Origin: Cellulomonas endophytica
GTDB taxonomy: Bacteria; Actinomycetota; Actinomycetes; Actinomycetales; Cellulomonadaceae
Assembly (NCBI RefSeq): GCF_004123805.1
Contig: NZ_RWJX01000008.1
Span: 1 to 64,000 of the forward strand
Direction: 5' to 3'
Length of the DNA stretch: 64,000 nucleotides
The notes below the pieces were generated by a model. It did not search any database, was not told the origin of the DNA, and worked only from the letters and a program-made list of their open reading frames with translations. Within the stretch, counting starts at the first letter, position 1, and every line of letters starts with the position of its first letter. This document shows positions 1-64,000 of the stretch, in pieces. The translations under genes and the position numbers were made by a program.

Positions 1-1
1 C

Positions 2-223
2 GCGGAGGAGCTCGTCACGGACTCCGTGTCCCGGTGGCTGCGCGTGCTGGAGCCGGTGGCGGAGCGGCTGGGGTGCGCCGCGGAGCTCGACGCCGTGCGC
101 GTCGTCCTGCGCAAGGGCGCCTCGTACCAGCGCCAGCGGGCCGTGGCCCGGCGGCACGCGGGGCAGCTGCGGCCCGTGGTCGAGCACCTCGTCGCCGAGC
201 GGCGGGCCGGCCGCCCCCTCTGA
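2..223 (+). CDS. Probable carboxylate-amine ligase (YbdK/GCS2 family), C-terminal end only
   Basis: Only the last 73 codons are present; the reading frame is open from base 2 and the start lies outside the window. The tail contains an ARG-like segment ([18 protein letters not shown], about residues 36-53 of the visible part) that resembles the conserved RGTGAARQR segment near the C-terminus of YbdK-type glutamate-cysteine ligase 2 family enzymes, which make an amide bond between glutamate and an amine such as cysteine. No catalytic ATP-grasp-like residues are visible because that part is missing. The call rests on this tail alone; an unrelated protein with a similar tail cannot be excluded. 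Confidence 0.5.
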
Positions 224-260
224 CGCGCGCCCGGGGGACGGCCGGGCGACGATGGCGAGC

Positions 261-1154
261 ATGACCGACCAGCTGACCTTCACCGACCCCACCACCCGCT
301 TCCGCACGGAGGGCTACCCCGAGCAGCAGCAGGACGGCCCCGGCCTCGAGCAGGACCTGGCCGTCCGCGCCGACGACGGCCGCGACTCCTACCGCGGCAC
401 CGGCCGGCTCGTCGGCCGCAAGGCGCTGGTCACCGGCGGCGACTCCGGCATCGGCCGCGCGGTGGCGATCGCCTTCGCCCGGGAGGGCGCGGACCTCGTC
501 CTGTCCTACCTGCCGGAGGAGCAGCCGGACGCGGAGGAGGTGGCCGCGATCGTCCGTGCCGAGGGCCGCACCGTCGTGCTCGCGCCCGGCGACCTGACGG
601 ACGAGACGTACGCGCGCGGCCTCGTGCACCGGGCGCTGGAGGAGCTGGGCGGGCTGGACACCCTCGCCCTCGTCGCCGGCAAGCAGCAGGCGGTGGAGGA
701 CATCGCCGACCTCAGCTCCGCCCAGTTCGACGAGACGTTCCGCACGAACGTCTACGCCATGTTCTGGACGATCCAGGAGGCCGTGCCGCACCTGCCCCCG
801 GGCTCGAGCATCATCACGACGAGCTCGATCCAGGCGTACGACCCGTCGCCGATCCTCGTGGACTACGCGACGACGAAGGCCGCCATCAACACGCTGAGCA
901 AGGCGCTGGCCGGCCAGCTCGCGCCGAAGGGCATCCGCGTCAACGTCGTGGCCCCGGGCCCGGTGTGGACCCCCCTGCAGACGGCCGGCGGGCAGCCGCC
1001 GGAGAAGCTGCCCGAGTTCGGGAAGCAGACCCCGCTGGGCCGCGCCGGGCAGCCCGTCGAGATGGCGCCCGCGTACGTGTTCCTCGCCTCGCCCGAGTCG
1101 AGCTACGTCTCCGGCGAGACGCTCAACGCGAACGGCGGCTCCCCGACGCCCTGA
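261..1154 (+). CDS. SDR family oxidoreductase, YhdG/GSP39-like
   Basis: Protein of 297 residues, a classical short-chain dehydrogenase/reductase with an N-terminal extension of about 50 residues typical of the general-stress SDR group (PxQxQxxPGxxxxMxPxPD-like start, [18 protein letters not shown]). The NAD(P)-binding motif TGGDSGIG is near residue 55, a serine pair in ITTSSIQAY and the YATTK catalytic Tyr-Lys pair follow near residues 190-207. Substrate is unknown; the group is usually NADPH- or NAD-dependent and stress related. I prefer the ATG at 261 to the one at 252, because GACGAT at 248-253 sits exactly 7 bases before 261 like a leaderless -10 box and would overlap the earlier ATG. It is convergent with tsaD, with a short GC-rich dyad at 1171-1190 between them. 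Confidence 0.88.
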
Positions 1155-1190
1155 GGCCGTCGCCGTCCCGGCCCGCCTCCGGCGGAGGGC

Positions 1191-2267
1191 TCAGACGAGG
1201 ACCTGCGTGAGCGGCATCGTCGAGTCCACGCCCAGGTCGAGCCGGGACGGCGGCAGGTCGCGCGCGACCACGGCGGACCCGAGCGCCGCGATCATCGCGC
1301 CGTTGTCCGTGCAGAACCGGATGGGCGGGATGCGCAGCTCCACGCCGGCCGCGGCCGCCCGCTCGGTCATGAGGTCGCGGAGCTGGCTGTTGGCCGAGAA
1401 GCCCCCGCCCACGACGAGCGTGCCGACACCGAGGCGCTCGCACGCCGCGAGCGTCTTGGCCGTGAGCACGTCGGCGACCGCGGCGGCGAAGGAGGCGGCG
1501 ACGTCGGGCAGGGGGATCGCCTGCCCGGCGTCCTCGCGCGCCTCCACCCAGCGGGCGACGGCCGTCTTGAGGCCGGAGAAGGAGAAGTCGAGGGCGTGGG
1601 CCGCCTGGTCCTTCGGCGCCGTGAGCCCGCGCGGGAAGCGGATCGCCCCCGGGTCGCCCTCGCGCGCGAGCCGGTCGATGTGGGGACCGCCCGGGTAGGG
1701 CAGGCCGAGCAGCCGCCCGACCTTGTCGAACGCCTCGCCCGCGGCGTCGTCGAGCGTCGAGCCCAGCTCGGTGACCCGGACCGTGTCCTCGACGAGGAGC
1801 AGGCTCGAGTGCCCGCCGGAGACCACGAGCGCCAGGACGCGCTCGGGGAAGGCGCCGTGCACGAGCTCGTCCACGACGGCGTGCCCGACGACGTGGTTGA
1901 CGCCGTACAGGGGCTTGCCCAGGGCGAGCGCGAGGGCCTTCGCCGCGGACGTGCCGACCGTCAGGGGGCCGACGAGGCCCGGCCCGGCCGTGACCGCGAT
2001 CGCGTCGACGTCGGACAGCGCGACGCCGGCGCCGTCGAGGGCGCGCTCGACCGTCGGCACCATCGCCTCGAGGTGGGCGCGGGAGGCGATCTCCGGGATG
2101 ATCCCGCCGAACCGCGCGTGCTCGTCGACGGAGCTGGCCACCGCGTCGACGAGGAGCTGGCGCCCCCGGACGAGGGCGACCCCGGTCTCGTCGCAGGAGG
2201 TCTCGATGCCGAGGACCAGCGGGGCGGAGGTGTCGGGGGCGGGGCTCGCGGCGGGCGTCTCGGGCAC
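1191..2267 (-). CDS. tsaD: tRNA N6-threonylcarbamoyladenosine (t6A) synthase subunit TsaD
   Basis: Protein of 358 residues. TsaD transfers the threonylcarbamoyl group from threonylcarbamoyl-AMP to A37 of ANN-decoding tRNAs, working with TsaB and TsaE, both encoded about 2-3 kb away on the same strand. Visible motifs are ETSCDETG (residues 22-29), the metal-ligand pair in NHVVGH (HxxxH; many homologs read HMEGH), SGGHSSL, the SFSGLKTA block and the CTDNGAM aspartate near the end. The frame stays open far upstream, but family homology starts at about residue 15, and GTG at 2267 has TATCCT 7 bases upstream, so this is chosen as the start. It is not fused to its neighbours and is divergent from a nitroreductase. 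Confidence 0.95.
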
Positions 2268-2274
2268 GACGCCC

Positions 2275-2280
2275 AGGATA
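2275..2280 (-). promoter_or_regulatory. Leaderless -10 box of tsaD
   Basis: On the minus strand TATCCT stands 7 bases before the tsaD GTG. No ribosome binding site is visible between them, so transcription is predicted to begin at or next to the start codon. No convincing -35 box is seen. Confidence 0.5.
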
Positions 2281-2345
2281 GGAGCGTCGGCGGTCGGGCC
2301 CGCGCGCTGTCGCCGCGCCGGGGTGACCGCCGTCACGCCAGCACG

Positions 2346-2388
2346 TGGGACGTCCCAGGAATCCTGGCGAGGTCGTTGAGCGTTCAAC
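2346..2388. promoter_or_regulatory. Cluster of three dyad symmetries between tsaD and the nitroreductase gene
   Basis: TGGGACGTCCCA (2346-2357) is a perfect 12-bp palindrome. CCAGGA-A-TCCTGG (2355-2367) is a perfect 6+6 dyad around one base. GTTGA-GCGT-TCAAC (2375-2388) is a 5+5 dyad ending 5 bases before the nitroreductase ATG. The last resembles TTGA-N-TCAA operators bound by winged-helix regulators of the MarR/HxlR type, but no such regulator gene is adjacent. Operator function is inferred. Confidence 0.4.
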
Positions 2389-2393
2389 CGCCC

Positions 2394-3053
2394 ATGACGA
2401 CCGAGACCTCCTCGCTCCCCGACCTCGACCCGACCCTCGACCTGTCGTTCGACGACGGCGCGCTCGTGGTGCCGGACGACGTCGCGGACCTGATGTTCCG
2501 CTCCGCCCGCACGGTGAGCGACTTCACGGACGAGCCCGTCACCGACGCCCAGCTCGAGGCCGTGCACGACCTCGTGAAGTGGGGCCCGACGGCCCTCAAC
2601 ACGACGCCGATGCGCCTGCTCGTCGTGCGCAGCCCCGAGGCCCGCGCGCGCCTCGCGCGCCACATGGCCGAGGGCAACCGGCAGCGGGTCCTGGACGCAC
2701 CGCTGACGCTCGTCGTCGCCGCCGACCCCGCCTTCCACCGGCACCTGCCGACGCTCCTGCCGCACGCCCCGGGCAAGGCGGAGGAGCTCGAGCCCGCCGT
2801 CGAGGCGCGCGAGGCGATGGCACGCACGAACACCCTCCTGCAGGCCGGCTACCTCATCCTCGGCCTGCGGGCTGCGGGCCTGGCCTCGGGCGCCATGGGC
2901 GGGCTGGACGCCGCCGGGGTCGACGCCGAGTTCTTCGCGGCGTCCGGCTGGCGCACCCTGCTCGTGCTCAACGTCGGCCACGCCCGCGGCGAGGGCACCC
3001 ACCGGCCGCGCGCGCCGCGCCTGGGCTGGGGGACGGTCTCCGCCGCGGTCTGA
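2394..3053 (+). CDS. Nitroreductase family protein, RutE/malonic-semialdehyde-reductase-like
   Basis: Protein of 219 residues. An FMN-dependent nitroreductase fold is indicated by the arginine-rich start of the first FMN-binding helix ([15 protein letters not shown], residues 32-46), the [16 protein letters not shown] segment near residue 65, and the C-terminal [15 protein letters not shown] segment that contacts FMN. These features are closest to the RutE/HadB group (about 196 residues), which reduces malonic semialdehyde in pyrimidine breakdown. No rut genes are nearby, so the physiological substrate is open. The ATG at 2394 is chosen because the upstream open frame runs antisense through tsaD. 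It is divergent from tsaD across a region with three dyads and convergent with the sulfurtransferase gene. Confidence 0.85.
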
Positions 3054-3072
3054 GGCCGGACCGCCCCGGACG

Positions 3073-3978
3073 TCAGGCCGGTCGCCCGGGCCTCGCGCCC
3101 GTGGCGGCCGGCCGCGCCGCGTCGGCGGACCACTGCGACCACGAGCCCGGGTACAGGGCCGCCTCGACGCCGAGGGTCGCCAGCGCCGCCACCGTGTGCG
3201 CGGCGGTCACGCCCGAGCCGCAGTACACCGCGACGGGGCCGGCGTCGGCGTGCGGGCCGAGCCGGGCGCGCAGCTCCGCCTCCGGGCGGAAGCGGCCGTC
3301 GGGCCCCAGCAGGTCGGCCGTGGGCGCGCTGAGGGCCCCTGGCACGTGCCCGGCGCGCGGGTCGACCGGCTCGCTCTCGCCGCGGTAGCGCTCGCCGGCA
3401 CGGGCATCGAGCAGCACGCCGTGCGTCGGCCACGCCGCGGCGCCGTCGGCGTCGACCGTCGGCAGGCCGCCGCCGGAGAGCACGACGTCGCCCGGCTCGG
3501 GCACGACGGCCCCCGCCTCCAGCGGCAGGCCCGCCGCCGTCCACGCCGCCAGCCCGCCGTCGAGGAGGCGCACGTCGCGCACGCCCGCCCAGCGCAGCAG
3601 CCACCAGGCACGGGCCGCCGCGAGGCCGCCGGTCGCGTCGTAGGCCACGACGCCCCGCCCCGCGCGCACGCCCCACCGGCGCGCCGCCGCCTCGAGGGCG
3701 GCGACGTCGGGCAGCGGGTGCCGGCCACCCTCGGCCGTCGGCGGGGCGGACAGCTCCGTCGGGAGGTCGACGAAGACCGCGCCCGGCAGGTGGCCGGCGA
3801 GGTGCTGCTCGCGGCCGTCGTCCCGGCCGAGCACCCACCGGACGTCGAGGAGGACCGGCGGCTCGTCGCCGGCGAGGGCGGCGGCCAGCGCCCCGGGGGT
3901 GACGAGGACCTCCGCGCGGGCGTGGGTGCCGGCATCGGCGCGGGCGTGGGTGCGCGCGCCCGTGCCGCCGGGGCTCAC
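3073..3978 (-). CDS. Thiosulfate/3-mercaptopyruvate sulfurtransferase (two rhodanese domains)
   Basis: Protein of 301 residues with two rhodanese domains. The N-terminal domain (about 24-155) has lost its cysteine (VVAYDATGG, Asp114 at that place), as is usual. The C-terminal domain carries the active loop CGSGVTA with Cys253. CGSGV/T is the loop type of 3-mercaptopyruvate sulfurtransferase, whereas thiosulfate-specific rhodaneses read CRKGVT, so mercaptopyruvate is the likelier donor. The enzyme forms a cysteine persulfide and passes the sulfur to acceptors such as thiols or cyanide. GTG at 3978 overlaps the rimI stop by GTGA, which implies translational coupling. The first 22 residues are an alanine/histidine/threonine-rich low-complexity lead. 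Confidence 0.9.
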
Positions 3979-4472
3979 GACCGGCCCGCCGGGACGTCGG
4001 CCGCGCGGACGGGCCGCAGCCGCATCGTGTACGCGTCGATGCCGCCGGGGTAGTAGTTGCGCCGCACGCCGAGCCGCTCGAAGCCGAGCGAGGCGTACAG
4101 GTGCTGCGCGGGCAGGTTGTCCACGCGGACCTCGAGGAGGAGCGTCTGCGCCCCCAGCACGGCGGAGCGCTCGACGAGCGCCGTGAGCAGCCGGCGGCCG
4201 ACGCCGCGGTTCTGGTGCGTGCGGGCGGTCGCGATGGTCATGACCTGCGCGTCGTCGCCGTCGAACCAGAGCCCGGCGTAGCCGACCACGAGGCCACCGG
4301 CCGCGCCGTCGAGGTCGACCGCCGCCAGGTACTCGCGGCCCTCCGTGACGAGCTCGGCGGCCATGGACGTCCGCGACCACGCGGTGGCGCCGAAGAGGTC
4401 GGCCTCGAGCTCCATCACCCGGTCGAGGTCCGCGGGCACGAGGGGGCGCAGGACGGTCACCTGCTCGCTCAC
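3975..4472 (-). CDS. rimI: Ribosomal-protein-S18-alanine N-acetyltransferase RimI
   Basis: GNAT acetyltransferase of 165 residues. The acetyl-CoA pyrophosphate loop is QNRGVGRRLL near residue 88, preceded by the strand ending MTIATART. LLLEVRVDNLPAQHLYASLGFE near 110-132 is the usual motif B region with the catalytic Tyr further on (RRNYYPGGIDAYTM). RimI acetylates the N-terminal alanine of S18. In actinobacteria it commonly sits between tsaB and tsaD, as here, and may act on other proteins. GTG at 4472 overlaps the tsaB stop by GTGA and its own stop overlaps the sulfurtransferase start in the same way. Confidence 0.92.
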   Translation of the reverse strand: MSEQVTVLRPLVPADLDRVMELEADLFGATAWSRTSMAAELVTEGREYLAAVDLDGAAGGLVVGYAGLWFDGDDAQVMTIATARTHQNRGVGRRLLTALVERSAVLGAQTLLLEVRVDNLPAQHLYASLGFERLGVRRNYYPGGIDAYTMRLRPVRAADVPAGRS

Positions 4473-5179
4473 GCGAGCACCCGCTTCCGGGACGCCGCCG
4501 GGACCGCGTCGGGACGGCGCAGGTAGAGCGGCTCGCCCGGCTGCCCGAGCCCCGCGGCGGCACGCCGCACCGCCAGGCGGGCGAGGGCGGCGGGGTCGGG
4601 GTCGAGCAGGGCCGTGTCGAGCGCGGCCGGGTCGCCGAGCCGCTCGGCGAGGGCGGGGTGCAGCAGCGCGCCCCGCCCGACGACGCGCACGCCGTCGGCG
4701 AGGTCGGCCACGAGGTCCTCGGCCGGCCCGACCCCCGGGGCCCGGACCTCGACGAGGCCGGCCGTGGCGGGGTCGTCCGTCGCCGCCCGCCGGTAGAGCG
4801 CGCTGTAGACCTCGCGCCGGCGGGCGTCCGTCACGACGAGGACCACGTCCGCGGCCGGGTCCGCCTCGAGCGCGCGGAGGGCGAGCGCCTCCGTGCTGGG
4901 CACCCCGTGCAGCGGCACGCCGAGGGCGAGCGCGAGCGCGCGGGCGGTGACGAGCCCGACCCGCAGCCCGGTGAACGGCGCCGGGCCCGTCCCGGCGACG
5001 ACGGCCGTCAGCGCGGCGGGCGTCGTGCCCGCGGCCGCGAGCAGCTCGGCGACGAGGGGCGCGAGCCGCTCGGCGTGGTGGCGCTGCTCGGGGACGGAGC
5101 CGGCGGCGAGGGCGACGCCGGCGCCGTCGGTCACGGCGACGGCGACGGCCGCGGAGGTGTCGAGGGCGAGGAGGGGCAC
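4469..5179 (-). CDS. tsaB: t6A biosynthesis protein TsaB
   Basis: Protein of 236 residues in the ASKHA fold. The start LLALDTSAAVAVAV (residues 3-16), GTGPAPFTGLRVGLVTARALA near 65-85 and the glycine-rich VVGRGALLHP segment identify TsaB, the non-catalytic partner that binds and stabilises TsaD. GTG at 5179 is 4 bases from the tsaE stop and homology starts at residue 3, so the long upstream open frame is ignored. It is the fourth gene of the minus-strand train nnr-alr-tsaE-tsaB-rimI-sulfurtransferase. Confidence 0.93.
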   Translation of the reverse strand: MPLLALDTSAAVAVAVTDGAGVALAAGSVPEQRHHAERLAPLVAELLAAAGTTPAALTAVVAGTGPAPFTGLRVGLVTARALALALGVPLHGVPSTEALALRALEADPAADVVLVVTDARRREVYSALYRRAATDDPATAGLVEVRAPGVGPAEDLVADLADGVRVVGRGALLHPALAERLGDPAALDTALLDPDPAALARLAVRRAAAGLGQPGEPLYLRRPDAVPAASRKRVLA

Positions 5180-5183
5180 CGGC

Positions 5184-5888
5184 TCAGCCTGCCACCGGAG
5201 CGGCGCCGTCCGCGCCGCCGTCCGCGCCGTCGTCGCCCACGCCGCCCCTCCGGCCGTCGTCCTCGTCGACGGGCTCCCCGGGCAGCGGCACGCCCGCCCA
5301 CCGCGCACCGACGGGGCGCAGCGTCGCCGTGCGGACGCCGGCGGCACCGTCCTCGTCGTCGGGGTCGCGGTCCGCCGCCGGTGCCGCGCCCGCACCGCCG
5401 CGCGGCCGCTCGATCGCCACCTCGAGCCGGTCCTGCGCCAGCCCCTCGACCCAGCCGCTCCCCCACTCGACGACCGTCACCGACTCCTTGAGCGAGGCGT
5501 CCAGGTCCAGGGCGTCGATCTCGTCGAGGGAGCCGATCCGGTACGCGTCGACGTGGACGAGCGACGGCCCGCGGCGGCCGTCCGGGCCGGGCAGCGCGGG
5601 CTGCACCCGGGCGATGGTGAACGTCGGCGAGACCACGGCGCCGCGGACGCCGAGGCCGGCGCCGATCCCCTGGGTCAGGGTCGTCTTGCCGGCGCCCAGG
5701 CCGCCGGTCAGGACGACGAGGTCCCCCGCGCGCAGCACCGCGGCGAGCGCACGCCCCAGCCCGCGCGTGGCCTCGGCGTCGGGCAGCACGACGCGGCGCG
5801 TCGCCGCGCCCGTCCCGGCGCCGCTCACCGGGCCGGTCGTCGGGCCGGTCGTCGGGCCGGTCGCCGGGCCGGTCGTCGGGCCGGTCAC
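5184..5888 (-). CDS. tsaE: t6A biosynthesis ATPase TsaE
   Basis: P-loop ATPase of 234 residues; typical TsaE is about 150. The Walker A motif GGLGAGKTT is near residue 55, VVSPTFT and LVHVDAYRI follow, and VVEWGSGW near 130 is the conserved tryptophan-containing block. TsaE drives turnover of the TsaB-TsaD complex. The first 20 or so residues are a TGPTTGPATGP repeat encoded by 12-bp tandem units that include the GTG start. The C-terminus carries about 70 extra acidic, glycine/alanine-rich residues. GTG at 5888 overlaps the alr stop by GTGA. A start inside the repeat or after it, nearer VVLPDAEATRG, remains possible. Confidence 0.9.
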   Translation of the reverse strand: MTGPTTGPATGPTTGPTTGPVSGAGTGAATRRVVLPDAEATRGLGRALAAVLRAGDLVVLTGGLGAGKTTLTQGIGAGLGVRGAVVSPTFTIARVQPALPGPDGRRGPSLVHVDAYRIGSLDEIDALDLDASLKESVTVVEWGSGWVEGLAQDRLEVAIERPRGGAGAAPAADRDPDDEDGAAGVRTATLRPVGARWAGVPLPGEPVDEDDGRRGGVGDDGADGGADGAAPVAG

Positions 5889-5889
5889 C
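5830..5889. repeat. Five tandem 12-bp units at the alr/tsaE junction
   Basis: Units of GGGCCGGTCGTC occur five times in a row (starts 5830, 5842, 5854, 5866, 5878), with single changes in units 3 and 5. The unit length is a multiple of three, so copy-number change keeps tsaE in frame. The last unit holds both the alr stop and the tsaE start. Confidence 0.9.
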
Positions 5890-7135
5890 GGGCCGCTCCC
5901 GCCGCGACGGGCACGGCCGGGGCTGCGGCCTCGGCGTCGGCGTCGGCCACGGGCGCAGGTGCCGGCACGCCCGCGGTGCCGACGTGCACGCGCGGCACCC
6001 GGGCGCCCAGGCGCGTGACGATCTCGTAGCCGATCGTGCCGGCGGCGCGCGCCCAGTCCTCCGCGGTGGGACCGCCGTCCGCGCCCGTCCCGAACAGCTC
6101 GACGCGGTCCCCGGCGACCTCCGTCGCACCCGGGCCGAGGTCGACGACGACCTGGTCCATGCACACGCGCCCGGCCACGCCGAGCCGGCGCCCGCCGACG
6201 AGCAGGGGCCCGCCGGGCCGCTCGGCCGTGCCGGAGGCGTGCCGCGGCAGCCCGTCGGCGTACCCGAGCGGCACGACGCCGACCACGGTGTCCCGGGGGG
6301 TGACGTAGTGGTGCCCGTAGGAGACCCCGTGCCCGGCGGGCAGCCGCTTCACGGTGGCGAGGTCCGCCTCGAGCGTGAGCGCGGGCGTCAGCCCCTCGCA
6401 CGCGGGGTCGACCGTGCCGGGCGCGGGCGACAGCCCGTAGAGCGCGATCCCGGGCCGGACGAGGTCCAGGTGCGTCGCGGGGTGCAGCAGCAGGCCGGCC
6501 GAGTTCGCCAGGTGCCGGACCTCGAACCGGGCACCGGCCCGCTCCGCCGCGTCCGCCGACGCCCGGAGCACGGCGAGCTGCTCCGCCGTGACCGGGTTCC
6601 CCGGCTCGTCGGCGGCGGCGAGGTGCGACCAGAGGCCGACCGCGCGCAGGGCGCCCTCGGCCTCCGCCCGCAGGACCGCCGGCAGCAGCGCGGCGAGGGC
6701 GTCGGGGGTCAGGCCGTTGCGGCCCAGCCCCGTGTCGACCTTGAGGTGCACCCGGGCCGTGCGCCCGGTCGCCCGCGCCGCCGCGACGACCGCGTCGAGC
6801 GCCCAGGGCGCCGCCACCGAGACGTCGACGTCGGCCTCGAGGAGGTCGGCCATGGGGACGCCCGGGGCGTGCAGCCACGTGAGCAGCCGCGGGGCCGTGA
6901 CGCCGGCGGCCCGCAGCGCGAGGGCCTCGCCGGCCTGGGCCACGCCCAGCCAGGTGGCACCCCCGGCCACCGCCGCCCGGGCCGCCGGCACGAGGCCGTG
7001 GCCGTAGGCGTCGGCCTTGACGACGGCCATGAGCTGGCCGGAGGGGGCCCGGGCGGCGAGGGCCCGGGTGTTGGCGGCGAGGGCGTCGAGGTCCACCACC
7101 GCGCGGACGGGGCTGTAGGCGGTCGGGTCGCTCAC
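5885..7135 (-). CDS. alr: Alanine racemase
   Basis: PLP enzyme of 416 residues that interconverts L- and D-alanine for peptidoglycan. The PLP lysine is Lys40 in VVKADAYGHG, the first TIM-barrel block. HLANSAG and RPGIALYG are conserved barrel segments, and the second catalytic base is the tyrosine in HGVSYGHHY of the C-terminal beta domain, followed by GRVCMDQ. The last 25 residues are an alanine/proline/valine tail. GTG at 7135 overlaps the nnr stop by GTGA. Alr next to tsaE-tsaB-rimI is a common actinobacterial arrangement. Confidence 0.96.
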   Translation of the reverse strand: MSDPTAYSPVRAVVDLDALAANTRALAARAPSGQLMAVVKADAYGHGLVPAARAAVAGGATWLGVAQAGEALALRAAGVTAPRLLTWLHAPGVPMADLLEADVDVSVAAPWALDAVVAAARATGRTARVHLKVDTGLGRNGLTPDALAALLPAVLRAEAEGALRAVGLWSHLAAADEPGNPVTAEQLAVLRASADAAERAGARFEVRHLANSAGLLLHPATHLDLVRPGIALYGLSPAPGTVDPACEGLTPALTLEADLATVKRLPAGHGVSYGHHYVTPRDTVVGVVPLGYADGLPRHASGTAERPGGPLLVGGRRLGVAGRVCMDQVVVDLGPGATEVAGDRVELFGTGADGGPTAEDWARAAGTIGYEIVTRLGARVPRVHVGTAGVPAPAPVADADAEAAAPAVPVAAGAAR

Positions 7136-8826
7136 GCCCCGCAGTCTCCCACCGGCGCCGCCCCGGACGACGCAGGGCGCCCGGCGAGGAGCGCGGCGAC
7201 GACGTCGGGCACGGCGTGCGCGACCTCGGCCGCGGCGACGGGCCCGCCCGGACGGGCGGCGTGGGCGGCGCGCCCGTGGACGAGCGCGGCGGCGGCGGCG
7301 AGCCGGGCCGCGGCGGACGGGTCGTCCGCGAGCGCGTCGGCGCGCGCCGCCAGGAGCGTCCCGAGCACGCCCGCGAGCACGTCGCCCGCGCCGGCCGTGG
7401 CCAGCCACGCGGGAGCGTCCGCCTGGGACCACGTCCCGCCCGGTCCGACGACGAGGGTCGTCGCCCCCTTGAGCAGCACCGTCGCCCCCGTCCGCGCGTG
7501 GGCCCGCCCCGCCCAGCGCCACGGCTCGGCCTCCACGGCGTCCCGGTCCACTGGCCGGTCGTCGTCCGTGCGCTCCCCGAGCCGGGCCAGCAGGGCGGCC
7601 AGCTCCCCGGCGTGCGGGGTGAGGACGACGTGCGCCCCCGTCCCCGGCCCGACGTGCTCGAGGGCACCGGCGTCGAGCACGGCCGGGACCCCGGCCGCGG
7701 CCGCCCGGAGCACGTCGGCGACCGCCGCGGCGCGCGCGGGGTCCGCGGGGTCGACCCCGGAGCCGGCGGCCCAGGCCTGCACGCGCCCGTCCCCGACGTG
7801 CGCGGCGACGACGACCTCGGGCCGGGCCGCCAGCACCGCGGCGGCGAGCGGGCCGGCTGGGGTCGCGGTCCCCGCGTCGGGAGCGGAGGGCGGCCGCTCG
7901 TCGACGAAGCGCACCATGCCGACCCCCGCGCCGACCGCGCCGCTCACGGACAGCACCGCCGCCCCCGGGTAGCGCGTGGTCCCCGTCACCACGCCGAGGA
8001 CGCCGCGGGCGTACTTCTGCGCGGCCCGTCCGGGCACGGGCCACAGCGCGCGCACGTCGTCGTCCTCGAGCCGCCGCACCGCCGGGGGGCGGCCGGACAG
8101 GTCGAGGCCGAGGTCGACGGTCACCAGCGCGCCGACGACGCCCGACGCCGGCGGCAGCAGCAGCCCGGCCTTCGGGACGCCGAACGTCACCGTCCGGTCG
8201 GCGGGCAGGACCGTCCCGGCGAGGCGCCCGTCGTCGACGCCGATGCCGGAGGGCACGTCCACGGCGACGACGACGGGCCGCACCCGCCCGGCGGCCCCGG
8301 GCATCGCCTCCGGCGCCTCCAGCCCTTCCAGCGCCTCGAGCAGCGCCGCGACGAGCCGCTGCGCCGTCCCCCGCAGCCCCGACCCGTCGGCGCCGATCCC
8401 GACGAGCCCGTCGAGCACCACGTCCGCGCCGGCCGCGAGCGCCGCCGCCGCCGCGGGGTCGGCCGTCACCTCGTCTGCGTCGAGGACGCCCACGCCCGCC
8501 GCGCGGGCCGCCGCGAGGCCCTCGTCGTGCAGCCGGGCCGCCGCCGGCAGGACGGTGACGCGCACGCCCCGCGCCGCGAGGAGCGCCGCCGCGTGCAGCG
8601 CGTCCCCGCCGTTGTTCCCCGCCCCGGCCAGCACGGCCACGTGCGCGCCCCGCAGCGGCACCGTGCGCCCGGCGCGGCCGCCCGGGCCCGTGTGCCGACG
8701 TCCGCGCAGGACGCGCACGACCTCGAGGTGCAGCCCGTGCGCCGCGCGGCGCATGAGCGGCACCCCCGCGGCCAGCAGCGGCGCCTCGGCGGCACGGACG
8801 TCGGCGGCGGTCCAGGCGGCGAGCAC
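7132..8826 (-). CDS. nnr: Bifunctional NAD(P)H-hydrate repair enzyme (epimerase + dehydratase)
   Basis: Protein of 564 residues with an N-terminal YjeF_N epimerase domain (about 1-230, GNNGGDAL phosphate loop and VAVDVPSG) and a C-terminal carbohydrate-kinase-like dehydratase domain (about 270-550). In the latter, KYARGVLGVVTG is the nucleotide loop, LTPHAGELAALL precedes the catalytic region, and LLKGATTLV plus ATAGAGDVLAGVLG carry the catalytic aspartate. The two activities repair damaged NADHX and NADPHX. GTG at 8826 is chosen because homology begins there; GATGGGG lies just upstream. It heads the overlapping minus-strand train and is divergent from the LLM oxidoreductase. Confidence 0.93.
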   Translation of the reverse strand: MLAAWTAADVRAAEAPLLAAGVPLMRRAAHGLHLEVVRVLRGRRHTGPGGRAGRTVPLRGAHVAVLAGAGNNGGDALHAAALLAARGVRVTVLPAAARLHDEGLAAARAAGVGVLDADEVTADPAAAAALAAGADVVLDGLVGIGADGSGLRGTAQRLVAALLEALEGLEAPEAMPGAAGRVRPVVVAVDVPSGIGVDDGRLAGTVLPADRTVTFGVPKAGLLLPPASGVVGALVTVDLGLDLSGRPPAVRRLEDDDVRALWPVPGRAAQKYARGVLGVVTGTTRYPGAAVLSVSGAVGAGVGMVRFVDERPPSAPDAGTATPAGPLAAAVLAARPEVVVAAHVGDGRVQAWAAGSGVDPADPARAAAVADVLRAAAAGVPAVLDAGALEHVGPGTGAHVVLTPHAGELAALLARLGERTDDDRPVDRDAVEAEPWRWAGRAHARTGATVLLKGATTLVVGPGGTWSQADAPAWLATAGAGDVLAGVLGTLLAARADALADDPSAAARLAAAAALVHGRAAHAARPGGPVAAAEVAHAVPDVVAALLAGRPASSGAAPVGDCGA

Positions 8827-8888
8827 GCCCCCATCCTGGACCGGCGGGCCGCGCGCGTCGTCCCGGGGCCGAGCGGGCCGGCGACGGC

Positions 8889-8894
8889 TAGCGT
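8889..8894 (+). promoter_or_regulatory. Leaderless -10 box of the LLM oxidoreductase gene
   Basis: TAGCGT ends 7 bases before the ATG at 8902. The gap has no room for a ribosome binding site, so the mRNA probably begins at the start codon. Confidence 0.5.
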
Positions 8895-8901
8895 GCGAGG
8901 C

Positions 8902-9891
8902 ATGCGCTTCGGACTCTTCATCCCCCAGGGCTGGCGGCAGGACCTCACCGGCATCGAGACCGCCCGCCACTGGCCAGTCATGCGAGACCTGGCCCGGCAC
9001 GCCGACTCCGGCGACGCCTGGGAGTCGATCTGGGTCTACGACCACTTCCACGCCGTGCCCGAGCCCAACGGCGAGGCCGTGCACGAGGCGTGGAGCCTCA
9101 TGAACGCCTTCGCCGCGGCGACGGACCGCGTCCGCCTCGGCCAGATGTGCACCTGCATGGCGTACCGCAACCCGGCCTACCTGGCGAAGGTCGCCGCGAC
9201 GGCCGACGTCATCTCCGGCGGCCGCGTCGAGATGGGCATCGGCGCGGGCTGGTACGAGCACGAGTGGCGTGCCTACGGCTACGGCTTCCCGACCGCCGGG
9301 GAGCGCCTGGCGATGCTCGACGAGGGCGTCCAGGTCTTCGAGCAGCTGTGGCGCGACGGCGTCGCCCACCTCGACGGGAAGTACTACCAGGTGGACGGCG
9401 CGCAGCTCGCGCCGTTGCCGCTGCAGGCGGGCGGGCCGCCGCTGTGGATCGCGGGCGGCGGCGAGCGCAAGACCCTGCGCATCGCGGCGCAGCACGCGGC
9501 GTACACGAACTTCGACGGCACCCCCGAGGGCTTCGTGCACAAGTCGCAGGTCCTGCGCGGCCACTGCGACGACCTGGGCCGGGACTTCGGCTCCATCGTG
9601 CGGTCGGCCAACTACAACGTGGTCATCGGCGCCACGGAGGCCGAGGTCGCCGACCGGCTGGCGTGGGTCGAGGACCACTACCGCGCCACGGTGCCCGGGA
9701 AGGTGGAGCAGGTGGCCGAGGAGTTCCGGCGGGGCCCCCTCGTCGGGACGCCGGAGCAGATCGTCGAGAAGCTCCGCGAGCTCGAGGGCCTGGGGATGAC
9801 CTACGCGATCACGTACTTCGCCGAGGCGGCCTACGACCGGTCCGGGATCGAGCTGTTCGAGCGCGAGGTCGTGCCGGCGCTGAAGGGCTGA
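8902..9891 (+). CDS. LLM class (luciferase-like) F420-dependent oxidoreductase
   Basis: Protein of 329 residues with the bacterial-luciferase TIM barrel. RFGLFIPQGW starts strand 1, SIWVYDHFH is the conserved active-site block near residue 45, RVRLGQMCTCMAYRNPAYLAKVAATADVIS is the central family segment, and GRVEMGIGAGWYEHEW near 110-125 plus LVGTPEQIVEKL near 280 are conserved. The family description I recall is the TIGR03560-type F420-dependent group, whose substrates are mostly unknown. Coenzyme F420 rather than FMN is inferred from the subfamily. No cofactor-biosynthesis gene is nearby. It ends at a bidirectional terminator shared with acpS. Confidence 0.87.
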   Translation: MRFGLFIPQGWRQDLTGIETARHWPVMRDLARHADSGDAWESIWVYDHFHAVPEPNGEAVHEAWSLMNAFAAATDRVRLGQMCTCMAYRNPAYLAKVAATADVISGGRVEMGIGAGWYEHEWRAYGYGFPTAGERLAMLDEGVQVFEQLWRDGVAHLDGKYYQVDGAQLAPLPLQAGGPPLWIAGGGERKTLRIAAQHAAYTNFDGTPEGFVHKSQVLRGHCDDLGRDFGSIVRSANYNVVIGATEAEVADRLAWVEDHYRATVPGKVEQVAEEFRRGPLVGTPEQIVEKLRELEGLGMTYAITYFAEAAYDRSGIELFEREVVPALKG

Positions 9892-9898
9892 GGCCGAG

Positions 9899-9932
9899 CC
9901 TGACGCGACGCCGGCGAGGGCGTCGCGTCAGG
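9899..9932. terminator. Bidirectional terminator hairpin between the LLM gene and acpS
   Basis: A perfect 14-bp inverted repeat, CCTGACGCGACGCC (9899-9912) and its complement (9919-9932), encloses a 6-base loop. It starts 8 bases after one stop codon and includes the acpS stop on the other strand, so it can end both convergent transcripts. Confidence 0.8.
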
Positions 9933-10284
9933 CGTCCCGCTCGGCGACGACCATCGCGGAGGCGATGCCGGCGTCGTGGGAGATCGACAGGTGGAACCGG
10001 TCGACGCCCGCGGCGGCGGCCGCCGCCGCGACGGTCCCGCGCACCTCGACGACGGGCGCGCCGCCCCGGACCCGGTGGACCGTGGCGTCGTGCCACCGCA
10101 TGCCGCCGGGTGCGCCGAGGGACTTGGCGATCGCCTCCTTCGCCGCGAACCGCGCCGCGAGGGAGGCGGGCGGCAGGTCCCGCTCGTCGGGCGTGAACAG
10201 CCGGTCCCGCAGCCCCGGGGCGCGGTCGAGGGTCTCGAGGAACCGCGCGACGTCGACGACGTCGATCCCGACCCCGACGATCAC
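9928..10284 (-). CDS. acpS: Holo-[acyl-carrier-protein] synthase
   Basis: Protein of 118 residues, the normal AcpS length. It transfers 4'-phosphopantetheine from CoA to the serine of acyl carrier protein. [13 protein letters not shown] (residues 3-15) holds the first magnesium-binding aspartate and [13 protein letters not shown] (near 48-60) the glutamate and lysine of the active site; FHLSISHD is the conserved C-terminal strand. GTG at 10284 lies 17 bases after the glmS stop and matches the family start. Its stop is embedded in the shared terminator hairpin. Confidence 0.93.
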
Positions 10285-10300
10285 GCCGTCGCCGTGCCGC

Positions 10301-12157
10301 TCACTCGACCGTGACGGACTTCGCCAGGTTCCGCGGCTGGTCCACGTCGAGGCCCTTGGCGGTCGCGAGCTCGCAGGCGAACACCTGCAGCGGCACCACC
10401 GTGAGCAGGGGCGCCAGCAGGGTCGGGCACTGCGGCACGTAGAAGACCTCGTCGGCGAAGGGGCGCACGGCCTCGTCGCCGTCCTCCGCGATGACGAGCG
10501 TGCGCGCGCCGCGGGCGCGGATCTCCTGGATGTTCGACACGACCTTCGCGTGCAGCGAGTGCCGGCCACGCGGTGAGGGCACCACGACGAAGACGGGCTG
10601 GCCCGGCTCGACGAGCGCGATCGGCCCGTGCTTGAGCTCGCCGGCGGCGAAGCCCTCGGCGTGGATGTAGGCGAGCTCCTTGAGCTTGAGCGCGCCCTCG
10701 AGCGCCACGGGGAACCCGACGTGGCGGCCCAGGAACAGGACGGACGGGGTGTCCGCCATCCACCGGGCGATCTCGCGGACCCGGTCGGAGCGGTCGAGCA
10801 CGGTCTGGATGCGCTCGGGCATGGCGCGCAGCTCGACGAGCTTGCCCTCGACCTCGTCCGAGAACATCGTGCCGCGCAGCTGCGCGAGGTAGAGGCCCAG
10901 CAGGTAGGTGGCCGTGATCTGCGCGAGGAAGGCCTTCGTCGAGGCGACCGCGATCTCCGGCCCCGCGTGCGTGTAGAGCACGGCGTCGGCCTCGCGCGGG
11001 ATCGTCGAGCCGTGGGTGTTGACGATGGCGAGCGTCGTGGCGCCCTGCTCCTTCGCGTGACGGACGGCCATGAGCGTGTCCATCGTCTCGCCGGACTGGG
11101 AGACGGCCACGACGAGCGTGCGCGCGTTCACCACCGGGTCGCGGTAGCGGAACTCGTGCGCGAGCTCGACCTCGACGGGGATGCGGCACCAGTGCTCGAT
11201 GGCGTACTTCGCCACGTGGCCGGCGTAGGCGGCGGTGCCGCAGGCGACGACGACGATCTTGTCGACCGCGCGCAGCACCTCCTCCGTGATGCGGAGCTCG
11301 TCGAGGACGAGGCGGCCGCGCACGTCGGTGCGGCCGAGGAGCGTGTCCGCCACCGCGTGGGGCTGGTCGTGGATCTCCTTGTCCATGAAGGACGCGAAGC
11401 CGCCCTTCTCCGCGGCGGCCGTGTCCCAGTCGACCGTGTAGCGACGGCCCTCGGCCGGTGCGCCGTGGAAGTCCGTGACGACGACGCCCTCGGGGGTGAT
11501 GGTGACGACCTGGTCCTGGCCGAGCTCGAGCGCCTCGCGCGTCGCGGAGATGAACGCGGCGACGTCCGAGCCGAGGAAGTTCTCGCCCTCACCGATCCCG
11601 ACGACGAGCGGCGAGTCGTGACGGGCGCCCACCACCGTGCGGGGGTGGTCCGCGTGGACCGCGAGCAGCGTGAAGGTGCCCTCGAGCCGCCGCGCGACCT
11701 GCGTCATGGCCGCGGTCAGGTCGCCCGTGGCGTCGTAGGCGCGGGCGAGCAGGTGCGCCGCCACCTCCGTGTCCGTCTCGGACGTGCACTCCACGCCCTG
11801 CGCGGCCAGCTCGGCCTTGAGGGTCACGAAGTTCTCGACGATGCCGTTGTGGATCACCGCGAGCCGCCCCGCCACGTGGGGGTGGGCGTTGCGGTCCGTC
11901 GGGGCACCGTGGGTCGCCCACCGCGTGTGGCCGATCGCCGCCGTCGCGTCCGGCAGCGGGTGGAGGTCGATCTCCTCGACGAGGTTCGCGAGCTTCCCGG
12001 CCTTCTTCGCCGTGCTCAGCGTGCCGTCCGGGGAGACCTGGGCGATGCCCGCCGAGTCGTAGCCCCGGTACTCGAGGCGCCGCAGCCCCTCGAGCACCAC
12101 CTCGCGCGGACGACCGTCCGCGTGTCCCTGACCGACGTATCCGACGATGCCGCACAT
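10301..12157 (-). CDS. glmS: Glutamine--fructose-6-phosphate aminotransferase (isomerizing)
   Basis: Protein of 618 residues that makes glucosamine-6-phosphate, the first step to UDP-GlcNAc. Cys2 in MCGIVGYVG is the glutaminase nucleophile; RWATHG and HNGIVENF complete that domain (about 1-240). Two SIS sugar-isomerase domains follow, with [10 protein letters not shown] and [12 protein letters not shown] in the first and [14 protein letters not shown] and the C-terminal LAKSVTVE in the second. GlmM, the next enzyme of the pathway, is encoded at 16.6-18 kb. The start is fixed by Cys2, and TAGACT lies 7 bases before the ATG, so there is no leader to carry a glmS ribozyme. Confidence 0.97.
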
Positions 12158-12164
12158 GCGGGCG

Positions 12165-12170
12165 AGTCTA
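12165..12170 (-). promoter_or_regulatory. Leaderless -10 box of glmS
   Basis: TAGACT on the minus strand is separated from the glmS ATG by CGCCCGC (7 bases). The Cys2 requirement fixes this ATG as the true start, making it the most secure leaderless case in the window. Confidence 0.6.
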
Positions 12171-12297
12171 GGGGCGCGGTCCCCCGCCACCCGTGAGGGC
12201 GGTGTGCGCGCGCGTGAGGGACCTGTGCCGACGGCGGACGGCGGACCCTGCCCCCTCCGGCGACGACGCGTCGACGGGCGCGGCGGCGGGGGTGCGG

Positions 12298-12303
12298 CAG
12301 ACT
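12298..12303 (+). promoter_or_regulatory. Possible leaderless -10 box of coaA
   Basis: CAGACT stands 6 bases before the coaA GTG at 12310. It differs from TANNNT at the first base. The spacing matches the other cases. Confidence 0.35.
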
Positions 12304-12309
12304 GACGCG

Positions 12310-13257
12310 GTGCTGACCGCACCGACCCTGTCCAGCCCGTTCGTCGACCTCGACCGTGAGGCGTGGGCGCGCCTGTCGGCCTCGACGCCGCTGCCGCTCA
12401 CCGACGTCGACGTGCAGCGGCTCCGCGCCCTCGGGGACCCCATCGACCTCGCGGAGGTCGACACGGTCTACCGGCCCCTCTCGCGCCTGCTCGACCTGCA
12501 CATCGCCGCCGTGCGCGGTCTGCACGAGGCCACCGGCACGTTCCTGCGCGAGCGGGTGGGACGCACGCCGTTCGTCATCGGCGTCGCCGGGTCCGTCGCC
12601 GTGGGCAAGTCGACGACCGCCCGCCTCCTGCGCGAGCTCGTCGCCCGCTGGCCGGCCACCTCGCGCGTCGAGCTCGTCACCACCGACGGCTTCCTGCACC
12701 CGAACGCCGAGCTCGAGCGCCGCGGGCTCATGGAGCGCAAGGGGTTCCCCGAGTCCTACGACCGGCGCGCGCTCGTGCGCTTCGTCTCGCAGGTGAAGGC
12801 GGGCGACGCGGAGGTGGCGGCGCCCGTCTACGACCACCTCACCTACGACATCGTGCCCGGCGCGCAGAACGTGGTGCGCCGGCCGGACGTCCTCATCGTC
12901 GAGGGGCTCAACGTCCTGCAGCCCGCCCGGCCCGGCCGCGACGGGACCGGCGTCGCCGTGAGCGACTTCTTCGACTTCTCCATCTACGTCGACGCCCGCG
13001 AGGCCGACGTGCGCGAGTGGTACGTCGAGCGGTTCCTGGCGCTGCGGCGCACGGCGTTCACCCGGCCCGAGTCGTTCTTCCACCGCTACGCCGCGCTCAC
13101 CGACGCCGAGGCGACCGCCCGCGCCGGCCAGATCTGGGACTCGATCAACGCGCCCAACCTGCGCGCGAACATCGCGCCCACCCGCGACCGGGCCACCCTC
13201 GTGCTGACGAAGGCCGCGGACCACCACGTGGCGAGCGTCCGCCTGCGCAAGCTCTGA
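12310..13257 (+). CDS. coaA: Pantothenate kinase, type I
   Basis: Protein of 315 residues, normal for prokaryotic type I pantothenate kinase, which phosphorylates pantothenate in the first committed step of CoA synthesis. The P-loop is [12 protein letters not shown] (residues 91-102). [21 protein letters not shown] and the YDIVPGAQ region bind pantothenate and the feedback inhibitor CoA; the C-terminus ends in LRKL. GTG at 12310 is preferred over the earlier in-frame GTG at 12193, because homology ([14 protein letters not shown]) begins at residue 9. It is divergent from glmS. Confidence 0.95.
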
Positions 13258-13380
13258 CGGCTGCAGGCGACGACGAGGCCGAGCGTCTCGTCCGGTCGAC
13301 GAGGAGCAGGCCGAGGACCGGCACCGCCGTGGCGTGCCTCACGAGGACGGCATCGAGCACCCGCGGCGAGGAGCTCGGCG

Positions 13381-14370
13381 TCAGGAGGCGGCGGCGTCCG
13401 GGACCGGCGTCGGCGCGAGCAGCTGCACGGGCCAGTCCGTCGCCTGCACGGGTTCGAGCCCCGCGAGCGCCGCCGCCACGCCCGGCGCCGGGACGCAGCC
13501 GTCACCGGGGACCGCGACCCACACGGCGCGGCCGAGCGCGTCCACCAGCCACATCACGGGCGGCGGATCGCCCTCGGCGCAGGTGCTCGTCGAGGCCGAC
13601 GGCTCCGGGTCCCCGGAGGTCGCCCCGGAGCCGCCGTCCTCGCCCGCACCGGTCTCCGCGGGGCTCGCCGCGGCGGGGTCCGGCACCGACGTCGCCGGAG
13701 CCGCGGGGTCCGGCACGGAGGCTGGTGCCGAACCCGCCCCCGGTGCGGGCCCCGACGACGGGTCCGCCGCCGGTCCTGCTCCCGGCGCGGGGGCCGGCCC
13801 CGGCGAGGACGTCACCGGCGCCGGCGGCGCCTCGCGTGCCGAGCCCCCGGACGACCCCGCGGAGGTCGCGTCCTCCCCCCCGGGCCGGACCTGGGTCGGC
13901 GGGGGGGTCGCACCGGCGGACAGGGCGTCCAGGAGCGGGGCGAGGTCGCCCTCGAGCTCCGTGGCCCGGACCGTGGTCCACACGCCCTCGGCGTCGCGGG
14001 CCTGCCCGGCACGCGCGCACGTCACGACCGTGGTCGGACGGAACCCCTCGGGCACCGCGCCGGGCGTGGCGTCCGGCGTCGCGGGCACGTGGCCCGCCAC
14101 GTCGGCCGTGGCCTCCGCGCCGCGCGTCCCCGGGACGGCGCCGCCGGCCGTCGGCGCCCACCCGAGCGCGGCGAGCACGGCGGGGGCGCGGCAGTCGGCC
14201 GCCGTGCGCACCTGCGCCGGGGTCGGCGCCACGGCCGTGGCGCGGCCGTCCGGGCCGGGCGTGCAGCCGGTGGCGGTCCCGGCGACCGCCACCCCGAGCG
14301 CGACGACGGCGAGGGACCGGCGCACGCCGCGGCCGGGGGCACGCGGGGCAGGACGGCGTCCGGGTCGCAC
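13381..14370 (-). CDS. Putative secreted lipoprotein with Pro/Ala/Gly-rich linker
   Basis: Protein of 329 residues that I do not recognise. The N-terminus has arginines, a hydrophobic stretch SLAVVALGVAVAGTA and then TGC (Cys36), a plausible though not strong lipobox, so export and lipidation are predicted. A first globular part (about 55-160) has Cys59 and Cys117; a proline/alanine/serine-rich linker covers about 165-265. A small C-terminal part (270-315) has Cys271 and Cys292 around PPVMWLVDALGRAVWVAVPG. The paired cysteines suggest disulfides outside the membrane. GTG at 14370 has GGGAGG 4 bases upstream. Base use matches its neighbours. Confidence 0.6.
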   Translation of the reverse strand: MRPGRRPAPRAPGRGVRRSLAVVALGVAVAGTATGCTPGPDGRATAVAPTPAQVRTAADCRAPAVLAALGWAPTAGGAVPGTRGAEATADVAGHVPATPDATPGAVPEGFRPTTVVTCARAGQARDAEGVWTTVRATELEGDLAPLLDALSAGATPPPTQVRPGGEDATSAGSSGGSAREAPPAPVTSSPGPAPAPGAGPAADPSSGPAPGAGSAPASVPDPAAPATSVPDPAAASPAETGAGEDGGSGATSGDPEPSASTSTCAEGDPPPVMWLVDALGRAVWVAVPGDGCVPAPGVAAALAGLEPVQATDWPVQLLAPTPVPDAAAS

Positions 14371-14460
14371 GTGCCCTCCCGCGTCCGGCCGGCCTGCCGT
14401 CCGACGTGCTCGGACGGGGCGCGGAGGACGGGAGGGGCACCGGCGCCGACCTCGTCCTCG

Positions 14461-14488
14461 ACCCTACGCAGACACGGACGGGTGACAG
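14461..14488 (-). promoter_or_regulatory. Candidate promoter of the putative lipoprotein gene
   Basis: On the minus strand CTGTCA (14483-14488) and TAGGGT (14461-14466) are 16 bp apart, about 90 bases before the GTG at 14370. Confidence 0.35.
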
Positions 14489-14640
14489 CCCGTCGAGACC
14501 GGATCGTTGCCGACGGCACCCGGATCGTGAGCGGGCCGTGACCCTCGGAGGCCACGGGCCGGCGAGCACGGCGCCGGTGCGCGGAGCCGGGGACGGGGCG
14601 GCACGACGGCGCCCCGCCACCCCGCCCGACGAGGGCGTCG

Positions 14641-15663
14641 TCAGGGGTGCGGGGGGCAGGGCACCGGTACGGGCGCCGGAGGCAGGGCGCCCGCCGCCCG
14701 CAGGGTGACGCGCCCGGCCCCGGGGGCGACGGCACCGGACCCGGGGGCGGCACCGGTCGCCGCGGGGCCGGCCGCCGCGGCGCGGGGCACGTGGCCGGAC
14801 GGCACCACGACCGGGGGCACGACGACGACGGGCGCCGTCGTCGAGGGCACCGCGGCCGGCACCGCCGGCGAACGGACGGCGACGAGCAGCACGTCCGCCG
14901 TCCGCGTCCGGCCGGGGGCGGCGTCGGTGCGGGGGTCGGGCGCCGGGCGGGCGGCGGGGGCGACCGCGCGGCCGACGGGGGACGCCGGACGCGCCGCCAC
15001 GCCGTCGGCGGGGTCGCGGCCCTCGTCGCCCACCGGGCGACGGGACGGCCGGGGGTCCCGGGACCCGCGCGACCGCTCGCGCCGGCGCGCGGCGGCGCGG
15101 ACCGCGAGGTCGATCGCGAGCCCGACGACGAGCCCGCCGACGACCCCGACGACGAGCGCGAGCACCGGCCGGTCGTGGAGCCACGCTCCGGCGCCGGCGC
15201 CGATCGCGGCGGACCACACCGCCCACAGGCAGGAGGCGAGCGCGCTCACGGCGACGAACCGCCGCCGGGGGAATCCGACCGCACCGGCGGTCATGTTGAC
15301 GGCCACGCGCCCCACCGGCACGTACCGCGCCGCCACGATGAGCGAGGTGCCCCGGACCGCCAGCGCGCGCTCGGCGCCGTCGACGACCGCCCGGGCGCGC
15401 CGTCCGCGCAGGAACCAGACCTCGCGCACGGGGACGCGGCGCCCGACGGCGTAGGCGACCTGGTCGCCGGTGAAGGCGCCGGCGGCGGCGACCGCGACGA
15501 CGAGGCGCAGGTCCGCGCCGCCCGCCGCGGTGGCGGCGGCCGCGAGCGCGATGACGGCGGACTCGCTGGGGACCGGTGGGAAGAACCCGTCCACGGTCGC
15601 GAGCACGTAGAGGGCGAGGTACGCCCACCCCGATCCCAGCAGGTCCAGCACCCACTGCTCCAC
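14641..15663 (-). CDS. DedA family membrane protein with long disordered C-terminal extension
   Basis: Protein of 340 residues. Residues 1-200 are a DedA/SNARE-associated (VTT) domain with hydrophobic segments. FFPPVPSESAVIALAA near 27-42 is the signature with its glutamate, GDQVAYAVGRR (near 65) follows, and RYVPVGRVAVNMTAGAVGFPRRRF (near 105-130) contains the essential arginines and glycine. DedA proteins are undecaprenyl-phosphate or phospholipid flippases/scramblases and support membrane potential. Residues after 215 form a low-complexity alanine/proline/arginine/valine tail of about 125 residues that is not part of the family. GTG at 15663 has GAGGGGG 6 bases upstream. It is not obviously linked to def or glmM. 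Confidence 0.82.
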   Translation of the reverse strand: MEQWVLDLLGSGWAYLALYVLATVDGFFPPVPSESAVIALAAAATAAGGADLRLVVAVAAAGAFTGDQVAYAVGRRVPVREVWFLRGRRARAVVDGAERALAVRGTSLIVAARYVPVGRVAVNMTAGAVGFPRRRFVAVSALASCLWAVWSAAIGAGAGAWLHDRPVLALVVGVVGGLVVGLAIDLAVRAAARRRERSRGSRDPRPSRRPVGDEGRDPADGVAARPASPVGRAVAPAARPAPDPRTDAAPGRTRTADVLLVAVRSPAVPAAVPSTTAPVVVVPPVVVPSGHVPRAAAAGPAATGAAPGSGAVAPGAGRVTLRAAGALPPAPVPVPCPPHP

Positions 15664-15774
15664 GGCGGTCCCCCTCGCCGGCGCCCGGCGGCGCCGCACC
15701 TGCCCGCGCGGCACCCCGACGGCACCACGGGCGCCGCCCGACGACCAGTGTGGCCGTCGGCGTGCGCCACCGCG

Positions 15775-15780
15775 ACGCTA
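15775..15780 (-). promoter_or_regulatory. Possible -10 box upstream of the DedA gene
   Basis: TAGCGT on the minus strand lies 111 bases before the GTG at 15663. No clear -35 is seen, so this is a weak call. The remainder of 15664-15940 shows only an imperfect dyad at 15888-15939 that could end the def transcript. Confidence 0.25.
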
Positions 15781-15940
15781 TTGCGCGGCCGATCGCGCCC
15801 ACATCAGGGTTCGGCCTGATCCCACCCCCCACCCGACCCCGACCAACGGGGGACGCCTCGGCCGCGGGCGTACCCCTGCAGGGGGACGCGGGACGGCCCC
15901 GAGGGCCGGTCCGTCCGGGCTCTCGGCCCCGACGTCCCGC

Positions 15941-16612
15941 TCAGGCCTCGACGTCGAGTCCGGCCAGCGGGAAGCCGAGCAGACGCGCCGCCTCCGTCGG
16001 CCGCGGCGGCGTGCCCCAGCGGGCACCCGTGGCATCCGTCGCCGACAGCGACCGCAGCTCCGCGCGGTCGAGGTACAGCGTGCCGCGCAGGTGGTCCGTC
16101 TCGTGCTGGACGATGCGGGCGGGCCAGCCGACGACCTCCTCGTCGAGCGCCCGGCCGGTCTCGTCCTGCCCGGTGAGGCGGATGCGCCGGGGACGCGCGA
16201 CCACGGCCTGGTACCCGACGACGCTGAGGCAGCCCTCGTAGAAGCCGACGCGCGTCTCGTCGAGCGGCACGTAGTGCGGGTTGACCAGGGTGCGCGGCGG
16301 CAGCACGGGGCGCTCCCGCACCACCGCCACCTCCGGGTCGGGCGAGCCGGGGTCGGCCAGCACGGCGATGGCCACGGGCAGGCCGACCTGCGGCCCGGCC
16401 AGGCCCACGCCCGGCGCGGCGTGCATCGTCGCGCGCATCACGTCGAGGAGGCGGGCGAGCTCGTCGTCGTGCAGCCACCCGTCGTAGGGGTCGGCCACAG
16501 CGCGCAGGACGGGGCTGCCGGCCTGGACCACCGGCACCACGTCGTGCTCGTCGGCCCGGTCGAGCAGCCGCAGGACGAGGTCCCGCAGCAGGCCGGCGCG
16601 GCCGTCGCTCAC
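15941..16612 (-). CDS. def: Peptide deformylase
   Basis: Protein of 223 residues that removes the formyl group from nascent N-terminal methionine. All three motifs are visible: [10 protein letters not shown] (residues 68-77), EGCLSV with the metal-binding cysteine, and QHETDHLRG, where the two histidines and the glutamate of HExxH complete the metal site. The protein is 30-40 residues longer than E. coli Def, mainly at both ends. GTG at 16612 overlaps the glmM stop by GTGA, so the two are translationally coupled. The companion fmt gene is not in the window. Confidence 0.94.
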
Positions 16613-17955
16613 AGCGCGAGCCGCTCGCGCACCACGTCCGCGAGCGCGCGGGCGACGTCGTCCGCCTCGTCCTGGGTGGCGGCCTCGACCATGACGCGCA
16701 CGAGGGGCTCCGTGCCGGACGGCCGCAGCAGCACCCGGCCCGTGGCGCCCAGGCGGTCCTCGGCCGCCCGGACGGCGTCGAGCAGGGCGCCGTCCGCGGT
16801 GCGCGCCCGGTCGACGCCGGACACGTTGACCAGCGTCTGCGGCAGGCGCCGCACCACGCCCGCGAGCACGTCCAGGGGCGTCCCCGTCGCGGCGACCCGG
16901 GCCGCCAGCTGCAGCGCCGTGAGGACCCCGTCCCCCGTGGTGGCGTGCTCGGCCATGATGATGTGCCCGGACTGCTCGCCGCCGAGCGCGTAGCCGCCCT
17001 CGCGCATCGCCTCCAGCACGTACCGGTCGCCCACCGCCGTCTCCACCGTCCGCACGCCGTGCTCGGCCATCGCCAGGCGCAGCCCGAGGTTGCTCATCAC
17101 GGTGGTGACGAGCACGTCGTCGACGAGGGAGCCCCGCTCCCGCATCGCCAGCGCCAGGACGCCCATGATCTGGTCGCCGTCGACGAGGCGCCCGTCCCGG
17201 TCGACGGCCAGGCAGCGGTCGGCGTCCCCGTCGAAGGCGACGCCGAGGTCGGCCCCGGACGCCACGACCGCGGCCTGGAGCTGCTCCGGGTGCGTGGAGC
17301 CGCACTTCTCGTTGATGTTGCGGCCGTCGGGCGAGGCGTTGATGACGACGACGTCGGCGCCGGCGGCGCGCAGCGCCTCCGGCCCGACGACGCTCGCCGC
17401 CCCGTTGGCGCAGTCCACCGCCAGGCGCAGGCCCGTGAGGTCCGTCCCGACCGTCCCGACGAGGTGCTCGACGTACCGCTCGCCCCCGCGCCCGCCGTCG
17501 GTGCGGATGCGCCCGACGCCGGCGCCCGTGGGCCGCTGCCAGGCCTCGCCCATGCGCGCCTCGATGGCCGCCTCGAGCTCGTCGTCGAGCTTGCGGCCGC
17601 CCCGGGCGAGGAACTTGATGCCGTTGTCCGGCATGGGGTTGTGCGAGGCGGACAGGACCACGCCGAGGTCCACGCCCAGCGCGGCGGTGAGGTGCGCCAC
17701 GGCGGGCGTGGGCAGCACGCCCACGTCGTCGACGTCCACCCCGGCCGAGGCCAGCCCCGCGCACACGGCGGCGGAGAGGAACTCCCCGGACGCGCGGGAG
17801 TCCCGTCCGACCACGGCGCGGGGCCGGTGCCCCGCGAACGCGCCCGTGGACCCCAGGACGTGCGCCGCGGCGACGGACAGGTCGAGCGCGAGCTCCGCCG
17901 TCACGTCCCGGTTGGCCAGCCCCCGGACCCCGTCGGTCCCGAACAGTCGCGTCAT
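16609..17955 (-). CDS. glmM: Phosphoglucosamine mutase
   Basis: Protein of 448 residues converting glucosamine-6-phosphate to glucosamine-1-phosphate for UDP-GlcNAc. The start [10 protein letters not shown] is the classic GlmM N-terminus, the phosphoserine is Ser104 in [12 protein letters not shown], the metal loop is DGDADRC (near 245) and the sugar-binding loops are GGEQSGH and [14 protein letters not shown] at 17955 has a G-rich tract (GGGGGTACGGGGC) in front as ribosome binding site. It follows rplM-rpsI on the same strand, as in other actinobacteria, but two tandem hairpins separate it from rpsI. Confidence 0.97.
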
Positions 17956-18040
17956 CGCCCCGTACCCCCTCGTCCGTCCTCTGGCGGCCCAGCATCCCCC
18001 GGGCCCGTGCGCCCGACCCCGGCGCACGGGGCGGACACGC

Positions 18041-18080
18041 CGGTGGCCCCGCAGGTCGTCGCCGACCGGCGGGGCCACCG
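18041..18080 (-). terminator. Terminator downstream of rpsI (second hairpin)
   Basis: A perfect 12-bp stem (CGGTGGCCCCGC, 18041-18052, with 18069-18080) encloses a further GGTCG-TCGC-CGACC stem, giving a 17-bp hairpin with single-base offsets. It lies about 40 bases after the rpsI stop. No T tract follows. Confidence 0.7.
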
Positions 18081-18092
18081 TGGTGCGCTGCG

Positions 18093-18112
18093 CGGCGCCC
18101 TCGCGGGCGCCG
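18093..18112 (-). terminator. Terminator-like hairpin next to the rpsI stop
   Basis: CGGCGCCC (18093-18100), TCGC loop, and GGGCGCCG (18105-18112) form a perfect 8-bp stem 4 bases after the rpsI stop. With the next hairpin it makes a tandem arrangement ending rplM-rpsI. Confidence 0.55.
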
Positions 18113-18116
18113 ACGA

Positions 18117-18596
18117 TCAGCGCTTGGAGTACTGCGGCGCCTTGCGGGCCTTCTTCAGGCCCGCCTTCTTGCGCTCGACGACCCGCGCGTCACGGGTCAG
18201 GAAGCCCGCCTTCTTGAGCGCGGGGCGGTTGTTCTCGGCGTCGATCGCGTTGAGCGCACGGGCGATGCCGAGGCGCACGGCGCCGGCCTGCCCGCTCACG
18301 CCGCCGCCGGCCACGCGGGCGACGATGTCGAAGCGGCCCTCGACGTCGACGACCTTGAGCGGCGAGCCCGCGATCTGCTGGTGCACCTTGTTCGGGAAGT
18401 AGTCCTCGAGGGTGCGGCCGTTGATCGTCCACTGGCCGGTGCCGGGGACGAGGCGCACGCGCGCCACCGCCTCCTTGCGGCGGCCGAGCGCCTGGCCCGG
18501 GGCCGTGATGCTCTGGCCACGGCCCGTGGGGGCCACGGTCTCGGAGGTGTAGCTGGTGGGCGTGTCCTCGCCCTCGAGGTCGATGTCGACCGTCAC
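18117..18596 (-). CDS. rpsI: 30S ribosomal protein S9
   Basis: Protein of 159 residues. The S9 domain begins at about residue 33 ([19 protein letters not shown]) and ends with the canonical [17 protein letters not shown] tail that reaches into the decoding centre of the 30S subunit. The first 30 residues are an acidic, threonine-rich actinobacterial extension. GTG at 18596 has GAGGA 6 bases upstream. It lies 41 bases after rplM. Confidence 0.98.
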
Positions 18597-18637
18597 TGGT
18601 GGTCCTCGCGTCCTGTCGTCGTGGCTCGCAGGTGGGC

Positions 18638-19087
18638 TCAGGCCCCCTGCGTCACCTGGGTGATCTCGAAGGGCTGGGGCTGCTGGGCCTGGTGCGGGTG
18701 CACGGGACCGGCGTAGACCTTGAGCTTGCCGAGCTGCGCACGGCCGAGGGAGCTCTTGGGGAGCATGCCGCGGACGGCCTTCTCGATGGCGCGCTCGGGG
18801 TGCTTCTCGAGCAGGTCGGAGTAGGCGACGGCCCGCAGGCCACCCGGGTAGCCCGAGTGGCGGTAGGCGAGCTTGGTGTCGCGCTTGTTGCCGGTCAGGG
18901 CCACCTTCTCCGCGTTGACGACGATGACGAAGTCGCCGCCGTCGACGTGGGGGGCGAAGGTCGCCTTGTGCTTCCCGCGCAGCAGCGTGGCCACGTGGGT
19001 GGCCAGCCGGCCGAGGACGACATCGGTCGCGTCGATGACGTGCCAGGTCCGCTCGACCTCGCCGGGCTTCGGGGTGTACGTGCGCAC
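18638..19087 (-). CDS. rplM: 50S ribosomal protein L13
   Basis: Protein of 149 residues. The start [39 protein letters not shown] and [10 protein letters not shown] are standard for L13, an early-assembly 23S rRNA binder. GTG at 19087 is fixed by family alignment. It is the first gene of rplM-rpsI and is preceded by a leader of about 190 nt from a good promoter. As usual in actinobacteria truA lies upstream, but here an ABC-F ATPase and a DUF5709 gene intervene. Confidence 0.98.
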
Positions 19088-19282
19088 GGTCGTGAGCCTT
19101 CGTCTCTGTGGTGCCAATGGGTTCCCGGCGCGAACGGTCCCGGACGTGGTCCGGGGCGGCTCTCGCCGGTCGGGGCTGTCGGTGGCATCCCGACGGCCCG
19201 GCGAGTGGGAGCACCGGACCTGCCGTGGCGCACCCGTGCTGAGAAGGCAGGGCGCGCGACAGGGGACGTACGACGACACGCC

Positions 19283-19312
19283 AGAGTACCGGCACGGCGC
19301 ACCAGGGGTCAA
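19283..19312 (-). promoter_or_regulatory. Promoter of rplM-rpsI
   Basis: On the minus strand TTGACC (19307-19312) and TACTCT (19283-19288) are 18 bp apart. The start site would be near 19276, leaving a leader of about 190 nt. The leader includes a partial match (19170-19181, 10 of 12 bases) to the core of the element shared by the rpsL and rpsJ leaders. Confidence 0.65.
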
Positions 19313-19366
19313 AGCGGGGTGCGTCACCGCACCCGGTCGGCCGTCCCCGCGGGCGACCCCCTCCCC

Positions 19367-21058
19367 TCAGCGCGCCCGCGCCACCCGCTCCACGTCCCAG
19401 ACGGGCTCCGGGGTCTCGGCGACGCGCCCGTCCGCCCCGAACACGAGGAACCGGTCGAAGCCGCGGGTGAACCACCGGTCGTGCGTGACGGCGACGACCG
19501 TGCCCTCGAAGGCGGCCAGCCCCACCTCGAGCGCCTCCGCGGAGTGCAGGTCGAGGTTGTCCGTCGGCTCGTCGAGGAGCAGGAGGGTCGCGCCGGCCAG
19601 CTCGAGCAGCAGGATGCCGAAGCGCGCCTGCTGCCCGCCCGAGAGCGTCTCCCACCGCTGCTGCGCCTGGCCGACGAGCTCGTAGCGGTCCAGCGCGCGG
19701 CTCGCCGCGTCCTGCGGCAGGCCCGGCCGCCCGCCCGGGTGGCCGTCGCCCCGGTGCAGCACCTCCAGGAGCGTGCGCCCGACGAGCTCGGGGTGCGCGT
19801 GGTTCTGCGCGAACCAGCCCGGGCGCACGCGGGACCCCAGCCGGGCGCGCCCCGTGTGCGCGACGGGCGCGACGACGGGCCCCTCCGCCGGCCGGTGCTC
19901 GGGCTCCGGGTCCGTGCCGCCCGCGGCCAGCAGGCGCAGGAAGTGCGACTTGCCGGAGCCGTTCGAGCCGAGCACCGCCACGCGCTCGCCGAACCACACC
20001 TCGAGGTCGAAGGGCTGCATGAGCCCCGTGAGCCCGAGCCGCTCCGCCACGACCGCCCGCTTCGCCGTCCGGCCGCCCCGCAGCCGCACGTGCACGTCCT
20101 GGGCGTGACCGAGCACCGCGGGCGGCCCCGCCTCCTCGAACTTGCGCAGCCGCGTCTGGGCGGCGGAGTAGCGGGAGGCCAGCCCGTCGTTGAAGGCCGC
20201 CTTCGTGCGCAGGGTGAGCACGAGCTCACGGAGCTGGGCGTGCTCCTCCTCCCACCGGCGCAGGAGCTCCTCCTGCCGCGCCCGCCGCTCCCCCTTCGCG
20301 ACCGCCCACGACGCGAAGCCGCCGCCGTGCACCCACACCCGCGAGCCCACCGGCGTCGGCTCGAGCTCGGCCACGTGCGTCGCGACGCGGTCGAGCATCT
20401 CGCGGTCGTGGCTGACGAAGAGGACGGTGCGGCCGGAGGCGACGAGGCGCTCCTCGAGCCAGCGCTTCGTCGGCACGTCGAGCGCGTTGTCGGGCTCGTC
20501 GAGCAGGAGCACCTCGTCGGGGCCCCGCAGCAGCGCCTCCAGGACGAGCCGCTTCTGCTCGCCGCCGGACAGGGAGCGGACCTCCCGGTGCTGGGCGCGC
20601 TCGAAGTCGATCGAGAGCACCGCGTCGGTCACGCGGTCCCACTGCGCCTCGGCCTCGTAGCCGCCCACGTCCGCCCAGTCGACGAGCGCCTGCGCGTACC
20701 GCAGCTGCGTCGGCTCGTCGTCCGTCTCCATCATCGCCAGCTCCGCCGCGGACAGCTCGGCGGCGGCGGCCGCGACGGCCGGCGCCGCCAGGGAGGCGAG
20801 CAGGTCGCGCACGGAGCGGTCGTCGGCGATGCGGCCGACGTCCTGGCGCATGACGCCGAGCCCGCCCGACCGCGCGACCGCGCCGGTGTGCCCGGTCTCG
20901 TCGCCGGTGACGATGCGCAGGAGGGTCGACTTGCCGGCGCCGTTGGGGCCGACGAGGGCCGTGCGCGACCCCTCCCCGACGCGGAAGGTCACCGCGTCCA
21001 GCAGCGGCCGGCCGTCGGGCAGCGTGAAGCCCACGCCGTTGATGTCGAGGTGCCCCAT
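19367..21058 (-). CDS. ABC-F family ATP-binding cassette protein
   Basis: Soluble protein of 563 residues with two ATPase cassettes and no membrane segment. The first has Walker [10 protein letters not shown] near residue 38, signature LSGGEQKR and Walker [12 protein letters not shown]. The second has [17 protein letters not shown] and [11 protein letters not shown]. The interdomain linker (about 240-320) is charged and helical ([23 protein letters not shown]), as in ribosome-acting ABC-F proteins. The DEPDN variant in cassette 1 replaces the usual DEPTN. Members rescue stalled ribosomes or protect against antibiotics; which applies is unknown. ATG at 21058 follows CAGACT by 8 bases. Confidence 0.9.
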
Positions 21059-21108
21059 GGGAGCAGAGTCTGACGGGCGCGGGCGGCAGCCCCAAGGCCT
21101 TTGCCCCG

Positions 21109-21167
21109 CCCGTGCCCCGGCCCGTGCCCCGGCCCGTGTCCCGGCCCGTGTCCCGGCCCGTGCCCCG
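21109..21167. repeat. Five tandem 12-bp units in the intergenic region upstream of the DUF5709 gene
   Basis: CCCGTGCCCCGG occurs at 21109, 21121 and 21157 (last copy one base short), with CCCGTGTCCCGG at 21133 and 21145. It is non-coding on both strands, between divergent ABC-F and DUF5709 genes. Confidence 0.9.
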
Positions 21168-21203
21168 CTGGCGACCCGCGCGGGCCGGTGCCAGGGTCGG
21201 GGC

Positions 21204-21794
21204 ATGAGCGAGGACACCCCTGCCACCTCCACCGACGCCGCCCTCGGGAGCGAGGGCGACACCGACCAGCTGCCCGCGGAGGACACCCTCGTCGGCCGCG
21301 GTGTCGACGACCTCCTCGACGAGGGCTACACCCCTCCGGAGCGCCCCCGGCCCGCCACCGCGCACTACGGCGAGACGGCCTGGGAGGAGGCGCACCGCGA
21401 GACGATCGACCAGCGCATCGTCCAGGAGGAGCCCGAGGTCTGGGAGTCCGACGAGCCGCCGGCCCCCGACCGCGAGCCCCTGCGCGCCGGCCGCCTGCAG
21501 GCGGACGACGGCGCCGTGGACGCCGGCGGCACCGACATGTTCGCCGTCGACCAGGGCGTCGACGGCGGCGCGGCGAGCGCCGAGGAGGCCGCCGTGCACG
21601 TCGTCGACGACACGGGGGACGACGCCGTGGACGAGAACCTGGCCGAGCTCGACGAGCTGGACGCCGAGCTCGAGGCCGCCGGGCAGGAGCCCGACGAGCA
21701 GCTCGAGCTCGACGACCCGGAGCGGCCCGCGGGCCTCACCGAGGGTCTGCCGACGGTCGACGGCTCGACGACGGAGCCCGGCCCCCGCGCCTGA
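21204..21794 (+). CDS. DUF5709 domain protein
   Basis: Acidic protein of 196 residues without membrane segments. LPAEDTLVGRGVDDLLDEGYTPPERP (about residues 24-49) matches the N-terminal signature of the actinobacterial DUF5709 family. The ETIDQRIVQEEPEVW segment near 75 and the acidic C-terminal half (ENLAELDELDAELEAAGQE) are also typical. The function is not known. CAGGGT lies 6 bases before the ATG, a possible leaderless start. It is convergent with truA, and the hairpin inside the truA end could serve as its terminator. Confidence 0.8.
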   Translation: MSEDTPATSTDAALGSEGDTDQLPAEDTLVGRGVDDLLDEGYTPPERPRPATAHYGETAWEEAHRETIDQRIVQEEPEVWESDEPPAPDREPLRAGRLQADDGAVDAGGTDMFAVDQGVDGGAASAEEAAVHVVDDTGDDAVDENLAELDELDAELEAAGQEPDEQLELDDPERPAGLTEGLPTVDGSTTEPGPRA

Positions 21795-21833
21795 CGCGCT
21801 CCCGGGCCCGGTGCCGCCCCCGCGGGCACGGGC

Positions 21834-22799
21834 CTAGCAGCAGACCGCCGCCCCCGGCGCCCCCGCGGCGCCGGGGGCGGCGCCGTGCCCGGCCTCGTCG
21901 GCGGCCCGGCGCGCCCGGGTGCGCCCGGCCCGGGCGGCCAGGTCCTCGTCCGCGGGGTAGGTGACCTCCTCGAGCACGAGGCCGTGGGGCGGCGCCACCG
22001 CCGGGCCGCCCGCGCGGCTCCGCGAGGCGAGCAGCTGCGCCGGCCAGCCCACCGGCCGGCGCCCCTCCCCGACGGCCAGGCTCGCGCCGACGAGCGCGCG
22101 CACCATGGAGTGGCAGAAGGCGTCCGCCTCGACCCGCGCGACGACGAGCCCGGCGTCCGCGCCCGTCGCCGGGCGCTCCCAGGCGAAGCGCTCCAGGGTG
22201 CGGATCGTCGTCGCCCCGGCGCGCGGGCGGCAGAAGGCGGCGAAGTCGTGCAGGCCCAGCAGGGTCCCGGCGGCGGCGTCCATCGCCGCCACGTCCAGGG
22301 GGCGCGGGTGCCACAGGACCGCCGCGCGCCCGAGCGGGTCGCGGCGGGCGGGGTCGTCGCCGACCCGGTAGGCGTAGCGCCGGCGCAGGGCCGCGAAGCG
22401 CGCGTCGAACCCGGCGGGAGCGGGCGCGACCGACCGCACGACGAGGTCCGCGGGGAGCACCCCGTCCAGCCGCGAGCGCAGCGCCTCCGCCGGGGGCCGG
22501 CCGCTGCGGCCCACGGCGCCGGCGAGCGCGGCCGGCGTGACGTCGACGTGCGCGACCTGCCCGCGCGCGTGCACGCCCGCGTCGGTCCGGCCCGCGACGA
22601 CGACCCGCGGCGCCGGCTCGGCGCGGGCGGCCGTGCGCAGGACCGTGGCCAGCCCGTCCTCGAGCACGCCCTGGACCGTGCGGTGCCCGGGCTGGCGCGC
22701 CCATCCGGCGAACGCCGTGCCGTCGTACGACAGGTCCAGGCGCAGCCGGACGGATCGGGCGTCGTCGGTGGCGGCGGCGGGGGACGTCGGATCGGTCAC
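21834..22799 (-). CDS. truA: tRNA pseudouridine(38-40) synthase
   Basis: Protein of 321 residues that isomerises uridines 38-40 of tRNA anticodon stems. LRLDLSYDGTAFAGWARQPG (near 20-39) starts the domain, the catalytic aspartate is in GRTDAGVHARGQVAH, RRYAYRV and the ARVEADAFCHSMVRALVG segment are conserved. The last 35 residues are an arginine/alanine/glycine tail whose codons form a perfect 15-bp hairpin. GTG at 22799 has TACCGT 6 bases before it. In many actinobacteria truA follows rplQ; here it is about 9 kb from rplQ, with the sulfate operon between. Confidence 0.95.
   Translation of the reverse strand: MTDPTSPAAATDDARSVRLRLDLSYDGTAFAGWARQPGHRTVQGVLEDGLATVLRTAARAEPAPRVVVAGRTDAGVHARGQVAHVDVTPAALAGAVGRSGRPPAEALRSRLDGVLPADLVVRSVAPAPAGFDARFAALRRRYAYRVGDDPARRDPLGRAAVLWHPRPLDVAAMDAAAGTLLGLHDFAAFCRPRAGATTIRTLERFAWERPATGADAGLVVARVEADAFCHSMVRALVGASLAVGEGRRPVGWPAQLLASRSRAGGPAVAPPHGLVLEEVTYPADEDLAARAGRTRARRAADEAGHGAAPGAAGAPGAAVCC
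21847..21881. terminator. Terminator-like hairpin inside the 3' end of truA
   Basis: GCCGCCCCCGGCGCC (21847-21861), a 5-base loop and its perfect complement (21867-21881) form a 15-bp stem 10 bases before the truA stop codon and about 50 bases after the convergent DUF5709 stop. It can act in both directions. In protein it encodes part of GAAPGAAGAPGAAV. Confidence 0.6.
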
Positions 22800-22805
22800 C
22801 CGGTG

Positions 22806-22811
22806 ACGGTA
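22806..22811 (-). promoter_or_regulatory. Leaderless -10 box of truA
   Basis: TACCGT is separated by 6 bases from the truA GTG. Confidence 0.45.
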
Positions 22812-22930
22812 GCCGGGGGGCGGCACCGGGAGGACGGGGCGCCGGCCGTCCCGCATGGCGGGCAGGGCGTCTCGTCCGGTGGACGGACACGGGATGACAG
22901 AGGACCCGGCACGCGTGCGAGACTGCCGCC

Positions 22931-23044
22931 ATGTCGACCGACCGTGCCGTGCGCCTCGTCGCGCGCCGTCACGTCGACCTCCTGCGCACGGCCTCCGCGG
23001 CCTGCGGCACGCCCGCCTGTTGTCGGACGGCCCGCGCCCTCTGA
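22931..23044 (+). CDS. Cysteine-containing leader peptide of the sulfate-reduction operon
   Basis: Small frame of 37 codons directly upstream of the sulfite reductase gene. It contains RRHVDLLRTASAAC (residues 12-25), which matches the pattern R-x-H-V-D-L-x-R-x-x-S-x-x-C of actinobacterial leader peptides placed before sulfur genes, then a tandem Cys30-Cys31 (codons TGT TGT at 23018-23023). Such short frames respond to cysteine supply by ribosome stalling. GAGACT stands 6 bases before the ATG, so the mRNA may be leaderless. Two alternative hairpins follow. The identification rests on the motif and position. Confidence 0.75.
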   Translation: MSTDRAVRLVARRHVDLLRTASAACGTPACCRTARAL

Positions 23045-23062
23045 CCGCACCCGCACGTCCCC

Positions 23063-23123
23063 GGGTGCCGGCCGCCAGCACCCGCGACGTGACGGCGGCC
23101 GGCCCCTCCCCTCACCACGGAGG
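23063..23123 (+). promoter_or_regulatory. Candidate attenuator between the leader peptide and sulfite reductase
   Basis: GGGTGC (23063-23068) can pair with GCACCC (23078-23083), or GCCGGCCGCC (23067-23076) can pair with GGCGGCCGGC (23094-23103). The two hairpins share bases 23067-23076 and exclude each other. CCTCC (23105-23109) can also mask the ribosome binding site GGAGG (23119-23123). This is the expected layout for leader-peptide control of the operon; no U tract is present, so control may be at translation or Rho level. Confidence 0.5.
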
Positions 23124-23131
23124 TCTCCGCC

Positions 23132-24820
23132 ATGTCGGCCGACACCGGCTCGCCCGTCCGGGCGACCCCGCGCCCGACGCGCACGCAGGACCAGGGCCAG
23201 TGGGCCCTCGGCAGCCGTGAGCCCCTCAACCCCAACGAGGTGTTCAAGCGCGAGGACGACGGCCTCAACGTGCGCGCGCGCATCGAGGAGGTCTACGCCA
23301 AGCAGGGCTTCGCCTCGATCGCCCCGGCCGACCTGCGCGGCCGGATGCGCTGGTGGGGGCTGTACACCCAGCGCAAGCCCGGGATCGACGGCGGTCGCAC
23401 CGCCGTCCTGGAGCCGCACGAGCTCGACGACGAGTACTTCATGCTCCGGGTCCGCCTCGACGGCGGCCGCCTCTCGCTCGCGCAGCTGCGCGCGGTCGCC
23501 GACGTCTCCGAGCGGTACGCCCGCGGCACGGCCGACATCACCGACCGCCAGAACATCCAGCTGCACTGGGTCCGCATCGAGGACGTCCCCGCCATCTGGG
23601 AGCGGCTCGAGGCCGTCGGCCTGTCGACCACGGAGGCCTGCGGCGACACGCCGCGCGTCGTCCTCGGCTCCCCCGTCGCCGGGGTCGCGGCGGACGAGAT
23701 CCTCGACGGCACGCCCGCGATCGACGCGATCACGGAGCGCTACATCGGCGACCCGGCCTTCTCGAACCTGCCCCGCAAGTTCAAGACCGCCGTCTCCGGC
23801 AACCCGCACCTGGACGTCGTGCACGAGATCAACGACGTCTCCTTCGTCGGCGTCGTCCACCCCGAGCACGGCCCGGGCTTCGACGTCTGGGTCGGCGGTG
23901 GCCTGTCGACCTCGGCGCACCTCGCGCAGCGCCTGGGCGCCTGGGTCCCGATCGAGGAGGTCCCCGACGTGTGGGCGGGGGTCATCGGCATCTTCCGCGA
24001 CTACGGCTACCGCCGGCTGCGCAACCGTGCGCGCCTGAAGTACCTCGTCGCGGACTGGGGCGCGGAGCGCTTCCGGGACGTGCTCGAGACGGAGTACCTG
24101 CACCGGCCGCTGCTCGACGGGCCGGCGCCCGTCGCGGCGCCGGGCCGCCGGGACCACCTCGGCGTCCACCGGCAGAAGGACGGGCGGTTCTACGTCGGCG
24201 TCAGCCCGACGGTCGGCCGCGTCTCGGGGGGCCTGCTCGCCCGCGTCGCCGACCTCGTCGAGGCCGCCGGCTCCGACCGCGTCCGCCTCACCGTGGAGCA
24301 GAAGCTGCTCGTGCTCGACGTGCCGGAGGACCGGGCCGACGCCCTCGTGGCGGGCCTCGACGCGCTGGGGCTGCCCGCGCACCCCTCCGAGTTCCGGCGC
24401 GGCACCATCGCCTGCACCGGCATCGAGTACTGCAAGCTCGCGATCGTCGAGACGAAGGCACGCTCGGCGGCGGCGGTCGCCTCGCTCGAGGCCGCCCTGC
24501 CGACGTTCGCGCACCCGCTGACCCTCAACGTCAACGGCTGCCCCAACTCCTGCGCCCGCATCCAGACCGCCGACATCGGGCTCAAGGGCCAGATCGTCAC
24601 GGACGACGAGGGCCGCCAGGTCGAGGGCTTCCAGGTGCACCTGGGCGGCACGCTGGACGGCGCCTCGGCCTTCGGGCGCAAGCTGCGCGGCCACAAGGTC
24701 GTCGCCGACGAGCTGCCGCAGTACGTGGAGCGGCTCGCCCGGGGCTTCGCGGAGGGCCGGCAGGGCGACGAGACGTTCGCCCGGTGGGCGCAGCGGGCCG
24801 ACGAGGAGGCCCTGCGGTGA
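23132..24820 (+). CDS. sir: Assimilatory sulfite reductase (ferredoxin), NirA type
   Basis: Protein of 562 residues reducing sulfite to sulfide with six electrons. It has the two-fold nitrite/sulfite reductase repeat. Siroheme and [4Fe-4S] ligands are Cys428 and Cys434 (CTGIEYC) and Cys470 and Cys474 (NGCPNSC). Conserved ADITDRQNIQLHWVRIEDVP near 130-150 and PRKFKTAVSGN near 220 bind siroheme and substrate. Length and motifs match the mycobacterial NirA ferredoxin-dependent enzyme. ATG at 23132 has GGAGG 8 bases upstream. It is the first enzyme gene of the operon, preceded by a leader peptide and overlapping the next gene by GTGA. Confidence 0.94.
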   Translation: MSADTGSPVRATPRPTRTQDQGQWALGSREPLNPNEVFKREDDGLNVRARIEEVYAKQGFASIAPADLRGRMRWWGLYTQRKPGIDGGRTAVLEPHELDDEYFMLRVRLDGGRLSLAQLRAVADVSERYARGTADITDRQNIQLHWVRIEDVPAIWERLEAVGLSTTEACGDTPRVVLGSPVAGVAADEILDGTPAIDAITERYIGDPAFSNLPRKFKTAVSGNPHLDVVHEINDVSFVGVVHPEHGPGFDVWVGGGLSTSAHLAQRLGAWVPIEEVPDVWAGVIGIFRDYGYRRLRNRARLKYLVADWGAERFRDVLETEYLHRPLLDGPAPVAAPGRRDHLGVHRQKDGRFYVGVSPTVGRVSGGLLARVADLVEAAGSDRVRLTVEQKLLVLDVPEDRADALVAGLDALGLPAHPSEFRRGTIACTGIEYCKLAIVETKARSAAAVASLEAALPTFAHPLTLNVNGCPNSCARIQTADIGLKGQIVTDDEGRQVEGFQVHLGGTLDGASAFGRKLRGHKVVADELPQYVERLARGFAEGRQGDETFARWAQRADEEALR

Positions 24821-24963
24821 GCGAGGAGCGGGCGGTGCCCTACCACTGCCCCTTCTGCGGCGGCGAGGACCTGCGCCCGGCGGGGCCCGAGCACGGCACC
24901 TGGGAGTGCCGCTCGTGCCTGCGCGTGTTCGGGGTGCGGCTGATCGGACAGGTGGCGCCATGA
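24817..24963 (+). CDS. Small zinc-ribbon/ferredoxin-like protein, CysX-like
   Basis: Protein of 48 residues with two CxxC pairs, CPFC and CRSC, 16 residues apart, which should bind zinc or an iron-sulfur centre. GTG at 24817 overlaps the sulfite reductase stop and its own stop overlaps cysH (ATGA). The position between sulfite reductase and cysH matches cysX of Corynebacterium, proposed there as a ferredoxin-like electron carrier. The ribbon spacing here looks more like a zinc ribbon than a 2Fe-2S or 4Fe-4S ferredoxin, so a structural or maturation role is possible. Its conservation in position argues that it serves the reductase. Confidence 0.75.
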   Translation: MSEERAVPYHCPFCGGEDLRPAGPEHGTWECRSCLRVFGVRLIGQVAP

Positions 24964-25808
24964 CGGCGGGGACGACGGGCACGAGCACGAGCACGGGCAC
25001 GAGCACGACGACGCGCACGGCGACGGCGGACGGGCTCGCGGGCACGCACGCGGTGCCCGCGGGTGCGACCGCGCTCCCGGCGCCGGACAGGGCGCTGCGC
25101 GCGCTGGCCGCCCGGGCGCAGGCGCGCTTCGCGGCGGCCGAGGCGGCGGCGCCGGACACCTACGAGGCGCGCGTGGCCCTCGCGGGCGATGCGCTGCGGT
25201 GGGCCCACGAGACGTTCGGCGACGACCTCGTCGTGGCGTCCTCCATGGGCGACGAGGTGCTCGTGCACCTGGCGTCGCAGGTGGCGGCCGGCGTCGAGGT
25301 GCTCTTCCTCGACACGGGCTACCACTTCGCGGAGACCATCGGCACGCGCGACGCGGTCGAGGCGACGCTGCCCGTGCGCGTCCGCACGGTGCTGCCGCTG
25401 CTGTCCGTCGCCGAGCAGGACGAGCGGTACGGCGCCCGGCTGCACGACCGCGACCCCGACGCCTGCTGCGCGATGCGCAAGGTGGAGCCCCTGCAGCGCG
25501 GCCTGGCGCCCTACCGCGCCTGGGTGACGGGCATGCGGCGCGAGGACGCGCCGACCCGCACGGACATCCCCCTCGTCGGGTGGGACGCCCGGCGGTCCAA
25601 GGTCAAGCTCAACCCGGTCGCGGCGTGGACGTCCGCGGACGTGGACCGCTTCGCGGCGGAGAACGGGGTCCTCATGAACCTGCTCCGGGAGGTCGGCTAC
25701 GCCTCCATCGGGTGCGAGCCGTGCACGCGGCCCGTCGCGCCCGGCGAGGACGCCCGCTCGGGCCGCTGGTCCGGCACGGGCAAGGTCGAGTGCGGGCTGC
25801 ACACGTGA
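24960..25808 (+). CDS. cysH: Adenylyl-sulfate (APS) reductase, assimilatory
   Basis: Protein of 282 residues. The pyrophosphate loop SSMGDEV (near 95) and LFLDTGYHFAET (near 117) show the PAPS/APS reductase fold. Two cysteine pairs, Cys169-Cys170 and Cys252-Cys255, are the [4Fe-4S] ligands found in APS but not PAPS reductases, and the catalytic thiol is Cys278 in ECGLH near the end. Together with the lack of an APS kinase gene here this indicates direct reduction of APS to sulfite. The first 30 residues are threonine-rich (GTSTSTGTSTTTRT), encoded by 6-bp-like repeats, and are probably dispensable. Confidence 0.93.
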   Translation: MTAGTTGTSTSTGTSTTTRTATADGLAGTHAVPAGATALPAPDRALRALAARAQARFAAAEAAAPDTYEARVALAGDALRWAHETFGDDLVVASSMGDEVLVHLASQVAAGVEVLFLDTGYHFAETIGTRDAVEATLPVRVRTVLPLLSVAEQDERYGARLHDRDPDACCAMRKVEPLQRGLAPYRAWVTGMRREDAPTRTDIPLVGWDARRSKVKLNPVAAWTSADVDRFAAENGVLMNLLREVGYASIGCEPCTRPVAPGEDARSGRWSGTGKVECGLHT

Positions 25809-26779
25809 GCGCCCCCACCGCCCAGGACGCCCCGACGCCGGACGCCGCGACGTCGGGTCCGGCCCGCCGCGAGGACCTCGAGGGCGTCGCCCTCGGCCAG
25901 CTCGACGACCTCGAGTCCGAGTCCGTCCACATCTTCCGCGAGGTCGTCGGCGAGCTCGAGCGCCCCGTGCTGCTCTTCAGCGGCGGCAAGGACTCGATCG
26001 TCATGCTGCACCTGGCGGTGAAGGCGTTCTGGCCCGCGCCCGTGCCGTTCCCGCTGCTGCACGTCGACACGGGGCACAACTTCCCCGAGGTCCTCGCGCA
26101 CCGCGACGCCACGGTCGAGCGGCTGGGCCTGCGGCTCCTCGTCGCGAGCGTCCAGGACGCGATCGACGCCGGGACGGTCCGCGAGCGCCCCGACGGCACG
26201 CGCAACCCGCTGCAGACCGTCCCGCTCCTCGAGGCGATCGAGGCCGGGCGGTTCGACGCCGTCTTCGGCGGCGGGCGGCGCGACGAGGAGAAGGCCCGCG
26301 CCAAGGAGCGCGTGTTCTCCCTGCGCGACGAGTTCGGCCAGTGGGACCCCCGCCGCCAGCGTCCCGAGCTCTGGGGCCTGTACAACGGCCGGCACCGGCC
26401 CGGCGAGCACGTGCGCGTCTTCCCCCTGTCCAACTGGACCGAGATGGACGTCTGGCTCTACATCGAGCGCGAGGGCATCGACCTGCCGGCGATCTACTAC
26501 GCGCACGAGCGCGAGGTGTTCCTCCGCGACGGCATGTGGCTGACGCCGGGCGGCTGGGGCGGGCCGCGGCCCGGCGAGGGCCTGCAGACGCGCCAGGTGC
26601 GGTACCGGACGGTCGGCGACATGTCCTGCACCGGAGCGGTGGAGTCCGGCGCCGCGACCGTCGCCGACGTCATCGCCGAGGTCGCCGCCAGCCGGCTGAC
26701 CGAGCGCGGCGCGACCCGCGCCGACGACCGCCTCTCGGAGGCGGCCATGGAGGACCGCAAGCGCGAGGGGTACTTCTGA
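25805..26779 (+). CDS. cysD: Sulfate adenylyltransferase subunit 2
   Basis: Protein of 324 residues, the catalytic N-type ATP pyrophosphatase subunit that makes APS from sulfate and ATP with CysN. The PP-loop is LFSGGKDSIVMLHL near residue 60, HVDTGHNFPEVL near 95, FGGGRRDEEKARAKER near 157, and the C-terminal TLSEAAMEDRKREGYF-like end (LSEAAMEDRKREGYF) is characteristic. The first 25 residues are variable. GTG at 25805 overlaps the cysH stop by GTGA and the stop shares one base with cysN (TGATG), so the complex subunits are coupled. Confidence 0.97.
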   Translation: MSAPTAQDAPTPDAATSGPARREDLEGVALGQLDDLESESVHIFREVVGELERPVLLFSGGKDSIVMLHLAVKAFWPAPVPFPLLHVDTGHNFPEVLAHRDATVERLGLRLLVASVQDAIDAGTVRERPDGTRNPLQTVPLLEAIEAGRFDAVFGGGRRDEEKARAKERVFSLRDEFGQWDPRRQRPELWGLYNGRHRPGEHVRVFPLSNWTEMDVWLYIEREGIDLPAIYYAHEREVFLRDGMWLTPGGWGGPRPGEGLQTRQVRYRTVGDMSCTGAVESGAATVADVIAEVAASRLTERGATRADDRLSEAAMEDRKREGYF

Positions 26780-28149
26780 TGCCGACGACCACCGCCGTCC
26801 CGCACCCGCGGACGGGGCCGCACGGCGCGCCGCGCTCGGCCCAGGCCGCGGTGGCGCGCGGGCGCGACCTCCTGCGCCTGGCGACCGCCGGCTCCGTCGA
26901 CGACGGCAAGTCGACCCTCGTCGGGCGGCTGCTGCACGACACGAGGTCCGTGCTGGCCGACCAGCTCGCCGCCGTCGAGCGCGTGAGCGCCGAGCGCGGG
27001 CTGGCCGCGACCGACCTCGCGCTGCTCACGGACGGCCTGCGCGCCGAGCGCGAGCAGGGCATCACCATCGACGTGGCCTACCGCTACTTCGCCACGGACC
27101 GCCGCGCCTTCGTGCTCGCCGACACCCCCGGGCACGTGCAGTACACGCGGAACATGGTCACGGGCGCCTCGACCGCCGAGCTCGCCGTGGTGCTGCTCGA
27201 CGCGCGCAAGGGCGTCCTCGAGCAGACCCGCCGGCACCTGTCCGTCGCCGCCCTGCTGCGCGTGCCGCACGTCGTGCTCGCCGTGAACAAGATGGACCTC
27301 GTCGGGGACGACGAGGGCGTGTTCCGCGCGCACGCGGCGCAGGTCGACGCCCTCGCCGCCGAGCTCGGGCTCCCCGACGTCACCGCGATCCCGCTGTCCG
27401 CCCTGCGCGGGGACAACGTCGTGGAGCGGTCCGCCGCGATGCCCTGGTACGCCGGGCCGACGCTGCTCGAGCACCTCGAGGCCGTGCCCGTCGAGCGGGA
27501 CCCGCGCCTCGAGCCGTTCCGCTTCCCCGTGCAGCACGTCGTCCGCCCGCAGACCCCCGAGTTCCCGGACTACCGGGGCTACGCGGGCCGGGTCGAGTCC
27601 GGCGGCGTCGCCGTGGGCGACACCGTCGTGGTCCAGCCGGCGGGGCGCACGACGACCGTCGTCGGCATCGACACCTACGACGGGCCGCTGCAGCGTGCCT
27701 TCGCCCCGCGGTCGGTGACCCTGCGGCTGGCCGACGAGATCGACGTCAGCCGCGGCGACCTCCTCGCCGCGGCCGACGCCCCCGCCACCGTCACGCAGGA
27801 CCTCGTCGGGACGGTCTGCTGGGTCGGCGACACGCCGGCCGCGCCGCGCCGGCGGGTGCTCGTGCGCACGGGCACCCGCACCGTCCGCGGCGTGCTCCGG
27901 TCGCTCGACGAGCGGCTCGACGTGACGACGCTCGTGCGCGAGCCCTCCCCCGCCACCCTCGAGCTCAACGCCATCGGCCGGGTCACCCTGCGCCTGGCCG
28001 AGCCCGTGGCCGTCGACCCCTACGCCCAGCTGCGGCACGGCGGGGCCTTCCTGCTCGTCGACGAGGCCGACGGCATGACGCTGGCCGCGGGCATGGTGGG
28101 CGACCCGCTCGCCGTGCGGGGCGGTGCGGCGGCCGGCGGCCGGGCCTGA
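26779..28149 (+). CDS. cysN: Sulfate adenylyltransferase subunit 1 (GTPase)
   Basis: Protein of 456 residues related to EF-Tu. G1 is AGSVDDGKST near residue 40, G2 lies in EREQGITIDVAYRYF, G3 is DTPGHVQYTRNM and G4 is NKMD. Its GTP hydrolysis drives the unfavourable adenylylation of sulfate by CysD. There is no C-terminal APS kinase domain, unlike the mycobacterial CysNC fusion, and no cysC nearby, consistent with an APS-reductase route. The last 15 residues are a glycine/alanine tail. It is the last gene of the operon; no sulfate transporter genes follow in the window. Confidence 0.96.
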   Translation: MPTTTAVPHPRTGPHGAPRSAQAAVARGRDLLRLATAGSVDDGKSTLVGRLLHDTRSVLADQLAAVERVSAERGLAATDLALLTDGLRAEREQGITIDVAYRYFATDRRAFVLADTPGHVQYTRNMVTGASTAELAVVLLDARKGVLEQTRRHLSVAALLRVPHVVLAVNKMDLVGDDEGVFRAHAAQVDALAAELGLPDVTAIPLSALRGDNVVERSAAMPWYAGPTLLEHLEAVPVERDPRLEPFRFPVQHVVRPQTPEFPDYRGYAGRVESGGVAVGDTVVVQPAGRTTTVVGIDTYDGPLQRAFAPRSVTLRLADEIDVSRGDLLAAADAPATVTQDLVGTVCWVGDTPAAPRRRVLVRTGTRTVRGVLRSLDERLDVTTLVREPSPATLELNAIGRVTLRLAEPVAVDPYAQLRHGGAFLLVDEADGMTLAAGMVGDPLAVRGGAAAGGRA

Positions 28150-28213
28150 CGCGGGGGGACGGCCGGCCGGGTGAACCTGCCCCCGTCCTCTCGTCGGGCG
28201 GTGCCGGCCCTCC

Positions 28214-28219
28214 TACCGT
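28214..28219 (+). promoter_or_regulatory. Leaderless -10 box of the 28.2 kb gene
   Basis: TACCGT is followed by 7 bases and then the in-frame GTG at 28227. It also decides between two possible starts, because the earlier GTG at 28218 overlaps the box. Confidence 0.45.
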
Positions 28220-28226
28220 GTCCGGT

Positions 28227-29210
28227 GTGCGCCGATCCGTCCGTCCCGTCCCGCCCGTGCTGCGCCGCGGCACGGGCCCGGCCGACCCGGACCTGCCGGT
28301 GCTCGACGGCGCCGACGCGGACTGGCTGCGCGCGCGCCTGGTCGCCGAGCTCGGGCGCGCGGGGCTCCCCGGGGCCCGCGCCGACGGCGGGCACGTCACG
28401 GCCGCCGACGGCACGCGGTTCGGCCTCGCCGCCCTCGCCACGGCCCTCGTGGCCGCCCCGCGCCTGTCCTGGGGCGCCCGGGTCCGGCGGCACGCGGCCT
28501 CCCTCGCGCGCCTGGCCGCCACGGCGCTGCCGGCGACGCCCGACGCGCTGCCCGGGGGCCCGGACGGCCGCGAGGGCCTCGTGGCCCGGGTCGTCGGGGA
28601 CGACGGCGGGACGCCCGACGCCGACCGCTACGGCCCGGCGCTCGCGCCCGGGCTGCGCGCCGTGGTGTGCCTCGACACCGGCACGGAGGTGCTCGGCCCC
28701 CTGGACCTGGCCCCGCTGGGCGGCTGGGCGGCGGTCGGCCCCCGCGCCCTCGCGGCCCTGCGCGCGCTGCCGCTGCCGGTCGTCCGCACCCTGCGCACCG
28801 AGGACGGCGACGCCGTGCACGTGCTCGTGAGCGAGGACGTGTTCGGGGCGGGACGGCTGCTCCTGCTCGACGAGGTGCTCGCCGCGACCCTGCGGTGGGA
28901 GCGGCCCGCGCACGGCCTCCTCGTCGCCGTGCCGAACCGCCACGTCGTCGTCGTCCACGCCCTCGAGGAGGCCGCCGCGGTGCCCGCCGCGATGCGCCTC
29001 ATGCTCGCGTTCTCCGCCGCCGCCGCGGCCACGGCGGCGCCCGTGAGCCCGGCCGTGTACCACCGCACCCCCGACGGCGCCCTCGAGCGCCTCACGCACG
29101 GGCCCCTCGTCGACGGGCTGCCGGAGGGCTCACGCCTGCCGGCCGTGCTGGCCGCGCTGCCCCACCGTCGCCCGCGGGACGCCGCACCCGGGGGGCGCGA
29201 GGCGGCCTGA
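28227..29210 (+). CDS. Conserved hypothetical protein between cysN and a ROK kinase gene
   Basis: Protein of 327 residues that I do not recognise with confidence. It is alanine/leucine/arginine-rich, with no clear signal peptide; residues 255-280 ([20 protein letters not shown]) are only mildly hydrophobic. An ordered core near 195-250 reads HVLVSEDVFGAGRLLLLDEVLAATLRWE and GLLVAVPNRHVVVVHALE. The VAVPNRHVVVVH segment recalls the end of DUF1444 (YtpQ-type) proteins, but the match is too short to name it. It has its own predicted leaderless start 77 bases after cysN, so membership in the sulfur operon is uncertain. Confidence 0.6.
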   Translation: MRRSVRPVPPVLRRGTGPADPDLPVLDGADADWLRARLVAELGRAGLPGARADGGHVTAADGTRFGLAALATALVAAPRLSWGARVRRHAASLARLAATALPATPDALPGGPDGREGLVARVVGDDGGTPDADRYGPALAPGLRAVVCLDTGTEVLGPLDLAPLGGWAAVGPRALAALRALPLPVVRTLRTEDGDAVHVLVSEDVFGAGRLLLLDEVLAATLRWERPAHGLLVAVPNRHVVVVHALEEAAAVPAAMRLMLAFSAAAAATAAPVSPAVYHRTPDGALERLTHGPLVDGLPEGSRLPAVLAALPHRRPRDAAPGGREAA

Positions 29211-29249
29211 GGCGCCGGCCGCGGGCACCGGCGCCCACGTCGCCCCCGC

Positions 29250-29255
29250 TACCGT
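29250..29255 (+). promoter_or_regulatory. Leaderless -10 box of the ROK kinase gene
   Basis: TACCGT stands 6 bases before the GTG at 29262, the same box and spacing as at truA. Confidence 0.45.
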
Positions 29256-29261
29256 GCTCCG

Positions 29262-30032
29262 GTGCCCACGCCCGACACCTCCCACCCGTTCACGCTGGCC
29301 GTCGACTGCGGCGGCGGCGGGATCAAGGCCTCCGTGCTCGACGCGGCCGGCACGCTCCACGCGACGCCCGTGCGCGTCCCCACGCCGTACCCGCTCCCGC
29401 CCGAGCGCCTCGTCGAGACGATCGCCGGGATCGCCGGGGGCCTGCCCCGCGCCGACCGCGTCACCGTCGGCATGCCGGGGATGATCCGGCACGGGGTGGT
29501 CGTCGCCACGCCGCACTACGTCACCCGCTCCGGGCCGCGCACCGCGGTCGACCCCGACCTCGTGACGCGGTGGGCGGGCCACGACGTGCGTGCCGCCGTC
29601 GAGGAGCGCCTGGGCGTGCCGGCGCTCGTCCTCAACGACGCCGAGGTGCACGGCGCCGGGGTGGTGTCCGGGACGGGCACGGAGCTCGTCCTCACGCTGG
29701 GGACCGGGCTGGGGTCGGCGCTGTTCGACGGCGGCCGCCTCGCGCCGCACCTGGAGCTGTCCCACGCGCCCCTGCGGTTCGCGTCGACCTACGACTCCTA
29801 CGTGGGCCAGACGGAGCGGACGCGCCTGGGCAACGGGCTGTGGAGCCGGCGCGTGCGCCGCGTCGTCGAGGGGCTGCGGCCCGTCTTCTGGTGGGACCGG
29901 CTCTACCTCGGCGGGGGCAACGCCCGTCAGATCACGCCCGTCGTCCTCGAGCGGCTCGGCGACGACGTCGTCATCGTGCCGAACCAGGCCGGCATCGTCG
30001 GGGGCGTGCGCGCGTGGAGCCTCGTCGGTTGA
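29262..30032 (+). CDS. ROK family sugar kinase, polyphosphate-glucokinase-like
   Basis: Protein of 256 residues in the ASKHA fold. LAVDCGGGGIKASVLD (residues 12-27) is phosphate loop 1; PALVLNDAEVHGAG (near 122-135) carries the catalytic aspartate; LTLGTGLGSALF (near 145-156) is phosphate loop 2. LGGGNARQ near the end is the adenosine or polyphosphate loop. The short length and sequence style match actinobacterial polyphosphate glucokinases, which phosphorylate glucose using polyphosphate or ATP. The usual ROK zinc motif (CxCGxxGC) is absent, as in that group. Substrate assignment is inferred. It is convergent with the alpha/beta hydrolase gene. Confidence 0.8.
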   Translation: MPTPDTSHPFTLAVDCGGGGIKASVLDAAGTLHATPVRVPTPYPLPPERLVETIAGIAGGLPRADRVTVGMPGMIRHGVVVATPHYVTRSGPRTAVDPDLVTRWAGHDVRAAVEERLGVPALVLNDAEVHGAGVVSGTGTELVLTLGTGLGSALFDGGRLAPHLELSHAPLRFASTYDSYVGQTERTRLGNGLWSRRVRRVVEGLRPVFWWDRLYLGGGNARQITPVVLERLGDDVVIVPNQAGIVGGVRAWSLVG

Positions 30033-30053
30033 CCCCCCGGGCGCCGGGCCACC

Positions 30054-30848
30054 TCAGCCCGTCCCGCCGGGCACGCCGACGGCGTCGAGCACCCGCGCGG
30101 TGCGCGCGGGGGCGTCGCCCGGCACCGGCGGCAGCCCGCCCAGCTCCTCCAGGGCCTCGAGGACCACGCGGTTCACCGCCACGGGGGCGACGAGGCTGAC
30201 GAGGTGCGTGGAGCGGCGCACCACCCGCAGGCGGGCGTCCGCGGTGCTGCGGACGAACCGCCGCTCCTCCCCGCGGAAGTGGTCGAAGCGGCCGTTGACG
30301 ATCCACACCGGGACCTGCAGGGCCGCCAGGTCCTCGACCGGGCGCAGGCTCCCCACCTCGGCGAGGGCGTCGCCGACGACGTCGAGCGCGAAGCCGCCCG
30401 CACCCGCGTCGTGGGCCGCCTCCGGCGGGAGCACGCGCTCCACCGCCCACCGGTTGAGCGCCTCGCCGCGGTCGGGGAGCCGGGCGATGCCGCGGGCCAG
30501 CAGGCCCCAGCCGGCGACGAGCGGCCGCAGCGGCCGCGTGCTGCACGCCGCCGCCACGACCCCGGCGACCGACCCCGGGTGCCGCGCGGCGTGGGCCAGC
30601 GCGACGTAGCCGCCGAGCGACAGCCCGACGACGAGCGCCCGCCCGCCCAGGCCGGCGACGGCGTCCTCGACCGCCTCCACCGCCGTGACGACCCGGAAGG
30701 CCTCGCCCATCCGCCGGCCGTGGCCCGGCAGGTCCGGCACCGCCACGGGGACCCCCAGGCCCTCGAGCATCTCCCGCTGGACGCGCCACATGGTCCCGGA
30801 CGAGCGCAGCCCGTGGACGAGCACGACGGGCAGGGCGGCGGTGGTCAC
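30054..30848 (-). CDS. Alpha/beta hydrolase
   Basis: Protein of 264 residues with the alpha/beta hydrolase fold. VVLVHGLRSSG holds the oxyanion HG (residues 12-13), the nucleophile is Ser77 in GLSLGG, the acid is the aspartate in NGRFDHF (near 190) and the histidine is in RSTHLVSLVAP (near 215). The lid region (near 110-150) contains WGLLARGIARLP. The substrate is unknown. It lies 14 bases after the TetR gene on the same strand, so the regulator probably controls it. GTG at 30848 matches the family start. Confidence 0.88.
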   Translation of the reverse strand: MTTAALPVVLVHGLRSSGTMWRVQREMLEGLGVPVAVPDLPGHGRRMGEAFRVVTAVEAVEDAVAGLGGRALVVGLSLGGYVALAHAARHPGSVAGVVAAACSTRPLRPLVAGWGLLARGIARLPDRGEALNRWAVERVLPPEAAHDAGAGGFALDVVGDALAEVGSLRPVEDLAALQVPVWIVNGRFDHFRGEERRFVRSTADARLRVVRRSTHLVSLVAPVAVNRVVLEALEELGGLPPVPGDAPARTARVLDAVGVPGGTG

Positions 30849-30862
30849 GGGCCCAGGATGGC

Positions 30863-31519
30863 TCAGGACCGCATGCCCCGCAGGTAGATCGTCCGTGCCC
30901 GGTCGACGACCTCCGCCGCCGTGCCGGGCGGGAAGCCCTCGACGAGCTGCTCGACGAGCAGGAAGAGCGGCAGCAGGTCGGCGGTGGTGACGTCGGCGCG
31001 CAACGAGCCGTCGGCCTGCGCCCGCTCCACCGGCAGGGCGAAGACCTCGAGCGTCGCGCGCCGCACCGCCGCGAGCCCCTCCAGCCCCTCCCGCGTCGAC
31101 CGGATCACGGAGAGCATCCCCGGGATGGAGCGCTGGTCCTCGACCAGGGCCGCGACGGCCACCTCCAGGTGGTCGGCCCAGGTCGGTGCCGACCCGGGCG
31201 CGGACGCCGGCCCTGCGGCACCGGGGCCGGGGTCGGGGCTCGGGCCGGGGTCGGGGCTCGGGCCGGGGTCCGGGTCCGGGCCGGGGTCCGCGGGCCCCGC
31301 GGCCGCGACGAGCGCGGCGATGTCCGCCAGCCGCCGCTCCCAGACCGCCCGCACGAGCGCGGGCCGGTCGGGGAAGTTCCGGTAGAGCGTGCCGCGGCCG
31401 ACACCCGCACGGGCGGCGACCCGGCCGAGCGGGACACCGGTGCCCCGCTCGCGGAACTCCTCCTCGGCGGCGCGGATCAGCCGCTCCCGGTTCCGGCGGG
31501 CGTCTCGACGCTGGGACAT
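30863..31519 (-). CDS. TetR/AcrR family regulator with a Pro-Asp-Gly repeat linker
   Basis: Protein of 218 residues. The N-terminal DNA-binding domain (about 7-55) has the helix-turn-helix VPLGRVAARAGVGRGTLYRNFPDRPALV. Residues 75-100 are a run of DPGP/SPDPGP units encoded by 18-bp repeats, inserted between the DNA-binding domain and the ligand-binding domain. The latter begins at about 112 (WADHLEVAVAALVEDQRS) and resembles the TetR_C group with FLLVEQLVEG. ATG at 31519 has TACGTT 6 bases upstream. It likely represses itself and the downstream hydrolase; the ligand is unknown. Confidence 0.88.
   Translation of the reverse strand: MSQRRDARRNRERLIRAAEEEFRERGTGVPLGRVAARAGVGRGTLYRNFPDRPALVRAVWERRLADIAALVAAAGPADPGPDPDPGPSPDPGPSPDPGPGAAGPASAPGSAPTWADHLEVAVAALVEDQRSIPGMLSVIRSTREGLEGLAAVRRATLEVFALPVERAQADGSLRADVTTADLLPLFLLVEQLVEGFPPGTAAEVVDRARTIYLRGMRS
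31227..31280. repeat. Three tandem 18-bp units in the TetR gene
   Basis: CCGGGGTCGGGGCTCGGG is present at 31227 and 31245 and with changes at 31263. Copy-number changes would keep the frame and lengthen the Pro-Asp-Gly linker by six residues. Confidence 0.85.
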
Positions 31520-31525
31520 CCGTCG

Positions 31526-31531
31526 AACGTA
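31526..31531 (-). promoter_or_regulatory. Leaderless -10 box of the TetR gene
   Basis: TACGTT is 6 bases before the ATG at 31519. Confidence 0.4.
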
Positions 31532-31646
31532 GCCCGGCGCGGGCGCCCGGGGCCACCGCCGCCGCCCCGCTCCCGCCCGGACGGCCCAGCGTCACCACCC
31601 GTCCGGTGCGGGCGGGGGCGCGCCCGGCCGCGGGCTCTGGACGCAC

Positions 31647-31681
31647 GGGGGCCCGGAGCGCACGCGGCGCTCCGGGCCCCC
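31647..31681 (-). terminator. Terminator of the alpha operon downstream of rplQ
   Basis: GGGGGCCCGGAGCG (31647-31660), a 7-base loop and the perfect complement (31668-31681) form a 14-bp stem 29 bases after the rplQ stop. No T tract. Confidence 0.75.
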
Positions 31682-31710
31682 GGGGTGGGACGGGCGTCCC
31701 GGTGCTGAGG

Positions 31711-32334
31711 TCAGGCCTTGGCGGTGCCGGCCTCGTCGGCGGTGCCGGCGTCGGTCGCGTCCGCGTCGACCGCGGTGGCGCCGGTCGTCGTCGCCGCGTC
31801 CGTCGTCGTCTCGTCCGTCGCCGCGTCCGTCGTCGTCGCGTCCGTCGTCGTCGCGTCCGTCGTCGTCTCGTCGGTCACGTCGGCGGCCGGGGCCGTCTCG
31901 GCGACCGGCGCGGCGGCGGGGGCCGCCTTCGCGGCGGCACGGGTGGCCTCGCGGACGACGGCCTGCTTCGCCGAGACCGGCTCGAGCACGAGCTCGATGA
32001 CCGCCATGGGGGCGTTGTCGCCCTTGCGCGGACCGATCTTGGTGATGCGCGTGTAGCCGCCCTGGCGCTCGGCGACCGCGGGCGCGATCTCGGTGAAGAG
32101 CTCGTGCACGACGGACTTGTCGCGCACGACCGTCATGACGCGACGGCGGGCGTGCAGGTCGCCGCGCTTGGCGAACGTGACGAGGCGCTCGGCGAGGGGG
32201 CGCAGGCGCTTGGCCTTCGTCTCCGTCGTCGTGATCCGGCGGTGCGCGAAGAGCTGGGTCGCGAGGTTCGCGAGGATCAGCCGCTCGTGCGCCGGGCCGC
32301 CACCGAGGCGGGGACCCTTGGTGGGCGTGGGCAT
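31711..32334 (-). CDS. rplQ: 50S ribosomal protein L17 with threonine/aspartate-rich tail
   Basis: Protein of 207 residues. The first 120 are L17 ([74 protein letters not shown]). After about residue 130 an alanine-rich part leads to repeated DATTT units in an acidic tail of about 75 residues, encoded by 15-bp tandem repeats. Long acidic L17 tails are common in actinobacteria, but the perfect units here suggest recent expansion. ATG at 32334 has AAGGAG upstream. It is the last gene of the alpha cluster. Confidence 0.98.
31796..31867. repeat. 15-bp tandem repeats in the 3' part of rplQ
   Basis: GCGTCCGTCGTCGTC occurs at 31796, 31823, 31838 and 31853, with a 12-bp variant at 31811. All lengths are multiples of three. 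Confidence 0.9.
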
Positions 32335-32423
32335 GGTCTCTCCTTGAGTTCGGGTGGTCGTGCCACGGCCGGGCCCCGGGCCGCCGAGCGGTGCTCAGCG
32401 CCGGGGCCGCGGGCCGCCGGGGG

Positions 32424-33437
32424 TCAGTACTGCTCGTCCTCGGTGAAGTCCACCTCGGCGTCGTAGTCGTACGCGCCGGCGGCGGCCGGGTCGAAGTCGA
32501 GCGGGCTGTCCTTCAGCGAGAGACCGAGCTCGCCGAGCTTCTCCTTGACCTCGGTGATGGACTTCGCACCGAAGTTGCGGATGTCCAGCAGGTCCGCCTC
32601 GGACCGGGCCACGAGCTCGCCCACCGTGTGGATGCCCTCGCGCTTGAGGCAGTTGTACGAGCGGATCGTCAGCTGCAGGTCCTCGATCGGCAGCGCCAGG
32701 TCGGCGGCCAGGGCCGCGTCCGTCGGCGACGGGCCGATCTCGATGCCCTCGGCCTCGACGTTGAGCTCGCGCGCCAGCCCGAACAGCTCGACGAGCGTCT
32801 TGCCGGCGGAGGCGAGGGCGTCGCGCGGCGAGATCGCCGGCTTCGTCTCGACGTCGACGACGAGCTTGTCGAAGTCCGTGCGCTGCTCGACACGCGTCGC
32901 CTCGACCTTGTAGGTCACCTTGAGGACCGGCGAGTAGATCGAGTCGACCGGGATGCGGCCGATCTCGGCGTCGAAGGACTTGTTCTGGCTCGCGGAGACG
33001 TAGCCGCGGCCGCGCTCGACCGTGAGCTCGATCTCGAGCTTGCCCTTGTCGCCCAGCGTGGCGAGGTGCAGGTCGTCGTTGTGCACGACGACGCCCGCCG
33101 GCGGGACGATGTCCGCGGCGGTGACCTTGCCGGCGCCCTGCTTGCGCAGGTACATGACGACCGGCTCGTCGTTCTCCGAGGAGACGACGAGGTTCTTGAT
33201 GTTGAGGATGATCTCGGTGACGTCCTCGGTGACCCCGGGGACGGTGGAGAACTCGTGCAGCACGCCGTCGATCCGGATCGACGTGACCGCCGCGCCGGGG
33301 ATGGACGACAGGAGCGTCCGGCGCAGCGAGTTGCCGAGCGTGTAGCCGAAGCCCGGCTCCAGCGGCTCGATGGAGAACCGCGAGCGGTGCTCCGAGATGA
33401 CCTCTTCGGTCAGGGTGGGGCGCTGTGCGATCAGCAC
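32424..33437 (-). CDS. rpoA: DNA-directed RNA polymerase subunit alpha
   Basis: Protein of 337 residues. The N-terminal dimerisation domain shows [36 protein letters not shown] near 25-60. The C-terminal domain (about 250-320) carries [17 protein letters not shown] and [20 protein letters not shown], the helix-hairpin-helix that binds UP elements and activators. It ends in an acidic tyrosine-containing tail. GTG at 33437 has GAGG about 9 bases upstream. It follows rpsK without rpsD and is separated from it by a strong hairpin. Confidence 0.99.
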
Positions 33438-33572
33438 GGTGGAGATCCTCTCAGCGGGCGTCCGCCATATGACGCCTGCAGTACCACGGTCCGTCCCGGT
33501 CTCGGTCCACCGGGTCGGTGTCGATCAGGGACGCGCCCGCGTGCGGGCCGCCCCGGGGGTGACGCGACGGGA

Positions 33573-33604
33573 CCGCGGCGGTGCACCGGGGTGCACCGCC
33601 GCGG
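33573..33604 (-). terminator. Strong hairpin between rpsK and rpoA
   Basis: CCGCGGCGGTGCACC (33573-33587) and its perfect complement (33590-33604) are two bases apart, giving 14 bp closed by a 4-base loop. It lies about 20 bases after the rpsK stop and should terminate or stabilise the upstream mRNA. A weak CATATG box (33466-33471) further on could help start rpoA transcription. Confidence 0.65.
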
Positions 33605-33625
33605 CTCGGGCGTCGGTGGCGTGCG

Positions 33626-34027
33626 TCAGACGCGGCGGCGCTTCGGCGGCCGGCAGCCGTTGTGCGCCTGGGGCGTGACGTCCTGGATCGAGCCGACCTC
33701 GAGGCCGGTGGCCTGGAGGGAGCGGATCGCGGTCTCGCGGCCGGAGCCGGGACCCTTGACGAAGACGTCGACCTTGCGCATGCCGTGCTCCTGCGCACGG
33801 CGGGCGGCGGCCTCGGCGGCGAGCTGGGCGGCGAAGGGCGTCGACTTGCGCGAGCCCTTGAAGCCGACCTGGCCGGAGGACGCGGACGCGATGACCGCGC
33901 CGGACGGGTCCGTGATCGAGATGATCGTGTTGTTGAACGTGCTCTTGATGTGCGCCTGGCCGTGGGAGACGTTCTTCTTCTCCTTGCGGCGCGGCTTGCG
34001 CACGGCGGAACGGGTCTTCGGAGGCAT
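33626..34027 (-). CDS. rpsK: 30S ribosomal protein S11
   Basis: Protein of 133 residues. [45 protein letters not shown] (near 28-72) and the basic end [17 protein letters not shown] are standard for S11, a platform protein of the 30S subunit. The first 20 residues are basic (RKPRRKEKK). ATG at 34027 is preceded by GAAGAGAAG. Part of infA-rpmJ-rpsM-rpsK. Confidence 0.99.
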
Positions 34028-34122
34028 GGGCTTCTCTTCTTCTCGGGTCTACGGGTCGAGGGGCTGCGCGGCAGGGGGCGCGGGCGGCGGCGGCGGACCC
34101 GGGGGTCAGCGCGCCGCGGGCG

Positions 34123-34500
34123 TCACTTGCGCCCGGCCTTCTTCTTGCCGGCGACGGTGCGCTTCGGGCCCTTGCGGGTGCGCGCGTTCGTCTTGGTGCG
34201 CTGGCCGCGCACCGGGAGCCCGCGACGGTGACGCAGACCCTGGTAGTTGCCGATCTCCACCTTGCGGCGGATGTCGGCGGCGACCTCGCGGCGCAGGTCG
34301 CCCTCGAGCTTGTAGCCCTCGAGGTGGTCGCGCAGGGCGACCAGCTCGGCCTCGCCCAGGTCCTTGACCCGGACGTCGGGGCTGATGCCCGTGGCCGTCA
34401 GCGTCTCGGCCGCACGCGTGCGCCCGACGCCGAAGATGTAGGTGAGGGCGATCTCCAGCCGCTTCTCGCGGGGGAGGTCGACTCCGATGAGACGTGCCAT
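34123..34500 (-). CDS. rpsM: 30S ribosomal protein S13
   Basis: Protein of 125 residues. [30 protein letters not shown] (start), the [42 protein letters not shown] block and the basic tail identify S13, which contacts the 50S subunit and tRNA from the 30S head. ATG at 34500 is fixed by family alignment. The 196-bp gap to rpmJ shows only short dyads. Confidence 0.99.
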
Positions 34501-34696
34501 GCGCCTGTGTGCTCCTGGACTGCGCGGAGGTCTCCCGCACCGCCGTCCCGCGTGCTGCGGGCCCCGGCCTCCGACCGGGGGTTCACGCGGGCGCCAGGGG
34601 CGCTCACGTGGGGCGGTGCGCTGTCCGGCCGACGGACCTGGGGTCCGGGGCCGGGTCGTGCGTGCTGCTCGGTGGTGCTGTGCTGCCTGTGCTGCG

Positions 34697-34810
34697 TCAG
34701 CCCTGGCGCTGCTTGTGGCGCAGGTTCTCGCAGATGACCTGCACGCGACCGTGCCGGCGGATCACCTTGCACTTGTCGCAGATCTTCTTGACGCTCGGCT
34801 TGACCTTCAT
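34697..34810 (-). CDS. rpmJ: 50S ribosomal protein L36 (zinc-binding form)
   Basis: Protein of 37 residues, [20 protein letters not shown] at the start. Cys11, Cys14, Cys27 and His32 form the zinc site, so this is the zinc-containing (C+) type rather than the zinc-free paralog induced at low zinc. It lies between infA and rpsM. The function is stabilising 23S rRNA near the peptidyl transferase region. Confidence 0.98.
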
Positions 34811-34872
34811 GGCGATGCCCTTCGCCGCCGTGGTGCCCCCGGTCCGGGGGCGACGGCGTGTGTCGAGGTGGG

Positions 34873-35094
34873 TTACTTGTAGCGGTAGACGATGCGACCG
34901 CGGGACAGGTCGTACGGGCTCAGCTCGACCACGACCCGGTCCTCGGGGAGGATCCGGATGTAGTGCTGTCGCATCTTGCCCGAGATGTGGGCGAGCACCT
35001 TGTGACCGTTGGCCAGCTCCACGCGGAACATCGCGTTCGGCAGGGCCTCGACCACGCTGCCCTCGATCTCGATGACGCCGTCCTTCTTCGCCAT
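34873..35094 (-). CDS. infA: Translation initiation factor IF-1
   Basis: Protein of 73 residues, a single S1/OB-fold domain. [25 protein letters not shown] and [38 protein letters not shown] are near universal for actinobacterial IF-1, which occupies the A site during initiation. ATG at 35094 has GGAGG just upstream. It heads the infA-rpmJ-rpsM-rpsK transcript. Confidence 0.99.
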
Positions 35095-35278
35095 GTCCTC
35101 CGCTAACTCTCTGACGACTCCGACCCGCACGGGTCCGCCCCGGCCGGCGCGGCTGCGCCGGCGGTGGCCGGTCCTGTGGGGGATGCCCCGCCGACCCGTC
35201 GGACCTCGCCGGGGCGAGGAGCAGAGGGGGTCGGCCGACGCGCCTGCCGCTCGGCAGGGCACACGCACCCGACGAAGT

Positions 35279-35308
35279 ACTGTACGCCATCGCACGCGCA
35301 GGACGAAA
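35279..35308 (-). promoter_or_regulatory. Candidate promoter of infA
   Basis: TTTCGT (35303-35308) and TACAGT (35279-35284) on the minus strand are 18 bp apart, predicting a leader of about 180 nt. The leader holds a GACCCG-TG-CGGGTC dyad (35122-35135) that vaguely resembles the rpsL/rpsJ leader element. Confidence 0.45.
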
Positions 35309-35345
35309 CGCCCGAGGCCGTCGCGCGCGCGGCCGCGCGGGGTGG

Positions 35346-36200
35346 TCAGGCCAGCGGGGCGACCGTGACGCCCAGCGCGCCGAGGCGCTCCGCCCCGCCG
35401 TCCCGGGCGGTGAGCACCCAGGCGCCGCCCTCGTGCAGCGCCACCGTGTGCTCCCAGTGCACCGCGCGGGAGCCGTCCTCCGTGACGACGGTCCACTCGT
35501 CGTCGAGGGTCCGCGTGAACCGCTCCCCCCGCACGAGCATGGGCTCGACCGCCAGGCACATCCCGGGGCGCAGCCGCATCGACCGTCCGCGCGCCCGGTA
35601 GTTGAGGACGTCCGGCGGCTGGTGCATCGCCGACCCGATGCCGTGGCCGACGTACTCCTCGACGATGCCGTAGGCGCGGCCGCCGTTGAGCCCGGCCGCC
35701 TGCGCGCGCTCGACCTCCGTCTCGACGGCCTCGCCGACGACGTCGAGACGCTCCCCCGCCGCCAGCCCGCGCGCGAGCGCGGCGATGCCGGCCCACATCG
35801 CGGCCTCGCCCGTGCGCACGAGCTCCTCGTCGCCCGCGTCGCCGGTGCCGACGACGACCGTCCGCGCGCTGTCGCCGTGCCACCCGTCGACGACCGCGCC
35901 GCAGTCCACGGAGAGCACGTCGCCGTCGGCGAGCACCCGCTCCCCCGGGATGCCGTGCACGACCTCGTCGTTCACGGAGACGCACACGGTGGCGGGATAG
36001 CCGAGGTAGCCCAGGAAGGACGGCGTGGCGCCGGCCCCGGCGATGACGCGCGCCGCGACGGCGTCGAGCCCGGCCGTCGTCACCCCGGGCGCGGCGGCCG
36101 CCACCACCGCGTCGAGCGCGTCCGCGACCACGACGCCCGCGCGGCGCATCGTGCGCATCTCGTCGGGACCCTTGTACTCCACCCGCTCGCGTCCGAACAC
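35346..36200 (-). CDS. map: Methionine aminopeptidase, type I
   Basis: Protein of 284 residues removing N-terminal methionine after Def action. The five metal ligands are visible: aspartates in VDCG and GDSART, histidine in YVGHGIG, and glutamates in AVEPM and [14 protein letters not shown] contains the substrate-binding histidine. There is no N-terminal SH3-binding extension. GTG at 36200 has GAGG 7 bases upstream and matches the family start ([16 protein letters not shown]). It follows adk, as in many bacteria (secY-adk-map). Confidence 0.96.
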
Positions 36201-36293
36201 GCGTCCGCCTCTCCCGGTCTGTCCCCGCACGACGACGGGCCGGCGGGTGCCCCGCCGGCCCGGTGCCGTGGCCTGTCGTCCGTCCGCCGCGCC

Positions 36294-36868
<575 letters not shown>

Positions 36869-36872
<4 letters not shown>

Positions 36873-38170
36873 CGGAGGAACCCTTCGTAGTGCCGCTGCT
36901 CGAGCTGCGACTGGATCTGCTTCACCGTCTCGAGGCCGACGCCGACGATGATGAGCACGGACGAGCCGCCGAACGGGATGGCGGTGCTGTCGATGCCGAG
37001 CCAGATGAACACGAGCGTGGGGATCAGCGCGACGGCCGCGAGGTACAGCGAGCCGGGCGTCGTGATCCGCGTGATGACGTAGTCGAGGTACTGGGCCGTC
37101 GGGCGGCCCGCGCGGATGCCGGGGATGAACCCGCCGTACCGCTTCATGTTGTCCGCGACCTCGTCCGGGTTGAACGTGATCGCGGTGTAGAAGAAGGCGA
37201 AGAAGATGATGAGCGCGACGTACAGGAGCATGTGCAGCCCCGCGTCCGTCGGGGCGAGGTTCACGGACACCCACTGGACCCAGCCCGCCGTCTGGTCCCC
37301 GAACTGCGCCGCCAGCGTGGGCAGCTGCAGCAGCGAGGCCGCGAAGATGATGGGGATGACGCCCGACATGTTGAGCTTGATTGGGATGTAGGTGCTGGAG
37401 CCGCCGTAGGTCTTCCGGCCGACCATGCGCTTCGCGTACTGCACCGGGATGCGGCGCTGCGACTGCTCGACGAACACCACGAGCCCGATGACGAGCACGA
37501 TGACCGCGAGCACGACGAGGAACTTGCCGATGCCGCCGGAGCCGCCCGCGACGGACCACATGGCCGTCGGGAAGGTCGCCGCGATGGACGTGAAGATGAG
37601 CAGCGACATGCCGTTGCCGATGCCGCGCTCCGTGATGAGCTCGCCCAGCCACATGATGAGGCCGGTGCCGGCGGTCATGGTGATGACCATCGAGACGAGC
37701 ACGGGCCACGACGGGTCCGGGATGACGTCGAGGGAGCAGCCCGGGAAGAGCTGGCCGCTGCGCGCCACCGTGATGACCGTCGTCGACTGCAGGACCGCCA
37801 GCGCGATCGTCAGGTACCGCGTGTACTGCGTGAGCTTCGCGGTGCCCGACTGACCCTCCTTGTGGAGGGCCTCGAAGCGCGGGATGACCACGCGCAGCAG
37901 CTGGATGATGATGCTCGCGGTGATGTAGGGCGTGATCCCGAGCGCGAAGACCGACAGCTGCAGCAGCGCACCGCCGCTGAACAGGTTGACGAGCCCGAGC
38001 AGGCTGTTGTCGTTGCCGACCTGCTCGATGCAGGCCTGCACGTTCGGGTACGACACACCGGGCGTCGGCAGGAACGAGCCGACCCGGAACACCACCATCA
38101 TGGCGATCGTGAAGAGCAGCTTGCGCCGCAGGTCGGGCGTACGGAACGCCCTCGCGAATGCGCTGAGCAC
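36869..38170 (-). CDS. secY: Preprotein translocase subunit SecY
   Basis: Protein of 433 residues with ten predicted membrane helices. Conserved parts are [20 protein letters not shown] (helix 1), [17 protein letters not shown] (plug region and helix 2b), [32 protein letters not shown] (cytosolic loop and helix 7) and [29 protein letters not shown]-like segment. SecY forms the protein-conducting channel with SecE and SecG, encoded elsewhere. GTG at 38170 has GGAGG 4 bases upstream. A strong hairpin separates it from rplO. Confidence 0.98.
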
Positions 38171-38255
38171 CTGTCCTCCTGGCGCCGCCGACGGGCGGCC
38201 TCTCGTGCAGCCGGGTGGCCGGCGGTCAAGCCCGCGACGCGCGCGAGCACAGGGA

Positions 38256-38261
38256 ACCCTA
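38256..38261 (-). promoter_or_regulatory. Possible -10 box of secY-adk-map
   Basis: TAGGGT on the minus strand lies 86 bases before the secY start and just after the rplO terminator. No clear -35 box; weak. Confidence 0.3.
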
Positions 38262-38284
38262 GTCGAAGAACTCCCCGGGACGGA

Positions 38285-38324
38285 CGACGGGGCCGGGGGG
38301 ACGAGCGTCCCACCGGCCCCGTCG
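38285..38324 (-). terminator. Terminator between rplO and secY
   Basis: CGACGGGGCCGG (38285-38296) and its complement (38313-38324) form a perfect 12-bp stem; an inner GGGAC-GAGC-GTCCC stem closes it. It lies 7 bases after the rplO stop, so the spc cluster seems split before secY. Confidence 0.75.
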
Positions 38325-38331
38325 GGTCGTG

Positions 38332-38826
38332 TCAGTCCTGCGGCTGGGCGACGGAGCCGCCCGCGGCCGTGATCTTCTCGATCGCGGAGCCGGAGAAGCC
38401 GTGCGCCGTGACGGAGACCGCCACGGTGATCTCGCCGGTGCCGAGCACCTTGACGGGCGCGCCCTTGCGGACGGCACCCTTCGCGACGAGGTCCGCGACG
38501 GTGACCTCGCCACCCTGCGGGTACAGGGCGGAGAGACGGTCGAGGTTGACGACCTGGTACTCCGTGCGGAACGGGTTCTTGAAGCCGCGGAGCTTGGGCA
38601 GCCGCATGTGCAGCGGCATCTGCCCGCCCTCGAAGCCGGCGGACACCTGGTAGCGGGCCTTGGAGCCCTTGGTGCCGCGGCCCGCGGTCTTGCCCTTGGA
38701 GGCCTCACCGCGGCCGACGCGCGTCTTGGGGGTCTTCGCCCCCGGCGCCGGACGCAGGTGGTGGACCTTCAGCGTGCCGCCGGACGACGGGGTCCCCGTC
38801 GACGCGGCCTTCTCTGCGTCAGCCAT
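38332..38826 (-). CDS. rplO: 50S ribosomal protein L15
   Basis: Protein of 164 residues. [36 protein letters not shown] and [34 protein letters not shown] are diagnostic; the C-terminal half ([33 protein letters not shown]) is the conserved L15 fold. The first 18 residues are a short actinobacterial extension. ATG at 38826 lies 2 bases after the rpmD stop. Confidence 0.98.
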
Positions 38827-38828
38827 GG

Positions 38829-39011
38829 TCAGTCGACCTCCTCGACCGCGACGAGGTGCGTCACCGTCTTGACCATCCCGCGGATCTCCGGGCGGTCCTC
38901 CTTGACGACGACGTCGCCGATCCGCTTCAGGCCCAGGGTGCGCAGCGTGTCGCGCTGGTTCTGCTTGCCGCCGATGGCGGACTTCTTCTGGGTCACCTTG
39001 AGACGGGCCAT
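38829..39011 (-). CDS. rpmD: 50S ribosomal protein L30
   Basis: Protein of 60 residues. [33 protein letters not shown] and the end [14 protein letters not shown] are typical of L30. ATG at 39011 shares one base with the rpsE stop (TGATG), which couples the two. Confidence 0.98.
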
Positions 39012-39676
39012 CACGCACCCACCTTCTCGGCCTTCGCGGCGAGGCCGGCGGCCTGGGCCCGCAGCAGCGGGGCCGGGACGACGTCCTCGAGCGGGAGGCC
39101 ACGACGCGCGGCGACGGCAGCCGGCTCCTCGAGGCCACGGAGGGCCTCCACCGTCGCGTGGACGATGTTGATGGAGTTCGACGAGCCGAGGGACTTGCTC
39201 AGCACGTCGTGGATGCCGGCGCACTCGAGCACGGCGCGCACCGGACCACCGGCGATCACACCGGTACCGGGGGACGCGGGGCGCAGGAAGACGACGCCGG
39301 CGGCGGCCTCGCCCTGGACGGGGTGCGGGATGGTGCCCTGGATGCGGGGGACGCGGAAGAAGTTCTTCTTCGCCTCCTCGACACCCTTGGCGATCGCCGC
39401 GGGCACCTCCTTGGCCTTGCCGTAGCCGACCCCGACCGTGCCGTCGCCGTCGCCCACCACGACGAGCGCGGTGAAGCTGAAGCGGCGGCCGCCCTTGACG
39501 ACCTTCGCGACACGGTTGATGGTGACGACGCGCTCGAGGAACGCGCTCTTCTCGGCGGAGTCGCGGCCGCCACGGCCGCCGTCACGGCCACCACGGCCGC
39601 CGTCACGGCGGTCGCGGTCGCCGCCACCGCCGCCGGCGCCCGCGGCGCCGGTGTTGCTGCGCTGAGGAGCAGCCAT
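39011..39676 (-). CDS. rpsE: 30S ribosomal protein S5
   Basis: Protein of 221 residues, longer than E. coli S5 (167). The S5 core begins near residue 47 ([47 protein letters not shown]) and includes the [26 protein letters not shown] block. The N-terminal 45 residues are glycine/arginine/aspartate-rich with repeated DGGRGGR units, an RGG-like extension also seen in other actinobacterial S5 proteins. ATG at 39676. Confidence 0.98.
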
Positions 39677-39722
39677 CAGATGAACCTCTTCTTCACGATC
39701 GTGGACGGGTCCGTCGCGCCGG

Positions 39723-40094
39723 TCACAGGGCCAGACCGCCCTCGCGGGCGCCGTCGGCCACCGCGGCCACGCGGCCGTGGTACTTGTTGCCGCCGCGGTC
39801 GAAGACGACCGCGTCGATGCCGGCGGCCTTCGCCCGCTCGGCGACGAGCTCGCCGACCCGGCGGGCCTTGGCAGTCTTGTCGCCCTCGCCGGCCCGCAGG
39901 TCGACCTCGAGCGTCGAGGCGGACACGACGGTCCGGCCGACGGCGTCGTCCACGACCTGGGCCGTGATGTGACGGGCCGACCGCGTGACCACGAGGCGCG
40001 GACGCAGCGCGGTGCCCACGACCTTCTTGCGCAGCCGCAGGTGCCGGCGGCGGCGGGAGATGGACTTGCCCTTGCCCTTGATGGAGATGGCCAT
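39723..40094 (-). CDS. rplR: 50S ribosomal protein L18
   Basis: Protein of 123 residues. [37 protein letters not shown] and [26 protein letters not shown] identify L18, which binds 5S rRNA with L5. ATG at 40094 lies 3 bases after the rplF stop. Confidence 0.98.
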
Positions 40095-40097
40095 GGC

Positions 40098-40637
40098 CTA
40101 CTTCCCCGCCTTTCCGACCTTGCGGCGGACGTTCTCGCCCGCGTAGCGCACGCCCTTGCCCTTGTAGGGCTCGGGCTTGCGGATCTTGCGGATGTTCGCG
40201 GCGACCTCGCCCACCTGCTGCTTGTCGATGCCCTGCACCGAGAAGCGGGTGGGGGCCTCCACCGCGAACGTGATGCCCTCGGGCGCCGGGACGACGACCG
40301 GGTGGGAGAAGCCCAGCGCGAACTCGAGGTCCGTGCCCTTCGCCGTCACGCGGTAACCGGTGCCGACGATCTCGAGCCTCTTCGTGTATCCCTCCGTGAC
40401 CCCGGTGACGAGGTTCGCGAGGAGGGTGCGCGTCAGGCCGTGCAGCGACTTCGAGAGCCGCTCGTCGTCCGGACGCGAGACGACGAGGGCGCCCTCGTCG
40501 CTGCGCTCCACCGCGAGGGGCGCGGGGACCGTGTGCGTGAGCGAGCCCTTGGGGCCCTTCACCGTGATCTGGGGGCCGTCGATGCTGACCTCCACGCCGG
40601 CCGGCACCGGGACGGGGATCCTGCCGATTCGGGACAT
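40098..40637 (-). CDS. rplF: 50S ribosomal protein L6
   Basis: Protein of 179 residues. [50 protein letters not shown] and the C-terminal [22 protein letters not shown] are classic L6. It sits near the factor-binding site of the 50S subunit. ATG at 40637 has AAGGAG upstream. Confidence 0.99.
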
Positions 40638-40661
40638 GGCGTTGCTCCTTCCGTCTCGGGC

Positions 40662-41060
40662 TTACCAGACGTAGGCGAGGACTTCCCCACCCACGCCCTT
40701 CTTGGCGGCCTGCTTGTCCGTCAGGAGGCCCGAGGACGTGGACAGGATCGCCACGCCCAGGCCGCCGAGGACCTTCGGCAGGTTGGTCGACTTGGCGTAC
40801 ACGCGCAGGCCCGGCTTGGACACGCGCTTGACGCCGGCGAGCGCACGCTCGCGGTTGGGGCCGTACTTGAGGGTCACCGTCAGGTTCTTGCCGACGGTGG
40901 CGTCCTCGACGCTCCAGCCGGCGATGTAGCCCTCGGCCTGGAGGATCTCGGCGATGTGCGACTTCAGCTTCGAGAACGGGATCGTCACCGTGTCGTGGTG
41001 CGCGGAGTTCGCGTTCCGGATCCGCGTCAGGAAGTCGGCGATCGGGTCGGTCATGGTCAT
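40662..41060 (-). CDS. rpsH: 30S ribosomal protein S8
   Basis: Protein of 132 residues. [40 protein letters not shown] and the end [35 protein letters not shown] identify S8, a primary 16S rRNA binder that in E. coli also represses the spc operon. Whether it does so here is unknown. Confidence 0.99.
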
Positions 41061-41099
41061 GCGGGGGCCTCAGCCCTCTCTCGTCGGGGTATCCGGGCC

Positions 41100-41142
41100 G
41101 GCACCGCCGTCCCGCAGCACGGGGCTGCGGCGGTGGCGTGCC
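41100..41142 (-). promoter_or_regulatory. Imperfect hairpin in the rpsZ-rpsH gap
   Basis: CCGCAGC (41112-41118) pairs with GCTGCGG (41124-41130), extended outward by GGCACCGCC against GGTGGCGTGCC with mismatches. It occupies the 113-bp spacer, where an S8-type autogenous site could lie; no primary-sequence match to the E. coli S8 site was recognised. Confidence 0.35.
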
Positions 41143-41173
41143 GGCGCCGGACCTACCGACGCTCGTGGGGGTG

Positions 41174-41359
41174 TTACCAGGAGCTCTTGGTGACGCCGGG
41201 CAGCTCGCCGCGGTGCGCCATCTCGCGCACGCAGATCCGGCACAGGCCGAACTTGCGGTACACGGAGTGCGGGCGGCCGCAGCGCTGGCAGCGGGTGTAC
41301 GCGCGGACGGCGAACTTCTGCTTGCCCGCGGCCTTGTTGATCAGGGCGGTCTTGGCCAT
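41174..41359 (-). CDS. rpsZ: 30S ribosomal protein S14, type Z
   Basis: Protein of 61 residues, the short zinc-binding S14. Two pairs, CQRC (near 24-27) and CRIC (near 40-43), hold zinc. [22 protein letters not shown] and the end [11 protein letters not shown] are standard. The longer, zinc-free S14 paralog used in zinc limitation is not in the window. ATG at 41359 is 2 bases after the rplE stop. Confidence 0.98.
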
Positions 41360-41361
41360 GC

Positions 41362-41933
41362 TCAGTTCTCCTTGAACGGGAAGCCGAGGAGCTTGAGGAA
41401 CGCGCGGCCCTCGTCGTCCGTCGTCGCGGTGGTCACGACCGTGATGTCCATGCCGCGGACGCGGTCGATCCGGTCCTGGTCGATCTCGGGGAACACGGAC
41501 TGCTCCACGAGGCCGAAGGTGTAGTTGCCGTGGCCGTCGAACTGCTGCGGCGACAGCCCGCGGAAGTCGCGGATGCGCGGCAGGGCGACCGACAGCAGGC
41601 GGTCCAGGAACTCCCACGCGCGGTCGCCGCGGAGGGTGACGTGCGCGCCGATCGGCATGCCCTCGCGGAGCTTGAACTGCGCGATGGACTTGCGGGCCTT
41701 GGTGACCTGCGGCTTCTGGCCCGTGATCTGGGTGAGGTCGCGGATGGCGCCCTCGATGAGCTTCGAGTCCTTGGCGGCCTCGCCCACGCCCATGTTCACG
41801 ACGACCTTCACCAGGCGCGCGACCTGGTTGATGTTGTCGTGGCCGAACTGCTCGTGCAGAGCCGTGCGGATCTCGAAGTTGTAGCGCGTCTTGAGGCGCG
41901 GCAGGGCCGGGGCCTCGACGGTGGTCTGCGACA

Positions 41934-41934
<1 letters not shown>
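41362..41934 (-). CDS. rplE: 50S ribosomal protein L5
   Basis: Protein of 190 residues. [71 protein letters not shown] and the [25 protein letters not shown] end are typical of L5, which binds 5S rRNA and P-site tRNA. ATG at 41934 shares a base with the rplX stop (TGATG). Confidence 0.99.
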
Positions 41935-42275
<341 letters not shown>

Positions 42276-42277
42276 GG

Positions 42278-42646
42278 TCAGAGCACCTCCGGCGCCAGCG
42301 AGATGATCTTCATGAACTTCTTGTCGCGCAGCTCGCGGCCCACGGGGCCGAAGATGCGCGTGCCACGGGGCTCCCCGTCGTTCTTGAGGATCACGGCCGC
42401 GTTCTCGTCGAACTTGATGTACGAGCCGTCCGGGCGGCGGCGCTCCTTGCGGGTGCGCACGACGACCGCCTTGACGACGTCGCCCTTCTTGACGTTGCCA
42501 CCCGGGATGGCGTCCTTCACCGTGGCGACGATGACGTCGCCGATGCCGGCGTACCGGCGGCCGGAGCCGCCGAGCACACGGATGCAGAGGATCTCCTTGG
42601 CACCCGTGTTGTCAGCGACACGCAGTCGCGACTCCTGCTGGATCAT
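42278..42646 (-). CDS. rplN: 50S ribosomal protein L14
   Basis: Protein of 122 residues. [50 protein letters not shown] and the [24 protein letters not shown] end identify L14. ATG at 42646 has AGGAG 6 bases upstream. Unlike in most genomes, where rplN follows rpsQ closely, it is preceded by 270 bp holding a promoter and a foldable leader, so it probably starts its own transcript with rplX-rplE-rpsZ-rpsH and onward. Confidence 0.99.
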
Positions 42647-42659
42647 TGCCTGCTCCTGT

Positions 42660-42826
42660 CGTCCGACGGGTTCTCGACGTCACCGTGGGGCACGTGCCTA
42701 CACGTGCCCGCCCGGTGAGCCTGAGCCTGGTCGGACGTCGTTGCCGTGATGCACACGTCGCGCGGGCGGCAGCCGGGCCACCGGGGTGCTCCCCCGGGGT
42801 CGATCCCGTCGTGCTGCCGCCCGCGC
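42660..42826 (-). promoter_or_regulatory. Two-domain structured leader of rplN (candidate cis-regulatory RNA)
   Basis: In the predicted rplN 5' leader, domain 1 is a perfect 14-bp stem (42760-42773 with 42813-42826) around an inner CCGGGG/CCCCGG hairpin (42781-42786, 42792-42797). Domain 2 is an 8-bp stem (42660-42667 with 42730-42737) enclosing a perfect 9-bp hairpin GGGCACGTG-CCTA-CACGTGCCC (42688-42709). Domain 2 ends 2 bases from the rplN ribosome binding site (AGGAG at 42653-42657). It could control L14 synthesis. This is a fold read by eye. Confidence 0.5.
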
Positions 42827-42867
42827 CCGTGGGCAACTGGTCGCTCGCGCGATGCGCAAACCGCCCG

Positions 42868-42897
42868 ATCGTACCCGACCGGGCGGCCTGCGGTCAC
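42868..42897 (-). promoter_or_regulatory. Promoter of the rplN gene cluster
   Basis: GTGACC (42892-42897) and TACGAT (42868-42873) on the minus strand are 18 bp apart, placing the start near 42861, about 215 nt before rplN. Confidence 0.55.
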
Positions 42898-42914
42898 CTC
42901 CCCTGGTGGGGAGG
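42897..42914 (-). terminator. Hairpin directly after rpsQ
   Basis: CCTCCCC-TGGT-GGGGAGG is a perfect 7-bp stem 3 bases after the rpsQ stop and touches the -35 of the rplN promoter. It could end or attenuate the S10-cluster transcript. Confidence 0.5.
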
Positions 42915-42916
42915 GG

Positions 42917-43210
42917 TCACTTGGCCTTCTCGAGGACCTCGACGACGCGCCAGCGCTTCGTGGCGGACAGCGGCCGGGTCTCCATGATGAGGACCAGGTC
43001 GCCGACGCCGGCCGTGCTGGCCTCGTCGTGGGCCTTGACCTTGGACGTGCGCCGCATCACCTTGCCGTAGAGCGGGTGCTTGACCCGGTCCTCGACCTCG
43101 ACGACGACGGTCTTGTCCATCTTGTCCGACACGACGTAGCCGCGGCGGGTCTTGCGGTAGGGGCGGGCCTCGGCGACCGGGGTCGCGCTGGCCGTCTCGT
43201 TCTCAGTCAT
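42917..43210 (-). CDS. rpsQ: 30S ribosomal protein S17
   Basis: Protein of 97 residues. [46 protein letters not shown] is the S17 core (an OB fold binding 16S rRNA); the end [28 protein letters not shown] is typical. The first 17 residues are variable. ATG at 43210 is 7 bases after the rpmC stop. It is the last gene before the 270-bp gap. Confidence 0.98.
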
Positions 43211-43217
43211 GTCAGCC

Positions 43218-43457
43218 TCACTCGCTCACGGTCGGAGCGGTCCGGATGCCGAGCTCGCGCTCGCGCAGGATCGTGTAGATCCGCGCGATGTCGCGACGCA
43301 CGGCCTTGAGCCGGCCGTGGCTCTCCAGCTGGCCGGTCGCCGACTGGAAGCGGAGGTTGAACAGCTCCTCCTTGGCCTTCTTGAGCTCGGCCACCAGCTT
43401 CTCGTCGTCGAACCCGTCCAGCTCCGAGGGAGCCAGGTCCTTGGTTCCGATCGCCAT
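43218..43457 (-). CDS. rpmC: 50S ribosomal protein L29
   Basis: Protein of 79 residues. [58 protein letters not shown] is the two-helix L29 fold at the exit tunnel. ATG at 43457 shares a base with the rplP stop (TGATG). A slightly longer overlapping frame in another phase is a shadow. Confidence 0.98.
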
Positions 43458-43873
43458 CAGTTACCACCCTCGCGGACCACGAATCGGGTCTTCATCGGGA
43501 GCTTGTGCTGCGCGCGGCGCATGGCCTCGCGGGCGAGCTCCTCCGGGACGCCGGCCAGCTCGAAGAGCACGCGGCCGGGCTTGACGTTCGCGATCCACCA
43601 CTCCGGCGAGCCCTTGCCGGAACCCATGCGGGTCTCGGCGGGCTTCTTCGTCAGAGGACGGTCCGGGTAGATGTTGATCCAGACCTTCCCGCCACGCTTG
43701 ATGTGGCGGGTCATGGCGATACGCGCGGCCTCGATCTGCCGGTTCGTGACGTAGGCGGGCTCGAGGGCCTGGATGCCGTACTCGCCGAAGGAGATCGCGG
43801 TGCCACCCGTCGCGGCGCCGGAGCGCCCGGGGTGGTGCTGCTTGCGGTGCTTGAGTCGACGCGGGATGAGCAC
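43457..43873 (-). CDS. rplP: 50S ribosomal protein L16
   Basis: Protein of 138 residues. [84 protein letters not shown] and the [31 protein letters not shown] end are L16. It organises the A-site of the 50S subunit. GTG at 43873 is 3 bases after rpsC. Confidence 0.99.
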
Positions 43874-43876
43874 GGC

Positions 43877-44707
43877 TCAGGCCTCCGTTCCGGTCTCGGC
43901 CGGCGCCGCGGCGGGCGCGGCGTCGGCGGCAACGGCCTCCGCGGGGGCGTCGGAGCGCTCCGGACGACGCGCGGCACCCGTACGGGGGCCGCGGTCGGGA
44001 CGGTCGCCGCCCGTGCGCGGGCCGCGGGGGGCACGAGGCGCCTGGGCCTGCGTCGCCGCGAACTCGCGCTCGGTCATGTCGCCCTTGTAGACCCAGACCT
44101 TCACGCCGATGCGGCCGAAGGTCGTGCGGGCCTCGAAGAAGCCGTAGTCGATGTTCGCGCGGAGCGTGTGCAGCGGCACCCGGCCCTCGCGGTAGAACTC
44201 CGTGCGGCTCATCTCCGCGCCGCCGAGGCGGCCGGAGACCTGCACGCGGACGCCCTTGGCGCCGGCGCGCTGCGCGGACTGGATGCCCTTGCGCATGGCG
44301 CGGCGGAACGACACACGGCTCGCGAGCTGCTCGGCGATGCCCTGGGCGACCAGCTGGGCCTCGATCTCGGCGTTCTTGACCTCGAGGATGTTCAGCTGGA
44401 CCTGCTTGCCCGTGAGCTTCTCGAGCTCGCCGCGGATGCGGTCGGCCTCGGCCCCACGACGCCCGATGACGATGCCCGGGCGGGCGGTGTGGATGTCGAC
44501 GCGGACGCGGTCGCGCGTCCGCTCGATCTCCACCTTGGCGATGCCGGCGCGCTCCAGGCCCGTGCTCATGAGCTTGCGGATCTGGACGTCCTCGCGGACG
44601 TAGTCGCGGTAGCGCTGACCCGGCTTCGTCGAGTCGGCGAACCAGCGCGAGCGGTGGTCAGTCGTGATGCCCAGGCGGTACCCGAGCGGGTTGACCTTCT
44701 GTCCCAC
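43877..44707 (-). CDS. rpsC: 30S ribosomal protein S3
   Basis: Protein of 276 residues. [24 protein letters not shown] starts the protein, the KH domain has [14 protein letters not shown], and [54 protein letters not shown] is diagnostic. The last 60 residues are an arginine/proline/glycine then alanine-rich disordered tail. S3 lines the mRNA entry channel and has helicase activity. GTG at 44707 shares one base with the rplV stop (TAGTG). Confidence 0.99.
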
Positions 44708-45108
44708 TAGCGGGCCCCTCCCTTGGTGGTGGCCTTCGCACGGGCCGCCTCGCGCGCCTCCTGGCGCGACGCGACGACGACCGTGATGTGGCTCGTGCGC
44801 TTGAGGATCCGGCCGGCACGCCCCTGGGCGCGCGGACGGAACCGCTTGAGGGTCGGGCCCTCGTCGACGTACGCCTCCGCGATGTAGAGGTCGCCCTCGT
44901 CGAACCGGACGCTGTCCCGCGCCGCCGTCTGGCGGGCGTTGGCGATCGCCGACTCCACGACCTTCAGCACGGTCTGGCCCGCGGTCTGCGGGGCGAACCG
45001 CAGCGTGGACACGGCCTCGCCGGCCCCCTTGCCACGGACGAGGTCGACGACGCGCCGGGCCTTCTGGGGCGTGACGCGGACGAACCGCGCCTTCGCCTTG
45101 GCTTCCAT
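44707..45108 (-). CDS. rplV: 50S ribosomal protein L22
   Basis: Protein of 133 residues. [26 protein letters not shown] begins the protein and [25 protein letters not shown] is the conserved loop region that lines the exit tunnel and contains macrolide-resistance positions; no deletion is apparent there. ATG at 45108 is chosen over the in-frame ATG at 45156 by family alignment. Confidence 0.98.
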
Positions 45109-45159
45109 TGCAGTCCTGCCTTCTGTGTTGTGCCGGAGGTGTCGCTGCTGACCCATCGG

Positions 45160-45441
45160 TCAGCGACGACGACCCTTCCGGTCGTCCTTCTCGTGGCCGC
45201 GGAAGGTCCGCGTGGGGGCGAACTCGCCCAGCTTGTGGCCGACCATCGCCTCGGTGACGAACACCGGCGTGTGCTTGCGGCCGTCGTGCACCGCGAACGT
45301 GTGGCCGAGGAAGTCGGGCGTGATGACCGAACGACGGGACCAGGTCTTGATGACGTTCTTCGACCCGGCCGCGTTCTGGACGTCGACCTTCTTCTGGAGG
45401 TGGCCGTCGACGAACGGCCCCTTCTTCAGGCTGCGTGGCAT
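45160..45441 (-). CDS. rpsS: 30S ribosomal protein S19
   Basis: Protein of 93 residues. [73 protein letters not shown] are near invariant S19 sequence from the 30S head. ATG at 45441 is 11 bases after the rplB stop. Confidence 0.99.
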
Positions 45442-45452
45442 CTGCGGACTCC

Positions 45453-46289
<837 letters not shown>

Positions 46290-46319
46290 GGGGACCTGTC
46301 CTCACTCTGCTCTGCGTGC

Positions 46320-46625
46320 TCAGCCGACCGGACCGCCGAAGATGTCGATCGACCCCTCGCGGAGGGTGACGATCGCCCGCTTCGTGTCCTTGCGACGGCC
46401 GATGCCGAACCGGGTGCGCCGGGCCTTGCCCTGGCGGTTGGCGGTGTTGACCGAGTCGACCTTGACGCCGAAGACCTGCTCGACGGCGATCTTGATCTCG
46501 GTCTTGTTGGCCCGCGGGTCGACGAGGAACGTGTACTTGCCCTCGTCGAGCAGCGCGTAGCTCTTCTCCGACACGACCGGCGCGATCAGGACGTCGCGCG
46601 GGTCCTTGCCCAGCGTGGCGCTCAC
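46320..46625 (-). CDS. rplW: 50S ribosomal protein L23
   Basis: Protein of 101 residues. [63 protein letters not shown] is the L23 fold, docking site for trigger factor and SRP at the tunnel exit. GTG at 46625 overlaps the rplD stop by GTGA. Confidence 0.98.
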
Positions 46626-47296
46626 TCTGCGGCCTCCTCGGCGGCGTCGACGGCCGTGGCGCGCGAGGTGCCCGCGAGGAACGCGTCGAGCGCGCCCTGC
46701 GTGAACACGACGTCGTCGCTGACGAGCACGTCGTAGGTGTTGAGCTGGTCGGCGACGAGCAGGTGGACCCGCTCGACGTTGCGCAGCGACTTCCAGGTCG
46801 TCTCGTCCGACCGCTCGACGACGACGAGCACGTGCCGGCGCGGCGAGAGCGTCTCGAGCACCTTCACGGCGGCCTTCGTCGAGGGGGCCTCGCCGATGCC
46901 GAAGCCGGAGACGACGTGCACGCGGCCGGCCCGGGCGCGGTCCGAGAGAGCACCGCGGAGCGCCGCGGCCTTCATCTTCTTCGGGGTGCGCTGCGAGTAG
47001 TCGCGCGGCTGCGGGCCGTGCACCGTGCCACCGCCGGCGAACTGCGGGGCGCGGGTCGAGCCCTGGCGCGCGCGGCCGGTGCCCTTCTGCTTGTACGGCT
47101 TGCGACCACCGCCGCGGACCTCGCCGCGGGTCTTGGTCGCGTGCGTCCCCTGGCGGGCCGCGGCGAGCTGCGCCACGACGACCTGGTGGATCAGGGGGAC
47201 GTTGGTCTGCACGTCGAAGACGTCACCGGGCAGCTCGGCCTGGCCGGCCTTCGCCCCCGCGGCGTCGACGACGTCGACGGTCAGCGTGTCGCTCAT
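46622..47296 (-). CDS. rplD: 50S ribosomal protein L4
   Basis: Protein of 224 residues. [76 protein letters not shown] (near 45-115) is the L4 loop that reaches the exit tunnel. The end contains [20 protein letters not shown]4 represses the S10 operon in E. coli. ATG at 47296 is chosen; a GTG at 47305 that overlaps the rplC stop by GTGA is nearly as good. Confidence 0.97.
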
Positions 47297-47301
47297 GCGT
47301 C

Positions 47302-47961
47302 TCACGCGCCCTTCACAGCGTTCCGCACGAGCACGACGCCGCCCTTGGGGCCCGGGACGGCGCCCTTGACGAGCACCAGACCCTTCTCGGCGTCGACCGC
47401 GTGCACGGTCAGGTTCTGGGTGGTCTGACGGGCGACGCCCATCCGACCGGCCATCCGCATGCCCTTGAACACGCGCGACGGGGTGGAGGCCCCGCCGATC
47501 GAGCCGGGCTTGCGGTGGTTGCGGTGCGCACCGTGGGAGGCGCCGACGCCGTGGAAGCCGTGACGCTTCATGACACCGGCGGTGCCCTTGCCCTTGGTGG
47601 TCCCGACGACGTCGACGGCGGAGCCCGCCGTGAAGACGGACGCCGTGATCTCCTGGCCGAGCGCGTAGGCGCCGGCGTCGGGGGTGCGGATCTCGACCAC
47701 GTGCCGGCGGGGGGTGACCCCGGCCTTCTCGAAGTGGCCCTTGAGCGGCTTGGTGACCTTGCGGGGGTCGATCTGGCCGGAGGCCAGCTGGACCGCGGCG
47801 TAGCCGTCCGTCTCAGCGGAGCGGACCTGCGTCACGACGTTCGTGCCGACGGCGAGGACGGTGACGGGCACGAGACGCCCCTCGGCGTCCCACACCTGCG
47901 TCATGCCGAGCTTCGTGCCGAGCAGCGCCGTGACGGGGCGCGCGTTCTGCTGGGTAGACAT
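47302..47961 (-). CDS. rplC: 50S ribosomal protein L3
   Basis: Protein of 219 residues. [27 protein letters not shown] starts the domain, and [56 protein letters not shown] (near 122-178) is the conserved loop approaching the peptidyl transferase centre; the pleuromutilin-related residues there look wild type. ATG at 47961, 22 bases after the rpsJ stop. Confidence 0.99.
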
Positions 47962-47983
47962 GAGGATCAGTTCCTTCCCAGCG

Positions 47984-48292
47984 TCAGAGCTTGATCTCGA
48001 TGTTCACGTCCGCGGGCAGGTCGAGACGCATGAGCGAGTCGACGGCCTTGGGCGTGGGATCGATGATGTCGATGAGACGCTTGTGGGTGCGCATCTCGAA
48101 GTGCTCGCGGCTGTCCTTGTACTTGTGGGGCGAGCGGATGACGACGAAGACGTTCTTCTCCGTCGGCAGCGGCACCGGACCCACGACCGACGCACCAGCG
48201 CGGGTCACCGTGTCGACGATCTTGCGCGCCGAGCTGTCGATGACCTCGTGGTCGTAGGACTTGAGCCGGATGCGGATCTTCTGTCCCGCCAT
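47984..48292 (-). CDS. rpsJ: 30S ribosomal protein S10
   Basis: Protein of 102 residues. [100 protein letters not shown] is near invariant in segments such as KSYDHEVID and [11 protein letters not shown]. It is the first gene of the S10 cluster and also NusE, an antitermination factor. ATG at 48292, preceded by a GAGAGAGAGAAG tract and a leader of about 230 nt. Confidence 0.99.
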
Positions 48293-48328
48293 GGCGTCGT
48301 CTGCTTCTCTCTCTCGAACCGGGCCGTC

Positions 48329-48355
48329 CGACCCCCGCGCTCGGGCGTGTCGCCC
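48329..48355 (-). promoter_or_regulatory. 27-nt leader element shared with rpsL (copy in the rpsJ leader)
   Basis: In mRNA sense it starts with GGGCGACACGCCCG and ends with GCGCGGGGGTCG, 26 of 27 bases identical to 57115-57141. GGGCG-ACA-CGCCC can form a short hairpin. It lies 37-63 nt before the rpsJ start. Confidence 0.6.
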
Positions 48356-48530
48356 TCGGCGACGCACCCCAGCACCGTGGGCCGTCCACCCAGGGGCGGC
48401 CGGCACGGGGTCGGTGGTTGCGATCGGGCCCCTCCCGTCGGGTGACCCCGAGGACTGCGGACCCTTCACGTGTGCTCGCCCGCCGGTCGCGGCGCGCGCG
48501 AACGCGCCACCCCTCGCGGGCAACTGTGAC

Positions 48531-48559
48531 AGTCTGCCAGAGTGCGGCGCGGAAGCCAA
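48531..48559 (-). promoter_or_regulatory. Candidate promoter of rpsJ
   Basis: TTGGCT (48554-48559) and CAGACT (48531-48536) on the minus strand are 17 bp apart; ACTGT-G-ACAGT (48523-48533) overlaps the start region. Leader of about 230 nt. Confidence 0.5.
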
Positions 48560-48850
48560 ACGGTGGCGCGCGTGCGACGGGTCACGGCGCTGCGCCGGCC
48601 CCGGCGGGCGTGGTGGCGGGCCGCCCCCCTCGTCGGACGGTAACGCGCGCGGGCGCCGCGTCGTGGCGGCACGCCGGACCGCCGCCGCGCCGATGGCCGC
48701 GCCCACGCGCGAGGCTGCCACGGGCGCCGTGCCGCCGGCGCGGGGCCGAGCGACCGCTCCGACGCCGAGGCCCGCGCCGAAAACGTTCGCGACCCGACGA
48801 CCTGCGGCACCGTCCTCGTACGCGGAGGTCGCGGCGCGCCGCCGCAGCGG

Positions 48851-48879
48851 TTGACGCCGGACCCCGCCCCTTGCATCGT
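48851..48879 (+). promoter_or_regulatory. Promoter of the DUF485-symporter operon
   Basis: TTGACG (48851-48856) and CATCGT (48874-48879) are 17 bp apart, 52 bases before the ATG at 48931. Confidence 0.5.
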
Positions 48880-48930
48880 CGTCCGCGACGGGGCCGCGAC
48901 GACGCGGCTCCACGACGCAGGGAGCCGCCG

Positions 48931-49356
48931 ATGTCCTCCGCGCACAGCACCGGCCCGCACGGCGCGGGCCACTCCCCCACCGACAGCCTCCCTCCGGACC
49001 GCTCGCCGCTGCCCGGCCTGTCCTCCGGCTCGCCGCACCGCGTGCCGACCGCCGAGGAGTTCGCGGCGGCCCGCGACTCGGCCGAGTTCGTCGAGCTCCG
49101 CGCGCGCTTCCGGCGCTTCGCCTTCCCCATGACGGCGGCGTTCCTGGCCTGGTACCTGCTGTACGTGCTGCTGTCCACCTACGCGGTGGACCTCATGTCG
49201 ACCCCCGTCGTCGGTGCCCTCAACCTCGGGATCCTGCTCGGGCTGGCGCAGTTCGTCTCCACGTTCCTCATCACGTTCCTCTACGTCCGGCACGCGAACC
49301 GCCGGCTCGACCCCGCCGCCGAGCGGCTCCGCCACGACCTGGAGGGGGGCGCCTGA
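48931..49356 (+). CDS. DUF485 membrane protein (partner of the acetate symporter)
   Basis: Protein of 141 residues. After a soluble N-terminus of about 60 residues, [29 protein letters not shown] (near 59-87) and [32 protein letters not shown] (near 98-129) form two membrane helices in the DUF485/YjcH pattern. YjcH is encoded with acetate permease ActP in E. coli and forms part of the same unit in many bacteria. AGGGAG lies 7 bases before the ATG. The stop overlaps the symporter ATG (ATGA). Confidence 0.88.
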
Positions 49357-50939
49357 TGGACGTCGGCAACCCGTTCGTCAACATCGCGATCTTCCTCGCG
49401 TTCGTCGTCGTCACCCTCGTCATCGTCGTCCGGGTGGCGCGCGGCCCGCGGCAGGCCGGCGACTTCTACCACGGGGGCCGCTCCTTCAGCGGCCGCCAGA
49501 ACGGCATCGCCATCGCCGGCGACTACCTGTCCGCCGCGTCCTTCCTCGGCATCGCCGGCGCGGTCGCCGTCTACGGCTACGACGGCCTCCTGTACTCCAT
49601 CGGGTTCCTCGTCGCCTGGCTCGTGGCGCTGCTCCTCGTCGCCGAGCCCCTGCGCAACACCGGCAAGTACACGATGGCCGACGTCCTGAGCTTCCGGATG
49701 CGGCAGCGCCCCGTCCGCACGGCCGCCGCCATCTCGACGATGGCCGTGTCGTTCTTCTACCTGCTGGCGCAGATGGCCGGCGCCGGCGGGCTCGTCGCCC
49801 TCCTGCTCGGCGTCGACGACCGGCTGGGGCAGTCGCTGACGATCGCCGTGGTGGGTGCCCTCATGATCGTCTACGTCCTGGTCGGAGGCATGAAGGGCAC
49901 CACCTGGGTGCAGATCATCAAGGCCGTGCTGCTCATCGTCGGGGCCGGCGCCATGACGGTCTGGGTGCTCGTCCTCAACGGCGGCAACCTCTCGACGCTC
50001 CTCGCGCGCGCGGCCACGGACCACCCCGAGGGCGACCGGATCCTCGAGCCCATGCTCCAGTACGGCGCCTCGGGCACGACGAAGCTCGGGTTCATCTCCC
50101 TGGCCATCGCGCTCGTGCTCGGCGCGGCCGGCCTGCCGCACGTGCTCATGCGCTTCTACACGGTGCCCACCGCCCGCGAGGCCCGGCGCTCGGTGACCTG
50201 GGCCATCGGGCTCATCGGCGCCTTCTACCTCTTCACGCTCATCCTCGGCTTCGGCGCCGCGTACCTCGTCGGGACGGAGGAGATCCTCGCAGCCCCCGGC
50301 GGCGCCAACTCCGCCGCGCCGGCCCTGGCGTACGAGCTCGGGGGCGTGCTGCTGCTCGGCGTCATCGCCGCGGTGGCCTTCGCGACGATCCTCGCGGTCG
50401 TCGCCGGGCTCACCATCACCGCCGCCGCGTCCTTCGCGCACGACGTCTACAACGGCGTCCTCAAGCGCGGCCAGGCCGACCCGGAGAAGGAGGTGCGCGT
50501 CGCCCGGGTGACCGCGGTCGTCGTGGGCCTCGTCTCCATCCTCGGGGGCGTCCTGGCCAACGGCCAGAACGTCGCGTTCCTCGTCTCGCTGGCCTTCGCC
50601 ATCGCCGCCAGCGCCAACCTGCCCTCGATCCTCTACTCCCTGTACTGGCGCCGGTTCAACACCCGCGGCTCCGTCTGGAGCATCTACGGCGGGCTCGGCT
50701 CCGCGCTCGTGCTCATCGTCTTCTCGCCGGTCGTCACCGGTACCGAGACGTCGATGGTCCCGGGCGTCGACCTCGCGTGGTTCCCGCTCTCCAACCCCGC
50801 CCTGGTCTCCGTGCCGCTCGGCTTCTTCCTGGGCTGGCTCGGCACGGTGACGAGCCACGAGGACAACGCCCTGAAGTCGGCGGAGATGGAGGTCCGCAGC
50901 CTCACGGGCGCCGGCGCGGAGCGCGCGGTCACCCACTGA
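49356..50939 (+). CDS. Sodium/solute symporter family, acetate/monocarboxylate permease (ActP/MctC-like)
   Basis: Protein of 527 residues with about 13 hydrophobic helices, SSS family. GDFYHGGRSFSGRQNGIAIAGDYLSAASFLGIAG (near 33-66), TGKYTMADVLSFRM near 105, VGGMKGTTWVQIIKAVLL near 172, GLPHVLMRFYTVP near 260 and the TAAASFAHDVYNGVLKRG segment are typical of ActP and of corynebacterial MctC. Transport of acetate, propionate or pyruvate is inferred. It overlaps the DUF485 gene and ends at a strong hairpin. It sits between tuf and rpsJ, splitting the str and S10 clusters. Confidence 0.92.
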   Translation: MDVGNPFVNIAIFLAFVVVTLVIVVRVARGPRQAGDFYHGGRSFSGRQNGIAIAGDYLSAASFLGIAGAVAVYGYDGLLYSIGFLVAWLVALLLVAEPLRNTGKYTMADVLSFRMRQRPVRTAAAISTMAVSFFYLLAQMAGAGGLVALLLGVDDRLGQSLTIAVVGALMIVYVLVGGMKGTTWVQIIKAVLLIVGAGAMTVWVLVLNGGNLSTLLARAATDHPEGDRILEPMLQYGASGTTKLGFISLAIALVLGAAGLPHVLMRFYTVPTAREARRSVTWAIGLIGAFYLFTLILGFGAAYLVGTEEILAAPGGANSAAPALAYELGGVLLLGVIAAVAFATILAVVAGLTITAAASFAHDVYNGVLKRGQADPEKEVRVARVTAVVVGLVSILGGVLANGQNVAFLVSLAFAIAASANLPSILYSLYWRRFNTRGSVWSIYGGLGSALVLIVFSPVVTGTETSMVPGVDLAWFPLSNPALVSVPLGFFLGWLGTVTSHEDNALKSAEMEVRSLTGAGAERAVTH

Positions 50940-51260
50940 CCACCCCCTGCCCCACCCCGGCCACGGCCCGGGTCGCCCGAGGCGACCCGGGCCGCGCCAC
51001 GCCCGCCCCGCGCCCCCTCGCCCGTCCCCACCCGCCCCGCACCACCCGCCCGCCCGCCCGTTCCCTCGCCCAGACCGGTGCGGCGCGCGCCGGCGCTGCT
51101 CGCGGCGTGCGCGTCCCGCGCGCCCGGAGCATCCCCGGGGGCACGCGGCGCAGGCCCGGGCCGACCGCGCGAGCCGCCCCCAGCCCGGCCGGCCGGCGCT
51201 GCCGGCACCCGCGTCGAGGGCCCGGCCGGCCGTCGCGTGGCCGACCTCCACCATCGGGGG
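50940..51260 (+). other. Non-coding region between the symporter and the AbiEi-like gene
   Basis: Contains the symporter terminator (50964-50994), then a C-rich, repeat-poor stretch (51001-51060) rich in CCCGCC. No gene is supported. CACCAT (51250-51255 region) stands close to the next ATG and may be a leaderless -10. Confidence 0.6.
50964..50994 (+). terminator. Terminator of the DUF485-symporter operon
   Basis: CGGCCCGGGTCGCC (50964-50977), loop CGA, and its perfect complement (50981-50994) form a 14-bp stem 25 bases after the symporter stop. Confidence 0.75.
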
Positions 51261-52181
51261 ATGGACACCACCCTGCTGGCGCGGTCCGGGCTGGTGCCGG
51301 CGCAGGTCGGGCCGGACCGACGGCACCGGGACGTGCTCGCCGCCGCTGCTCGCGCCGGGCAGCTCGTGCGCGTCCGACGCGGCTGGTACGTCGGTGCGCG
51401 CACCTGGGAGGCCGCGACGGCGTCCGCCCGCGCCGTCTGGTCGGCGCAGGCCGTCTGCGCCGACCTGCCCGGCGCCGTCGTGTCGCACACCAGCGCCGCC
51501 CTCGTCTGGCGGCTCCCCGTCCTCGGCGGGAGGGACGACCGGGTCGAGGTCCTGGTGCCCCCCGCGCAGTCCACGCGGGACGCCGCCGGCGTGCGCCGAC
51601 GCGTCGTCGCCGACGTCGGGGACCCCGTGGCGACGCACGGGCTCCGCCTGACGCGCCCCGGACGGACCGTCGTCGACCTCGCACGGACCCGCGGCGTGGA
51701 GAACGGGACCGCCGCCGCCGACGAGGCCCTCCGGCGTGGGCTCACGACGACCGACGAGCTGTGGTCCGAGCTCGAGCGCGCCGGTCGCGGGCGTGGCGCG
51801 CGGGCCGCACGCCAGAGCGTGCTCTGGGCCGACGCCGCAGCGGAGTCCGTCGGCGAGAGCCTGAGCCGCGTACGCATCCTCCAGGCCGGGCTGCCGGCAC
51901 CCGTGCTGCAGCACGAGGTGCGGGACCCGGCCGGGCTGGTGGGCCGGGTGGACTTCTGGTGGCCGCACCTGCGGCTCGTCGGGGAGTTCGACGGGCGCAC
52001 GAAGTACGGCGCCGACGTGGCGGACCGTCGTGCCCCGCACGACCGCCTGTGGCACGAGAAGCTGCGGGAGGACCGCCTGCGTCGGCTCGGCCTCCAGGTC
52101 GTGCGGTGGACCTGGGACGACGCCTGGGACGGCGCCCGTCTCGTCGCCCTCCTCATCGGCGCCGGCCTCGCCCGTCGCTGA
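51261..52181 (+). CDS. AbiEi-like antitoxin domain fused to a DUF559/Vsr-like nuclease domain
   Basis: Protein of 306 residues. The N-terminal part (about 15-60: DVLAAAARAGQLVRVRRGWYVG) is a winged-helix domain like that of AbiEi-type antitoxins, followed by the AbiEi body (VVSHTSAALVWRLPV, GLRLTRPGRTVVDLAR). The C-terminal part (about 205-300) has GRVDFWWPHLRLVGEFDGRTKY, which places D, E-x-D and K as in PD-(D/E)xK nucleases of the DUF559/Vsr group, then EDRLRRLGLQVVRWTWDDAW. Such single genes are common in actinobacteria and have no toxin partner here. The role is unknown; defence or regulation is conjecture. Confidence 0.75.
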   Translation: MDTTLLARSGLVPAQVGPDRRHRDVLAAAARAGQLVRVRRGWYVGARTWEAATASARAVWSAQAVCADLPGAVVSHTSAALVWRLPVLGGRDDRVEVLVPPAQSTRDAAGVRRRVVADVGDPVATHGLRLTRPGRTVVDLARTRGVENGTAAADEALRRGLTTTDELWSELERAGRGRGARAARQSVLWADAAAESVGESLSRVRILQAGLPAPVLQHEVRDPAGLVGRVDFWWPHLRLVGEFDGRTKYGADVADRRAPHDRLWHEKLREDRLRRLGLQVVRWTWDDAWDGARLVALLIGAGLARR

Positions 52182-52534
52182 GCGCCCGGCGCGTGGCGAC
52201 GCCCGCGGCCCGCCGGCTCGGCGCCACGGCTGCTGCGGGAGGTACGCGGTCGAGCAGGGCGGGGCGAGCGCACGCCCCTGGACCCCGGTCCACGACACCC
52301 ACCCGTCTCTCTGCGAGAGCGGTGCCCCGCGCGCGACAGGTGCACGCGGCGGGCGGCGCCCGAGCGCGCAGGACCGCTCTCGACCGGGGACGACATCGAG
52401 CGGGGGGCGGGGCCGCGGGAGGGGCGCTGCGGCACGGACGCCCGTGCGCACGGGCGTGGGCGCCGGACGGGCATGGGCCCGGGGGACGCGGGAGGGCCCG
52501 GTGGTGCGTGCTCAGGTGCCCCGAGGGGCGCTGG
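52182..52534. other. Non-coding region between the AbiEi-like gene and tuf
   Basis: The 353 bases lie between two convergent genes. They include a perfect 20-bp palindrome (52438-52457), a short GCCCC-GA-GGGGC dyad (52518-52529) just after tuf, and repeated GGGCCC sites. No gene is supported. Confidence 0.6.
52438..52457. terminator. Perfect 20-bp palindrome, possible bidirectional terminator or protein site
   Basis: ACGCCCGTGC followed by its exact complement GCACGGGCGT. As RNA it gives an 8-bp stem with a GCGC loop on either strand; as DNA it is a symmetric binding site. It lies 77 bases beyond the tuf stop. Confidence 0.45.
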
Positions 52535-53728
<1,194 letters not shown>

Positions 53729-53746
53729 TGGGTGTCCTCCTCAGGA

Positions 53747-53776
53747 CTGGTAGAGATTGCCCGACGTCGGCCACAA
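53747..53776 (-). promoter_or_regulatory. Candidate promoter of tuf
   Basis: TTGTGG (53771-53776) and TACCAG (53747-53752) on the minus strand are 18 bp apart, immediately upstream of the tuf ribosome binding site. Confidence 0.35.
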
Positions 53777-53837
53777 CGGTAGCCGACGAGCGTGCGCTCC
53801 TCCGGGTCGGGTGGTCGTGCTGGATGGGGCCGCACCG

Positions 53838-53860
53838 GGCGGCGGCCAGAGGCCGCCGCC
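53838..53860 (-). terminator. Hairpin between fusA and tuf
   Basis: GGCGGCGGCC (53838-53847), loop AGA, and its complement (53851-53860) form a perfect 10-bp stem 18 bases after the fusA stop. It probably gives partial termination ahead of tuf. Confidence 0.65.
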
Positions 53861-53878
53861 GGCGCGGACCCGGCGGGA

Positions 53879-55981
<2,103 letters not shown>

Positions 55982-56157
55982 GTGGTTTGCCCCTTGTCGG
56001 TTGGCAGTCGGTCAGCGGGCCTGCCAGGCCGCGACGAGCGGTCCGGTGAGGCGGTCGGGGCGCGCGTCCGGTCGACGACCGGCCGTGGGCCGTCCGCCGC
56101 GCCGCGCCGGCGCCGCACCCCGAGGGGGGCGGGCCGGCCGCGGCACGGCGGCGGGGG

Positions 56158-56628
56158 TCACCAGCGGTAGTGCGCGAACGCCCGGTTGGACTCGGCCATC
56201 TTGTGCATGTCCTCGCGGCGCTTGACCGCGGCACCGAGGCCGTTCGACGCGTCGAGGATCTCGTTCATCAGACGCTCGGTCATCGTCTTCTCGCGGCGGG
56301 CGCGGGAGAAGTCCGTCAGCCAGCGCAGCGCCAGCGTCGTCGCGCGCACGGGGCGCACCTCGACGGGGACCTGGTAGGTCGCGCCGCCGACGCGGCGGGA
56401 GCGGACCTCGAGCGCGGGGCGCACGTTGTCGAGCGCGCGCTTGAGGACGACGACCGGGTCGGACTGCGTCTTCTCACGGACGCCCTCGAGGGCGCCGTAG
56501 ACGATGGACTCCGCGACGGTCTTCTTGCCGTCGAGGAGGACCTTGTTGATGAGCTGCGTGACGACCGGGGACCCGTAGACGGGGTCGACGATCAGCGGCC
56601 GCTTCGGGGCCGGACCCTTGCGAGGCAT
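56158..56628 (-). CDS. rpsG: 30S ribosomal protein S7
   Basis: Protein of 156 residues. [50 protein letters not shown] and [27 protein letters not shown] are standard; the end [16 protein letters not shown] is complete. S7 starts 30S head assembly and represses the str operon in E. coli. ATG at 56628 shares one base with the rpsL stop (TGATG). The 176-bp gap to fusA shows only short dyads. Confidence 0.99.
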
Positions 56629-56999
56629 CAGCCCACCTTCTTCGCGCCGTAGCGGCTGCGCGCCTGCTTGCGGTTCTTGACGCCCTGGGTGTCGAGGGCG
56701 CCGCGGACGATCTTGTAGCGCACGCCGGGGAGGTCCTTCACACGGCCGCCGCGCACGAGCACGATGGAGTGCTCCTGCAGGTTGTGGCCGACGCCCGGGA
56801 TGTACGCGGTGACCTCGACCTGGCTCGACAGACGGACGCGGGCCACCTTGCGGAGGGCCGAGTTCGGCTTCTTGGGGGTCGTGGTGTAGACGCGGGTGCA
56901 GACACCGCGTCGCTGGGGGGAGCCCTTCAGGGCAGGCGTCTTCGACTTGTTCGACTTCGCCTGCCGGCCCTTGCGGACCAGCTGCTGGATCGTGGGCAC
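56628..56999 (-). CDS. rpsL: 30S ribosomal protein S12
   Basis: Protein of 123 residues. [12 protein letters not shown] starts it, and [26 protein letters not shown] plus [17 protein letters not shown] contain the lysines (Lys43 and Lys88 in common numbering) whose change gives streptomycin resistance; both read wild type. S12 monitors decoding. GTG at 56999. It begins the rpsL-rpsG-fusA transcript with a long leader of about 255 nt. Confidence 0.99.
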
Positions 57000-57114
57000 T
57001 ACGTCTCCGTCTGTCGGATCTTCTCTGGTCGACCGGACCCGTCACCCTGGACGGCCGGCACGGTCCCGGCTCGCCGCTCGTCACGGCTGCTCCGGCAGGT
57101 CTTGCGTCCCGCAG

Positions 57115-57141
57115 CGACCCCCGCGCCCGGGCGTGTCGCCC
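57115..57141 (-). promoter_or_regulatory. 27-nt leader element shared with rpsJ (copy in the rpsL leader)
   Basis: Differs from 48329-48355 only at 57127 (C here, T there, plus strand). It lies 116-142 nt before the rpsL start and about 115 nt after the predicted transcription start. Confidence 0.6.
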
Positions 57142-57261
57142 CGGTCCGTCCCGCGCGCTCGACCCCGCGGTGCGAGGAGGGTGGCGTGGTGGCGTCCCGG
57201 TGCCCGTGGCATCGGCCGACGAGCACAGCACAGAGGCCCGACGACGCGGGCACGAGGTCCA

Positions 57262-57290
57262 ACGGTACCCGGCACCGCTCAGGCGGTCAA
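57262..57290 (-). promoter_or_regulatory. Promoter of rpsL-rpsG-fusA
   Basis: TTGACC (57285-57290) and TACCGT (57262-57267) on the minus strand are 17 bp apart, the best-looking promoter of the window. Predicted start near 57255. Confidence 0.7.
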
Positions 57291-57308
57291 AAGGCGGCGT
57301 GGGCCGCC
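57289..57308 (-). terminator. Intrinsic terminator of rpoB-rpoC
   Basis: In transcript sense GGCGGC-CCAC-GCCGCC is followed directly by TTTT. The T run is also the beginning of the rpsL -35 region (TTTTGACC), so terminator and promoter overlap. Confidence 0.7.
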
Positions 57309-57360
57309 CGTCCGGGCACCCCTGTCCAACGGGCCCCCGGTACCGGCGGGCTCGCGACGG

Positions 57361-61233
<3,873 letters not shown>

Positions 61234-61311
61234 GGGGGTCCTACTTCCTTCGGGTGCCGACGGGCCGGGCACGGTCCGTCGAGCGGGGGGAAAAGAATGA
61301 GGAAGGTGCGG

Positions 61312-61340
61312 GCCGCCCGGCCCCGGTGGGGCCGGGCGGC
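61312..61340 (-). terminator. Hairpin between rpoB and rpoC (attenuator or processing site)
   Basis: GCCGCCCGGCCCC (61312-61324), loop GGT, and its perfect complement (61328-61340) form a 13-bp stem 6 bases after the rpoB stop. In transcript sense it is followed by CCGCACCTTCCTCATTCTTTT, a pyrimidine-rich run with a late T tract. Confidence 0.6.
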
Positions 61341-61346
61341 TCGACG

Positions 61347-64000
61347 TCAGATCTCTTCGACGCTGCTGGCGTTCGGCCGGCGCGACAGGTCGATGCCGAG
61401 CTCCTCCGCCGCGCGGTAGACCTCGTCGTCGTTCTCCTTCATGTCGATCGTGACGCCGTCCGCGGACAGCACCTCGACGTTCAGGCAGAGCGACTGCATC
61501 TCCTTGAGGAGGACCTTGAAGGACTCCGGGATCCCCGAGTCGGGGATGTTCTCGCCCTTGACGATCGCCTCGTAGACCTTGACGCGGCCGGGCACGTCGT
61601 CGGACTTGATGGTCAGGAGCTCCTGCAGCGTGTAGGCGGCGCCGTACGCCTCGAGGGCCCAGACCTCCATCTCGCCGAACCGCTGGCCGCCGAACTGCGC
61701 CTTACCACCCAGCGGCTGCTGCGTGATCATCGAGTACGGGCCGGTCGAGCGGGCGTGGATCTTGTCGTCGACGAGGTGGTGGAGCTTGAGGATGTACATG
61801 TAGCCCACGGCCACCGGGTCCGGGAACGGCTCGCCGGAGCGGCCGTCGAACAGCCGCGCCTTGCCGTCGCCCTGGACCATCCGCTCGCCGTCCCGGTTGG
61901 GGCGCGTGCTGGACAGCAGGCCCGTGAGGACGCCCTCGGGCACGCCGTCGAAGACGGGGGTGCCGACCGGGGTGCCGGGCTCGGAGCGCTCGGCGATCTG
62001 CGGCACCTGGTCGCGCCACGTCAGGTCGTCGCCCTCGGCCAGCTCGATGTCCCAGCCCTGCTTCGCGACCCACCCGAGGTGGACCTCGAGGACCTGGCCG
62101 ACGTTCATGCGGCCGGGCACGCCCATGGGGTTGAGGACGACGTCGACCGGCGTCCCGTCCTCGAGGAACGGCATGTCCTCGACGGGCAGGATCTTGGAGA
62201 TGACGCCCTTGTTGCCGTGGCGGCCGGCGAGCTTGTCGCCGTCCGTGATCTTGCGGCGCTGGGCGATGTACACCCGGACCAGCTCGTTCACGCCGGCGGG
62301 CAGCTCGTCGCCGTCCTCGCGGCTGAACGTGCGCACCTCGATGACCGTGCCGGACTCGCCGTGGGGCACCTTGAGCGAGGTGTCGCGCACCTCGCGCGCC
62401 TTCTCGCCGAAGATCGCGCGGAGCAGGCGCTCCTCCGGGGTCAGCTCCGTCTCGCCCTTGGGCGTGACCTTGCCGACGAGCACGTCGCCCGCCGCGACCT
62501 CGGCGCCGATGCGGATGATCCCCCGCTCGTCGAGGTCCGCGAGGACCTCCTCGGAGACGTTCGGGATGTCCCGCGTGATCTCCTCGGGGCCGAGCTTCGT
62601 GTCGCGCGCGTCGACCTCGTGCTCCTCGATGTGGATCGACGAGAGGACGTCGTCCTGCACGAGGCGCTGGCTGAGGATGATCGCGTCCTCGTAGTTGTGG
62701 CCCTCCCACGACATGAACGCGACGAGGAGGTTGCGGCCGAGCGCGAGCTCGCCCTCGTCCGTCGCCGGGCCGTCGGCCAGCACGGAGCCGACCTCGACGC
62801 GGGCGCCGTTCTCGACGAGGACGCGCTGGTTGTAGCTCGTGCCCTGGTTCGAGCGGCGGAACTTCGCCACGCGGTACGTGGACGTCGTCGCGTCGTCGTT
62901 GGCGACGGTGATGAGGTCCGCGGAGACCTCCGTCACCACGCCGGGCTTCGTCGCGACGATGACGTCGCCGGCGTCGACGGCCGCACGGCGCTCCATGCCG
63001 GTGCCGACGAGCGGCGCCTCGGAGCGGACCAGCGGCACGGCCTGGCGCTGCATGTTCGCGCCCATGAGGGCGCGGTTCGCGTCGTCGTGCTCGAGGAACG
63101 GGATGAGGGCGGTCGCGACCGACACCATCTGGCGCGGCGAGACGTCCATGTAGTCCACGGTCGCGCCCGGCACGAGGTCGGGCTCGCCGCCCTTCATGCG
63201 GACGAGGACGCGGTCCTCCTGGAACGTGCCGTCCGCGTTGAGCAGGACGTTGGCCTGGGCGATGACGTGGCGGTCCTCGTCGTCGGCCGTGAGGTAGTGG
63301 ACCTCGTCGGTGACGATGCCGTCGACGACCCGGCGGTACGGCGTCTCGACGAACCCGAAGGGGTTGATGCGCCCGTAGGTGGCCAGCGACCCGATGAGGC
63401 CGATGTTCGGGCCCTCGGGGGTCTCGATGGGGCACATGCGGCCGTAGTGCGACGGGTGGACGTCGCGGACCTCCATGCCGGCGCGGTCGCGCGACAGACC
63501 ACCCGGGCCGAGGGCCGACAGACGCCGCTTGTGCGTCAGGCCCGCGAGCGGGTTGTTCTGGTCCATGAACTGCGACAGCTGGCTCGTCCCGAAGAACTCC
63601 TTGATGGAGGCCACGACGGGACGGATGTTGATGAGCGTCTGCGGCGTGATCGCCTCGACGTCCTGGGTCGTCATGCGCTCGCGCACGACGCGCTCCATCC
63701 GCGACAGGCCCGTGCGGACCTGGTTCTGGATGAGCTCGCCCACGGCGCGGATGCGGCGGTTGCCGAAGTGGTCGATGTCGTCGGTCTCGACGCGCACCTC
63801 GACGGCCTCGCCGGCGCGCTGCCCGGGCAGGGCGTCGACCTCGGTGTGCAGGGCGGCGAGGTACTTGATCGTCGCGACGACGTCGGCCACGGACAGGACG
63901 GAGTCCGCGAGCGGCACGTCGATGCCGAGCTTCTTGTTCACCTTGTAGCGGCCGACCTTCGCGAGGTCGTAGCGCTTGGGGTTGAAGTAGAAGTTCTCGA
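61347..64000 (-). CDS. rpoB: DNA-directed RNA polymerase subunit beta, 5' end missing
   Basis: The last 884 or so residues are present; the frame is still open at base 64000 ([25 protein letters not shown]). The rifampicin region [33 protein letters not shown] lies around 63500-63590, with wild-type Gln, Asp, His and Ser at the main resistance positions and Ala (63543-63545) where E. coli has Ser522. The C-terminal part has [37 protein letters not shown] and a 40-residue tail ending SSVEEI. Its promoter lies outside the window. Confidence 0.99.

Follow-up and report, generated by a model that had tools for sequence, protein, structure and literature searches.

The cysteine attenuators of mycobacteria reportedly operate, in the model published by Canestrari et al. 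2020, by masking of the ribosome binding site that is released by stalled ribosomes, and regulation like that proposed below is already published for mycobacteria. That work is cited for translation attenuation of M. smegmatis cysteine genes (PMC13236596) and on mycobacterial polycysteine attenuators (PMC9094748). Shell et al. 2015 (PMC4633059) describe leaderless Cys-rich short ORFs, one of them before nirA/Msmeg_4527, and Seliverstov et al. 2005 (PMC1262725) describe terminator-less cysteine leader peptides that precede the cys operons in Mycobacterium and in Propionibacterium acnes as well as cbs in Bifidobacterium longum. A further system, the uORFC-8-2 motif of Rhodobacterales cysS (PMC8632094), shares tandem Cys codons in the leader ORF with the locus described here and differs in having an intrinsic terminator and predominantly UGC codons.

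We analyzed a stretch of 64,000 nucleotides from Cellulomonas endophytica (hereafter the window), all coordinates of which refer to the + strand. A 37-codon frame runs from ATG 22931 to TGA 23044 and encodes MSTDRAVRLVARRHVDLLRTASAACGTPACCRTARAL, with Cys codons at positions 25 (TGC, 23003-23005), 30 (TGT, 23018-23020) and 31 (TGT, 23021-23023), and exactly 87 nt (23045-23131) separate its stop codon from the ATG of the sulfite reductase gene at 23132. Translation and coordinates thereby confirm what an earlier note on this DNA had claimed, namely a 37-codon frame with tandem Cys codons 87 bp ahead of the sulfite reductase. The peptide scores 32.6 bits (E 4.2e-8) against the NCBIfam model NF042934, "putative leader peptide" (cis_reg_atten), for which the curated cut-off is 27 bits, and a search of its own genome (4.2 Mb), in which 150 out of 176 candidates were scored, gave no other match above cut-off. 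Since it passes this cut-off, the leader is of a kind already known, and by sequence it is a well-supported member of that leader-peptide family. The cut-off of the Ms4527A family leader model NF042936 (45 bits) was missed at 26.4 bits, and a search of the whole window for riboswitches, T-boxes and other Rfam families gave no match at the gathering score.

The sulfite reductase gene (sir, NIR_SIR / NirA-like by profile matches, 23132-24820) is the first structural gene after the leader and is followed by cysH (phosphoadenylyl-sulfate reductase, 24906-25808 for the ORF as listed), cysD (sulfate adenylyltransferase small subunit, 25901-26779) and cysN (large subunit, 26857-28149); each of the latter three rests on a profile match, the coordinates of cysD and cysN running from that match to the stop codon, and the starts of all three are not fixed. 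Upstream of the leader lies truA on the opposite strand. Between sir and cysH a 48-codon frame (24817-24963), VSEERAVPYHCPFCGGEDLRPAGPEHGTWECRSCLRVFGVRLIGQVAP, overlaps the sir stop codon (GTGA) and contains two CxxC pairs; it gave no match in NCBIfam. A 330-aa frame past cysN (28218-29207) matched nothing in Pfam (E up to 1) or NCBIfam (E up to 0.001).

The family motif RRHVDLLR (residues 12-19, 22964-22987) was assigned from the translation, the profile match and the codon comparison described below. The Cys position of NF042934, nine codons past the Asp of VDL, is present in the window peptide (Asp 16, Cys 25), while the UGU codons stand 14 and 15 codons past Asp rather than 9, owing to an extra GTPACC stretch. 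Compared with the leaderless polycysteine attenuators of mycobacteria, the locus has in common a short Cys-rich ORF and sulfur genes (sir, cysH, cysD, cysN) after it. Its promoter-like elements lie at the distances that a leaderless transcript would require, and in place of a long Cys run it has a pair at codons 30-31 of 37.

We propose, with a probability of about 0.7, that the window leader is a cysteine-sensing NF042934 peptide, probably leaderless from 22931, which controls the sulfite reductase operon by translation attenuation; most likely it would turn on the sulfate-reduction genes when cysteine is short. When Cys-tRNA is plentiful the ribosome would run off the leader, and the leader RNA would fold onto the Shine-Dalgarno (SD) sequence and start region and shut sir. 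When Cys-tRNA is scarce the ribosome would wait at UGU (here codon 30 or 31, 23018-23023, the stall site proposed from the sequence and the codon comparisons), on or beside the masking segment, and the start region would be open. In this proposal UGU is favored because tRNA-Cys reads it by G-U wobble, which would make it the slower of the two Cys codons and the one that responds more to supply. This mechanism is supported by the ORF, the family membership, the placement of promoter-like elements, a UGU rule and family-wide pairing around UGU; counted against it are the TGC at window codon 25, the unremarkable pairing of the window itself and an SD that stays closed when folding is modeled with a ribosome in place.

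Matches to NF042934 (E up to 1e-4) were found in 225 of the 393 genomes sampled from the window's class, and the 19 of 296 genomes with a match (E up to 1e-5) in a sample of the phylum comprised the window's own genome and 18 others of the same class. Within its taxonomic family, 69 of 221 genomes contained a match (E up to 0.001) and 160 of 221 contained sir (E up to 1e-100). The best 80 matches of a search with the sir protein only were mostly from Streptomyces and Kitasatospora (by title), and 77 of these 80 had an NF042934-type leader; the exceptions (L251, L263 and L281) had no leader by pattern, L263 having only 116 nt of upstream sequence. A single Cys codon was present in 68 of the 77 leaders, e.g., MSGTGIALVSRRHVDLGRMSSAICPAS, and in 53 of the 62 distinct leaders of Streptomyces type. 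Among the best 30 sir loci from the 160 genomes of the window's taxonomic family, the window included, all 30 had a Cys-rich short frame ahead of sir, which contained RRHVDL or RLHVDL in two (the window and L089) and was Cys-rich without the motif in 28, e.g., ...VAADLCVCCCPRSN, a leader for which the NCBIfam search returned no match. In 12 of these 28 unlike leaders (L090-L117) the codons TGC TGC TGT CCG CGG AGC AAC TGA occurred exactly. With two motif-bearing leaders against 28 unlike Cys-rich ones, the leader before sir seems to have been exchanged within the taxonomic family while the cysteine link stayed. The locus is thus one more member of a known family, and the comparison suggests that sir keeps its link to cysteine despite a swapped leader peptide. 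The claim of leader-peptide attenuation in the earlier note is supported as far as a cysteine leader controlling the operon is concerned (NF042934 match, 77 of the best 80 sir loci, 30 of 30 best family loci), whereas the terminator of the classical form was not found.

The placement of upstream elements bears on where the mRNA begins. An ATG stands 14 codons ahead of Asp in 61 of the 62 distinct Streptomyces-type sir leaders (from the best 80 sir matches), and in these 61 the bases upstream of it are near-fixed: TG occupies -15/-14 in 58 and 59 leaders, 59 have an A at -11 and 60 a T at -7, and each base of a TGGAC spanning -36 to -32 is present in 58 to 60 of 61. In the window a candidate extended -10 element, TGcGAGACT (22916-22924; TG 22916-22917, A 22920, T 22924), and a candidate -35 element, TGACA (22895-22899, -36 to -32 from the leader ATG), lie at the same distances from 22931. 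Given this shared placement, the leader mRNA probably starts at ATG 22931 itself and would be leaderless. A simple scan for the strict sigma-70 consensus gave no match at the candidate promoter of the window. A study of S. lividans (PMC8079986) reports promoters with a -35 element nTGACn and 17% leaderless transcripts.

Codon usage at the conserved Cys place was compared in 142 distinct leaders, which remained from 175 loci after removal of repeats. For this collection G051, G056 and G042 were left out of the family list, 60 loci were picked from the class list for spread over taxonomic families in addition to those that the class search itself supplied, and the weak own-genome matches L002 and L003 were excluded; L128 has no motif, and L016, the sole leader without Cys, looks like an ordinary coding match. 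The codon nine places past Asp was TGT in 137 leaders, TGC in four (the window, L082, L186 and L204) and not Cys in one, whereas the putative downstream ORFs of the same loci contained 247 TGC and 21 TGT codons. Other Cys places within the leaders were spelled differently, with TGC 43 and TGT 2 at two codons past Asp and TGC 26 and TGT 14 at seven codons past Asp. The conserved codon was also TGT in all 62 distinct Streptomyces-type sir leaders (from the best 80 sir matches), behind which the sir genes use 99% TGC and 1% TGT, and in 11 of 11 further distinct leaders from the phylum search. In the window's taxonomic family the last CC run ended in TGT in 26 of the 28 unlike sir leaders, or 28 of 30 with the window and L089. 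An amino-acid profile cannot select codon spelling. Because the leaders share ancestry, their counts do not represent independent events, and the presence of the UGU rule in an unlike leader family is a stronger point than the counts. In the window, UGU codons 30 and 31 stand 5 to 6 codons past the conserved one within a GCC TGT TGT CGG block common to L082. Leaders with Cys runs (e.g., CCCCCCSC) mix TGT and TGC, yet have TGT at the family Cys place (L118, L120, L123-L125, L127, L131, L134, L135, L169 and L173).

Pairing of the leaders with the start region of the next gene was evaluated by scoring 12-nt windows of each leader against the region from -28 to +14 of its own gene and of the genes of other loci. 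Of the 142 leaders, 81 were usable (in 8 the search for a gene failed, 47 lacked an SD of 4 nt, and 6 were too close or cut); gene starts were chosen by script, so that some downstream ORFs are surely wrong, and offsets in L001 and L082 were counted from the second UGU. Across the 81 loci, leader windows that begin between 0 and +9 relative to the Cys codon preferred the own start region, with the peak at +6 (own -9.49, permuted -8.07, z -6.1, 0 of 2000 permutations). This preference was smaller between -24 and -3, and it vanished or turned into its opposite between -60 and -33 and between +12 and +48. It persisted in thinned sets of 29 and of 21 unlike loci (p 0.0004 for either set at +6; p 0.001 and 0.005, respectively, at -12), and an earlier version of the test with 85 loci gave the same peak at +6. 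Model duplexes lie across the leader stop codon and the SD in L205 (CCUGACGGG with CCCGUCAGG) and L196 (CCUGACG with CGUCAGG). An alignment of 33 Streptomyces-type sir leaders gave a consensus fold in which the leader's GCCAU is paired with AUGGC at the sir start codon and its UGUCC with GGACG, part of the SD, each pair being kept in 31 to 33 of the 33; with almost invariant columns, this amounts to conservation rather than covariation. A ribosome with UGU in its A site covers, by its size, about the masking segment. The test favors control at the ribosome binding site, an option that the earlier note had left open.

For the window itself the corresponding pairings are weaker. Duplex models place the segment 23021-23031 against the sir start region at 23134-23144 (UGUCGG:CCGACA plus CGGC:GUCG, with one mismatch) and CCUCUG over the leader stop codon (23038-23043) against CGGAGG at 23118-23123, the latter lying farther from UGU than usual. 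Out of 79 foreign start regions, 8 and 9 equal or surpass the own one in pairing with the UGU segment, which makes the window's own pairing weak by itself. The best-ranked leader segment of the window lies elsewhere, at codon 1 (3 of 79), and codons 14 and 20 rank as high as the UGU segment (8 and 6 of 79), while at the matching place of L082 the own region ranks first (0 of 79 foreign regions better). With regard to RBS masking of the kind described for the mycobacterial attenuators, start-region pairing is supported family-wide and is weak for the window. A folding model in which the ribosome was moved codon by codon, beginning at the 8th and ending at the stop (31 positions for L001 and 30 for L082), left the SD closed everywhere, with an unpaired probability of at most 0.20 (L001) and 0.10 (L082), and because it was closed in every state this folding model is uninformative.

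A pairing between the VDLL codons and the SD was considered as an anti-SD of the whole family and rejected. The sequence GACCUCC (codons 16-18, 22976-22982) can pair with GGAGGUC at 23119-23125 and does so in the window's minimum-energy fold, but the family-wide comparison was negative, the Leu codon being CTG in 96, CTC in 37, CTT in 8 and CTA in 1 of 142 leaders. CTC is present in 53 of the 58 Leu-bearing Streptomyces-type leaders, where the idea may hold.

Retention of UGU for the sake of pairing with the start region was likewise rejected in the diverse set. Replacing U with C costs 0.16 kcal/mol with the own and 0.16 kcal/mol with foreign regions (z about 0, 81 loci), and in the model duplexes of these loci the U of UGU is opposite A in 31, opposite G in 13 and unpaired in 37. 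Since the change is no worse for own than for foreign pairing, masking does not explain UGU in that set. In Streptomyces-type sir loci and polyCys loci the U pairs with A in 37 of 41 and 21 of 27 cases, respectively, and there, according to the duplex models, UGU may be kept for pairing. With masking excluded in the diverse set, the remaining simple reason would be decoding, and the wobble idea rests on this exclusion. The anticodon of tRNA-Cys is GCA, which reads UGU by G-U wobble, and UGU and UGC share one tRNA. A broader reading, which we put forward tentatively and consider on balance doubtful, is that Actinomycetes sense cysteine by a single obligatory UGU, a wobble-read codon that selection would hold to a precise position in both of the unlike leader families; slow decoding would make the pause respond to Cys-tRNA supply, the place would lie inside the RNA that masks the start of the next gene, and in the RRxVDLxR family the nascent peptide would aid the pause, for which reason one Cys codon would be enough there. 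Our literature search, which covered sources other than Canestrari et al. 2020, where such a statement may stand, found no mention of cysteine leaders preferring UGU. What deserves a second look is this rule and the position of the codon within the masking segment. From the comparison of leaders two points become testable with small reporters, namely whether the two codons differ in their use as amino-acid sensors and at which place a ribosome has to pause for the next gene to open.

The region between the leader and sir contains inverted repeats at 23047-23053 / 23062-23068 (100%), 23062-23072 / 23074-23084 (91%) and 23064-23081 / 23089-23106 (83%), the last with a perfect core, read from the sequence, at 23067-23076 / 23094-23103. 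From these we delineate hairpin A (23047-23068; 23047-23053 with 23062-23068), hairpin P1 (23062-23084; 23062-23068 with 23078-23084) and hairpin P2 (23067-23103; the perfect core), and a local anti-SD hairpin (23105-23123) can form between CCUCC 23105-23109 and the SD GGAGG 23119-23123 at -6.8 kcal/mol. The hairpins sharing 23067-23076 and the CCTCC/GGAGG pairing that the earlier note had described are accordingly present; its estimate that the hairpins begin about 19 nt past the stop codon does not stand, the first arm (23047) lying two bases past the stop and the second and third repeats beginning from 23062 on. The folding energy of 22931-23140 (z -1.86; 7 of 200 dinucleotide shuffles as good) and of 23045-23140 (z -1.57; 14 of 200) is weakly beyond chance, and the window alone proves no switch.

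One relative with the architecture of the window was found, L082 (= L089), whose sir is 88% identical. An alignment of the two shows conservation of the promoter-like elements, the motif, GCCTGTTGTCGG and the sequence that forms P1, and much of the remainder diverges. The GCACCC right after the stop, which pairs with GGGTGC in hairpin A, is present in both, and CCTCCG/CGGAGG in L082 replaces CCTCC/GGAGG of the window, while the P2 partner differs. Hairpin A, P1 and the SD hairpin are plausible parts and no more, and the switch geometry suggested earlier survives in its elements, the hairpins and the CCTCC/GGAGG pair, but was found in this single other sequence only, where its detailed logic is not the same.

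These repeats could also serve transcription attenuation, in which the position of the ribosome would choose between hairpin A plus P2 and P1, one of these states stopping RNA polymerase with or without Rho. The repeats do compete, the first arm lies where a terminating ribosome would cover it, and the GCACCC-GGGTGC-GCACCC segments recur in L082. We nevertheless regard this as unlikely: no T run follows a hairpin, a scan of 22850-23150 for intrinsic terminators with a U run found none, folding is not strongly beyond that of shuffled sequences, and P2 is not preserved as such in L082, where by our reading the logic of the states differs. For mycobacterial cys leaders, in which they saw no terminator, Seliverstov et al. 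2005 (PMC1262725) suggested for that reason the participation of Rho, a prediction that they themselves call rather weak.

Another improbable account, if taken as the explanation, is that the conserved RRxVDLxR is an arrest peptide acting in the exit tunnel, so that one Cys codon suffices. Across the diverse set the motif retains its residues R, D, L and R while their codons vary roughly like background, which speaks for a role of the peptide, although a profile search favors such sequences and the invariance is thus partly built in by the way the leaders were found. The single Cys codon in 53 of the 62 distinct Streptomyces-type sir leaders (from the best 80 sir matches) fits this account as well, but in the Streptomyces-type set the nucleotides of many motif codons are themselves fixed, and the motif is absent from the 28 unlike leaders that the window's taxonomic family contributed. 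Nascent-chain sensing could act together with translation attenuation, which remains our preferred reading. It is very unlikely that the frame regulates nothing, being a mere relic or an ordinary 5' leader, for although codon 25 departs from the family UGU and the pairing and hairpins of the window are weak, the window and L082 have the promoter-like elements, motif, GCCTGTTGTCGG and P1 in common while much else diverges.

Two further observations concern other members of the family. In the Streptomyces-type sir leaders (L208-L287) the rare codons GGA, TTG and AGT are near-fixed and the leader ORF folds into a consensus stem, so that the short frame may itself contain a structured RNA. Many of the NF042934 leaders from the taxonomic family of the window (L004-L075, of the RRAVDLRRVASALCR type) precede not sir but frames that by eye resemble cation symporters and possibly serve cystine uptake.
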